A stretch of 41,190 bases of DNA from assembly GCA_949287505.1 (NCBI GenBank), contig CASEGX010000122.1:1-41190 (forward strand). The letters run 5' to 3'. The notes below the pieces were generated by a model. It worked only from the letters and a program-made list of their open reading frames with translations, did not search any database and was not told where the DNA came from. The translations under genes and the position numbers were made by a program. Origin of the DNA: an uncultured Spirochaetales bacterium (lineage in GTDB: Bacteria; Spirochaetota; Spirochaetia; Sphaerochaetales; Sphaerochaetaceae). Below are positions 1 through 41,190 of this stretch, in pieces (the stretch's first letter is position 1; each line of letters starts with the position of its first letter).

Positions 1-538
1 CGGAATATAAAAGAGTGTCGATTCCAAGAAGAGAAGCTGAATCCGTGTTTTCCTTTCTGTCATCGATGAAAAGCGTATCGGAATATCCGAACCCTTCTTT
101 TTCAGTGATGATTCTCCAGAAAGCACTCTCCGGCTTCGACATATGTATAAGATGTGAAGCATACAGCGCATCAAAATGCGAGAGCGGATCTCCGGGGAAG
201 GTCTTCACGATCTCCCAATGAGGACGGAATGTATTCGAACCGACAACGCATCTGTGGCCCCGTCTTCTGAGTTCATCCACGATTTCCAGCATGAATGAGT
301 TGATATGAGGCTTGAAGAACTTCGCGAACAGGTCCTCATCTATGTGACACTGATACTTATCCTCAAGATGCCGGTAATAATCCTCGACCTGCATATACCC
401 ATCCATCAGGGCCATATCATAATAACCATAATCCTTCCGGATATCATGGTAGTCAGTACCAACATACTCAGCAATCTGCATCAGCGTGCGTATATTAAGG
501 AGTATCACATCTCCCATATCGAAGATAAACAGTTTCAT
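1..538 (-). CDS. HAD-superfamily hydrolase, partial (runs off left edge)
   Basis: The reverse strand is open from an ATG at 538 to the window edge, giving about 179 residues without a stop. The protein opens with MKLFIFDMGDV, a HAD motif I of the DxG type seen in YihX-like sugar-phosphate phosphatases, where the second Asp of DxD is replaced. Motif II appears as VVGSNT, motif III as the Lys of SKPESAF, and motif IV as FIDDRKEN, all in the expected order. It is therefore probably a soluble phosphatase of the YihX/epoxide-hydrolase N-terminal type; the substrate cannot be read from sequence. It diverges from the amino-acid transporter operon. No Shine-Dalgarno is visible; a TATACT hexamer lies only 7 bases upstream of the ATG (546-551), so the mRNA could be leaderless. 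Confidence 0.8.
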   Translation of the reverse strand, partial: MKLFIFDMGDVILLNIRTLMQIAEYVGTDYHDIRKDYGYYDMALMDGYMQVEDYYRHLEDKYQCHIDEDLFAKFFKPHINSFMLEIVDELRRRGHRCVVGSNTFRPHWEIVKTFPGDPLSHFDALYASHLIHMSKPESAFWRIITEKEGFGYSDTLFIDDRKENTDSASLLGIDTLLYS

Positions 539-570
539 AATGAGGAGTATAACATATTTTTATGCGGGTA

Positions 571-600
571 TTTTATGCATAAAACTGCATGAAAATGCAT
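571..600. promoter_or_regulatory. Three TGCAT boxes phased at 10 bp
   Basis: TGCA(T) occurs at 576, 586 and 596, exactly one helical turn apart. The first lies in a 14-bp perfect palindrome, TTTTATGCATAAAA (571-584), and the next two form TGCAT-GAAA-ATGCA (586-599). The array sits between the divergent HAD gene and the amino-acid transporter, just upstream of a likely promoter at 611-639. This suggests a binding site for an oligomeric regulator, perhaps an amino-acid-responsive one of the ArgR or Lrp kind; the identity is inference. Confidence 0.4.
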
Positions 601-610
601 GTTTCATGTA

Positions 611-649
611 TTCAATCTATTGTGCAGAATATATATACTCTCAGTATAT
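611..649 (+). promoter_or_regulatory. Promoter with overlapping palindrome for the amino-acid transporter operon
   Basis: TTCAAT (611-616) and TATACT (634-639) are separated by 17 bases and predict a start near 646. The palindrome ATATACT-CTC-AGTATAT (633-649) covers the -10 hexamer and the start site, a position typical of a repressor operator. The Shine-Dalgarno GGAGG begins at 650, so the leader would be very short. Confidence 0.45.
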
Positions 650-659
650 GGAGGAAAAA

Positions 660-1469
660 ATGAAAAGACTTCTCACAATATTGATCACAGTAGCACTGTC
701 ACTGACAATTCTCTCTGCAGCAGGATCGGGAGAATCGGGAACAGACAACTCCCTGAAGAACATACAGGATAAAGGCACGTTCATTCTCGGTCTTGATGAC
801 TCCTTTCCGCCAATGGGATTCAGATCAGAGAGCGGTGAAATCGTAGGATTCGATATCGACACTGCAAAAGAAGTCGCATCGCGTCTTGGTGTTGAACTCG
901 TTGCACAGCCCATTGACTGGAACTCAAAGGAGCAGGAGCTCGCAACCGGGAACATCGACTGCATCTGGAATGGTTTCACGGTGACTCCGGAAAGAGAGAA
1001 AGTCATGATTTTCTCAGAGCCATATCTGCGCAATGCACAGGTTGTAGTCGTGAGAAGTGACAGTCCGTATCAGACTCTCTCAGACCTCGAAGGTGCCACT
1101 ATCGGTGTGCAGGCCGGATCCTCAGCGCAGGCTGCGATAGAAGACACAGAAGGATTCATGGATTCAATTGATGAGGTTATTGAATTCAAGGATAATCTCA
1201 CAGCCCTCATGGATCTTGAAATCGGTGGCCTTGACGGAGTCGTGATGGATCTGGTTGTCGCCAATTACAGTATACAGACATCCGGAAAAGACTTCAGAGT
1301 CCTTGACGAAACACTTACAGAAGAAGAGTATGCTATCGGATTCAGGAAAAATGACGTCGCACTTCGCGATGCAGTCAATGCAGAACTTGAAGCGATGGCA
1401 GCAGATGGAACTCTGGCAGAGATTTCCAGTCTCTGGTTCGGAGATGACATCACTGTAGTCGGAAAATAA
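660..1469 (+). CDS. Amino-acid ABC transporter substrate-binding protein
   Basis: This 269-residue family 3 (SBP_bac_3) periplasmic binding protein captures an amino acid for the permease and ATPase encoded next. The start at 660 follows GGAGG by five bases; an in-frame ATG at 648 overlaps that Shine-Dalgarno and is less likely. Residues 1-20 form a signal sequence (MKRLLTILITVALSLTILSA). Family landmarks are GTFILGLDDSFPPMGF, GEIVGFDIDTAKEVASRLG, IDCIWNGFTVTPER and the late GTLAEISSLWFGDD. The signal ends LSAAGSGE with no Cys, so it is either cleaved and free or has lost a lipobox that many relatives keep. It is the first gene of a three-gene operon with 9- and 4-base gaps. The ligand is not known; the nearby D-aminoacylase hints at amino acids released from N-acyl-D-amino acids. 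Confidence 0.93.
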   Translation: MKRLLTILITVALSLTILSAAGSGESGTDNSLKNIQDKGTFILGLDDSFPPMGFRSESGEIVGFDIDTAKEVASRLGVELVAQPIDWNSKEQELATGNIDCIWNGFTVTPEREKVMIFSEPYLRNAQVVVVRSDSPYQTLSDLEGATIGVQAGSSAQAAIEDTEGFMDSIDEVIEFKDNLTALMDLEIGGLDGVVMDLVVANYSIQTSGKDFRVLDETLTEEEYAIGFRKNDVALRDAVNAELEAMAADGTLAEISSLWFGDDITVVGK

Positions 1470-1478
1470 AGGTTATTT

Positions 1479-2114
1479 ATGCAGGGTTTGATTATTCAGA
1501 TGCTTGAAGGGACAGTAACGTCCCTTGAGATTTTCTTCCTCACACTCATCTTCTCCTTGCCACTGGGCTTTGTTGTTGCAAAGGGAAGGATGACAAGAAT
1601 AGCTCCTATCAGATGGATAGTGGATCTCTACATCCAGATAATGCGAGGAACACCTCTTATCCTGCAGCTTATATTCGTATATTTTGCCCCGTTCTATGTA
1701 TTCGGGGCATCATACGACAGGTTTACAGCCTGCATAATCGCTTTTGTGATAAACTACAGCGCGTATTTCTCAGAAATCTACAGATCCGGATTGCAATCAA
1801 TAGACAGAGGACAGTATGAAGCCGCAAAGGTCCTCGGATTCACAAAAGCATATACCTTTTTCCACATCATACTGCCGCAGGTGATAAAAAGGATCCTGCC
1901 GGCTTTAGGAAACGAGGTGATCACCCTCGTAAAAGACACTGCCCTTGCCCAGACGATAGGAGTTGCGGAGCTTTTCAGGGTTGCGCAGACTGCTTCATCA
2001 AGGGAATTCTCCACTGTCCCGATTTTCATCGCAGGCATATTCTATTTCATAATGAATTACATAGTCTCACGCCTCTTTGTCGCGGGAGAAAAGAAACTGA
2101 ATTACTACAGGTGA
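1479..2114 (+). CDS. Amino-acid ABC transporter permease (HisM/GlnP family)
   Basis: This 211-residue inner-membrane permease carries about five transmembrane segments. The His/Glu/Gln/Arg-type signature is clear: an N-terminal GTVTSLEIFFLTLIFSLPLG, then YIQIMRGTPLILQLIFVYF, and an EAA loop EAAKVLGFTKAYTFFHIILPQ that docks the ATPase. Length is normal for the family. It lies 9 bases after the binding-protein gene and 4 bases before the ATPase gene, so all three are surely one transcription unit importing an amino acid. A single permease gene suggests a homodimer. Confidence 0.93.
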   Translation: MQGLIIQMLEGTVTSLEIFFLTLIFSLPLGFVVAKGRMTRIAPIRWIVDLYIQIMRGTPLILQLIFVYFAPFYVFGASYDRFTACIIAFVINYSAYFSEIYRSGLQSIDRGQYEAAKVLGFTKAYTFFHIILPQVIKRILPALGNEVITLVKDTALAQTIGVAELFRVAQTASSREFSTVPIFIAGIFYFIMNYIVSRLFVAGEKKLNYYR

Positions 2115-2118
2115 CACA

Positions 2119-2880
2119 ATGAACGAGATGATCAGATTGACAGGATTGAAAAAATCATTCGGCGGTATTGAAATACTGAAAGACATCTCCTTCACGCTTG
2201 AAAAAGGGAATGTGCTATCCATAATCGGGCCATCAGGATCAGGAAAGTCGACAACACTCAGGATAATCACACAGCTGGAAAAGGCAGATGACGGCACACT
2301 TCTGATTGACGGGAAAACCCTTTTCTCATCAGTCAATGGCAAAGCTGTATACTGCAGCCCGGAAGAAGAGAGAAAGATAGGACTTGAGACAGGTCTTGTA
2401 TTCCAGTCCTTCAACCTTTTCCCGCATTTCTCTGTCCTGAGAAACATAACAGAAGCCCAGAGAGCGGTTCTCCACAGATCGAAGGAGGAAGCGGAGGAAA
2501 AGGCAATGGCACTGCTTGGCAAGATGGGAATTGCTGATAAGGCCGGACAATATCCATACCAGCTCTCAGGAGGACAGCAGCAGCGCGTATCGATCGCACG
2601 AGCTCTGGCTCTGGATCCGGAAGTGCTTTTCTTCGACGAACCGACATCAGCCCTGGACCCGGAACTCACAAGAGAAATCCTCAAGGTAATCAGGGAACTG
2701 GCTGAAGAGAAGATGACGATGGTTGTCGTCACGCACGAGATGCATTTTGCAAGGGCGATATCCGACTGGGCAATCTTCATGGACAAAGGTGTGATAGTGG
2801 AAGAAGGAGAGCCGGATATGCTTTTCGGATCTCCCAGAGAGGAAAGAACGAGGCAGTTCATTGCCTCATTCCAGGACTAA
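2119..2880 (+). CDS. Amino-acid ABC transporter ATP-binding protein
   Basis: This 253-residue ATPase powers the transporter. It has Walker A GPSGSGKST at residues 37-45, a Q-loop in FQSFNLFPHFSVLRN, the signature LSGGQQQR, Walker B VLFFDEPTSALDP, and the H-loop His in VVTHEMHFA. The Q-loop and signature place it in the GlnQ/HisP polar amino-acid class. Compared with GlnQ there is a short insert (about residues 69-88) between Walker A and the Q-loop. Its stop overlaps the stop of the convergent D-aminoacylase gene by 4 bases. Confidence 0.94.
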   Translation: MNEMIRLTGLKKSFGGIEILKDISFTLEKGNVLSIIGPSGSGKSTTLRIITQLEKADDGTLLIDGKTLFSSVNGKAVYCSPEEERKIGLETGLVFQSFNLFPHFSVLRNITEAQRAVLHRSKEEAEEKAMALLGKMGIADKAGQYPYQLSGGQQQRVSIARALALDPEVLFFDEPTSALDPELTREILKVIRELAEEKMTMVVVTHEMHFARAISDWAIFMDKGVIVEEGEPDMLFGSPREERTRQFIASFQD

Positions 2881-4421
2881 AGCACCTTCCCTCCCCTCTG
2901 ATAATACCAACGGCCATTCAGATAGGCAGGTTTTCCTGCGACAAGCATGGCCTCAAAGCCGATGTTATCATTGCCATCCTCTTTAAGCGCTTCAGGCTTG
3001 AAGAGCAGGATATCAGCATAATACCCTTCCCTTATGTATCCACGCTTCTCAAGTCTGAGCTTATCCGCATTGAGTCCTGTCATCTTCCGGACAGCTTCCT
3101 CGATTGTCATCAGTTTCTCCTGAACGACATATCTTGAGATATACTCGACCGTTGAATGGTATGACCGGGGATGAGGAATCGGAGAAGAGTAAAGCGCATC
3201 AGTTCCAAAAGAGACCAGGGGATGCTTCATTATCATCCGGAGGCTTTCATCAGTCTGCGTGACATCACTCATCACAGCAAGTCCTGTCTCCTCTGAAAGG
3301 ATATCAAAAAGCGCTTCGAGAGGATCTTTTCCTTTCTCCCTTCCAATCTCGCTGAGCGTCATGCCATTGTAATTACTGTGGTTCTGCAGATAGATAATCG
3401 AGATATCATCAGGACCGACCATCTCATATACGCTATCCCATCCGTCCGGATGCATTATCTCCTGCTTCAGCTCATCCCTTTCTCCTTCCAGAGATAACGC
3501 AAGCCGCTGCTCAAACCTGGAAAGCCCCAGAATGTGAGGAGGAAGAAGCGAGAAAAGGCTTGTGGATCCATAGGAATATGGATACTGATCTGCCTGAACA
3601 TCGACACCCCTTGCCCTGTAGTCCTCAATCATCTCCAGCATCTGAGGAACCTTCTCCTGATTCTTCCGTCCGATTGCCTTCAGATGCGAGATTTCCAGTC
3701 TTACCCCGCTTTCAGCAGCAAGATCCAGCACCTCCCTTAAGGAAGAGAGCACATCATTTCCCTCACAGCGGTGATGCACTGCGAAAAAAGCATCATGCTG
3801 CCTGACGACAGAAAGAAGCGCCAGAAGCTCTTTTTCTTCAGCAAAGAGACAGGGAGAATAGTACAAGCCTGATGAGAAGCCCCTGATGCCCGAAGAAAGC
3901 AGAGAATCAAGGAGAGCGCACATATCACGGATTTCCACATCGCTTGAGGCCCTTCCGGCATTGTCCCCCATAACGGCATATCTGAGTGCGGTATGAGAAG
4001 CAAGGAAGACCTCATTGATACCGATTCCGCCATCCATCAGTACGGAGCAGTACTCCTCATACGTCTTCCAGTTCCAGTCATCTATTGTTCCAAGCACATC
4101 CTCGACAGCAAGATGCAGAGCTTCTGTCGTATTCGGGAAAACACCGATTCCGCAATTTCCGGAGACATCAGTGAGTATGCCCTGATGAAGCTTTGCCTTC
4201 ATGTCACGGTCACGCAGCACCTCCAGGTCCGTATGGGTATGCATGTCTATAAAGCCCGGGGCAAGTACAGAATCAGAGGCATCAACTACGATCTTTGCCC
4301 TTGTTATGCCTTCATTTCCGATAAAAACTATACGATCTCCGAAGACTGCCACATTCGCACGGTACGGCTTTTTTCCGCTGCCATCGACAACAAGCGCATT
4401 GCGGAACATATAATCATACAT
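2877..4421 (-). CDS. N-acyl-D-amino-acid deacylase (D-aminoacylase), amidohydrolase superfamily
   Basis: This 514-residue zinc amidohydrolase should release D-amino acids from N-acyl-D-amino acids. Metal ligands His61 and His63 lie in DMHTHTD; the family Cys in the SGNCGIG motif is Cys90 and is thought to bridge metal; later landmarks are RLEISHLKAIG, DQYPYSYGSTS and SFGTDALYSSPIPHPRSYHS. N- and C-terminal strands form the small beta domain (VVDGSGKKPY at the start, AGKPAYLNGRW at the end). Length is usual for the family. It overlaps the end of the upstream Fic-fold gene by 8 bases, so they are translationally coupled. Convergence with an amino-acid importer suggests a D-amino-acid or peptidoglycan-fragment scavenging role. 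Dihydropyrimidinase-like or D-glutamate deacylase activity cannot be excluded. Confidence 0.88.
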   Translation of the reverse strand: MYDYMFRNALVVDGSGKKPYRANVAVFGDRIVFIGNEGITRAKIVVDASDSVLAPGFIDMHTHTDLEVLRDRDMKAKLHQGILTDVSGNCGIGVFPNTTEALHLAVEDVLGTIDDWNWKTYEEYCSVLMDGGIGINEVFLASHTALRYAVMGDNAGRASSDVEIRDMCALLDSLLSSGIRGFSSGLYYSPCLFAEEKELLALLSVVRQHDAFFAVHHRCEGNDVLSSLREVLDLAAESGVRLEISHLKAIGRKNQEKVPQMLEMIEDYRARGVDVQADQYPYSYGSTSLFSLLPPHILGLSRFEQRLALSLEGERDELKQEIMHPDGWDSVYEMVGPDDISIIYLQNHSNYNGMTLSEIGREKGKDPLEALFDILSEETGLAVMSDVTQTDESLRMIMKHPLVSFGTDALYSSPIPHPRSYHSTVEYISRYVVQEKLMTIEEAVRKMTGLNADKLRLEKRGYIREGYYADILLFKPEALKEDGNDNIGFEAMLVAGKPAYLNGRWYYQRGGKVL

Positions 4422-5310
4422 TCTGAACTACCTTGTATGAGTCATGAATCTTCCGCTCGATGAAGTGAGTGAAATCTTCATAATTACCACGCTTGATGGC
4501 AAGCGAGAACGCTGCTTTTGCTTCGTCCTCTGAACCTTTATCAAACAAAGGAGGAAGTATCCCCAGTCGCATCAATTCGCCAGAGAGCATCAGAAAAGCA
4601 TAGACAGACGGATACTCGCTGTATGGCTGTATGCGTAGAATTGAGGCATAAAGAAGCACTGCTGAAGTTATACCCTGGAAATTTCTCCAAGAATTCTCAT
4701 ATTGCATATACATGGTCTCCATCTGCACACCAATCGGAGCATTCTCTCCAGTCCTCGACGGATAAACGGCAACGCCCTTTCTGTAGACACCGGAATACAG
4801 ATCATCAATACCCTGCATCAGACGTGTATAGATTTCCCGTCCATCCTTCTCACACCATTTCTCCTTGTTGCGTGCAAGAGAGAAAAGAATGGCCCGTGCA
4901 TTGATCAGAATAAGATGGGACTCAAGAGGGACATAGGGAACAACACGTCCGGAAAGGATGGCCCTCACATCCTTATCATCAATTATTATCCCATCAGAAG
5001 AAAGCAATGTTTCAAGACTTTCTCTGATTATGGATCTGAATCCAGAGCTTTCAAGAAGCGTGTCGTCAATCGGTGTTTTCTCAACAAGCTGTCTGAGGGC
5101 ATCGACATCAACAGTTCCAGGCCTTATATCGAGGGCCTTGTATCGTCTCAGCACCCTACCGTCTCTCGGTTTGGGAGTATCTGCAGGAATTGTCCAGGAC
5201 CAGCCAAGTTTTATCGCACCATCAATTCTTCCCTCGGAGCAGAGAATTCTGATTCTTCTATCGGAAATGCCCCATTTTGCTGAGGCTTCTTTTACGTCAA
5301 TATATTTCAT
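4414..5310 (-). CDS. DNA-binding protein with degenerate Fic fold (pseudo-Fic)
   Basis: The start is taken at ATG 5310 (298 residues); a TTG at 5346 is in frame but less likely. Residues 1-50 look like a MerR/excisionase-type winged helix (YIDVKEASAKWGISDRRIR, then GWSWTIPADTPKPRD). Residues 90-290 have the layout of a Fic domain, including the flap-like YSGVYRKGVAVYPSRTG. At the place of the catalytic HPFxDGNGR motif (residues 228-236) the sequence is QPYSEYPSV: the catalytic His is Gln and the nucleotide-binding GNGR is gone, yet the following helix (YAFLMLSGELMRLG) is intact. AMP transfer is therefore unlikely, and a regulatory or binding role is inferred. It heads an operon with the D-aminoacylase gene. 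Confidence 0.72.
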   Translation of the reverse strand: MKYIDVKEASAKWGISDRRIRILCSEGRIDGAIKLGWSWTIPADTPKPRDGRVLRRYKALDIRPGTVDVDALRQLVEKTPIDDTLLESSGFRSIIRESLETLLSSDGIIIDDKDVRAILSGRVVPYVPLESHLILINARAILFSLARNKEKWCEKDGREIYTRLMQGIDDLYSGVYRKGVAVYPSRTGENAPIGVQMETMYMQYENSWRNFQGITSAVLLYASILRIQPYSEYPSVYAFLMLSGELMRLGILPPLFDKGSEDEAKAAFSLAIKRGNYEDFTHFIERKIHDSYKVVQNV

Positions 5311-5420
5311 ATTGAATATTTTACTCCGATTTCGGCGTACTTTCAATCAAATTAAAATTTTTATTTATTTCCCCTTTGCTTAAAGTATAGCATTAATGCA
5401 TAATCTTTTGGGAGTACAAA

Positions 5421-6707
5421 ATGGACAAATATGATGCTGTCATAGTCGGAACAGGTCCGGCAGGAATGGGTGCTGCATTCTCCATACTCGAGAAAAGGCC
5501 AGGAACATCTATCCTTATGATAGATAAGGCACCTGTATCCACAGGTGGTATGCGTAATGACTGCAAAATGAATTTCACATATCCAATCGGCTTTCCCTTT
5601 GAATACTGGACAGAGGATGTTGCAAATCATTATCTGGAAAAGGTAAAGGAATTCCTCAAACCGGACATACTGCCGAAATCGAATATAGGGGTTTATCAGT
5701 CGAGGGCAGAGAAACTTGGCTGTTCACTTCTTGAGATACAGCAGACGCATCTTGGAACCGATGGAGGACTGCGCCTCATACAGCAGCTGATGAAGAAGCT
5801 TACGGACATGGGTGTGGATATCTCATTGAAAGAGGAAATGCTCAGCATCAACAATGAGCAGAAATTCATCACTACAGATATGAGGGAAATCGGATACAAG
5901 ACAATACTTGTAGCTCCTGGCAGACATGGTTTCCACTTCCTGCAGACTGTAATGCATCAGCTTGGTGTGAAATATATGGATAATATCCTTGATGTAGGTA
6001 TCAGAGTTGAGACACGCATCGAGCGCTACCCCATCGTCAAGGACTATTATGATCCCAAATTCTATTTTCCTGAAAAAGTCCGCACATTCTGCACAAACAG
6101 CGGCAACGCTCATGTCGTAAAGGAAAAATACATCACAGAGCGCGGCGATGTCTGGTACTCTGTGAACGGACATGCATATGCCCCGGATGCTGCAAAGAAC
6201 AACGGGCTGGTGAATTTTGCGATTCTCAAGACTGTGAGATTCACAGAGCCTCTTGCCTCAGGACAGGAGTTCGCAGAACACCTTGGAGTAATGGCAGCAT
6301 TGATGGGAGGCGGAAGACCTCTCATGCAGAGAGTCGGAGATTTCAGAATGGGAAGAAGATCAAAGACTGCGACGTTCAACGATGATCTTTATGATTTCCA
6401 GCCGTCATTGAAAGACTGCTGCCCTTCTGACATCTCCCTTGCAATGCCCTCCAAGATCCTGAGATACATCTGGTCCGGCATGAAGAAACTGGACACGATC
6501 ATTCCTGGAATACTTCATCCATCTACAATCATGTACTACCCGGAAATAAAACTTTATGCGAATAAACCGGAGTACAAGGACAACCACTTCCAAGTTGCCC
6601 CGGATGTGTTTTTTGCAGGTGATGGAGCGGGAACCAGCCGTGGCATAACAGGAGCATGGGCCTCAGGCATCAGAGCTGCAGAAGGTATGATGGAGGCTTT
6701 GCAATAA
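5421..6707 (+). CDS. FAD-dependent oxidoreductase (COG2509-like)
   Basis: This 428-residue flavoprotein has an N-terminal Rossmann motif GTGPAG at residues 10-15, an acidic strand end (ILMIDKAP), and a C-terminal FAD motif FFAGDGAGTSRGITGAWASGI. The middle resembles uncharacterised FAD-dependent dehydrogenases of the COG2509 group, with a substrate domain between the two FAD segments and the motif GRHGFHFLQ. The start follows GGGAG by 8 bases. There is no close operon partner; tRNA-Leu begins 28 bases after the stop. The substrate is unknown. It could also be annotated simply as NAD(P)/FAD-dependent oxidoreductase. Confidence 0.82.
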   Translation: MDKYDAVIVGTGPAGMGAAFSILEKRPGTSILMIDKAPVSTGGMRNDCKMNFTYPIGFPFEYWTEDVANHYLEKVKEFLKPDILPKSNIGVYQSRAEKLGCSLLEIQQTHLGTDGGLRLIQQLMKKLTDMGVDISLKEEMLSINNEQKFITTDMREIGYKTILVAPGRHGFHFLQTVMHQLGVKYMDNILDVGIRVETRIERYPIVKDYYDPKFYFPEKVRTFCTNSGNAHVVKEKYITERGDVWYSVNGHAYAPDAAKNNGLVNFAILKTVRFTEPLASGQEFAEHLGVMAALMGGGRPLMQRVGDFRMGRRSKTATFNDDLYDFQPSLKDCCPSDISLAMPSKILRYIWSGMKKLDTIIPGILHPSTIMYYPEIKLYANKPEYKDNHFQVAPDVFFAGDGAGTSRGITGAWASGIRAAEGMMEALQ

Positions 6708-6726
6708 TTATTGATAAGTGTAATAT
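6698..6726 (+). promoter_or_regulatory. Likely promoter of tRNA-Leu
   Basis: TTTGCA (6698-6703) and TAATAT (6721-6726) are 17 bases apart and predict a start near 6733, three bases before the mature tRNA. The -35 box overlaps the end of the oxidoreductase gene. Confidence 0.4.
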
Positions 6727-6735
6727 GATTACACT

Positions 6736-6818
6736 CCCCAGATGGTGGAATGGTAGACACAAGGGACTTAAAATCCTTTGGTAGCAATACCGTACGAGTT
6801 CGAGTCTCGTTCTGGGGA
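6736..6818 (+). tRNA. tRNA-Leu (anticodon TAA)
   Basis: The acceptor stem CCCCAGA (6736-6742) pairs with TCTGGGG (6811-6817), with discriminator A at 6818. The anticodon loop is CTTAAAA, giving anticodon TAA. The long variable arm GGTA..TACC is the class II arm expected of Leu tRNA. The T arm is ACGAG-TTCGAGT-CTCGT. The 3' CCA is not encoded, so it must be added after transcription. Confidence 0.95.
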
Positions 6819-6847
6819 TTTTCCAGCTTATTTATTCAGCCTACTGT

Positions 6848-8179
6848 TCACGCCAAACCAAGCTTTTTCTTTGAATGAAAATAATAGGGAACTTCAAACA
6901 AAAGCATCATTGTCCAGCCGATGGCACAAGCAAAGGCTATTCCCTGGATTCCATACAAAGGCACCAGAATGAATGTGAAAACAACCCTGAATGAAGTCTG
7001 AATGAATGTACAGAGAAGCGTCACCTTCATGTTTCCCATTCCACGGAAGAACCCCTGTATTCCATTTGTGAATGCAGGGAATATATAGAAAAACGCCATT
7101 ACGGAAAGATATTTCACCCCTTCAGATACAACAGCAGGAGCCTCTTCGGCACTTACAAACATCCTCATTATGGGATTTCTCAGAAAATATGAGACAAGGA
7201 AAATCAGTATGAAATAAAGTGCTTCAAGAAGCAGCCCTTTTCTGAAACCTGCCTTCACTCTTTGCATATTTCCTGCACCTCTGTTCTGTGCACTGAATGT
7301 CGTGATTGCATGGCTTATCGACTGTTCGGGGGTGAATGCGAAATCATCTATACGCGTCACTGCATTGTACGCTGCCACGACGGAAACCCCTAATGTATTG
7401 ACAGCACTCTGAATCAGAAGCTTGCCAATCGGCTGACAGGCCTGCTGCAAAGCCGTAACGGAACCATATTCGAGAGTCGACTTCAAAAGCGTACGGTCAA
7501 TAGCCAATCCATTGAATCTCAGAAGTGGAATCCTTTTTCTGATATACACCGCACAAAGGAATGCGGAAACAGCCTCTGCGACAACCGTTGTCACTGCAGA
7601 GCATGCTATTCCAAGGCCGAAATACCCTATAAGCACAAGATCCAGAATACAGTTAAGAACGGATGAGAAAGCAAGGAATTTCAGCGGAGTCTTTGAATCC
7701 CCGACGCTTTTCATTGCCTGAGAAAGAGCATTGTAAAAACAGGTAAAAGGGAGACCTATGAATATTATCCTCAAATAGACAGCAGTCAATGACAGTACTT
7801 CAGACGGTACATTAAGGGCTTCAAGAAGAGGGAATGTGAATATGATACCGGCCACGGCCGCAACAATGGAGAAAACAAGCCCAGCACCCAGAAGCGTTGA
7901 TAGCTCCTTTCCAAGCATTCCATAATCCTTCGCACCAAAATATGTGCTCATGATTACTCCTGCCCCCATTGCAAGACCTGAAATACCGAGGATGAGGATG
8001 TTCATGACAGGACCAGCCATCCCTGTTGCGGCAAGAGCCTCCGTTCCAATGAAACGGCCCGCGATAATTGAATCGACAGCGTTATAGGCAAGCTGGAAAA
8101 GGCTTCCAAGGACAAGAGGAACAGCATACCCGAAAAGAGAGAACATTATTTTTCCTTTCGTCATATCCGTACTTGCCAT
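6848..8179 (-). CDS. MATE-family multidrug/metabolite efflux transporter
   Basis: This 443-residue, roughly twelve-helix inner-membrane protein is of normal MATE length. The DinF/NorM-like start reads FSLFGYAVPLVLGSLFQLAY followed by NAVDSIIAGRFIG and ALAATGMAGPV; the second repeat has QACQPIGKLLIQ and AAYNAVTRIDDFAFTPEQS. It is expected to export cationic or other toxic compounds with Na+ or H+. It diverges from the DUF362 gene with only 29 bases between the two ATGs. A perfect TATAAT (8187-8192, read on this strand) lies 7 bases before its ATG, so its mRNA may be leaderless. Confidence 0.92.
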   Translation of the reverse strand: MASTDMTKGKIMFSLFGYAVPLVLGSLFQLAYNAVDSIIAGRFIGTEALAATGMAGPVMNILILGISGLAMGAGVIMSTYFGAKDYGMLGKELSTLLGAGLVFSIVAAVAGIIFTFPLLEALNVPSEVLSLTAVYLRIIFIGLPFTCFYNALSQAMKSVGDSKTPLKFLAFSSVLNCILDLVLIGYFGLGIACSAVTTVVAEAVSAFLCAVYIRKRIPLLRFNGLAIDRTLLKSTLEYGSVTALQQACQPIGKLLIQSAVNTLGVSVVAAYNAVTRIDDFAFTPEQSISHAITTFSAQNRGAGNMQRVKAGFRKGLLLEALYFILIFLVSYFLRNPIMRMFVSAEEAPAVVSEGVKYLSVMAFFYIFPAFTNGIQGFFRGMGNMKVTLLCTFIQTSFRVVFTFILVPLYGIQGIAFACAIGWTMMLLFEVPYYFHSKKKLGLA

Positions 8180-8186
8180 GAACCGG

Positions 8187-8194
8187 ATTATAGC
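8187..8194. promoter_or_regulatory. Overlapping divergent -10 elements (MATE / DUF362)
   Basis: ATTATA at 8187-8192 reads TATAAT on the minus strand, 7 bases before the MATE start codon. TATAGC at 8189-8194 on the plus strand is 14 bases before the DUF362 start codon. The two hexamers share four base pairs, so the two genes probably compete for RNA polymerase. Neither gene has a Shine-Dalgarno. Confidence 0.45.
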
Positions 8195-8208
8195 ATTGAA
8201 TAACAGAC

Positions 8209-9276
8209 ATGAGCAGTAAGATAGCCGTTATTTATGGACACGATATAAGCATGATGACAACAAGTCTGATGAAGAAGATGATGCCGGATATCCCTCGTGG
8301 CTCCTCCATAGTTATCAAACCGAACCTTGTCACATTGTCAGAGCCTGATCAAGGCGCGACAACACATACAGAAATAGTAGTTGCCGTGATTGAATACCTC
8401 AAAAACTGTGGCTTCAATGATATCTCAATTGCTGAAGGATCCTGGGTCGGAGCATCGACAGAAGCGTGTTTCAAGGAACTGGGATATTACTCAATCCGCG
8501 ATAATCTGGGCATCAAGCTTGTAGATACAAAGAAAGACAGATTCAGGAAGGTATCATCCCATGGAATAACAATGGAAATCTCAGAAACATGCCTCGAGGC
8601 GGATTTCCTTATCAATCTCCCAGTTCTGAAAGGACATTGTCAGACCTTGATGACTCATGCGATGAAGAATCTGAAAGGCTGTCTCTCAGATAAATCAAAA
8701 CGCGATTTCCACCGTCTCGGACTGGACAGACCGATAGCTGCTCTGAATGCTGTGCTGCATCCTCACCTTACTATTTCTGACAGCATATGCGGGGATCTGG
8801 ACTTCGAAGAAGGTGGCAATCCTGTAGAAACCGACAGAATGATGGCCTCTGCAGATCCGATTGCGCTTGATGCATATGCCTCAACGCTCATGGGATATGA
8901 ACCTGAGGAAATCGGATACATAAAAGAAGCAATCGAGCTGGGCATCACAGACTCGATAGAATGGGAAGTCGAAGAGCTGTCCAAACCTATCGCATCATCG
9001 TCTAGGCCAAGGGGTGATGTGAAAAGACTTGCCTCCTATGCCTCTCCTTCTGAAGCATGCTCTGCATGTTATGCATCGCTGATCAGAGCACTCAAGATAT
9101 TCGATGAGGAAGGAGGGATCAGAAAGATAAAGGAAAAGAAGATTGCCATCGGACAGGGATACAGGGGCACATCACCGGAAATCGGAGTCGGTGCATGCTG
9201 CAGGGAAGCAAAGCTGGCTGTCTCAGGCTGCCCTGCTTCTGCAAAAGATATATTATCGATGCTGAGGAACCTCTGA
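8209..9276 (+). CDS. DUF362 domain protein
   Basis: This 355-residue protein has the DUF362 core: IVIKPNLVTLSEPDQGATTHTEIV near the start, then EGSWVGASTEACF, DFLINLPVLKGHCQTLMTHAMKNLKG and the end motif ADPIALDAYASTLMG. Biochemical function is not established for the family. Many homologues carry a ferredoxin domain; here there is none, but the C-terminal third has a Cys cluster (EACSACYAS, GACC, SGCP) that could bind metal or an Fe-S cluster. It heads an operon: its stop overlaps the GNAT start by one base (TGATG), and that gene overlaps tatD. No Shine-Dalgarno is visible. Confidence 0.85.
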   Translation: MSSKIAVIYGHDISMMTTSLMKKMMPDIPRGSSIVIKPNLVTLSEPDQGATTHTEIVVAVIEYLKNCGFNDISIAEGSWVGASTEACFKELGYYSIRDNLGIKLVDTKKDRFRKVSSHGITMEISETCLEADFLINLPVLKGHCQTLMTHAMKNLKGCLSDKSKRDFHRLGLDRPIAALNAVLHPHLTISDSICGDLDFEEGGNPVETDRMMASADPIALDAYASTLMGYEPEEIGYIKEAIELGITDSIEWEVEELSKPIASSSRPRGDVKRLASYASPSEACSACYASLIRALKIFDEEGGIRKIKEKKIAIGQGYRGTSPEIGVGACCREAKLAVSGCPASAKDILSMLRNL

Positions 9277-9761
9277 TGGAAATAAGAAATGTCCGGAAAG
9301 AAGATGCTGCAGCCATTGCATCGATATACCGGTATTATGTGGAAGAGACTGCCATATCATTTGAGTATAAGGCACCCAGCAACGAGGAGATGGCTGCACG
9401 AATAGAAAGAATCTCTTCTCATTTTCCCTTTCTTGTCGCAGAAGAGGAAGGAACTATCGCAGGATATGCATATGCACACAGTTTCTCAGAGCGGGAAGCG
9501 TATCACAAAAGCGTTGAGGTAACGATATATCTCGATAAAAATCAGACGGGCAATGGCTATGGAAGACTTCTATATGGAGAGCTGGAGAAAAGGCTGAAAG
9601 ATCAGGGAATAACGAATCTCTATGCGATAATCATGTATCCTGGATACGGCAGCGTTGAATTCCATGAGAGCCTTGGATACAGGAAAGCCGGACTTCTCAA
9701 TAACTGCGGTGATAAATTCGGCAAGCCATGGTCAGTTGTGTACATGGAGAAGATAATATGA
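9276..9761 (+). CDS. GNAT-family N-acetyltransferase (phosphinothricin acetyltransferase-like)
   Basis: This 161-residue enzyme transfers an acetyl group from acetyl-CoA to an amine. The start at 9276 makes a TGATG overlap with the DUF362 stop. It begins MEIRNVRKEDAAAIASIY and contains YYVEETAISFE, typical of the Pat/Bar/YncA group that acetylates phosphinothricin or methionine sulfoximine-like amino acids. The acetyl-CoA loop is QTGNGYGRLLY, and the C-terminal FHESLGYRKAG is also typical. The native substrate is unknown. It is the second gene of a three-gene operon and overlaps tatD by 4 bases. Confidence 0.88.
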   Translation: MEIRNVRKEDAAAIASIYRYYVEETAISFEYKAPSNEEMAARIERISSHFPFLVAEEEGTIAGYAYAHSFSEREAYHKSVEVTIYLDKNQTGNGYGRLLYGELEKRLKDQGITNLYAIIMYPGYGSVEFHESLGYRKAGLLNNCGDKFGKPWSVVYMEKII

Positions 9762-10534
9762 TCGTGGACAGCCATTTTCATTTTTCCTCAATGATAAAGC
9801 GCGGCATAGACACCTTACCCGAAGATCTTATCGGAATAGAGATAGGAACGGATGCCGGTGATACAGAAAAAAGACTTTCACTGCTTCCTCCCTCTCCGCA
9901 TATATTCTTCTCCATCGGTTCCGGACCATGGGTGCTCGATGATAATGACTATGTTTCCCCTGATAATGAAAGGGAGAAGCTTCTTGCCGACTTCTCGCTG
10001 TTCGGCGCAGATGCAATAGGTGAATGCGGTTTTGACAACCACTGGGGATACGGAACACCGGAAGCGCAAAGAGATCTTTTCATGATGCAGGTTGATATGG
10101 CCTCGGAGCTGGATCTTCCATTAATCATTCACACAAGAGAAGCAGACAAGGAAATCAGGGAAGCATTTTTATCCCCGTCGTTCAAATGCCGTGGTATCAT
10201 GCACTGCTTTTCTTCTGATACGGAGCTTGCAAGGATTGCCCTGGACAAAGGACTTTACATATCTTTTGCTGGAAATGTCACATACAAGTCAAACACAGCA
10301 ATCCAGGAAGCTGCATCATATGTTCCGCAGGATAGAATTCTTTATGAAACAGACGCTCCTTATCTTTCCCCGATTCCTATGAGAGGGAAACCCTGCATGC
10401 CGGAATACACAGAACATACGCTTTCATTTCTTTCTGAGATAAGGAAGGAAAACAAGGACAAGCTAAAAGAAGCTGTCATGGAAAATCTTCTGAAAGTCCT
10501 AAAGAGAGATAAGACAATAAGAAAGCTCTGCTGA
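9758..10534 (+). CDS. TatD-family metal-dependent hydrolase
   Basis: This 258-residue TIM-barrel hydrolase starts at an ATG that overlaps the previous stop (ATGA). Metal-binding landmarks appear in order: DSHFHF (His6, His8), AIGECGFDNHWG, LIIHTREAD, IMHCFS, and ETDAPYLSP. TatD proteins are Mg-dependent 3'-5' exonucleases or D-aminoacyl-tRNA deacylase-like enzymes; the exact role here is open. It is the last gene of the DUF362 operon. Its 3' end overlaps the convergent hypothetical gene by 36 bases. Confidence 0.9.
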   Translation: MIVDSHFHFSSMIKRGIDTLPEDLIGIEIGTDAGDTEKRLSLLPPSPHIFFSIGSGPWVLDDNDYVSPDNEREKLLADFSLFGADAIGECGFDNHWGYGTPEAQRDLFMMQVDMASELDLPLIIHTREADKEIREAFLSPSFKCRGIMHCFSSDTELARIALDKGLYISFAGNVTYKSNTAIQEAASYVPQDRILYETDAPYLSPIPMRGKPCMPEYTEHTLSFLSEIRKENKDKLKEAVMENLLKVLKRDKTIRKLC

Positions 10535-11218
10535 TCCGGAAATCAGGTTTTCTATCGTGCCATCCCAATCAATAGAAACAGCCTCACTCACTGCTGTTGT
10601 TTCCATAGCTGCAGCATCCCTTATATCCATTACGATCTGAAATGAATCAGTGGAACGGAAAAGAGCCATAGAAGATGAAGGCGTAAGGGCAAAAACCCTC
10701 TCACTTCCGTTTTCCTTGATCTCATTCAATATCCCATCTGCATTTGCACCGGAAATCCTCCCTGTATATACAACCTCGCCGATTTCAGGATCAACGGATC
10801 TGAGATGCGATGCAATTTCCTTCGCGGCCACGGAAGACTCTTCGTAAAGGAGCACAGCGCTCCCCTCTGCAAGTGCCGTTTCCCACATCTTCCCCTCATC
10901 AATGGCAAGAACAGCTGCAGGGTTCTCCCCTTCTTCTGCATCTCTTCCGAAAAGATAGGACACCACGCCCTGAGGCACAGGGGAGTCAGGCGCAGTTATG
11001 ACAATGTCTGCCTTCTGCATATTCCCTGTCATCCGGTATTTGAATATATTGCCCGGTTCCGGCAGTACGTAACCATCAGGAAAGGATAGAGTGGAAATGA
11101 AAGCGACAGAAGGTCTTGTCATATAAAAGGCAAGACAGCATACTGCAAGCAGAAGAACAATCAGAACAGATATCACAATCCTTTTACGCACAGCAATAAG
11201 GATAACCGCCTTAGGCAT
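10499..11218 (-). CDS. Membrane-anchored extracytoplasmic protein of unknown function
   Basis: I do not recognise this 239-residue protein. Residues 10-33 form one hydrophobic segment after a basic start, an uncleaved anchor or signal peptide; the rest looks periplasmic. The body alternates strands and helices in a way reminiscent of type 1 periplasmic-binding folds (for example KADIVITAPDSPVPQGVVSYLFG, then EIGEVVYTGRISGANADGILNEI), but this is a weak impression. It is convergent with tatD with a 36-base overlap, and divergent from the aldolase gene. Start codon ATG at 11218. Confidence 0.65.
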   Translation of the reverse strand: MPKAVILIAVRKRIVISVLIVLLLAVCCLAFYMTRPSVAFISTLSFPDGYVLPEPGNIFKYRMTGNMQKADIVITAPDSPVPQGVVSYLFGRDAEEGENPAAVLAIDEGKMWETALAEGSAVLLYEESSVAAKEIASHLRSVDPEIGEVVYTGRISGANADGILNEIKENGSERVFALTPSSSMALFRSTDSFQIVMDIRDAAAMETTAVSEAVSIDWDGTIENLISGSAELSYCLISL

Positions 11219-11304
11219 ATAGAATCAACAATCTGCAATTAATTCACTGTTGACCGCGTTCCGTTCTATGAGATAGTCTTATCTAAAGATAAGGAGGCAG
11301 ATCA

Positions 11305-12303
11305 ATGATCAGCTATAAAGAAGTAGGACTTGTCAATTCCCGTGACATGTTCGCAAAGGCTATGAAAGGCCATTACGCTGTCGGAGCCTATAACTTCAAC
11401 AATATGGAGCAGATGCAGGCAATTATCGCAGCCTGTGTAGAAACAAAATCACCAGTAATCCTTCAGGTTTCAAAAGGTGCGAGAGATTATGCAAACATCA
11501 ATATCCTGCGCAACATGGCACGCGGAGGAGTTGAATATGCACATGAACTTGGTTGCGATATCCCTATCGTTCTTCATCTTGACCATGGTGACTCCTTCAA
11601 AACCGCAAAAGACTGCATCGACAATGGATTCTCCTCTGTCATGATTGATGGATCACATCTTCCATATGAAGAGAATATTGCTGTAACAAAGCAGGTTGTT
11701 GATTACGCACACGAGCATGATGTAACAGTCGAAGGTGAGCTTGGAGTCCTCGCAGGAATCGAGGATGAGGTATCATCCGCTGTTTCACATTACACACGCC
11801 CGGAAGAGGTTGTTGATTTCGCAACACGCACAGGCGTTGATTCTCTTGCAATTTCCATTGGAACAAGCCATGGTGCATATAAATTCACACCGGAACAGTG
11901 CACAAGAAATGAAGAGGGAATCCTCATTCCACCACCGCTCAGGTTCGACATCCTTGCAGAGATTGAGAAGCAGCTTCCTGGCTTCCCTATCGTTCTCCAT
12001 GGTGCTTCTTCAGTTCCTCAGGAGTATGTAAAGATCATCAACGAGCATGGCGGAAAGCTTGCTGACAGTGTTGGTATTCCTGAAGAGCAGCTGAGAAAAG
12101 CTGCAAAGTCTGCAGTCTGCAAGATCAATATCGACTCTGATGGACGTCTGGCAATGACAGCTATGATCAGGAAGATATTCGATGAGAAACCTGCAGAGTT
12201 CGACCCGAGAAAGTATCTCGGACCAGCACGCGAAGAACTCAAGAAGATGTATATGCACAAGAACATCGATGTTCTTGGCTGCGCAGGACATGCACTTGAC
12301 TGA
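11305..12303 (+). CDS. fba: Class II fructose-bisphosphate aldolase
   Basis: This 332-residue zinc aldolase cleaves fructose-1,6-bisphosphate into DHAP and glyceraldehyde-3-phosphate in glycolysis. The catalytic Asp93 and zinc ligand His94 lie in VLHLDHGDS; the second site is VEGELGVLAG; further zinc and phosphate motifs are AISIGTSHGAYKF and VLHGASSVP. The size and the long insertion before the C-terminus suggest the type B class. Strong Shine-Dalgarno AAGGAGG lies 8 bases before ATG. It is a single-gene unit bounded downstream by hairpins. A tagatose-bisphosphate or related aldolase activity is possible but less likely. Confidence 0.9.
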   Translation: MISYKEVGLVNSRDMFAKAMKGHYAVGAYNFNNMEQMQAIIAACVETKSPVILQVSKGARDYANINILRNMARGGVEYAHELGCDIPIVLHLDHGDSFKTAKDCIDNGFSSVMIDGSHLPYEENIAVTKQVVDYAHEHDVTVEGELGVLAGIEDEVSSAVSHYTRPEEVVDFATRTGVDSLAISIGTSHGAYKFTPEQCTRNEEGILIPPPLRFDILAEIEKQLPGFPIVLHGASSVPQEYVKIINEHGGKLADSVGIPEEQLRKAAKSAVCKINIDSDGRLAMTAMIRKIFDEKPAEFDPRKYLGPAREELKKMYMHKNIDVLGCAGHALD

Positions 12304-12311
12304 TAAATACG

Positions 12312-12337
12312 GGGACAGAATAGTTTTACTCTGTCCC
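12312..12337 (+). other. Hairpin after fba
   Basis: GGGACAGA (12312-12319) pairs with TCTGTCCC (12330-12337) around a 10-base loop, starting eight bases after the aldolase stop. No T-run follows, so it may act as an mRNA 3' stabiliser rather than a terminator. Confidence 0.4.
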
Positions 12338-12381
12338 ATTCCAGCCTCTCGACAGAAGGCATCGGAATATGATATAAAGGC

Positions 12382-12412
12382 ATGGTGTGACTATTTGTCA
12401 CGCCATTTCTTC
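12382..12412 (+). terminator. Hairpin upstream of infC (terminator or attenuator)
   Basis: ATGGTGTGAC (12382-12391) pairs over 10 bp, with one G-U, with GTCACGCCAT (12397-12406), followed by TTCTTC. It lies between fba and infC, about 45 bases before the infC start. It could end the fba transcript or attenuate the infC operon, whose expression is commonly feedback-controlled by L20. Confidence 0.45.
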
Positions 12413-12451
12413 ATGAGATTAGGTCAGATATCTGTACTATAAGGAGTTCAG

Positions 12452-12979
12452 TTGGCAACGCGGGAGCTTAGAATCAATCGGCAGATAAGAGCACATCAGG
12501 TGCTTGTTATCGATGAGAACGGCGTACAGAGGGGCGTAATGAGCGTTCCTGAAGCATGTCGCTTAGCAGATGAAGCGGGAATGGATCTTGTAGAGGTCTC
12601 CCCTAATGCAAATCCTCCCGTATGCAAAATACTGGACTTTGGCAGATACCGCTACGAGATGGAGAAGAAATCCAGAGAAGCTAAGAAGAATCAGACTGTA
12701 GTCAAGATCAAGGAAATCAGGATGCAGCCGAAGATTGAAAAGCACGATCTGGAAACAAAGAGCAAGGCTATCGCAGAATTCCTGCAGCAGGGCAACAAGG
12801 TAAAGGTCTCAATCCGTTTCAGGGGAAGAGAGCTTGCCCATCCGGAGCTGGGAAAAGTCGTACTCGACAAGATTCTCGATGCTCTCACAGAGCTTGGAGT
12901 GCAGTATAATCTGGATAAAGGTGCTCTTATGGAAGGAAAGATGATGAGCATGACTGTCTCACCTTCCAAGGCAAAATGA
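12452..12979 (+). CDS. infC: Translation initiation factor IF-3
   Basis: This 175-residue factor binds the 30S subunit and checks the start codon. It has the N-domain (LRINRQIRAHQVLVIDENG, PPVCKILDFGRYRYE), the lysine-rich linker and the C-domain (KEIRMQPKIEKHDLETK, VKVSIRFRGRELAHPELG). The start codon is TTG, six bases after AAGGAG. A weak start codon is meaningful because IF-3 rejects non-AUG starts, so infC commonly autoregulates through such a codon. It is the first gene of the conserved infC-rpmI-rplT operon. Confidence 0.96.
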   Translation: MATRELRINRQIRAHQVLVIDENGVQRGVMSVPEACRLADEAGMDLVEVSPNANPPVCKILDFGRYRYEMEKKSREAKKNQTVVKIKEIRMQPKIEKHDLETKSKAIAEFLQQGNKVKVSIRFRGRELAHPELGKVVLDKILDALTELGVQYNLDKGALMEGKMMSMTVSPSKAK

Positions 12980-13062
12980 AATAATCTCCGTATGGAGACT
13001 ATATAACGCAGCTTCAGGGGTTCTTGTTCCCTGCGGCGCGAATAAGTGAGGTAGGTAGAAAA

Positions 13063-13263
13063 ATGCCTAAGATGAAAACAAGAAAGTCAGCGTCCAAGCG
13101 CTACAAGGTGACAGGATCTGGCAAGGTGGCTTACAAGAAGATGGGCCTCCGCCATATTCTCACAAAGAAGAGCTCCAAGAGAAAGATGCACCTGAGACAC
13201 AGCGGAATTCTTTCAGCAGTCGAACAGAAGAGAGCAAAGTCAATGCTCCCTTATTCAAACTAA
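13063..13263 (+). CDS. rpmI: 50S ribosomal protein L35
   Basis: This 66-residue basic ribosomal protein starts with [20 protein letters not shown], which fixes the start at ATG 13063. An open frame upstream to 13024 has no family support. The motif [18 protein letters not shown] is typical. It is the second gene in infC-rpmI-rplT. A small TCTCCGTATGGAGA hairpin sits near 12983-12996 in the 83-base gap after infC. Confidence 0.96.
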
Positions 13264-13275
13264 GGAGTGTGAGAA

Positions 13276-13632
13276 ATGCCAAGAGCAGTAGATGGAACCA
13301 GGCGTTCGGATAGAAGGAAGAAGATTCTCAATCAGGCCAAAGGCTATTGGGGAAGAAGAAGCACCAACCACCGCATTGCAAAGGATGCTGTTGCAAAAGC
13401 AGGTCAGTATGCATATCGCGGAAGGAAGGAGAAGAAGAGAGATTTCAGAAAGCTCTGGATTGCAAGAATCTCAGCAGCTGTTCAGGCTGAAGGTCTCAAC
13501 TATTCACAGTTCATGCATGGCCTCAAGCTTATGAACAACCCTCTCAACAGAAAAGCTCTTTCCAACATGGCTATTGAGGACAAGGCTGCATTTGCAGCAC
13601 TCGTGGCAGAGGTAAAGAAGGCACTTGCCTAA
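13276..13632 (+). CDS. rplT: 50S ribosomal protein L20
   Basis: This 118-residue 23S rRNA-binding protein begins MPRAVDGTRRSDRRKKILNQ and contains GYWGRRSTNHRIAKDAV, RKEKKRDFRKLWIARI and NPLNRKALSNMA. It is needed early in 50S assembly and in many bacteria represses its own operon by binding the leader. AAGGAG precedes the ATG. It lies 12 bases after rpmI and 9 bases before a small coiled-coil gene that is probably co-transcribed. Confidence 0.97.
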   Translation: MPRAVDGTRRSDRRKKILNQAKGYWGRRSTNHRIAKDAVAKAGQYAYRGRKEKKRDFRKLWIARISAAVQAEGLNYSQFMHGLKLMNNPLNRKALSNMAIEDKAAFAALVAEVKKALA

Positions 13633-13641
13633 GGAGGTTAT

Positions 13642-13986
13642 ATGACCACGATTGAAAGCAGCAGGTTATTGCTAATGAGAGTACAGAAGGCTGTTGGACT
13701 CATCAAACACCTTCGCGACGAGAACAGGGAACTTCTTGCACGGTTCACACTCGTGGAGAACCACAACAAGGAGCTTCAGGATCTTTATGACAAGCTTAGC
13801 ACGGACCAGGCTGCAATCGATCAGGCCATTGCCTCAGCTCTCGAAGAGCTCGATACATCCCTGGGAGATCTGGAAGGTTTCGAGGATTTCGGCACGCTCG
13901 ATTCAGCAGAACTTTCCGAAGCAGAGGATTTCTCTGCAGGACTCGAAACAGAGGATATCGAGACATTCGACGACGAGGACCTTTAA
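13642..13986 (+). CDS. Small coiled-coil protein with acidic tail (ZapB-like?)
   Basis: This 114-residue protein starts 9 bases after rplT with AAGGAGG. Residues 8-60 are a predicted coiled coil (LLLMRVQKAVGLIKHLRDEN, then HNKELQDLYDKLS). The last 45 residues are very acidic (EDFSAGLETEDIETFDDEDL). Size and coiled coil resemble ZapB-type cell-division proteins or other short spirochaetal coiled-coil proteins, but I see no decisive motif. Operon position with ribosomal genes suggests growth-linked expression. Confidence 0.75.
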   Translation: MTTIESSRLLLMRVQKAVGLIKHLRDENRELLARFTLVENHNKELQDLYDKLSTDQAAIDQAIASALEELDTSLGDLEGFEDFGTLDSAELSEAEDFSAGLETEDIETFDDEDL

Positions 13987-14000
13987 TCTTATTCCTTACG

Positions 14001-14026
14001 AGGAGGCAGCAATGCCTCCTTTTCTA
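14001..14026 (+). terminator. Rho-independent terminator of the infC-rpmI-rplT unit
   Basis: AGGAGGCA (14001-14008) pairs with TGCCTCCT (14013-14020) around a GCAA tetraloop, followed by TTTTCT. It starts 14 bases after the coiled-coil gene. Confidence 0.85.
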
Positions 14027-14061
14027 TTGATTGCATCAAGCTCTTAAGCTATCTTCTTCCT

Positions 14062-14358
14062 GTGAGAAAACTCCTCAGAGAACTTTATCTTATACCGGTT
14101 TATCTATACAAAGCACTGATCAGTCCTTTCGTAGGACCATGTTGCAGATACACACCATCATGTTCGGTATACATGGTGCAGGCTGTAATGAAATTCGGAA
14201 TCGTGAAAGGCACTATAATGGGAACAGCAAGGCTGCTAAGGTGCAGAAAAAGCTTCATGGGCGGCCCTGATCCAGTCCCGGAGAGCTGGTCCTGGGAAAG
14301 GATAAAATCGGACTGGGCTGCATATAAGATCAGAAAAGATCAGTCGCAGATGGAATGA
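14062..14358 (+). CDS. yidD: Membrane protein insertion efficiency factor YidD
   Basis: This 98-residue protein has the YidD core: YLYKALISPFVGPCCRYTPS, CSVYMVQAV, and GTARLLRCRKSFMGGPDPVP. It assists YidC/Sec insertion of membrane proteins at the inner membrane. The start is GTG at 14062; no ATG lies upstream in frame and no clear Shine-Dalgarno is visible. The 3' end overlaps the convergent udk gene by 19 bases. The C-terminal tail after the Pro-rich motif is slightly longer than usual. Confidence 0.9.
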   Translation: MRKLLRELYLIPVYLYKALISPFVGPCCRYTPSCSVYMVQAVMKFGIVKGTIMGTARLLRCRKSFMGGPDPVPESWSWERIKSDWAAYKIRKDQSQME

Positions 14359-14963
14359 ACGAAGGAGAAAAGCACCTGCATTGCCTGCTCGTTGTATCCT
14401 CCTTCTGGGATTATCAGATCGGCATACTCCTTCATCGGCTCAATGAAATTGAAATGTCCAGGACGCACCACTTGTGTATACTGCTCTATCACGCTTTCCA
14501 GTGTACGTCCACGCTCAGCTATATCACGCTGCAGACGCCTTATGAAGCGAATATCTGCAGGAGTGTCTACATACAGCTTCAGATCGAGGATATCACGGAT
14601 TCTCTCATCATAGAAAATCATGAGGCCATCGATTATTATGAGCTTCTTAGGCTCAACGCGAATAAACTCATCCTTTCTTCTATGATGAACAAAGTCATAC
14701 TGAGGCATCATGCAGGCCTTGCCGCTTTTCAGGTCCTTGAGATTCTCAAGCATCAGGTCCATATCAAAGGCATCCGGATGATCGAAGTTGTATGCAGTGA
14801 TATTATCATTGCTTATGAACGGTGCACTCTTGTAATAATTATCCTGGGAAACAAGAACGGACTCTGAATGTGCTTCCTTTATCCTGCGGACAACAGTACT
14901 CTTGCCTGAACCTGATCCACCTGTGATACCAATCAGCCTGACTTCCACCTCATTCATCCTCAT
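14340..14963 (-). CDS. udk: Uridine kinase
   Basis: This 207-residue enzyme phosphorylates uridine (and cytidine) in pyrimidine salvage. The P-loop GGSGSGKS is at residues 15-22; other landmarks are SQDNYYK, YNFDHPDAFD, PQYDFVHHRR and the lid segment RDIAERGRTLESVIEQY. It is the last gene of the long minus-strand operon, and its start overlaps the end of lepA by 14 bases, or 8 if the ATG at residue 3 is used. Phosphoribulokinase-like alternatives are less likely given the HPDAFD motif. Confidence 0.9.
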   Translation of the reverse strand: MRMNEVEVRLIGITGGSGSGKSTVVRRIKEAHSESVLVSQDNYYKSAPFISNDNITAYNFDHPDAFDMDLMLENLKDLKSGKACMMPQYDFVHHRRKDEFIRVEPKKLIIIDGLMIFYDERIRDILDLKLYVDTPADIRFIRRLQRDIAERGRTLESVIEQYTQVVRPGHFNFIEPMKEYADLIIPEGGYNEQAMQVLFSFVHSICD

Positions 14964-16758
14964 CTGTTTTCAGAACTGCAAGGAATGCGCTCTGCGGTAT
15001 CTCTACGTTTCCTACCATCTTCATGCGTTTCTTGCCTTCTTTCTGCTTTTCGAGAAGCTTTCTCTTTCTTGAGATATCTCCACCATAGCATTTGGCTGTA
15101 ACATCCTTTCTGAAAGCGGAAACCGTCTCCCTGGAGATAATCTGGCCACCAATTGCAGCCTGAATTGCTATCTTGAATTGCTGTCTGGGGATTTCCTTCT
15201 TAAGCCTCTCGCAGACAACTCTTCCTCTGGACTGTGCATTGCCCTTAAATACAAGCTGGGAAAGTGCATCAACGCTTTCACCATTGACAAGGATATCAAG
15301 CCGGACAAGATCCGTAGCCTTGTATCCTATAACGGAATAATCAAAGGAAGCATATCCTCTGGATATCGACTTAAGACGGTCATAGAAATCAAAGAGCACC
15401 TCAGCCAGAGGCATCTCATAGATAAGCTCCACCCTCTTCTCATCAAGATAATTCATACCAGTCTGGACACCTCTCTTTTCCAGACATAGCGTGATTATCG
15501 GTCCGACATACTGCGTTGGAGTTATTATGGAGGCGGAAATATAAGGTTCTTCTGCAGTATCTATGCGCGTGACATCAGGATACTCCAGAGGGTTATCAAT
15601 CTCTATGGTCTCGCCATTCTTCAAATGAACAATGTAACGGACTGAAGGAGAAGTGAAGACAATGGAAAGATCGAATTCCCTCTCTATCCTCTCCTGAACC
15701 ACTTCAAGATGAAGCATACCCAGAAAACCACAGCGGAACCCGAATCCAAGGGCTGCAGAACTGTCCTTCTCATAAACAAGCGAGGCATCGTTAAGCTTCA
15801 GCCTCTCTATTGCATCCTGCAGCTCCTCATAGTCATTGCTGTCAACAGGATATATTGAGGAGAAGACAACCGGCTTCACTTCCTTAAAGCCAGCCATCGG
15901 CTCATCTGCAGGGTTTGAGACAAGTGTCACGGTATCACCGACCCTGATATCAGAGATAGTTTTGATACCTGCGATGAAATAACCGACGTCCCCGGCTGAA
16001 AGCATTGGCTTGGAAGCAAGCTGAAGCTGGAAGATTCCTGTATCCTCGATTTTATACTCGGCCCCGGAGTGCATGAACCTGATCATATCACCAGGCCTGA
16101 GCGTTCCCGAGAACAGCCTGCAATGTACAATGACACCTCTGTAAGGATCATAATGAGAATCAAATATAAGAGCTTTAAGCGGATCTTCTGGAGCTCCTGA
16201 TGGAGGAGGAATGAGATTTACTATAGCCTCATAAAGAGTATCAACGCCTTCTCCGGTCTTTGCGGAAACGAAACATGCAGAATCAGGATCAAGACCGAGA
16301 TCATGATCAATCTGATGCAGACATGCAGGGATATCAGCAGATGGAAGATCTATCTTGTTGATTACCGGAATAATCTCCAGATTATGCTCCATTGCAAGAT
16401 AAAGATTCGCAAGTGTCTGAGCTTCAACACCCTGGGATGCATCTATCAGCAGCAATGCGCCCTCACATGATGATATCGCCCTCGAGACCTCGTAAGTGAA
16501 ATCCACATGACCGGGAGTATCTACAAGATTGAGCTCATATTCCTCTCCATCTGCAGCCGTATAAGGGACTGTGACTGCCTGGCTTTTGATCGTGATACCA
16601 CGTTCCCTTTCAATGTCCATATTATCCAGAATCTGCGTCTGCTGCGGACCTCTGGATGTTACAAGGCGGGCTCGCTCGATAAAGCGGTCCGCCAGTGTTG
16701 ATTTACCATGATCGATATGGGCTATTATGCAGAAATTTCTCTTATGTTTCGTATCCAT
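14950..16758 (-). CDS. lepA: Elongation factor 4 (LepA)
   Basis: This 602-residue ribosome-dependent GTPase has the usual LepA length. G1 is AHIDHGKST (residues 13-21), G2 lies in ERERGITIKSQ, G3 is DTPGH, and G4 is NKIDLPSA. The LepA-specific C-terminus contains FKGNAQSRGRVVCERLK and DVTAKCYGGDISRKRKLLEK. It is proposed to aid ribosome biogenesis or rescue of mistranslocated ribosomes. Its ATG overlaps the ftsH stop by one base, showing translational coupling. Confidence 0.97.
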   Translation of the reverse strand: MDTKHKRNFCIIAHIDHGKSTLADRFIERARLVTSRGPQQTQILDNMDIERERGITIKSQAVTVPYTAADGEEYELNLVDTPGHVDFTYEVSRAISSCEGALLLIDASQGVEAQTLANLYLAMEHNLEIIPVINKIDLPSADIPACLHQIDHDLGLDPDSACFVSAKTGEGVDTLYEAIVNLIPPPSGAPEDPLKALIFDSHYDPYRGVIVHCRLFSGTLRPGDMIRFMHSGAEYKIEDTGIFQLQLASKPMLSAGDVGYFIAGIKTISDIRVGDTVTLVSNPADEPMAGFKEVKPVVFSSIYPVDSNDYEELQDAIERLKLNDASLVYEKDSSAALGFGFRCGFLGMLHLEVVQERIEREFDLSIVFTSPSVRYIVHLKNGETIEIDNPLEYPDVTRIDTAEEPYISASIITPTQYVGPIITLCLEKRGVQTGMNYLDEKRVELIYEMPLAEVLFDFYDRLKSISRGYASFDYSVIGYKATDLVRLDILVNGESVDALSQLVFKGNAQSRGRVVCERLKKEIPRQQFKIAIQAAIGGQIISRETVSAFRKDVTAKCYGGDISRKRKLLEKQKEGKKRMKMVGNVEIPQSAFLAVLKTDEDE

Positions 16759-18791
16759 TATACAAGATCCGTATTGTGCTCAGCAGGAGGGAAACCGAAC
16801 ATCTCCCTGATTTCCTTATCATCAAGGGTCTCTTTCTCAACAAGCTCTGCTGTCAGCTTGTCGAGCTGATCACGATGATCTGTAAGGATTGTACGGGTCT
16901 CATCCATACACCTGTCGAGAATCTTATGAATCTCCTGATCTATCCTGCGTGCAGTCTCTTCAGAATAATCCTTATGCTGTGCTATCTCACGACCAAGGAA
17001 GAGCGGTTCATCATCATTAGCAAGAGAAATGAATCCAAGATCTGACATGCCCCATTCAGTAACCATGCGCCTTGCCATCTCTGTTGCCTGCTTTATGTCA
17101 TTGGATGTACCTGTCGTTGTCTCTCCATAGACGATATCCTCCGCAACATAACCGCCCATGCAGATCTTTATCCTGTCTTCCAGATACGACCTGTTTTTCG
17201 TATACGAATCCTTCTCCGGCAAGCTCATTGTGAGACCAAGGGCTCTTCCATGAGGGATTATAGTGACCTTGTGCAAAGGATCAACAGACTTGAGGTAATA
17301 GTGAAGCAGAGTATGTCCTGCTTCATGATAAGCTGTAGCTCTCTTCTCATCTTCAGTCATGTAAACAGATTCCCTTGCAACGCCAAGCAGAATCTTGTCA
17401 CGTGCTTTCTCGAAATCATCCATCATGACGGTAGTCCTGTTTGCTCTCGCAGCAAACAGAGCAGCCTCATTCACAAGATTTGCAAGGTCCGCACCAGAAG
17501 ATCCAGGAGTAGCGCGTGCAACACGCGGAAGATCAACATCTGCAGCAACCTGAACCTTCTTTGCATGGATCCTCAGGATATCGAGGCGCTCCTGAACATC
17601 TGGAAGCGACACGACAACCTGCCTGTCAAAACGACCTGGACGGAGAAGCGCAGGATCGAGAACATCAGGCCTGTTTGTGGCAGCCATGACAATAACACCG
17701 GGATCGGAGGAGAAGCCATCCATCTCAACAAGCATCTGGTTAAGTGTCTGCTCTCTTTCATCATGTCCGCCACCAAGCCCTGAACCACGTGCGCGTCCGA
17801 CCGCATCAAGCTCATCGATGAAGATAATACACGGTGCATTCTTTCTTGCTTCAGCGAAAAGGTCACGGACGCGTGCAGCACCCATACCGACAAACATCTC
17901 GACAAAGTCAGAGCCGGATGTGTGAAGGAACGAGACACCGGCTTCTCCTGCAACGGCTCTTGCAAGAAGAGTCTTTCCGGTTCCTGGAGGACCTACGAGA
18001 AGAACTCCGCGCGGAATGCGTGCTCCAATCTTGACGAAACGGTCAGGATGACGCAGGAAATCAACAACTTCCTGAAGCTCATTCTTGGCTTCCTTCTGAC
18101 CTGCAACATCAGCAAAAGTCACCTTCTTGTCGTTCTTACCATACATCTGGGCATGACTCTTGCCGAAATTTGACATCATACGGTTTCCGCCTGCAGCACC
18201 CGTCTGCCTCATTATCATGACAATCATGACAATGAAAATCACCCATGGCAGCAACTGTATGAGTATGTACCAGAATGGAGTCGGCTGAACCGCTCCGGCA
18301 ACATCGATTCCGTTATTTTTCAGCGTATCAAGAAGGGTCAGGTCAAGATATGGTATCCTGCATGTACCTTCAGCCCCATTGAGCAGCGTGTAATTTATCA
18401 CGTTCTGTTCCACAATCGTGACGTTGCGGACGTTTCCGTTCTCAACATAGGACAGGAATGCAGAATAGGATGTCTCTGTACGCTGAACAGAAGAAGCATC
18501 ACCCATGAAGACATAGGCAAATGAGATAATCAGCAGTATTAGGGCAACAAGAGCCACACGGCTGCGTTTGGCACTGCCCTTCAGGTCGTGCTTCCCACCG
18601 CCGCCATTATCACTACCCCAGTATCTGTACTGATCGTATATGTTCTTCTTAGGCTTATCCCCATCTTTCTTATTATCATTCTGGGATTTGCCACCATTAT
18701 CATCAGGCTCATTGGAATGAGGAGCTTCAGGAGCTTTCTCCTTATCTTTATCCTCATTCTCTTTATAGTCTTTTTCGTCCATAGGATTCAT
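16758..18791 (-). CDS. ftsH: ATP-dependent zinc metalloprotease FtsH
   Basis: This 677-residue membrane AAA+ protease degrades damaged or regulatory membrane and cytosolic proteins. Transmembrane helices lie near residues 79-97 and 173-194, flanking a short periplasmic domain. Walker A is GPPGTGKT (267-274), Walker B is IIFIDELDA, the second region of homology is [20 protein letters not shown], and the zinc site is HEAGH (489-493). An unusually long hydrophilic N-terminal extension of about 75 residues, rich in Asp, Glu, Lys, Asn and Gly, precedes the first helix. It lies 16 bases after tilS and couples to lepA. Confidence 0.97.
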
Positions 18792-18807
18792 CTTTTTGAA
18801 TATAGCT

Positions 18808-20085
18808 TTATTCTATTTCAATAGCAAGGGCAGTGCCTTTTCTATCGGATGCAAGAAAACGTTTTGCAAGCCTGTCACGACCATTGAGGAAACGGGAGAA
18901 GACAACTGCTATGCCTTTTCTATCTTCAAGTACCACCGAATAAGGCAACCTCATATTCTTTTCCAGCTCTGAAACCTTCCTAATCCCATCCCTGAGTTCT
19001 ATCCTGTCCCCTTCTCTTGATGTCCTGAGAACAACAGGAGGATAGAAGAGATTTTCATCAAGGCATATTGTCAGGTTATCAGGTTCTGTGGGATGTTTCA
19101 GAGAGAGTGTGCCGACAACCATGTCTGCACCCTTGTATTCCACTGCAAAATCATCGATCAGAGGATAGAAACTTATGGCATCCTTTGAGAAATATATTGC
19201 CATGCTTGAAACAAGCATCTTGCCTTCTCCCTTCTGAGCCTTGGAAACAATTTCTGCAATGGTTTTCCTGGAAACACGTTCAGACAGCTCAAGACTTCCA
19301 AGTATCCGGTAAATGGCCTCATCCCTCTGGAAGGGGAATGAAGAAAGGAAATCATGGCGCCGGAGCTGAACAGGAACTCTTCCATAGCATTTGATTGCAG
19401 GAAAACGACGCCGGAAAACCATGACATTCTCCGCAATTGAGGAAATAAGCAAACGTTCCTCTTCAGAAACAGAAGAGAGCAATCCATGACGTATCCTGTT
19501 TCTGAGATATGTATCATCATTATTTGTAGAGTCTTCTGTCCATTCCATTCCTGAAGAATGAAGAAATGAAAGTATTTCCATCTTGGAAACAGAAAGAATA
19601 GGACGGTATACATTTCCATCGCACCTGAGTATCCCCTGATACGAATAGAAAGGCGAAGAGGAAAGCATGCGCATCAGCACGGTCTCAACTTGATCCTCAC
19701 GATGATGGGCTGTCAGTATATAAGAGAAGCCACCGCTTTCTGCTGCATCGTGAAGAATAGAATAGCGGATTTCACGGGCCGCTGCTTCAATCCCCACACA
19801 CCTTGCCCTTGCTCTCTCCCTGATAACTCCATCAGGAACAGATACAATATGCAGAGGTATGCCGAGAATTGCCGCATTCTTTTTGTTGAGTTCTATCTCT
19901 CTATCAAGCTCATCCCTTGACCGGAGGGAATGATTCACATACAAAGCCTCTGTCCTGTCCTTTGCAAGAAGAGAAAGAACTATCATGAGAAACAAAGAAT
20001 CGGAACCTCCGGAGAATGCAAGGAGGAGCTTTCCCTCAGGAAGGACGACACCCTCAGGAATTAATGCTCTGAGCGACACGTTCAA
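18808..20085 (-). CDS. tilS: tRNA(Ile)-lysidine synthase TilS
   Basis: TilS converts C34 of the CAU-anticodon tRNA-Ile to lysidine, so that it reads AUA. The PP-loop SGGSDS is clear, followed by [18 protein letters not shown] and [16 protein letters not shown], all diagnostic. I place the start at TTG 20085 because AAGGAG lies six bases upstream and it leaves a 32-base overlap with pth (425 residues). An ATG at 20142 would need an 89-base overlap and adds an Arg-rich stretch without family support. The C-terminal region (residues about 320-425) is the usual tRNA-binding domain. Confidence 0.9.
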
Positions 20086-20590
20086 AGGATTCTCCTTCAA
20101 ATAGGCGCAGTACGGCAGCAGCCCCTTTCTCCTCCGCCTCATCTATCAATCTCCTGTCTTCCTCAGAAGGACGGGAAAGGACATGATCTGGAACACTTGT
20201 TCCGTTATCAGGCCGCCCTATTCCGATATAGACACGGATGAAATCAGGCCCTATGGCACCTATCATGGATTTAAGACCATTATGTCCTGCAGAAGAACCA
20301 CCACGCTTCACACGAAGCTTGCCAGGAGGAAGATCCATCTGATCGACAATGACAACAACTATCTCTCCCTCTTTAATGCACTCTCTTGCAATATCTCCTG
20401 AAGCATTCATGTAAGTCAGCGGTTCAACAAGCACAAGCGAATCAGAGACAGCCTGTCTATAAAGACGGAAGCAGCGCTTCCGAAGTCTCACTCCTTTAAG
20501 CGCTGCTATCCTCTCGACTGTTTCAAACCCTGCATTATGCCGGGTTCCCTTGTACTTCGCCCCGGGATTTCCCAGACCGAAAACAATCAT
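20054..20590 (-). CDS. pth: Peptidyl-tRNA hydrolase
   Basis: This 178-residue enzyme releases peptides from dropped-off peptidyl-tRNA. It opens with MIVFGLGNPGAKYKGTRHNA; catalytic His18 sits in that motif. EPLTYMNASG, the Asp-containing DQMDLPPGKLRVKRGGSSAG and GHNGLKSM follow as expected. Its ATG overlaps the rplY stop by one base, and its 3' end overlaps tilS. The order rplY-pth-tilS-ftsH is the spirochaetal one. Confidence 0.96.
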   Translation of the reverse strand: MIVFGLGNPGAKYKGTRHNAGFETVERIAALKGVRLRKRCFRLYRQAVSDSLVLVEPLTYMNASGDIARECIKEGEIVVVIVDQMDLPPGKLRVKRGGSSAGHNGLKSMIGAIGPDFIRVYIGIGRPDNGTSVPDHVLSRPSEEDRRLIDEAEEKGAAAVLRLFEGESFERVAQSINS

Positions 20591-21234
20591 TATTTGCTCT
20601 CTGGTGCCGGTGTTGCTGTATCCGCAGCTGCAGCATCTGCTGCCTCTGCACTCTCATCTGTTGCAGGAGCCTCTTCCTTGACCATTCTGACAGATGCGAT
20701 TGTGGCTTCGGCATCCTCAAGCACCTTGACGCCTGCTGGCACCTGAAGCTGGTCAACACGGAATGCCTCATTGATATCAAGAGCAGATACATCTGCTTTG
20801 ATGACTTCCGGAAGATCCTTTGGAAGACACTCGATCTCAAGTTCATGGATGACCTGATCGAGAACACCACCAACGCGGCATCCAACAGGATTGCCATCAA
20901 GCTCGACACGTACATGTGTACGTACCATATGACCTGCTGTTACTTCGAAGAAATCGATGTGATGAATGCAGCGGCGGAGAAGATCCTCCTGATATGTCTT
21001 GACGAATACATTGTGATCTTTCTCACCATCGACACTGAGTGTGATGAGTGTTGATTCACTGAATCCTGACTTCTTCATCTCAAACTCGTGAGCGTTCACG
21101 ATTACATGAAGCGGTTCTGATTTTCCATAGACTACTGCAGGAATCTCACCATTCCTGAGGAGCCTTCTTGAACCTGCCGAACCAAAATCAGCAGTTCTGA
21201 GCCTTGCTTTAAGCGTTTTCTTCTCGTTGCTCAT
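20590..21234 (-). CDS. rplY: 50S ribosomal protein L25/Ctc, long form
   Basis: This 214-residue protein has the 5S rRNA-binding L25 domain (residues 1-95; RLLRNGEIPAVVYGK, VFVKTYQEDLLRRCIHHIDF), then the TL5/Ctc C-terminal domain (about 100-185; GCRVGGVLDQVIHELEIECL, LPEVIKADVS) and an Ala/Glu-rich tail. Good AAGGAG lies before ATG 21234. A small perfect hairpin (ATCGGT-AAA-ACCGAT, 21255-21269) sits just upstream in the leader. The tRNA-Gln gene is about 107 bases upstream. Confidence 0.95.
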   Translation of the reverse strand: MSNEKKTLKARLRTADFGSAGSRRLLRNGEIPAVVYGKSEPLHVIVNAHEFEMKKSGFSESTLITLSVDGEKDHNVFVKTYQEDLLRRCIHHIDFFEVTAGHMVRTHVRVELDGNPVGCRVGGVLDQVIHELEIECLPKDLPEVIKADVSALDINEAFRVDQLQVPAGVKVLEDAEATIASVRMVKEEAPATDESAEAADAAAADTATPAPESK

Positions 21235-21341
21235 ATTCTTCTCCTTATACTCTCATCGGTAAAACCGATTACCATAAAGTGCCAACGCACAAAGACTGAT
21301 GATATATTAGCCAATGATTTTCTTCAAGTCAGGGGAAAAAG

Positions 21342-21414
21342 CTGGGAAGGAAGGACTCGAACCTTCGAATGCCGGTATCAAAAACCAGTGCCTTAACCGC
21401 TTGGCTACTTCCCA
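21342..21414 (-). tRNA. tRNA-Gln (anticodon TTG)
   Basis: On the minus strand the acceptor TGGGAAG (21414-21408) pairs with CTTCCCA (21349-21343), with discriminator G at 21342. The anticodon arm is CTGGT-TTTTGAT-ACCGG, giving anticodon TTG. The T-A first pair and discriminator G are typical Gln identity features. CCA is not encoded. It lies between spoVG and rplY and is probably co-transcribed with them. Confidence 0.95.
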
Positions 21415-21447
21415 ACGACTGGAAAGAAAACTAGCAGAAAGAAGTTT

Positions 21448-21708
21448 TCACTGCAAGTCCGCGCTGCTGTATTTGTCAAGAATGGCTTTCTGAAGCTTCT
21501 CTCTGAAAGATGTGTTTATAGGATGAGCGATGTCCTTATAGGATCCATCCGATGAAGCCTTGGATGGCATTGCAATAAAAAGACCATTCTGAGACTCAAT
21601 GATTTTTATATTGTGAACAGCAAATTCATCATCAAAAGCAACAGTTACATAAGCGCGGAGCTTATCATTTCCTTCCACTTTCCTGATTCTGATATCAGTT
21701 ATCTCCAT
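21448..21708 (-). CDS. spoVG: Septation/regulatory protein SpoVG
   Basis: This 86-residue protein begins MEITDIRIRKVEG and contains AYVTVAFDDEFAVHNIKIIE, NGLFIAMPSK and DIAHPINTSFREKLQKAIL, all diagnostic for SpoVG. In spirochaetes such as Borrelia, SpoVG is a small DNA/RNA-binding regulator, not a sporulation factor. It sits directly before tRNA-Gln and rplY, an order shared with Borrelia apart from the tRNA, which I cannot confirm there. Confidence 0.96.
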   Translation of the reverse strand: MEITDIRIRKVEGNDKLRAYVTVAFDDEFAVHNIKIIESQNGLFIAMPSKASSDGSYKDIAHPINTSFREKLQKAILDKYSSADLQ

Positions 21709-21738
21709 TTTACCCCAATCCCCGGCATATTGCCTTCA

Positions 21739-22548
21739 TTATATGATATACGCGGAAACAATATCACATTTTTCCGGATTGTCAAACTTCGGAGGATCAT
21801 CATCTGGAAATAAAGCAATCCATGCAGATCCAGAACCTGTCATGGAAACATAGGCATCAGATCCGGCAAGCTGTTTCATGATATTTTCCGGAAGCGGACA
21901 GGATGAGACAAGTTCAAAATCATTCGGATGGGTAGCTCTGGAGGGGAAGATATTATCAAGCAATGGCAATTGGCGTTCCGTTCTTGGATGCTTGTCAAGT
22001 TTGTCATATAAAAGACCTGTAGAATTCCCCGTCCGAGGAAAGAATACAAGAAGCTTGCTGCCATGAGGAACACAGGTCTTTTCAACCACATCTCCACGGC
22101 CGGAGACAAATGCACCACTATATCCCGAAGTCAGAAAAGGAACATCGGATCCGACAGCAGCAGAAAGTGACAGCAGTCTTTCCGGTCCAAGATAGTTCCC
22201 AAAATGGGAATCGAGGAACCTGAGTATGGCAGCAGCATCTGCTGAGCCGCCTCCTAGCCCCGCTTTGGCAGGTATATGCTTGCTGATGGAAACAGCAAGA
22301 GAGAACCGTAATCCCGTAGCCTCATGGTACACCTCTGCGGCTTTCTCCATAAGATCAATTCCGGATTCAAGGTAGGTTTCATTGCCATGTATTCTGACCG
22401 AGAAGTCTTCTGAATCTGAAATCTCTGCATCAATCGAATCGGAAAGGGAAATCAGGGCCATGATGGTCTTTATACTGTGAAAGCCATCGGGCCGTCTGGC
22501 ACCGACAAGAAGCCCTATATTGATCTTGGCGTTAGCCTCGAGCTTCAT
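21739..22548 (-). CDS. ispE: 4-diphosphocytidyl-2-C-methyl-D-erythritol kinase
   Basis: This 269-residue GHMP kinase phosphorylates CDP-methylerythritol in the MEP isoprenoid pathway. The start at ATG 22548 is chosen because GGGAGG lies 7 bases upstream and the protein then opens MKLEANAKINIGL as in the family; the frame remains open further upstream but overlaps the glycosylase gene. Motifs are ARRPDGFHSIKTIMALISL, the ATP loop AGLGGGSADAAAILR and VSMTGSGSAW. It overlaps the upstream glycosylase by 17 bases and precedes spoVG by 30 bases. Confidence 0.94.
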   Translation of the reverse strand: MKLEANAKINIGLLVGARRPDGFHSIKTIMALISLSDSIDAEISDSEDFSVRIHGNETYLESGIDLMEKAAEVYHEATGLRFSLAVSISKHIPAKAGLGGGSADAAAILRFLDSHFGNYLGPERLLSLSAAVGSDVPFLTSGYSGAFVSGRGDVVEKTCVPHGSKLLVFFPRTGNSTGLLYDKLDKHPRTERQLPLLDNIFPSRATHPNDFELVSSCPLPENIMKQLAGSDAYVSMTGSGSAWIALFPDDDPPKFDNPEKCDIVSAYII

Positions 22549-23245
22549 TGACCACCTCCCGGAAAGACTCAAGTGCCTTACCACTGTCCCAGAACTCCAT
22601 CGATTTAGGATTACGGGGAGACGGATGCGGAAAATATACAGGCGCATCAACTCCCGAGGAGAGCAACCTTTTCTCTGCATAATGTCCCAGAGCAATGCAT
22701 CTTGAAGGCGAAAGTATATCGAGAAGAGCAGAAAGAGATGAACCGCAGATCCTGTCGATTGTTTTGCGGTCGCTGACAGGAAGCTCATCCGGTGTGATGT
22801 TCCTTCGCCCATCGATAAAAGCCAGGGGGCAGAAACTGAATACTGAAGCTACAGCGAAGAACTCTTCCGGCGAACCATAGGTCGAGGCCATTTTCCAGAA
22901 CTTCTGTCCTGAAATCTCACCTCTCGAGATTTTCATCCCTTCAACCCTCTTGTGTGGAGGATTACACTCAGGCTCTAGAACAGTCCCGGATATCTTCAGG
23001 TAATTTTTCACGGCATTTATATCGCCGAACGGGACACCTGTCTGCATCATTCCATACGGACCGGGATTCATCCCGAGAAAGAGTATAATGGAAGAATTAC
23101 TGACAGACATCCGTACGTATTCCGCGTAATTTTCCCAGGCATAGACGAGAGGATTGCAGACGATACCGGCAAATTCCCAATCCACCTTTTCAAGCTCTGA
23201 TGATAATGATTCAGATAACTCAAGAATCAGAGAAGCTTTATCCAT
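22532..23245 (-). CDS. SMUG1-type (family 3) uracil-DNA glycosylase
   Basis: This 237-residue protein carries the two SMUG1 active-site motifs: GMNPGPYGMMQTGVPFGD, with Asn60 as the water-activating residue, and HPSPRNP at 207-213. The segment CNPPHKRVEG and FCPLAFID also fit this family. SMUG1 removes uracil and hydroxymethyluracil from DNA to start base-excision repair. Family 3 enzymes are best known in animals and are sporadic in bacteria. It is the first gene of the long minus-strand operon. The short gap to the divergent HAD gene (45 bases) must hold both promoters. Confidence 0.88.
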   Translation of the reverse strand: MDKASLILELSESLSSELEKVDWEFAGIVCNPLVYAWENYAEYVRMSVSNSSIILFLGMNPGPYGMMQTGVPFGDINAVKNYLKISGTVLEPECNPPHKRVEGMKISRGEISGQKFWKMASTYGSPEEFFAVASVFSFCPLAFIDGRRNITPDELPVSDRKTIDRICGSSLSALLDILSPSRCIALGHYAEKRLLSSGVDAPVYFPHPSPRNPKSMEFWDSGKALESFREVVNEARG

Positions 23246-23290
23246 TCGTTCAGTGTAGCCAAAAGCTACTATTTTGCATATTCTTTAATC

Positions 23291-24043
23291 ATGAACGGTA
23301 TAAGGGGCATCATCCTCGACAAAGATGGAACACTCTTTCCATATGGGAAGGTATGGGGACCTGTTCTCTCAACAGCTATAGAAAAGGCCCTTTTCAAAGC
23401 CCGGATGCCGGAAAAGAAGAAAAATGAATGCATAGAGGATTTCTGCAAGGTTGTCGGCGTAGACAAATACGGAAACACATATGCTGATGGGATAATCTTC
23501 AGACATGACAGATTATTGCAGGCAACTGCGAGAATACTGCGTATAACATTCCGTTATCATATGAATCCATGGAGAGTCTGGAAAGCTGTAAAGAGAATCA
23601 TCAATCACGAAGATTTCGGTACGATGGAGTGGCTTGACAGAATTGAATTCCCGGGAGTGAAGGAGACAATCAAGGCTCTGCATGACCACGGATATATATT
23701 AGGCATAGTCACAACTGATACAGCCTACTCGACATCGCTATTCCTCAAGAAGATGGGAATAACGGAATATATTTCGTTCATACGTACAAAAGACTCAGAG
23801 ACACACCATAAACCGAATCCTGAGGCCATCAGGGAATTCTGCAAAGAATATGGTTTCAGAAGCGAAGAGGTTGCTGTCATCGGAGACACCATAGTGGACA
23901 TGGAATTTGCCCATCAGGGGAAAGCAGGATACTCAATCGCTGTACTTACCGGCTCCGGCGACAGGGAAAAGCTATCAGAATATGCAGATGCCGTGTATCC
24001 AGAACTCTGCAATATCCTCAAAGATCCTATCTTATTCCAGTGA
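23291..24043 (+). CDS. HAD-family phosphatase (phosphoglycolate phosphatase-like)
   Basis: This 250-residue HAD hydrolase has motif I ILDKDGTLF (Asp10, Asp12), motif II GIVTTDTAYS, motif III with Lys in HHKPNPEAI, and motif IV VIGDTIVDMEFA. An alpha-helical cap occupies about residues 20-110. This is the Gph/subclass I layout; the natural phosphate ester is unknown. It is divergent from the SMUG1 gene. No strong Shine-Dalgarno is visible before ATG 23291. Confidence 0.88.
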   Translation: MNGIRGIILDKDGTLFPYGKVWGPVLSTAIEKALFKARMPEKKKNECIEDFCKVVGVDKYGNTYADGIIFRHDRLLQATARILRITFRYHMNPWRVWKAVKRIINHEDFGTMEWLDRIEFPGVKETIKALHDHGYILGIVTTDTAYSTSLFLKKMGITEYISFIRTKDSETHHKPNPEAIREFCKEYGFRSEEVAVIGDTIVDMEFAHQGKAGYSIAVLTGSGDREKLSEYADAVYPELCNILKDPILFQ

Positions 24044-24081
24044 CAAGTTTTGCCATTTGCTAAAAACGCCATAACCCTATA

Positions 24082-24115
24082 TAGTTAAACCTAACTAGTA
24101 TGAGTTTACACTCAT
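24082..24115. promoter_or_regulatory. Two tandem dyads upstream of the acyl-CoA synthetase gene
   Basis: TAGTTA-AACC-TAACTA (24082-24097) and ATGAGT-TTAC-ACTCAT (24100-24115) each have perfect 6-bp arms and a 4-bp centre, and their centres are 18 bp apart. They follow a TATATA at 24078-24083 and precede the synthetase start by 34 bases. The position suits a repressor operator, possibly for a fatty-acid-responsive TetR or GntR protein; the regulator is unknown. Confidence 0.35.
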
Positions 24116-24149
24116 TCTCTGAAGCAAAAAACGCTTAAGGAAGGATAAA

Positions 24150-25862
24150 ATGCATTCTTGGGATGAAATAGAAGAATTCAGGAAGAAAAGCATAGTAAGA
24201 GGCGAATGGCCAACCGTACCAGAACTTTTCGAATCAGCACTCAGCCGTTTCCCAGAAAGGCCGTGCTTCACTGTTTTTGAACCAGACAGAAAAGATCTCA
24301 CTTACACTGAGGCTTACAGAAAGATAATGCAGGGAGCGGCACTCCTTGTGAATAGCGGCATCAAAAAAGGCGACAGGGTCCTCATAAACGGAAAGAACAG
24401 CCCTGACTGGGCAATCGCATATTTTGCGGTAATGGCAGCTGGAGGAATTGTCGTCCCGATTGACAACCAGATGCATGTCGACAGATGCATGAGACTTGCC
24501 GCTTTCGCAAAAGTCCGCTTTGCCATTGCGGATTTCGATGTACTCGAAAAAATGAAAGGACTTGGTGGTGAATGGTATGAATCCCTTCTCGGCAAGGCAA
24601 TGCTCAAGGGCAAGAGTGATGATTATACCAAACTCACAGATCTCAATATCGAGCCGCTTGAGAAGAAGATCGAAGTAAGTGAATATGACGATGCGGCAAT
24701 ACTCTTCACATCTGGAACAACCGGAAATGAAAAAGGTGCTGTGCTGTCACACAGGAATATCACATCAAATGTTTACCAGGCCGCGGATGGCATGGGCGTC
24801 GACGAGAATGATGTGCTGTATGCCCTTCTTCCACTCCATCACAGCTATTGCTGCACAGCTGTTCTCCTGGAAACCGTAAAACATGGCGCTGACTGTATTT
24901 TCGGCCATGGAATCATCGTCTCCAGGATGATTGCTGATATGAAGATGGGAAAGGTTACTGTCTTCATGGGTATTCCGCTTCTTTACAACAAAGTCATTTC
25001 CGGCATCTTCAAGCAGGTCAAATCAAAAGGCGCTGTCACATATGGTCTTGTAAGACTGCTGATGACACTCAACGGATGGTGCAAGAAGGCATTCGGAAAA
25101 ACTCCATTCAAATCATTCTTTGACAAGAACATCACATCCAAAGTCGGTCTTGATCATTCAAAGGTCCTCATCTGCGGAGCAGGTCCGCTTTCTCCTAAGG
25201 TATTCAAGCAGTACCAGCAGATGGGACTCAACTTCCTTCAGGGCTATGGTCTTACTGAAACAGCACCGATTCTTACACTTAATCCTCCATCACACTTCAA
25301 AGTCGATTCAGTCGGAAGGGTTCTTCCCTTTATCGACATGATTATCGCAGACAAGGACAGCGAGGGAATCGGAGAGATAAGGGTAAAGGGACCTAATATC
25401 ACAAGGGGATACCTTGATGATGAGGAGAACACCAGAGCCCTCTTCGACGAGAATGGCTATCTAAGAACAGGAGACCTTGGATATCTCGATAGTGAGAACT
25501 ACCTTTATCTCAAAGGCCGGGCAAAGAACATCATTGTCACGGAAGGCGGCAAGAACGTATTCCCTGAAGAGATTGAAGACATGTTCCAGCTTTATCAGCA
25601 GATTGACCAGATTCTGATCAGAGGCTTCCAGATGAAGAAGGATGTGCCTTGTGAATGTATCGAAGCCGTGATTTACCCTTCGGAAGAATATTACAAGGAT
25701 AAGAATCTCTCGAAGGAAGAGCTTCAGAAGGAAATGGAGGCCATAGTCACTGAGGTCAACAGGAATCTTGTCGGATACAAGAAGATAGAGAAAGTAACAC
25801 TGGTGGATAAACCGATGGAAATGACCACCACCAAGAAAATCAAGAGAAATCTTGTGAAATGA
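24150..25862 (+). CDS. Long-chain acyl-CoA synthetase / AMP-dependent synthetase
   Basis: This 570-residue adenylating enzyme activates fatty acids to acyl-CoA through acyl-AMP. The phosphate loop TSGTTGNEKG lies at residues 187-196. Other core motifs are LPLHHSYCCT, QGYGLTETAPILTLNPP, IGEIRVKGPNITRGYLDDEE, YLRTGDLGYLD and GRAKNIIVTEGGKNVFPEEIE; the catalytic Lys is in MTTTKKIKRN near the C-terminus. The size and cytosolic, soluble profile fit the FadD/FAA1 family. AAGGAAGG precedes the ATG. It is a single-gene unit closed by a terminator. Activation of another carboxylate, such as an aryl acid, cannot be excluded. Confidence 0.92.
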   Translation: MHSWDEIEEFRKKSIVRGEWPTVPELFESALSRFPERPCFTVFEPDRKDLTYTEAYRKIMQGAALLVNSGIKKGDRVLINGKNSPDWAIAYFAVMAAGGIVVPIDNQMHVDRCMRLAAFAKVRFAIADFDVLEKMKGLGGEWYESLLGKAMLKGKSDDYTKLTDLNIEPLEKKIEVSEYDDAAILFTSGTTGNEKGAVLSHRNITSNVYQAADGMGVDENDVLYALLPLHHSYCCTAVLLETVKHGADCIFGHGIIVSRMIADMKMGKVTVFMGIPLLYNKVISGIFKQVKSKGAVTYGLVRLLMTLNGWCKKAFGKTPFKSFFDKNITSKVGLDHSKVLICGAGPLSPKVFKQYQQMGLNFLQGYGLTETAPILTLNPPSHFKVDSVGRVLPFIDMIIADKDSEGIGEIRVKGPNITRGYLDDEENTRALFDENGYLRTGDLGYLDSENYLYLKGRAKNIIVTEGGKNVFPEEIEDMFQLYQQIDQILIRGFQMKKDVPCECIEAVIYPSEEYYKDKNLSKEELQKEMEAIVTEVNRNLVGYKKIEKVTLVDKPMEMTTTKKIKRNLVK

Positions 25863-25868
25863 TAGCTG

Positions 25869-25899
25869 AGAGCCTCCGAGTGAGGCTCTTTTCGTTTTC
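25869..25899 (+). terminator. Rho-independent terminator of the acyl-CoA synthetase gene
   Basis: AGAGCCTC (25869-25876) pairs with GAGGCTCT (25882-25889), followed by TTTCGTTTTC. It begins seven bases after the stop codon. Confidence 0.85.
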
Positions 25900-25917
25900 A
25901 TATGATACAATGCCCAT

Positions 25918-27195
25918 ATGACAACTCTTATCAAGAATGCAACAATCATTCCTATGACAAAACGGGAGTTCTCTTTCAAGGGGAATATCCTGATCAGTGA
26001 AGGAAAAATAAAGGAAATCGGCACAACATCTGAAAAAGCAGACAGAATATTCGATGCTACAGATATGATAGCCTTACCATCATTCGTGAATGCACATACA
26101 CACCTTGCAATGGTGCTTATGCGCAACTACAAAGATACTGCAGAGAATCTTCAGGACTGGCTGTCTGAGATTTTCCCAATTGAAGACAAACTTGATGATG
26201 AGGATATTTATCAGGCTTCAAGATTAGGAGCTGCAGAACTGATACAATCCGGCTGTACTGTCTTTGCTGATATGTATTTCCATGCATGGAATACAGTGAA
26301 AGCCGTAAAAGAAGCAGGCATGAGAGGAATAATCGGGCAGACTTTCATGAATGACGAGGCCGATGCCGAATTCAGGATACGAGAACTCTCACCAAGGATA
26401 CTGGACGCTATCGGCAATGATGACAAATTTCGCCTCGATGCTGCCGTGCATGCTGTCTATACATCCACACCCGGCTGCTACGAGAGAGCTGTCGAATGGG
26501 TAAAAGAAAGGGGGGTGAGACTGCATACGCACCTTTCAGAAACGAAGAAGGAAGTTGATGACTGCTTAAACGAATATGGCAAGACTCCCGTGCAGCTTCT
26601 GCATGATATCGGAGCATTCTCCGTTCCTACATATGCAGCTCATGGCGTGCATATATCAGAAGATGAAATGGACATACTCAAAGAAGACGCTGTATCTGTT
26701 ATCCATAACCCAGCCTCAAACATGAAGCTTGCTTCAGGAATGGCTCCTGTGAAGAAATACAGAGAGAAAGGAATAAACGTCGCCCTTGGCACAGACGGAG
26801 CTTCATCAAATAACAACCTGTCAATGATCAAGGAAATGAATACTGCCGCACTTCTTCAGACAGTTGCAAATATGACACCTGCAGCAGCACGGCCATACGA
26901 CATCATTGAAATGGCAACACTGAACGGAGCAAAAGCTCTTGGACTGGACAAAGTAATCGGAACACTAGAAGCAGGAAAAGATGCAGACATCACACTGATA
27001 AACACGAATGATGCGAACATGACCCCGCTTAACGATCCTTTCTCTGCAATTGTTTTCTCTGCAGACCGTAAGAATGTAGATACAGTGTTCTGCAAAGGAA
27101 AGGAACTGATGTGCCATGGAGAATTGCTTACGATCGATAAGAAAGAGGCAATGGCAAAAACAAAAGAGAGATGGGAAGATATTCTTAAAAGATAG
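25918..27195 (+). CDS. mtaD: 5-methylthioadenosine/S-adenosylhomocysteine deaminase
   Basis: This 425-residue amidohydrolase deaminates MTA to methylthioinosine, and SAH to S-inosylhomocysteine. Zinc ligands His60 and His62 lie in FVNAHTHLAM; the substrate loop LHTHLSETKKE, YAAHGVHISEDE, NPASNMKLASG and NVALGTDGASSNNNL are characteristic of the MtaD/TrzN group. It lies 15 bases before mtnA, which strongly supports the MTA assignment over a guanine or atrazine-type deaminase. Confidence 0.9.
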   Translation: MTTLIKNATIIPMTKREFSFKGNILISEGKIKEIGTTSEKADRIFDATDMIALPSFVNAHTHLAMVLMRNYKDTAENLQDWLSEIFPIEDKLDDEDIYQASRLGAAELIQSGCTVFADMYFHAWNTVKAVKEAGMRGIIGQTFMNDEADAEFRIRELSPRILDAIGNDDKFRLDAAVHAVYTSTPGCYERAVEWVKERGVRLHTHLSETKKEVDDCLNEYGKTPVQLLHDIGAFSVPTYAAHGVHISEDEMDILKEDAVSVIHNPASNMKLASGMAPVKKYREKGINVALGTDGASSNNNLSMIKEMNTAALLQTVANMTPAAARPYDIIEMATLNGAKALGLDKVIGTLEAGKDADITLINTNDANMTPLNDPFSAIVFSADRKNVDTVFCKGKELMCHGELLTIDKKEAMAKTKERWEDILKR

Positions 27196-27210
27196 TATTC
27201 GGAGGGCAAG

Positions 27211-28239
27211 ATGGATGAAGACTTCAAGGCCATCGAATTCAAAGATGGCAAGCTCATACTAATAGATCAAAGAATGCTTCCCAATAAGCTTGTCTATACG
27301 GACTGCAGAACAGCAGAGGAAGTCGCTACAGCAATAAAAACCATGATAGTCCGGGGAGCTCCTGCAATTGGAGGGGCTGCTGCATATGGAGTTTATCTTG
27401 CACTTGTTGAAGCAGAGGGAAATCAGAAGCTTTTTCAGGCGCTATGTTCAACAATCCGCTCAGCCAGACCGACAGCTGTAAATCTGATGTGGGCAGTCGA
27501 CAGAGTAATGAAAACTGCAGAAGAAACCGGTTTCAACAGGGAAGCTGTGTTTGAGGAAGCCGACAGAATCTTCAAAGAAGATATCTCAATGAATCACAGG
27601 CTCTCAGAAATCGGCGTACAGGTAATACGAAAGGGCGATACAATCCTCACCCACTGCAATGCAGGTGCGCTTGCAACATGTGGATGGGGAACAGCTCTGG
27701 GAGTGATAAAAGAAGCACATCGAAGAGGATACGGAATCCATGTCTATGCAGATGAGACAAGACCGCTTTTACAAGGGGCAAGACTGACAGCATGGGAACT
27801 TAAGAAAGCAGGGATTCCTTCCACTCTCATTCCAGATAGTGCAGCTGCCACGCTCATAAGAGATGGCAGAATAGACTGCATAATACTTGGAGCAGACAGA
27901 ATAACTGCAAATGGTGATGTTGCAAACAAAGTCGGCACTTTCATGCTTTCGATAATCGCGAAAGAATATGGAGTACCTTTCTATTCAGTAGCCCCGACAT
28001 CAACAATAGATTTCACTATGAAAGATGGAAAAGATATTCCAATAGAAATGAGAGATCCTGATGAGGTCAGAAGGCCAGGAGGAGTGCTCATGGCTCCAAA
28101 AGGTATTGATGTCTACAACCCTTCTTTCGATGTGACACCACATCAGAACATAACAGGAATAATAACCGAAAAAGGTATTATCTACCCTCCATTTGACAAG
28201 AATATTGAAAGAATAAGAAATGGAGAGCCTCTTCATTAA
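27211..28239 (+). CDS. mtnA: S-methyl-5-thioribose-1-phosphate isomerase
   Basis: This 342-residue enzyme isomerises methylthioribose-1-phosphate to methylthioribulose-1-phosphate. Landmarks are MIVRGAPAIGGAAAYG, RPTAVNLMWAVDR, THCNAGALATCGWG (catalytic Cys157), DSAAATLIRDG and LGADRITANGDVANKVGT (catalytic Asp in GADR). The start ATG 27211 follows GGAGG. With mtaD it points to a route MTA, methylthioinosine, MTR-1-P, MTRu-1-P. It could instead be an eIF2B-like ribose-1,5-bisphosphate isomerase, but the sequence favours MtnA. Confidence 0.92.
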   Translation: MDEDFKAIEFKDGKLILIDQRMLPNKLVYTDCRTAEEVATAIKTMIVRGAPAIGGAAAYGVYLALVEAEGNQKLFQALCSTIRSARPTAVNLMWAVDRVMKTAEETGFNREAVFEEADRIFKEDISMNHRLSEIGVQVIRKGDTILTHCNAGALATCGWGTALGVIKEAHRRGYGIHVYADETRPLLQGARLTAWELKKAGIPSTLIPDSAAATLIRDGRIDCIILGADRITANGDVANKVGTFMLSIIAKEYGVPFYSVAPTSTIDFTMKDGKDIPIEMRDPDEVRRPGGVLMAPKGIDVYNPSFDVTPHQNITGIITEKGIIYPPFDKNIERIRNGEPLH

Positions 28240-28315
28240 GGAGACAGACCCACGCCTGTCTCCAGAATACCAATCTGAAAGGAGCCATTCTGCAACTATA
28301 CAGAATGGCCCTTTT
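28240..28315 (+). terminator. Two hairpins, second a Rho-independent terminator, after mtnA
   Basis: GGAGACAG/CTGTCTCC (28240-28247/28256-28263) begins directly after the mtnA stop and lacks a T-run. GCCATTCTG/CAGAATGGC (28284-28292/28301-28309) is followed by CCTTTTC and should terminate. The end lies four bases from the convergent secreted-protein gene. Confidence 0.75.
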
Positions 28316-28319
28316 CAAC

Positions 28320-28778
28320 TCACTCAATCGAGATTTCACACAGGGATACAGGATCCCCATATGCAGAGGAAATCATGTAATCACCATCCTCTTCAACAGG
28401 ATGAACGATAAGCATCGTACCATTATCAGATGATTCTCCGCCAACAATTTCCTCAACATCCGAATCAGAGGTAATCATCAGATTGAAACTGCCATCATCA
28501 GAAGCTATACCTGTGATGGAAATTGTCTCTCCAGCCAATACAGGAACTGAAACAGCAGCATCTCCGGAAAGAGTAAGAACATTGCTGTATCCTGTGCTTG
28601 TATCTGATGCAGCAACTACTTCAGCCTTACCAGTACCAGGAACAATGCTTACTCCATCAATTTCTGCATCCGAGCTTATAGCTCCTACAGAAAGATTATC
28701 AGCTTTTATGTCCACAGCAGCTGAAAGCGTGAACCCGACACACAGAAGGATGCATAAAGCAATAATAGTTTTCTTCAT
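28320..28778 (-). CDS. Small secreted protein of unknown function
   Basis: The start at ATG 28778 (152 residues) is set by GGAGGAAGGAA directly upstream; the frame is open further upstream but unlikely to be used. Residues 1-20 are a signal peptide (MKKTIIALCILLCVGFTLSA). The mature part is acidic, rich in Ser, Asp, Val and Gly, with short beta-strand-like segments, and resembles a small Ig-like or beta-sandwich periplasmic domain. I do not recognise a family. It is the last chromosomal gene before the prophage junction. Confidence 0.8.
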   Translation of the reverse strand: MKKTIIALCILLCVGFTLSAAVDIKADNLSVGAISSDAEIDGVSIVPGTGKAEVVAASDTSTGYSNVLTLSGDAAVSVPVLAGETISITGIASDDGSFNLMITSDSDVEEIVGGESSDNGTMLIVHPVEEDGDYMISSAYGDPVSLCEISIE

Positions 28779-29161
28779 TTCCTTCCTCCTCGCTTTAAGA
28801 GGATAAAAAGCCAATATGTCAAAAAAACAAAGGTTTTGTATAAATATCAAATGAATTGGGTGTTGATATTGTGACGCCGAATTTGCAGATAAAACTATTT
28901 ACTCCACAGCTTAATCAATTCAGGCATCTTCATATATTCTGATATACTCAGAGTATATTAACAGAGATATTCCAACATTGCGTTAAGTCAATATTTTATT
29001 GCAAAAAAGACAGTGTCTCTAAGTTTTAACGGCTTACAAAACACTATATAGCGTCATATTCTACACCAAAAACACTATATAAATGACACGAAAAACGGAA
29101 TCAGAATGCTACATATCCTGATAACATAACATATGGATAATCAGGTTCAGGACGCACATAA
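28779..29161. other. AT-rich intergenic region with a palindrome
   Basis: I see no gene here. The perfect palindrome ATATACTC-A-GAGTATAT (28942-28958) closely resembles the one over the amino-acid transporter promoter (633-649). A direct repeat AACACTATATA occurs near 29040 and 29070. The stretch precedes the secreted-protein gene (minus strand) and so probably holds its promoter, but no convincing -35/-10 pair stands out. Confidence 0.4.
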
Positions 29162-29206
29162 TCAAAAAGAAAACGGCCTACCCTAATTTCTTATAGGATA
29201 AGCCGT
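29162..29206 (-). terminator. Terminator downstream of the tRNA-Gly 3' end
   Basis: On the minus strand a 13-bp stem with G-U pairs (arms 29206-29194 and 29185-29173) is followed by TTTCTTTTTG. It lies six bases past the end of the tRNA-Gly fragment, as expected for the original tRNA gene's terminator. Confidence 0.8.
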
Positions 29207-29211
29207 TAAGA

Positions 29212-29252
29212 GCGGAAAACGGGACTTGAACCCGCGACATCCACCTTGGCAA
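29212..29252 (-). other. Prophage left attachment site: 3' fragment of tRNA-Gly(GCC)
   Basis: On the minus strand the sequence matches the 3' half of a Gly tRNA: anticodon loop TTGCCAA (29252-29246, anticodon GCC), anticodon-stem 3' strand GGTGG, T arm GCGGG-TTCAAGT-CCCGT (29235-29219), acceptor 3' strand TTTCCGC (29218-29212). No matching D arm or 5' acceptor follows; the expected CCACC stem strand is replaced by CCGGC and homology ends there. The core site is thus at least 41 bp. The terminator lies on the chromosomal side, phage-like genes on the other. Confidence 0.85.
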
Positions 29253-29411
29253 GCCGGAAAAGCTTGCAATTCTTAACTAGTATAAAACTGCATAATCTCA
29301 TGCTGGATATTGATTTACAACATCCGACAATGATTTTTAGTATCCAGAGTGTTACATCTTTTATAAAGCAACTGAGACCATTGTGCAACCTAAATCTGGA
29401 ACCACTCATAG

Positions 29412-29443
29412 TCAAAATAAAGCCGGCCCATTGCTGAGCCGGC
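29412..29443 (-). terminator. Terminator of the phage membrane/lipoprotein operon
   Basis: GCCGGC (29438-29443) and GCCGGC (29422-29427) pair on the minus strand around TCAGCAATGG, followed by TTTATTTTGAC. It lies 32 bases beyond the stop of the lipoprotein gene. Confidence 0.8.
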
Positions 29444-29474
29444 AAACCACAAAAATCAAGGAGGAGATTATATG

Positions 29475-30197
29475 TTAAAGCTCTACTGCTTTACCATTGA
29501 TTGTTATTGAACCTTCAGGATTCCCGAATTTAGGTATGTGCACATCTGCAATTCCGGAAGGAATGCCATTGGCAAGGTTGACTGTCACAGAAGCACGGGA
29601 GATTCCTCCCTGAGTCGTGAAGATTCCGGAGATTCCATCTGCTGTAAGTTCCATGGCAGGCAGTTCAAGATAGATATACTCGGAATCATCCACATCAAGG
29701 GCGATATCAGCATCCTCAACTCTGTAGCCAGTAGCAATGAAGGCAGTTCCATCGGCAGTCACAGCGCCCGTAAGAACAAGTGTTGCCTTTCCTGTTGCTG
29801 TCCTTGTGTAGAGATGCTTGTCAGCGTCCTCAGGATTTCTGTGTCCATCATAATCATACGCCGTAAGAGTAAGAGGCATTGAGAGCTCTGTCCTATTGAT
29901 ATCAAAAGATATCTGCCCGGCAACCATTGACTGAACAGTCACACCAGGCTCATCATCCACAGGCTCACCCTTCAGGATATGATCTATGTCACCAAGAACT
30001 CTGACGTGACCAAACGCTCCCATATAGGAGTCAAATGCCTTTATCTCATCTGCTGTAGGAGTCTCCGGTTCTGTCATTGTTCCCGGATTATCATCTACTC
30101 CTGGATTTGGTTCAGGAACAGATGAGTTCTCCATTGAACATGCAACAACCATAAGAACCATTGCAATGATAAGCATAGCTGATATTATTTTTTTCAT
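29475..30197 (-). CDS. Prophage lipoprotein of unknown function
   Basis: The start at ATG 30197 gives 240 residues. Residues 1-21 form a lipoprotein signal with lipobox MVVAC (Cys21), then a Pro/Glu/Asp-rich linker (VPEPNPGVDDNPGTMTEPE) and a beta-rich domain ending GNPEGSITINGKAVEL. I do not recognise the family. It is the last gene of the minus-strand phage operon and the one nearest the attachment site, a common place for cargo genes that alter the host surface. A role as an outer-membrane partner in lysis is also possible. Confidence 0.78.
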   Translation of the reverse strand: MKKIISAMLIIAMVLMVVACSMENSSVPEPNPGVDDNPGTMTEPETPTADEIKAFDSYMGAFGHVRVLGDIDHILKGEPVDDEPGVTVQSMVAGQISFDINRTELSMPLTLTAYDYDGHRNPEDADKHLYTRTATGKATLVLTGAVTADGTAFIATGYRVEDADIALDVDDSEYIYLELPAMELTADGISGIFTTQGGISRASVTVNLANGIPSGIADVHIPKFGNPEGSITINGKAVEL

Positions 30198-30220
30198 TTT
30201 TTTACTTACCTCTCCTGTCA

Positions 30221-30862
30221 TCAGAACATCCATCCAACTGATGCTCTGAATTCGAAATTATCAAGGCTGAATTCCTTGATAATCATTCCATGGTCAAACA
30301 TACCCACTGTATAGTCGACACCGAGTTCCGCCATCAGAGAATTCCCAATTCGTGTACCGATCGTAAGACCAAGTCCATAGTCAGGAATACCTTCAGAAAA
30401 CCCGATGATTCCATCGACCATCAGATAGGCCTTCGTTCCTGTTTCCTCTTCGGCTGAAGCAAGGCGAGCCTTGAGATCTGTGATTTCGGCATCCTTGGCT
30501 TCAGAGGCTTCACGGGCTGCAGCGGCCTCATCCCTTGCTTCGACAAGGGTAAAGTAGAGTTCCTGTGACTCATCACCATTAAGCCTCCTTCCCTCCTCTG
30601 CCTTTGTCAGCAAGCTCGACTGCTCTGTTGAGATGCTTTCCGAGGCTGTCCCAGAGGGCTTGTTCTGCAATGACTCCTCCGCTATTGGCTTTTCCGTCAT
30701 AGCGGTAGGAGTCTCTATTTCTATCGGTTCTTCCTTTATTTCTGCCCGCTGCATAGGCCATGCCGCCAATGGCAGCAGTGCCAAGAAGAGCACAAAGAAA
30801 CCGGCCAGGAGGACTCTGCAGAGCCTCCCTGAACCTCTTCCAAAATCCTTTCTTTTCTTCAT
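30221..30862 (-). CDS. Prophage exported coiled-coil protein with C-terminal beta domain
   Basis: AAGGAG lies 10 bases before ATG 30862 (213 residues); an ATG at 30883 in frame overlaps that signal. Residues 15-36 are a signal or anchor (LCRVLLAGFFVLFLALLPLA). Residues 38-95 are Pro/Glu/Ser/Thr-rich, 96-138 are a coiled coil (EARDEAAAAREASEAKDAEI), and the C-terminus has four or five amphipathic strands ending in FRASVGWMF, like the terminal Phe of outer-membrane beta proteins. The layout is reminiscent of a spanin (membrane anchor, coiled coil, outer-membrane contact), but no lipobox is seen. Its first 284 bases overlap the next gene in another frame. Confidence 0.68.
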   Translation of the reverse strand: MKKRKDFGRGSGRLCRVLLAGFFVLFLALLPLAAWPMQRAEIKEEPIEIETPTAMTEKPIAEESLQNKPSGTASESISTEQSSLLTKAEEGRRLNGDESQELYFTLVEARDEAAAAREASEAKDAEITDLKARLASAEEETGTKAYLMVDGIIGFSEGIPDYGLGLTIGTRIGNSLMAELGVDYTVGMFDHGMIIKEFSLDNFEFRASVGWMF

Positions 30863-30893
30863 TTCTGTTTTTCTCCTTATCATCGTTATCCAT
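30579..30893 (-). CDS. Small membrane protein overlapping the coiled-coil gene in another frame
   Basis: GAGGAG lies seven bases before ATG 30893, giving 104 residues. A highly charged N-terminus (DNDDKEKNRNEEKKG) with an amphipathic FWKRFREALQ stretch is followed by one transmembrane segment (about residues 32-48, FLCALLGTAAIGGMAYA) and a basic, polar C-terminus. Function is unknown. It overlaps the 213-residue protein by 284 bases in a different frame, and both have good ribosome-binding sites and plausible membrane topology, recalling nested Rz/Rz1-type lysis genes. One of the two might still be a chance open frame. Confidence 0.6.
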   Translation of the reverse strand: MDNDDKEKNRNEEKKGFWKRFREALQSPPGRFLCALLGTAAIGGMAYAAGRNKGRTDRNRDSYRYDGKANSGGVIAEQALWDSLGKHLNRAVELADKGRGGKEA

Positions 30894-30915
30894 TTGCAGT
30901 CTCCTCTTTTTTATT

Positions 30916-31590
30916 TCAAGCTGAGGCTGTATCCCTGTTTCTCCTGGCAATAAGCGTGTTGATGTATGTAGCGATATTGGTCAGAGCTGCAGACTTCTCC
31001 TGAGCACTGAGAGTGCTGGAATGAGCGACGCTGTTGTAGGTTCCGTACCCAGAAACAAAAGGCTGATCAGTGAGCAGCTCACCTTCCAGACTATCGCCCT
31101 CGAGCCGGCAAAACAGTGTCTCCTTCAGGGCGTTTCTTACCCCCTCGTCATCAAGCTGAGGGAAAGTCTTCGAGGCTTTCCTGTATGCTTTCGAGAGGAT
31201 AACGAGAAGCCGCTCATCGTCCGTCATTACAGAGAACCTGTAGCAGAACCAGAACCAGCAGTACGTACCAGCAGAAGCCCCTGCAAGCAGAAGCCCTCTC
31301 AGAATGAACTGGAGCCATGTCTCACATGCCGCAAAGAAGAGCCAGAGCCCTGAGCATACGAGAATGAAAGCCCCTCCTACCATGTACTGCCATGTGAACA
31401 GTGTTGGATCTGTGAAAGCTTTCTCCATCGCATCGGATGCAAGAAGAGTCACAACCGTTATGAATACGACTGCAGTAAGGCCATCAACCATCGTCAGAAG
31501 GTCCGTTGCCATAAGCGAGTACAGAACCCAGAGACCGATGACGATACCGAATGCAGAAGCATTCCTGAAAAATGCATTCTTATCCTTCAT
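30916..31590 (-). CDS. Prophage multi-pass membrane protein
   Basis: This 224-residue protein has about four N-terminal transmembrane helices (in residues 10-115, for example ASAFGIVIGLWVLYSLM and MVGGAFILVCSGLWLFFA) and a cytosolic-looking C-terminal domain (about 122-224, DDERLLVILSKAYRKASKTF). I do not recognise a family. Its start overlaps the stop of the holin-like gene by 4 bases, so they are coupled. The operon context with small membrane proteins suggests a part in lysis or membrane modification. Confidence 0.72.
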   Translation of the reverse strand: MKDKNAFFRNASAFGIVIGLWVLYSLMATDLLTMVDGLTAVVFITVVTLLASDAMEKAFTDPTLFTWQYMVGGAFILVCSGLWLFFAACETWLQFILRGLLLAGASAGTYCWFWFCYRFSVMTDDERLLVILSKAYRKASKTFPQLDDEGVRNALKETLFCRLEGDSLEGELLTDQPFVSGYGTYNSVAHSSTLSAQEKSAALTNIATYINTLIARRNRDTASA

Positions 31591-31925
31591 GCTTTCTTCC
31601 CTTCCTTACCTGCGGCATTCCCTCTTCTGCTCTTTCGAAAGCGATGCAAACCGTGGAGAATATCCCAGCCCGTGATAGCAAGAGCTGCTGTCGGAAGACC
31701 AAGTGAGATGCCGTGGGTGAAAATAACCTCATACCAGAACTCTGCCCCATACATATCCAGGGACTTCCAGGCTCCTATGAGGCACCAGAGAATGAAGGAA
31801 ATAGCCGTAAGAATAACGGCAATCAGCTCATTAGGTGTTCCTGTTCTGTATTTGAGAACGGAGCCAAGAAGATTGAGGATAAGCGCGACGGCAAGCATCC
31901 CGGAAGAGATGACAAAAATATCCAT
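31587..31925 (-). CDS. Holin-like small membrane protein
   Basis: This 112-residue protein has three transmembrane segments (near residues 3-22, 33-52 and 68-90) and a short, strongly basic C-terminus (HRFRKSRRGNAAGKEGKKA), the profile of a class I holin. It is the first gene of a four- to five-gene membrane operon and lies 73 bases after a copy of the 22-bp phage element. A second, out-of-frame start (ATG 31941) with AAGGAG upstream could encode a 36-residue peptide overlapping this gene. Holin identity rests on topology and context only. Confidence 0.6.
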   Translation of the reverse strand: MDIFVISSGMLAVALILNLLGSVLKYRTGTPNELIAVILTAISFILWCLIGAWKSLDMYGAEFWYEVIFTHGISLGLPTAALAITGWDILHGLHRFRKSRRGNAAGKEGKKA

Positions 31926-31997
31926 GCCTGATATTCCTCATGGATGACTCCTTAGATGATTTCGAACACAAGATAAGGATAACGCGATTTTGAAAGG

Positions 31998-32019
31998 TTG
32001 TCGCGTTGTGACGTTATGG
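31998..32019 (-). promoter_or_regulatory. 22-bp phage element, copy 1
   Basis: Read on the minus strand this starts CCATAACGTC and ends CAACGCGACAA. It matches the copies at 34366-34387 and 39011-39032 in 20 and 19 of 22 positions. It points toward the holin-like operon, 73 bases upstream of its start. The shared orientation with respect to the following gene in all three copies suggests a phage-specific promoter or activator site. Confidence 0.6.
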
Positions 32020-32091
32020 TCTCTTAATCAAAACAAACATTGTCATTAAAAACACTTGCCGGCAATTGGGTAATTTGATTATATTTATATA

Positions 32092-32187
32092 GCACAAGAG
32101 GTTGCCGCATAGGTAAAGTAACCCAAAAGTCAAGAGCGGAATTCTAATCATGTTCGCATAATTAGACTCGCCTTTTGTGCTTTATTT
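32092..32187 (+). ncRNA. Compact structured RNA candidate (three helices, closed by P1)
   Basis: The ends pair: GCACAAGAGG (32092-32101) with CCTTTTGTGC (32171-32180), 10 bp, followed by TTTATTTTC as in a terminator. Inside are CCGC/GCGG (32105-32108/32136-32139) with GGT/ACC (32112-32114/32121-32123), and a hairpin TCTAAT-C-ATG/CAT-A-ATTAGA (32143-32166) capped by TTCG. TTGCCG (32056-32061) and TATATT (32080-32085) 18 bases apart predict a start exactly at 32092. GGAATTCTA at 32138 could alternatively pair with TAGAATTCC at 32192. No open frame fits. Function is unknown; it is not a recognisable tRNA. Confidence 0.55.
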
Positions 32188-32250
32188 TCTATAGAATTCC
32201 AGCACTTATAGATATTTGACTTTATTTCAAGTTGTAATGATAATATGAAT

Positions 32251-32336
32251 AGAAAGAGGCACTGCCGATAGACGGCTGGCCCAAATCAACGATTTATCCG
32301 AAGATAGCCGCAGCCTGGACACTGGCGGCTATTTTC
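32251..32336 (+). ncRNA. Antisense RNA (antitoxin) of type I module 1
   Basis: TTGACT (32216-32221) and GATAAT (32239-32244), spacer 17, predict a start at A32251, the first base of AGAAAGAGGCACTGCC. A hairpin TAGCCGC/GCGGCTA (32305-32311/32325-32331) followed by TTTTC ends the RNA near 32336. It is antisense to the 3' part of the toxin mRNA and covers its stop codon. The predicted start falls on the same conserved base as in module 2. Confidence 0.65.
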
Positions 32337-32400
32337 GTGAACAAGCTATCAAAAGACCGATGACTGTAAATACAATCATAAGAATCTGATATTCATCCAT
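32329..32400 (-). CDS. Type I toxin-like 23-residue membrane peptide, module 1
   Basis: The peptide begins MDEYQILMIVFTVIG and ends in SRK: a short polar start, one hydrophobic helix and a basic end, like the Hol_Tox/TxpA group of type I toxins. The Shine-Dalgarno GGAAGGAGGTGAT is a nearly full match to the 16S anti-Shine-Dalgarno. The mRNA probably starts near 32479 (weak TTTAAA-17-TTGAAT) and has a 5' segment, GGCACTGCC..GGCGGCTGG, complementary to its own 3' segment, CCAGCCG..GGCAGTGCC. Such end pairing is known to keep type I toxin mRNAs silent. The peptide is the same length as its paralogue at 39192. Confidence 0.7.
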   Translation of the reverse strand: MDEYQILMIVFTVIGLLIACSRK

Positions 32401-32492
32401 TACTACATCACCTCCTTCCAGGCGGAGATTCCGAACTGTGTCCGAAGCGATGCCAGCCGCCTACCGTTATGGCAGTGCCGAATTCAAATCAC

Positions 32493-32630
32493 TCAAACAG
32501 GGATTTTAAAAGCTTTATGCCCATAATCCCTTGCATAATATGTCACACCCTTTATCGTAACCGAAGCGCGGAATATATATCCCGTAGCCTCTGGATTATG
32601 AAGTGCGGCATTAATTGCTCTAAGGCTCAT
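32493..32630 (-). CDS. Small prophage protein, 45 residues
   Basis: ATG 32630 is preceded by AAGGAGGGCAT, a strong Shine-Dalgarno. The product starts MSLRAINAALHNPEATGYIF and ends HKAFKIPV, with no membrane segment; it looks like a small soluble beta/alpha protein. The stop lies 14 bases before the predicted start of toxin mRNA 1, so it may share or provide its promoter. I do not recognise a family. The strong ribosome-binding site is the main evidence that it is translated. Confidence 0.55.
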   Translation of the reverse strand: MSLRAINAALHNPEATGYIFRASVTIKGVTYYARDYGHKAFKIPV

Positions 32631-32712
32631 ATGCCCTCCTTTCAATCTCCATTTGGAGTCAATTTGCTCCAATTGCCTTGACCGGAGGACGACCTTGCAT
32701 TACAGTCTAGTT

Positions 32713-32835
32713 TGAGAAATAACGGACTATATTGCATTTTCTGTCCTACTGACAAGTGCAATTGTTAGAAGAAAAAATCTTCTACATCTGTCCATGAGGG
32801 CTTAATAAGATAGCAGTCTTATCAAGCCCTTTTTG
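32713..32835 (+). ncRNA. Small RNA candidate with three hairpins and terminator
   Basis: TTGACC (32678-32683) and TACAGT (32701-32706), spacer 17, predict a start near 32713. Three consecutive stems follow: ATTGCATTT/AAGTGCAAT (32731-32739/32754-32762), TAGAAGA/TCTTCTA (32766-32772/32778-32784), and a 14-bp stem with one mismatch (32797-32810/32817-32830) followed by TTTTTG, a good terminator. No protein-coding frame explains it. It ends just before the 3' end of the convergent immA gene. It could also serve merely as a terminator for a longer transcript. Confidence 0.45.
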
Positions 32836-32837
32836 CT

Positions 32838-33989
32838 TCAAATGTTATCATCTGTCGCCTCCTTTATTTGCATACTTCTATTTGGAACAACAACGAATCG
32901 ATCGTCATTACCAATATATTTTATAATTTCCTCTGGATATAGATTAAATGTTCTGACTATATCCATTGGTGTAATAAGGTTCTTTTCAAACGCAAAATCA
33001 TATGCTGTGGTCACATAATAAGGCTTCTCAGGAGGAAAAGCGTTGTCTCCAGGCTCTTCTTTTCTCCATCCTTTTTTTGAGAGATCTATGTAAAAGTATT
33101 TGTAGTGATCCCTATCCAGTTTTCCAACTTCAAACATTCTCCGTCCAATAGCAGCAACTGACATACGCCAATAACCTTTAAGACGTACTGCTTCTTTAAC
33201 GTTGGAGTACCCAACAGAATCCCTAAAAACGCTAAAGGGCATCATAAAAGCATTGGCAAATCTATGGGCTTGCTGTTCAGCTTTAGCATGAAACTGCTCA
33301 TAGGATTCTTTACTCCAATTGCTGTGAAGAATAATGTGGCCAAGTTCATGCGCAAGAGTGAAACGCTGTCTGAAATAGGTGAGCCTGTTATTATAAATAA
33401 TTACAGGGTGTTTCAAATCATTCTCATCTTTGAATGTTACATTAACAGAATCTATAGTTTCTGGAAGGTCATATCCAAAGCATATGATTCCATGATTCTC
33501 CATAAGTGCAATCAGATTTATGATTGGATAGTCACCAAGGCCGAACTCATCTCTCATTTGTTTTGCATATGATTCTATTTTCTCATCTGAAATCAGAGTC
33601 TCAGGGGTATTTTCCTTTGCCCTTGTCTGTATATCTTCAGTTGCAATCCTTACCTTCTGTATCAAGAAGGACAAGAACATAGAAAACCGTTTCAATACAA
33701 GGGAAACCTGCTCATTGTCACGTTTTCGTGCACTAGCAAAACTTCTGAATGTTATAGGTGTGCACACTTTAAGATTTGCTGTATACTCGGAATAAAAGAA
33801 ATCAACAGGCTTCTTTAAGATAGAAGAAAGATTCGCCATTGTCTCTATAGTAGGACTCAAAGTTTTTCCTCCTTCTAAAGCAGAAACGGCAGCTCGTGAC
33901 AGGTTCAAACTCCTTGCGAGTTCGGCCTGTGAAATTCCAAGCTCCTGTCTTGCTTCTTTTATTTGTTCGCCGATTATTTTCTTTTCCAT
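32838..33989 (-). CDS. XRE-family repressor with ImmA/IrrE metallopeptidase domain
   Basis: Residues 8-62 of this 383-residue protein are a helix-turn-helix of the XRE type (GISQAELARSLNLSRAAVSALEGG). Residues about 130-260 form an ImmA/IrrE peptidase domain with zinc motif HELGH (214-218) and the third ligand Glu238 in AEQQAHRFANAFMMP. Such fusions act as SOS- or signal-responsive switch proteins of mobile elements. It has no neighbouring cI-like gene in the window, so it may combine repressor and antirepressor roles itself. It is monocistronic on the minus strand and lacks an obvious Shine-Dalgarno. Confidence 0.9.
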   Translation of the reverse strand: MEKKIIGEQIKEARQELGISQAELARSLNLSRAAVSALEGGKTLSPTIETMANLSSILKKPVDFFYSEYTANLKVCTPITFRSFASARKRDNEQVSLVLKRFSMFLSFLIQKVRIATEDIQTRAKENTPETLISDEKIESYAKQMRDEFGLGDYPIINLIALMENHGIICFGYDLPETIDSVNVTFKDENDLKHPVIIYNNRLTYFRQRFTLAHELGHIILHSNWSKESYEQFHAKAEQQAHRFANAFMMPFSVFRDSVGYSNVKEAVRLKGYWRMSVAAIGRRMFEVGKLDRDHYKYFYIDLSKKGWRKEEPGDNAFPPEKPYYVTTAYDFAFEKNLITPMDIVRTFNLYPEEIIKYIGNDDRFVVVPNRSMQIKEATDDNI

Positions 33990-34156
33990 ACTTCGAACAT
34001 ATCAAAGAAAAACATATGCATCAAGTGTAAATTATGCGACTATAAAATATCCATATTGTCAAATTATAGTAAAAAAAAATGAAACTGCCCATCTCAGTAT
34101 AACATGCCTTTGGCAAAACTATCATGATATGGGCGTGGAAAACTCGCACATGATGC

Positions 34157-34342
34157 TTATGCCGAATACTTCTCCCCTGTAATCACCTGGAAATCCTCCT
34201 CGGTCAACTTCTGCAGCAATACCATATACCTCAGCCTATCGATATCCCAGCGCGCCGGGTAGTATCTCCTCGCCTTCTCTAAGACATCAGGGTCTGATTG
34301 AGGCTCATTAATGGCAAACGTGTTTGTGGCGAATGGATTCAC
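34157..34342 (-). CDS. XkdX-like small phage protein
   Basis: This 61-residue protein has the C-terminal signature of XkdX-family proteins, a short segment LQKLTEEDFQVITGEKY, here preceded by DIDRLRYMV. XkdX proteins lie next to tail-fibre and lysis genes in many phages; their role is unclear. The start appears to be GTG 34342, since a stop lies three codons upstream; no strong Shine-Dalgarno is visible. Confidence 0.6.
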   Translation of the reverse strand: MNPFATNTFAINEPQSDPDVLEKARRYYPARWDIDRLRYMVLLQKLTEEDFQVITGEKYSA

Positions 34343-34365
34343 ATTATTTCACACCAACACCCTCC

Positions 34366-34387
34366 CCATAACGCCGCAACGCGACAA
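34366..34387 (+). promoter_or_regulatory. 22-bp phage element, copy 2
   Basis: On the plus strand this starts CCATAACGCC and ends CAACGCGACAA, 21 of 22 identical to copy 3. It points toward the plus-strand lipoprotein gene, 94 bases upstream of its start. Between lies a GGCTTG-AAA-CAAGCC hairpin (34419-34433). Confidence 0.6.
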
Positions 34388-34480
34388 CTGCAAAGAACTG
34401 CAATAAGATGATTTGCGAGGCTTGAAACAAGCCCGGAATTTTTATTTGCATAGCCTAATTAAAGGTAAAGGAGAACCAAG

Positions 34481-34873
34481 GTGAAGAAGGTATTAATCGT
34501 ATCGATGATTGTGCTGATTGCAGCAGTGACTTTCGTCTCATGCACAGACAGGCCGGATCCAGCGCTTTTGCCGGAACCTGTCATTAACTTCAAAGCTGTA
34601 AAGGAAACGTTGGGAACAGGAATCAGAGTTGATCTTCTCAACATTGAAGAAACTCTGAATGATTTTTCTGTTGGAACAAATGTACATTGCCTCATTACAG
34701 ACGAATTGGGTAATACACTGTTCTCTGAAACATACGATAATCAGTATGAAATACACTCTCCCATATCAGCATTAGTTGATGATGTTGCCGTAGGAGAAGT
34801 CCTTACATGTACGGTCACATATGAGTACAGAGGTGTAACGACTTCAGCAACAGCAACAGATACCGTAGTGTAA
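34481..34873 (+). CDS. Small prophage lipoprotein
   Basis: GTG start at 34481 follows AAAGGAG. The product has 130 residues. Residues 1-21 are a lipoprotein signal with lipobox TFVSC (Cys21). The mature part has a Pro-rich linker and a beta-sandwich-like domain (FSVGTNVHCLITDELGNTLF, VGEVLTCTVTYEYRGVTTSA). It is the only complete plus-strand gene among its neighbours and has its own 22-bp phage element and terminator, so it is an independent transcription unit. Lone prophage lipoproteins are often superinfection-exclusion or surface-modifying factors; that role here is inference. Confidence 0.75.
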   Translation: MKKVLIVSMIVLIAAVTFVSCTDRPDPALLPEPVINFKAVKETLGTGIRVDLLNIEETLNDFSVGTNVHCLITDELGNTLFSETYDNQYEIHSPISALVDDVAVGEVLTCTVTYEYRGVTTSATATDTVV

Positions 34874-34917
34874 TTACAGCAAATCACTCTTCCAAAGATT
34901 TTTCATTATTCTACATA

Positions 34918-34955
34918 AGCCCGCAGTATACCAGCACTATCTGCGGGCTTTATTA
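34918..34955 (+). terminator. Terminator of the plus-strand lipoprotein gene
   Basis: AGCCCGCAG (34918-34926) pairs perfectly with CTGCGGGCT (34941-34949), followed by TTATTAT. It separates the lipoprotein gene from the silent tail-fibre cassette. Confidence 0.8.
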
Positions 34956-35019
34956 TATGAAGCATCTTGTTTGTCAAATATGTGAGAAACCTAGATACTA
35001 TCAGCAATACTGCTATAAG

Positions 35020-35158
35020 CGGCACATGCTCGTCCGGTGGCTCTGTGACAATAACAGCCTCAGGCACAATGACAGCATATGCAACTGCCTCCGGGTACAG
35101 CCAGAGTTCTACGGTAAGCAAGAGCTGCTCATATACATTGCCAGAACTGCCAGAGTTT
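35020..35158 (+). repeat. 139-bp inverted repeat, left arm
   Basis: This segment is identical over 139 bases to the reverse complement of 35795-35933. It encodes the shared tail-fibre stretch from GTCSSGGSVTITASGTMTAY to CSYTLPELPEF. Both arms end at the same codon boundary, directly before the variable C-terminus. Confidence 0.93.
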
Positions 35159-35467
35159 AGTCTGACAGGCGTTGGAACAAGCAAAATCTCTAAATATTAC
35201 AAACAATATTACTTCCGAATTAATGCTAGTGGCATGCCAACTGGAACAAAATACGAGTATGATCTTATCAACTCAAGTGGAGTTGCATTTTATAATGCTT
35301 CCACAACTAGTACTGGTTTAAAGAGAATTGAATTATATTCCTTTGATTATCAAGGGGTTGATATTGGATCACCTGGTGATTTGATTACTTTTCAGGTAAC
35401 TGCTTCTTGTACTGGATACCAATCCAGAACTGTAACGGCCTCAGCTAAAATGGCTGATAATACATAA
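35021..35467 (+). pseudogene. Silent alternative C-terminal cassette of the tail fibre
   Basis: The plus strand carries the shared fibre segment (35021-35158) followed in frame by a different 102-residue C-terminus (SLTGVGTSKISKYYKQYYF to AKMADNT) and a stop at 35467. There is no complete gene start or N-terminal fibre region in front of it, and a terminator blocks read-through from the lipoprotein gene, so it is not expressed in this orientation. The cassette is homologous but diverged from the expressed end; both share SG/PSGT- and VTAS(C/Y)TGY-type motifs. Inversion between the arms would fuse it to the fibre gene. Confidence 0.8.
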
Positions 35468-35488
35468 ATTAAAGAGAGAACAATAATA

Positions 35489-36877
35489 TCAGCTCATGTC
35501 AACAACAGTAAAACGACCCAAGGATTCAGTTCTTGAAATATAACCAGTGTAAGAAGCAGTTACAGAAACCTCTATATAAGGACTGCTTGACTTTATTGGA
35601 TATCCATTCCCGGCATTATGATAGTCCGTATTAAGCCTTCCTGTTCCAGTTATTGAATCAGTCCAAAGGACTTCAGTTCCTTTACTAAAAGTAAATGTAA
35701 ATAAAGTTCCAGATGGTATGCTATTTCCTCTGATATTTACAGTGCCGTTGATAGTGTAAAAACCATATGTTGAAAAAGAAACGTTATAAACCTCAAACTC
35801 TGGCAGTTCTGGCAATGTATATGAGCAGCTCTTGCTTACCGTAGAACTCTGGCTGTACCCGGAGGCAGTTGCATATGCTGTCATTGTGCCTGAGGCTGTT
35901 ATTGTCACAGAGCCACCGGACGAGCATGTGCCGGAAACTCCACATCCTGAATAATGGATTGTAGCTCCTGATGTGGAACAGCTGAAAGAAACGACATTGC
36001 CACTCTGTGAGATGGAGGGTGTGGCACATTTCGGAGCAGTATATGTGCATGTCCTGGAAACGGTATTGCTCTGCCTGTATCCGCTCCTTGTAGCATATGC
36101 ATAGATTGTTGTCGTAGACGAGATGGTGAAAGAGCCAGAATATACAGAATATGATCCACTTGCCCCTCTTCTGTAGTAAATCGTAGCTCCTGATGTAGAG
36201 CATGTGATTGTAACTCTATTCGTCGAGGAACTGAATGATATACTCGGGCTTGCACACTGAGGTGCAACATATGCCGGTATAGTTCCTGTCGTACTTGATG
36301 ACTGAGACTCATACAGTGCACTGCCATCATATCTGGCATATACCGTAACAGTCGTTGCAGAGGTTCCAATGCTAATGCTTATCGAGCTGGAAAGCGCATA
36401 AGAAGTACCATTAACATAAATCCTAGTACCGCTTGGATACGAAGAATAATTGCTTATCGTAACTCTGCCCTGAGAGCTTGATACGCGGCTTACTGAGATA
36501 CTTGGTGTAGGCAACTTTGATAAAGTCGCTTTAGCGAATCTGGCAATAAATGATGGAGATGGATTATATATGCTCTCCCCTACAGGAAAAGCTCTCAGAT
36601 AGTAATTACCACTTGATGTGACAGTGATGCCATTAGTCATATCGAAAACAGCATCGCTTTCTGTCGGATCTGACCCGACTTTATATCTTACGGTGACATT
36701 CCCATAGCCTGAGAAGTTATGCCGTAATTTTATTACAGCACTCTGATTCTTGCTTCCATAAGTGACAGAGACCATAGGTGCAGGCAGGAACCGCGGGTAT
36801 TTATTAGCCTGTTCCCTGAAATACTTTTTCATGCCACTCCAGAAAGCTCCTACTCCTGTACCACTCAGATAAGCCAT
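35489..36877 (-). CDS. Prophage tail-fibre/adhesin with switchable C-terminus
   Basis: Residues 1-115 of this 462-residue protein are a head domain shared with the next gene (GTGVGAFWSGMKKYF, FSGYGNVTVRYKVGSDPTES). Residues 120-360 contain tandem chitobiase C-terminal-like modules with repeats such as CSTSGATIYY and STVSKSCSYT. Residues about 316-361 are encoded by the inverted repeat, and 362-462 form the variable receptor-binding tip. The homologous alternative tip lies inverted just downstream, 21 bases beyond the stop. It is the last gene of the tail operon 38962-35489. Start ATG 36877; the ribosome-binding site is weak. It should determine host or receptor recognition. Confidence 0.85.
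   Translation of the reverse strand: MAYLSGTGVGAFWSGMKKYFREQANKYPRFLPAPMVSVTYGSKNQSAVIKLRHNFSGYGNVTVRYKVGSDPTESDAVFDMTNGITVTSSGNYYLRAFPVGESIYNPSPSFIARFAKATLSKLPTPSISVSRVSSSQGRVTISNYSSYPSGTRIYVNGTSYALSSSISISIGTSATTVTVYARYDGSALYESQSSSTTGTIPAYVAPQCASPSISFSSSTNRVTITCSTSGATIYYRRGASGSYSVYSGSFTISSTTTIYAYATRSGYRQSNTVSRTCTYTAPKCATPSISQSGNVVSFSCSTSGATIHYSGCGVSGTCSSGGSVTITASGTMTAYATASGYSQSSTVSKSCSYTLPELPEFEVYNVSFSTYGFYTINGTVNIRGNSIPSGTLFTFTFSKGTEVLWTDSITGTGRLNTDYHNAGNGYPIKSSSPYIEVSVTASYTGYISRTESLGRFTVVDMS
35795..35933 (-). repeat. 139-bp inverted repeat, right arm
   Basis: This is the exact reverse complement of 35020-35158 and lies inside the expressed tail-fibre gene (residues about 316-361). The 636 bases between the arms contain the two alternative C-termini, end to end. 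Confidence 0.93.
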
Positions 36878-36902
36878 GTTCCCAATTCCCCATTAATCTG
36901 TT

Positions 36903-37268
36903 TCAGAAAGTCACATTCAGAAGGAAGGAAGCAGATGCGATATAGGAGCTTCCAGACCCCGGAAATGCCTTTATGTAATATGTGCCTCTTGCAGATACGA
37001 CAGTACCGTTGACAGTATCAAGCTGTGCATCAGAAACCGTCGGTTCTGAGCCGAGCTTGTATCTTACGGTCACGCTGTCATATCCAGAGTAATTGTTATC
37101 TAGCTTGATTCTCGCGGAGCTTCCCGATACAGCCTCCACAGAACATACAGGGATCTGCAATGGCACTGACAAAGCCAGCACATTCGCATCAACATAATCT
37201 TTCACGTTGTCCCAAAGAAAGCCGACCCCGGCTCCATCAAGCATCTTATTGCTTACAGTATCCGGCAT
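36903..37268 (-). CDS. Short tail-fibre paralogue (head domain only)
   Basis: This 121-residue protein matches the first 115 residues of the following fibre gene: LDGAGVGFLWDNVKDYV against SGTGVGAFWSGMKKYF, and YSGYDSVTVRYKLGSEPTVS against FSGYGNVTVRYKVGSDPTES. It ends where the chitobiase-like modules begin in the long protein. It may be a separate fibre subunit, a chaperone-like partner, or the relic of a duplication. A good GAGGTGAT precedes the ATG. Confidence 0.75.
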   Translation of the reverse strand: MPDTVSNKMLDGAGVGFLWDNVKDYVDANVLALSVPLQIPVCSVEAVSGSSARIKLDNNYSGYDSVTVRYKLGSEPTVSDAQLDTVNGTVVSARGTYYIKAFPGSGSSYIASASFLLNVTF

Positions 37269-37278
37269 TCATCACCTC

Positions 37279-37962
37279 TTAACTTGCAGAACCGATTATC
37301 GAGGCAATCTCCTCTGTCGTCAGCGCTGCAGGGACTTTTGCGTCAACCTCTGTCTTTGAATATGTCTCTGTCTTCTTATAAACATCAGAAACATTGGCTT
37401 TCCCGGTGTCAAGCGTCGAGATGGATGATTCAATGGAATCAGTCTTGGTTTTCACAGCCTGAGGGGTGATTCCGCCATCTGTCTGCGTACCAAGGGAATT
37501 ATAAAGCTTTGCAATACCGGCAACTGATTCAGTAGCGGATGATATCTTTATCGTGATATTCCTGGAAGCATCAATCCAGGAAGCGGATGACGAGGAGTAA
37601 ACATACAGAACGATATCACCATCCCCGTCAGTGAGCGTGACAAGCAAGCCATCAAAGTCCTGAGGAACACGGGAGTAGTTAGTCTGGACATATGTATCAC
37701 ATGTCGTATCCACATCAGCAATCGTAGACTCAAGAATACCGCTGTTAACAGAAGACTTATTCAGTATCTTGATTGCATTTAGATTGTTGATAAGAGTCTG
37801 TATCTGTTCCGATGACAGCGTCTCATTTTTCTTGTAGTAATTAACCAGTGCAGAATTGATTGCACTGGAAACCTCTGTCGCCCCATACTTTTCTGCGAGG
37901 AGTGCCACAACCTGAGCCCAAACCTGTTCCAATCCCGTAAGATTGAGGAATTTTTCCGCCAT
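37279..37962 (-). CDS. Prophage tail-fibre/virion protein
   Basis: This 227-residue protein starts MAEKFLNLTGLEQVWAQVV after AAAGGAG, four bases after the T7-like fibre gene. A helical first half is followed by a beta segment (DFDGLLVTLTDGDGDIVLYV) and a coiled-coil-like region (TKTDSIESSISTLDTGKAN). The C-terminus LTTEEIASIIGSAS is nearly the same as the one in the upstream fibre protein. It is probably a trimeric fibre or fibre-attachment subunit; no exact family is recognised. Confidence 0.72.
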   Translation of the reverse strand: MAEKFLNLTGLEQVWAQVVALLAEKYGATEVSSAINSALVNYYKKNETLSSEQIQTLINNLNAIKILNKSSVNSGILESTIADVDTTCDTYVQTNYSRVPQDFDGLLVTLTDGDGDIVLYVYSSSSASWIDASRNITIKISSATESVAGIAKLYNSLGTQTDGGITPQAVKTKTDSIESSISTLDTGKANVSDVYKKTETYSKTEVDAKVPAALTTEEIASIIGSAS

Positions 37963-37966
37963 ATTT

Positions 37967-38962
37967 TCAATTCTCCTTTAATAGATTGTTTTTCGTATTT
38001 GTGCCGATAACAGAAGCAATTTCTTCTGAAGATAGCGCACAGTCCGGTGCTATCTGGTCCGGCATAAGAGTAAAGCCATCAGGCAATAGATCAACCACAT
38101 TCACCCTATCACAGGAAATAATCCTTACCTCCGCACCATCAACAGGCGGAGGCAGTTTGAATGTAATTTTCATTCTATTCCTATCAAGTTCTTGGATAAG
38201 ATATGGGACACCCTCATTCTTCGGGTCCGTGTACCATACCTGTGTATTCGTCCATTCAGTATTAAGGTTATGCTCAATGAGAAATTCTGTATCGGATCCA
38301 TTTCCCACTGTTACGCGCAGACCAGGGTGGAGCATTCCTTCCATCTGAGCATGAAGACTAGATACTTCTTCCTTATCAGTTGCTATCTGTTCCTGTATCT
38401 CAATGATTTTAAGAAGCGTTTTCCTAGCCTCTTCACTTGCTTCTACGGCTCCCTCGAAGTTCGAATACATCACGACTTTATTTCCATCGTCACCGAACCC
38501 TATGATTTTCCCAGCTCTTTCAGCTGGTCCCGGAAAAACAAGATCTGCAGGACTTTCTGAAATTGGAAGCTTGAACGACCTCGAGGCAATCTCCGTGAGC
38601 TGCTGTGTGATGGCAGTCAGTTTATCAAGAGAGCCCTCCAGAACCTCTGCATCAAAAGAATCACCATTTCTCAGATCAACATCCTGCTCCGGTTTCACAT
38701 ATCTTTCGATTACAAGCTTTCTTGCATTCTCTGGAAAAACATACCCTGGATTGAATACAACCTTAATAACGCCTGTATCATTTTCCGGAATAGACAGACT
38801 CCACCCAGACTCTAGATAGGGGTTATTTCCATCTGCTAGCGACAGGCTTACACTGATATCAGCATGGGAAAAGATCCTGAAAGGTATCTCATATCCGCTC
38901 TCAATAGGAATGGATATACCCTCTATATCGTAAATTATCTTCCTTTCTACAGATGTAAGCAC
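37967..38962 (-). CDS. Tail-fibre protein with T7-type N-terminal attachment domain
   Basis: GTG 38962 follows AGGAG. This 331-residue protein has an N-terminal 110-residue beta-rich domain (VERKIIYDIEGISIPIESGY, RKLVIERYVKPEQDVDLRNG) like the domain that joins T7-type fibres to the tail, then a long helical shaft (VEASEEARKTLLKIIEIQEQ). A C-terminal beta region follows (VTVGNGSDTEFLIEHNLNTE, QVWYTDPKNEG), and the end tag is LSSEEIASVIG. It heads the tail-fibre operon and lies 49 bases after phage element copy 3. It suggests a podovirus-like prophage. Confidence 0.8.
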   Translation of the reverse strand: MLTSVERKIIYDIEGISIPIESGYEIPFRIFSHADISVSLSLADGNNPYLESGWSLSIPENDTGVIKVVFNPGYVFPENARKLVIERYVKPEQDVDLRNGDSFDAEVLEGSLDKLTAITQQLTEIASRSFKLPISESPADLVFPGPAERAGKIIGFGDDGNKVVMYSNFEGAVEASEEARKTLLKIIEIQEQIATDKEEVSSLHAQMEGMLHPGLRVTVGNGSDTEFLIEHNLNTEWTNTQVWYTDPKNEGVPYLIQELDRNRMKITFKLPPPVDGAEVRIISCDRVNVVDLLPDGFTLMPDQIAPDCALSSEEIASVIGTNTKNNLLKEN

Positions 38963-39010
38963 TGATCAATCTCCTGTCTTCGAGATAGATAGTAAAACAG
39001 AAGTCAAGCA

Positions 39011-39032
39011 TTGTCGCGTTGCGGCGTTACGG
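39011..39032 (-). promoter_or_regulatory. 22-bp phage element, copy 3
   Basis: On the minus strand this starts CCGTAACGCC and ends CAACGCGACAA. It points toward the tail-fibre operon, 49 bases before its GTG start, and lies just upstream of the toxin 2 promoter on the other strand. Confidence 0.6.
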
Positions 39033-39191
39033 AGGAATTTTCAGGGTTGAAAGAGAGCGGAGAAATCGCAATACTGACAACGGCACTGTTTGAAAAAGCG
39101 GTAGGCGGTTTGACCTCTTGATTTCTGGTTATCGGATGTCAGGAGGCGTTGCTTCCTGACTCTTCGGCACTGAAGGGAAAAGGAGGCGCTT

Positions 39192-39263
39192 ATGACGGAT
39201 TTTGAAATACTGTCACTGGTGATAGCTATCATCAGCATGGTAATGATTGTTCTGAAAAAGTAA
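39192..39263 (+). CDS. Type I toxin-like 23-residue membrane peptide, module 2
   Basis: The peptide begins MTDFEILSLVIAIIS and ends in LKK, with the same length and layout as the peptide at 32329-32400. AAAAGGAGG lies seven bases before the ATG. TTGAAA (39047-39052) and AATACT (39070-39075), spacer 17, predict an mRNA start at 39082, leaving a 110-base leader. The leader holds a 10-bp hairpin GTCAGGAGGC/GCTTCCTGAC (39138-39160) and a start segment GGCACTG..GGTAGGCGG complementary to the 3' segment at 39318-39341. A 3' hairpin begins at the stop codon (39262-39297). Confidence 0.72.
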   Translation: MTDFEILSLVIAIISMVMIVLKK

Positions 39264-39347
39264 GCCGCCCTTTTGATGTAGCGATCAAGGACGGCTCAAT
39301 AGCTCAATTGTCGTGAGGTCAGCCGCCTATCGGCAGTGCCTCTTTCT
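39254..39347 (-). ncRNA. Antisense RNA (antitoxin) of type I module 2
   Basis: On the minus strand TTCACA (39382-39377) and TATATT (39359-39354), spacer 17, predict a start at A39347, the first base of AGAAAGAGGCACTGCC. The hairpin 39297-39262 followed by TACTTTTTC ends it near 39254. It overlaps the toxin stop codon and 3' region. Start base, first 21 bases (one mismatch) and layout match antisense RNA 1. Confidence 0.65.
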
Positions 39348-39517
39348 AACCTGAATATAACATAGCTTGCTCTGATTGTGAAGAATCATCTTCTCTCCAT
39401 GATGCAAGCCCTCAAAAGACTAGGTTCGCTAGTAACACATGGCACAGGGCCCGCTTTCATCTGATGAGGACTCTAAGATATTTCTTAATTGCAAATGACT
39501 AAAAAGTCAATTTCAAT

Positions 39518-41190
39518 TCACCTTCCAAGAAACGCTTCAGGCCCCTTCTCTGCAACTCTTATCAGATTCTTTATTCCGGAAGTAGGAGCTCCTGCAAAGA
39601 TACCTATACCTTCTGCAATATCCTTCACTCCTTCAAGGAAAGGCTTATCAGATGCGACTATATCCTCTAATCCTGAGAATACCTTGGTGATACCAGGGAA
39701 CATATCAACGCCATTGCCGTAATAATCCCGCTCCCCTGTCATGATACGCTGGACCATAAGGGAGATATCAGAACCGAAGACCGGTGTTGATTCGATTCCC
39801 TGTGTCAGGAACCAGTAGCCCATCTTCAATGCGCGGTCCTTCGCATCATCGTCGTCCTCGAAGCCATCCGCAATGAGTCCAAGCATAAGACCTGCCATGC
39901 CATAAGCAACGACAGAACCAACGATCTTACCGAACTGCCTGTTCCTGCCAAAGCCTATATTGTCCCAGACAAGGTTGTTCCAGATTACCGAAAGCGACGA
40001 CTGGAACTGAAGGAATATCTTCATAATCTCACTGGATGAACGGAAAAGAGAAGGAAGCTCTGTGCTATCACCAGCAGGCTGAACACGGAGAACGATATCA
40101 TCAGCTGTCTTTACTGCAACAGCATCCGCCAGTGCCGTATCCATTCCTGCATTCAGGTTATCCTGCAGGGCTTTCTCATATGCTCCAAGCCATCCTCCGG
40201 CTACCATGATCTTATCTGTCCAGGAAAGCCCGAGCTGACCTACTTCCTCAAACTTGTTCATAGCCCTTCTTGCTTTTGAAGATGTGACTTCACCTCTCCT
40301 CTCGAGGGCCTCCTGAAGAACAGTATTCATGGTCCTATGCTTCATCATCGATGATTTCTCATAGATGAAATTGAGAGCAGCGCCCCTGTCCTGGGCAAGC
40401 TTGATATATCCCCTCAGAAGCGTCGCAGGACTCATATCCTGCAGGAACGGCCATGCAGATGTAGTGAACTGCAGAACGATTCCTGGGAGCTTCCATCCAA
40501 GGTATGCTGAACCTACTCTTCCCCTGAGATTCTTTATCACCTTATCAAGGTTAGGAGTATTGGATTTTCTTCCTGAATACGGATCTATGACATAATCGAT
40601 ATATCCCTGGATCTCCTTCATAAGCGCGGGAGAATATACCCTGTCTACCATAGAGATAAGCTCCGTAGCATTGTTTCCGAATACGCCTCTTGTCTTCTTT
40701 GCATATCCTGCAAATTCGATGAGATGCTCCTGATTCCTTACTGATTTGTTCCATACTTCCAGAAGGGAAAGGTTTACACCTCGCTGATGACGAGGAGATA
40801 TCGCTATTCTCGATATGGTCATGCCTTTGTCGAGAGCTGCATTGAAGTCTCCTGTATTAAGATTGAACAACGCATCTGCCATATCATTCCTGAAGCTCTC
40901 GCCCCTTAGATCTGTCCTCATTATCGGGAGATAATTCCTCACTCTCTTAAGAGGAGTGTTGTATGTCTCGACAGATGCACTGTTCATCCTTCTGAAGTTC
41001 TCAGGGTCTGCAAAGTCCTCCCTTATTGAATCAGCAAGCTCAAGAAGATTCCTCTCTGACAGCTCATCCTCTGCAATGGCAAGCGCTTCCTGGAACCGCC
41101 TGTCTCCGAGAGCCTTCAGTTCATCGCTATCGACTATCGTTCCTGGGGACATCGTCTCAGGAATGAAATTGCCATTCTCATCGATTCTGC
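39518..41190 (-). CDS. Large phage virion/polyvalent-type protein, 5' part beyond right edge
   Basis: The frame is open from the stop at 39518 through the right edge; an internal ATG at 41152 is not the likely start, because the 12 codons before it still read as coding (RIDENGNFIPET). At least 556 residues are present. The visible part is mostly helical (FLQFQSSLSVIWNNLVWDNI), with a hydrophobic stretch near the end (IVGSVVAYGMAGLMLGLIA) followed by an acidic EDDDDAKD. This resembles the C-terminal helical part of very large internal virion or polyvalent proteins of podovirus-like phages. No enzyme motif is visible in this part. About 155 bases between this gene and module 2 hold nothing I recognise. 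Confidence 0.7.
   Translation of the reverse strand, partial: RIDENGNFIPETMSPGTIVDSDELKALGDRRFQEALAIAEDELSERNLLELADSIREDFADPENFRRMNSASVETYNTPLKRVRNYLPIMRTDLRGESFRNDMADALFNLNTGDFNAALDKGMTISRIAISPRHQRGVNLSLLEVWNKSVRNQEHLIEFAGYAKKTRGVFGNNATELISMVDRVYSPALMKEIQGYIDYVIDPYSGRKSNTPNLDKVIKNLRGRVGSAYLGWKLPGIVLQFTTSAWPFLQDMSPATLLRGYIKLAQDRGAALNFIYEKSSMMKHRTMNTVLQEALERRGEVTSSKARRAMNKFEEVGQLGLSWTDKIMVAGGWLGAYEKALQDNLNAGMDTALADAVAVKTADDIVLRVQPAGDSTELPSLFRSSSEIMKIFLQFQSSLSVIWNNLVWDNIGFGRNRQFGKIVGSVVAYGMAGLMLGLIADGFEDDDDAKDRALKMGYWFLTQGIESTPVFGSDISLMVQRIMTGERDYYGNGVDMFPGITKVFSGLEDIVASDKPFLEGVKDIAEGIGIFAGAPTSGIKNLIRVAEKGPEAFLGR

Follow-up and report, generated by a model that had tools for sequence, protein, structure and literature searches.

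Classical tail-fibre inversion is tied to a dedicated invertase. The locus analysed here, in which two alternative fibre ends face each other between long inverted repeats, raises the question of what could drive such a switch. Throughout, the window denotes the whole stretch of DNA under study (41,190 nucleotides), which is the entire contig C122 of a fragmented 2.29-Mb assembly (G000). A sequence-only reading had proposed that this is a prophage that swaps its tail-fibre tip by inverting a segment between perfect repeats, either through a recombinase encoded outside the window or by homologous recombination. The locus is laid out as follows.

29218-29253, + strand: attachment site (att) at the prophage end, where 36 bp of tRNA-Gly(GCC) are duplicated exactly
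29475-31925, - strand: conserved small-gene block from cassette to att, syntenic in the related genomes G009, G030, G004, G006 and G064
32838-33989, - strand: HTH and ImmA/IrrE regulator, occupying the interval of the G030 invertase
34481-34873, + strand: small lipoprotein-like gene, conserved in G009 as well as G030, at the border of the silent slot
34917-34950, + strand: terminator-like hairpin with a U-rich tail, between the lipoprotein gene and the silent slot (z -3.05)
35020-35158, + strand: left arm of the perfect inverted repeat, encoding the end of the last constant Ig-like repeat (...SCSYTLPELPEF)
35159-35467, + strand: alternative, putatively silent fibre C-terminus (102 aa plus stop; stop-free by chance with P = 2.5e-4)
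35489-35794, - strand: variable C-terminus of the expressed fibre, residues 362-462
35489-36877, - strand: expressed tail-fibre gene, coding for 462 aa with Ig-like/CHB_HEX_C repeats, modelled as beads on a string
35795-35933, - strand: right arm of the inverted repeat, within the expressed fibre gene
36903-37268, - strand: small fibre-related protein, 46% identical to the fibre N-terminus
37279-37962, - strand: tail-associated protein encoded upstream of the fibre gene; both G009 and G030 conserve it
37967-38962, - strand: tail protein (PHROG 1640), conserved in G009 (83%) and G030 (52%)
39518-41152, - strand: C-terminal part of a giant virion-type protein, cut by the contig end (3175 aa in G030)

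A repeat search of the window recovered the proposed inverted repeat at exactly the positions first read: arms at 35020-35158 and 35795-35933, each 139 nt long, 100% complementary and separated by 636 nt. Sequence identity breaks off sharply at either end of the arms, and a perfect repeat of this length lies far beyond chance. The 914-bp cassette is present as a single copy in the G000 assembly, where its sole matches are those of the two arms against each other. Each arm finishes at a codon boundary, 361 codons after the fibre start, with equal frame phases, and flipping the inner segment in silico yielded an uninterrupted in-frame fibre of 463 aa, compared with 462 aa at present; the shared codon boundary that had been claimed is therefore real. 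Two homologous C-termini thus lie opposed between inverted repeats, and either can be placed in frame with the constant part.

Both C-termini are intact and, as the sequence-only reading had it, differ from each other: they are 27% identical in a global alignment and have in common the motif PSGT/PTGT ... VTAS.TGY.SRT. The spare tip sits in an open frame (34967-35467) that runs from the same constant segment into the other tail. Such spare tails are stop-free in three phages, for which composition shuffles gave P values of 2.5e-4 (the window), 1.4e-3 and 7.5e-4. A strong hairpin just upstream and the absence of a regular gene start support the view that the tip at 35159-35467 is silent. The structure model of the fibre (mean pLDDT 82.7, lower at the tip) matched many Ig/FN3 chains but no specific relative. 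Neither the fibre, the upstream tail protein nor the exact arm pattern had a counterpart among viral contigs, and no fibre homologue was found among annotated phage records. The giant protein at the edge of the window is a single, family-conserved ORF in G030 (L026:9898-19425), to whose C-terminus window positions 39518-41190 correspond. Beside the cassette lies a variable cargo slot, which the window fills with the HTH and ImmA-like regulator, G030 with the invertase and G009 with proteases.

That the cassette belongs to a prophage, which makes up the right-hand part of the window, was confirmed by the att duplicate. The second copy of the 36-bp sequence lies at C63:47180-47215, on a contig that carries the intact tRNA-Gly with an adjoining integrase (413 aa), regulators and replication genes. 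Both prophage ends of G000 have thus been recovered, and the element has a duplicated att in a tRNA gene, an integrase and virion genes, as expected of a temperate phage. A search of the genome itself showed that the structural middle of the prophage, ∼20 kb, is absent from the assembly. The window also contains a tRNA-Leu (6735-6819) whose upstream host genes are those found at the tRNA-Leu occupied by the G009 prophage; no prophage was seen there in G000.

The same layout recurs in relatives. The prophage of G009, from the same genus, can be followed in full over contigs C25 and C56 (the giant-protein pieces abut at residues 567 and 565). Its genes follow the same order, and its cassette has a perfect inverted repeat of its own, 94 bp long, with 687 bp between the arms and two other tips. 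Within each genome the arms do not differ at all (0/139 mismatches in G000, 0/94 in G009), whereas between the two phages 27.9% of arm nucleotides differ, with synonymous changes in 61% of the codons for the same residue. This indicates that the arms were recently exchanged or homogenised, or re-duplicated, in each lineage. Tails of different phages are only 21-36% identical in most pairs. G065 shows the two-tip layout with only a short repeat in common, on a contig that stops ∼0.2-0.35 kb past the spare tip.

A third relative, G030, carries an elaborated version. Its contig C118 (43,346 bp) carries four or more tips, pointing both ways, and both of its ends fall within the cassette (L025:1-1562, L027:3210-3346), which implies a circular phage genome, the probable case, or a permuted assembly. 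Next to the tip array lies an Rci/Rin-like tyrosine recombinase of 260 aa, distinct from the integrase. The contig contains exactly four copies of the 12-mer AATACCGCTTCA, even when one mismatch is allowed, and each lies at a cassette junction. One tip was found behind two upstream sequences, that of the fibre and that of the array, and one silent-slot context was joined to either of two tips; the members of each pair agree fully over 130 nt and part at AATACCGCTTCA. Such mutually exclusive junctions suggest that the G030 population is shuffled: at the level of the assembly both orientations are present, and different arrangements appear to coexist in the sample unless the assembly is chimeric. 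Within the invertase family, the catalytic residues R130, K152, H207, R210, H233 and Y242 are all invariant, so the G030 enzyme is predicted to be catalytically intact. In G012, G018, G071, G063 and G061, too, members of the family adjoin arrayed alternative ends of tail fibres, and the G030 system is a good candidate for a Rin/Rci-type member. These tyrosine recombinases of ∼260 aa (L070, L071, L072, L073, L075 and L082), which have fibre-assembly genes as well as the arrays beside them, belong to other, unrelated-looking phages of the same genus; the copy on G063:C31 is interrupted by stops.

No comparable enzyme was found for the window. Annotation and family searches revealed no dedicated invertase at either recovered end of the G000 prophage, only an unrelated integrase, in a search that covers both ends of an element whose lacking structural middle of ∼20 kb could hide an enzyme. 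In G009, no invertase was detected in the whole prophage, in which the PF00589 matches are the integrase only, and no serine recombinase (PF00239) anywhere in the genome. The integrase of G000 shares only about 24% identity with that of G009, making a shared integrase role on the arms unlikely. The 12-bp site of G030 is absent from the window even with one mismatch allowed, and a dyad search gave no convincing tyrosine-type core within the window arms. The proposed recombinase outside the window was thus not borne out, given that neither the other prophage end of G000 nor the complete G009 prophage encodes a dedicated invertase; looking for one in the rest of the prophage paid off in one relative, G030, but not at the recovered ends in G000. 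The sole PF00239 protein of G000 is a 206-aa serine recombinase (C117:6054-6674) on a separate island, and as a general answer it was ruled out by that location and by the lack of any such protein in G009. The island (G000:C117:1-12000, L086) contains a tyrosine integrase, this serine recombinase, a DNA cytosine methyltransferase, a helicase and ATPase-like genes, and looks like a defence island.

Together, these data suggest a model, which we hold to be somewhat favoured, in which the window cassette is a two-state tail-tip switch of a temperate phage from an uncultured gut Spirochaetales bacterium, driven by homologous recombination along its long arms. The fibre would consist of constant residues 1-361 and an exchangeable tip, with the spare tip waiting downstream in the opposite direction, devoid of a start of its own and edged by the identical 139-bp arm. 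Crossing over between the inverted arms would flip 35159-35794, so that the reading frame of the constant part continues into the spare tip, and the two tips may bind different receptors. The crossover could proceed by homologous recombination or by annealing of the arms, using either host functions or the phage's own exonuclease/RusA module: phage recombination genes of this kind (YqaJ/RecE-like exonuclease, RusA, RNase T) are present in G009, and contig C63 of G000 carries homologues of them and of DUF1351. A phrog_3657 protein was considered as an annealing protein and set aside, as its model was too poor (mean pLDDT 38) and its sequence matched nothing meaningful in the PDB. Because no invertase was found in the examined parts of G000 or in the complete G009 prophage, and because the arms are long and identical, homologous recombination or annealing is the most likely pathway, and the arm identity within both genomes is consistent with it. 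Of the two drives named at the outset, homologous recombination therefore fits better than a recombinase. The invertible tail-fibre tip that had been proposed finds good support in the layout kept in G009, G065 and G030 and from the shuffled junctions of G030; for G000 we infer the inversion, its pathway and a difference in receptor, and with it any change of host range, from this organisation. Unlike that of G030, the contigs of G000 and G009 pass straight through the cassette, suggesting that a single orientation dominates in both, which counts against frequent switching.

Long repeats alone are still compatible with a site-specific enzyme acting in trans, such as host Xer, the invertase of another element, the phage integrase or an unassembled prophage gene, which would invert the segment by way of a short core inside the arms. 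We regard this as a minority possibility. G030 does have an invertase with invariant catalytic residues beside its array, G000 encodes the serine recombinase on C117, and a bifidophage locus is known that has no adjacent recombinase (PMC6109161). However, 139 bp would not be kept identical by an enzyme that works on a short core, so identity over the whole arm favours homologous exchange; moreover, the G030 site is missing from the window, the integrases of the two phages are unrelated, and G009 has neither a serine recombinase nor an invertase in its complete prophage. It is unlikely, too, that the cassette is a frozen relic, a former shufflon that has lost its invertase and whose spare tip the lysogen no longer uses, with rare gene conversion keeping the arms identical. 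Such a history would fit the missing invertase, the assembly of the contigs in one orientation and the occurrence of G030-type arrays in this phage family, yet the silent tails are still open, the layout is kept in two diverged phages, and a crossover that converts inverted arms can invert the segment as well.

Perfect arms could instead reflect youth rather than exchange, if each phage had recently and independently acquired a spare tip, along with a duplicate of the constant region, from a relative. The tails do differ among phages to the extent given above, as do the lengths and borders of the arms (139 compared with 94 bp), but G000, G009 and G030 have the cassette in the same slot, in the same orientation and beside the same lipoprotein gene, so identical acquisitions would be needed repeatedly, and we consider this quite improbable. 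Perfect inverted repeats can also arise as assembly chimeras, and the source is a metagenome assembly. A palindromic artefact, to which none of the analyses points, is nevertheless very hard to credit, as the cassette contains two different intact tails that meet the arms at an exact codon boundary and has independent counterparts in G009, G065 and G030; the same layout in G009, with perfect arms of its own and other tails, shows that the window cassette is no artefact.

A switch driven by homologous recombination would be one of several engines at this position. In G004, G006 and G064, the interval that separates the fibre from the conserved downstream block contains template/variable repeats and a reverse transcriptase (PF00078), and the differences between template and variable repeats concentrate at template adenines:

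L107:6755-8540, L106:5963-7615 and L108:7786-9452: retroelements at the fibre locus of G004, G006 and G064, with reverse transcriptase, template and variable repeats and adenine-biased differences

Judging by these signatures, a diversity-generating retroelement works on the fibre end in these three genomes. At the window locus, neither a reverse transcriptase nor a template/variable direct repeat pair was seen. We tentatively suggest, as a possibility short of an even chance, that one phage family exchanges its diversification engine at a single tail-tip locus, the choice being a retroelement, a shufflon run by a tyrosine recombinase, or a two-state flip that is enzyme-free. In the enzyme-free flip, long identical arms would stand in for the short site and the invertase, and general recombination would drive the switch. 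A limited literature search found no published account of such engines alternating at one locus within one family; in Eggerthella prophages, shufflons and diversity-generating retroelements are reported to occur in different clades (PMC8778435). Close relatives with and without the enzyme at one locus make it directly testable whether homologous recombination alone can run a fibre switch, and by what route the enzyme of a switch is acquired or lost. As other relatives house retroelements at this locus, it also offers, in the phages of these uncultured gut bacteria, a natural comparison between random mutation of a tip and a fixed set of alternative tips.

The inversion systems of Mu (Gin), P1 (Cin) and p15B (Min) have an adjacent serine recombinase and short sites. 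The window resembles them in its opposed fibre C-termini, two or more in these systems, behind one constant N-terminus, but differs in its long repeats and in that annotation of the neighbourhood found no serine invertase beside the cassette. The Rin shufflon of Bifidobacterium and Eggerthella prophages acts on a receptor-binding protein with a constant N-terminus whose C-termini are swapped by inversion (PMC6109161, PMC8778435), and G030 closely resembles it in having a separate XerD-like tyrosine invertase by the array and a short repeated site upstream of the tails. The Rci shufflon of IncI plasmids varies a pilus tip through 31-bp asymmetric sfx sites (PMC11852207); G030, G012 and G071 share with it an Rci-like tyrosine invertase and an array of alternative C-termini, whereas in the window prophage the enzyme is absent as far as determined. 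Neither the window nor G009 has a XerD-like tyrosine invertase next to its array, and the window has two tails only and a 139-bp perfect repeat in place of the 11-bp site of Rin. As it misses two defining features, the adjacent invertase and the short site, we did not class the window cassette as Gin/Cin or Rin. Diversity-generating retroelements work differently, by mutagenic copying via reverse transcriptase; the window is without one, although those of its relatives act on the same interval. Long repeats are found at the pneumococcal spnIII hsdS locus, where inverted repeats of 85 and 333 bp lie within coding sequence and still recombine independently of RecA and of the known site-specific recombinases, the local one included (PMC6620402), although these are chromosomal restriction specificity genes rather than phage fibres and spnIII has a local tyrosine recombinase. 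The nearest published parallel is a second bifidophage locus, where about 500 bp are inverted with no adjacent recombinase, albeit at an 8-bp sequence (PMC6109161).
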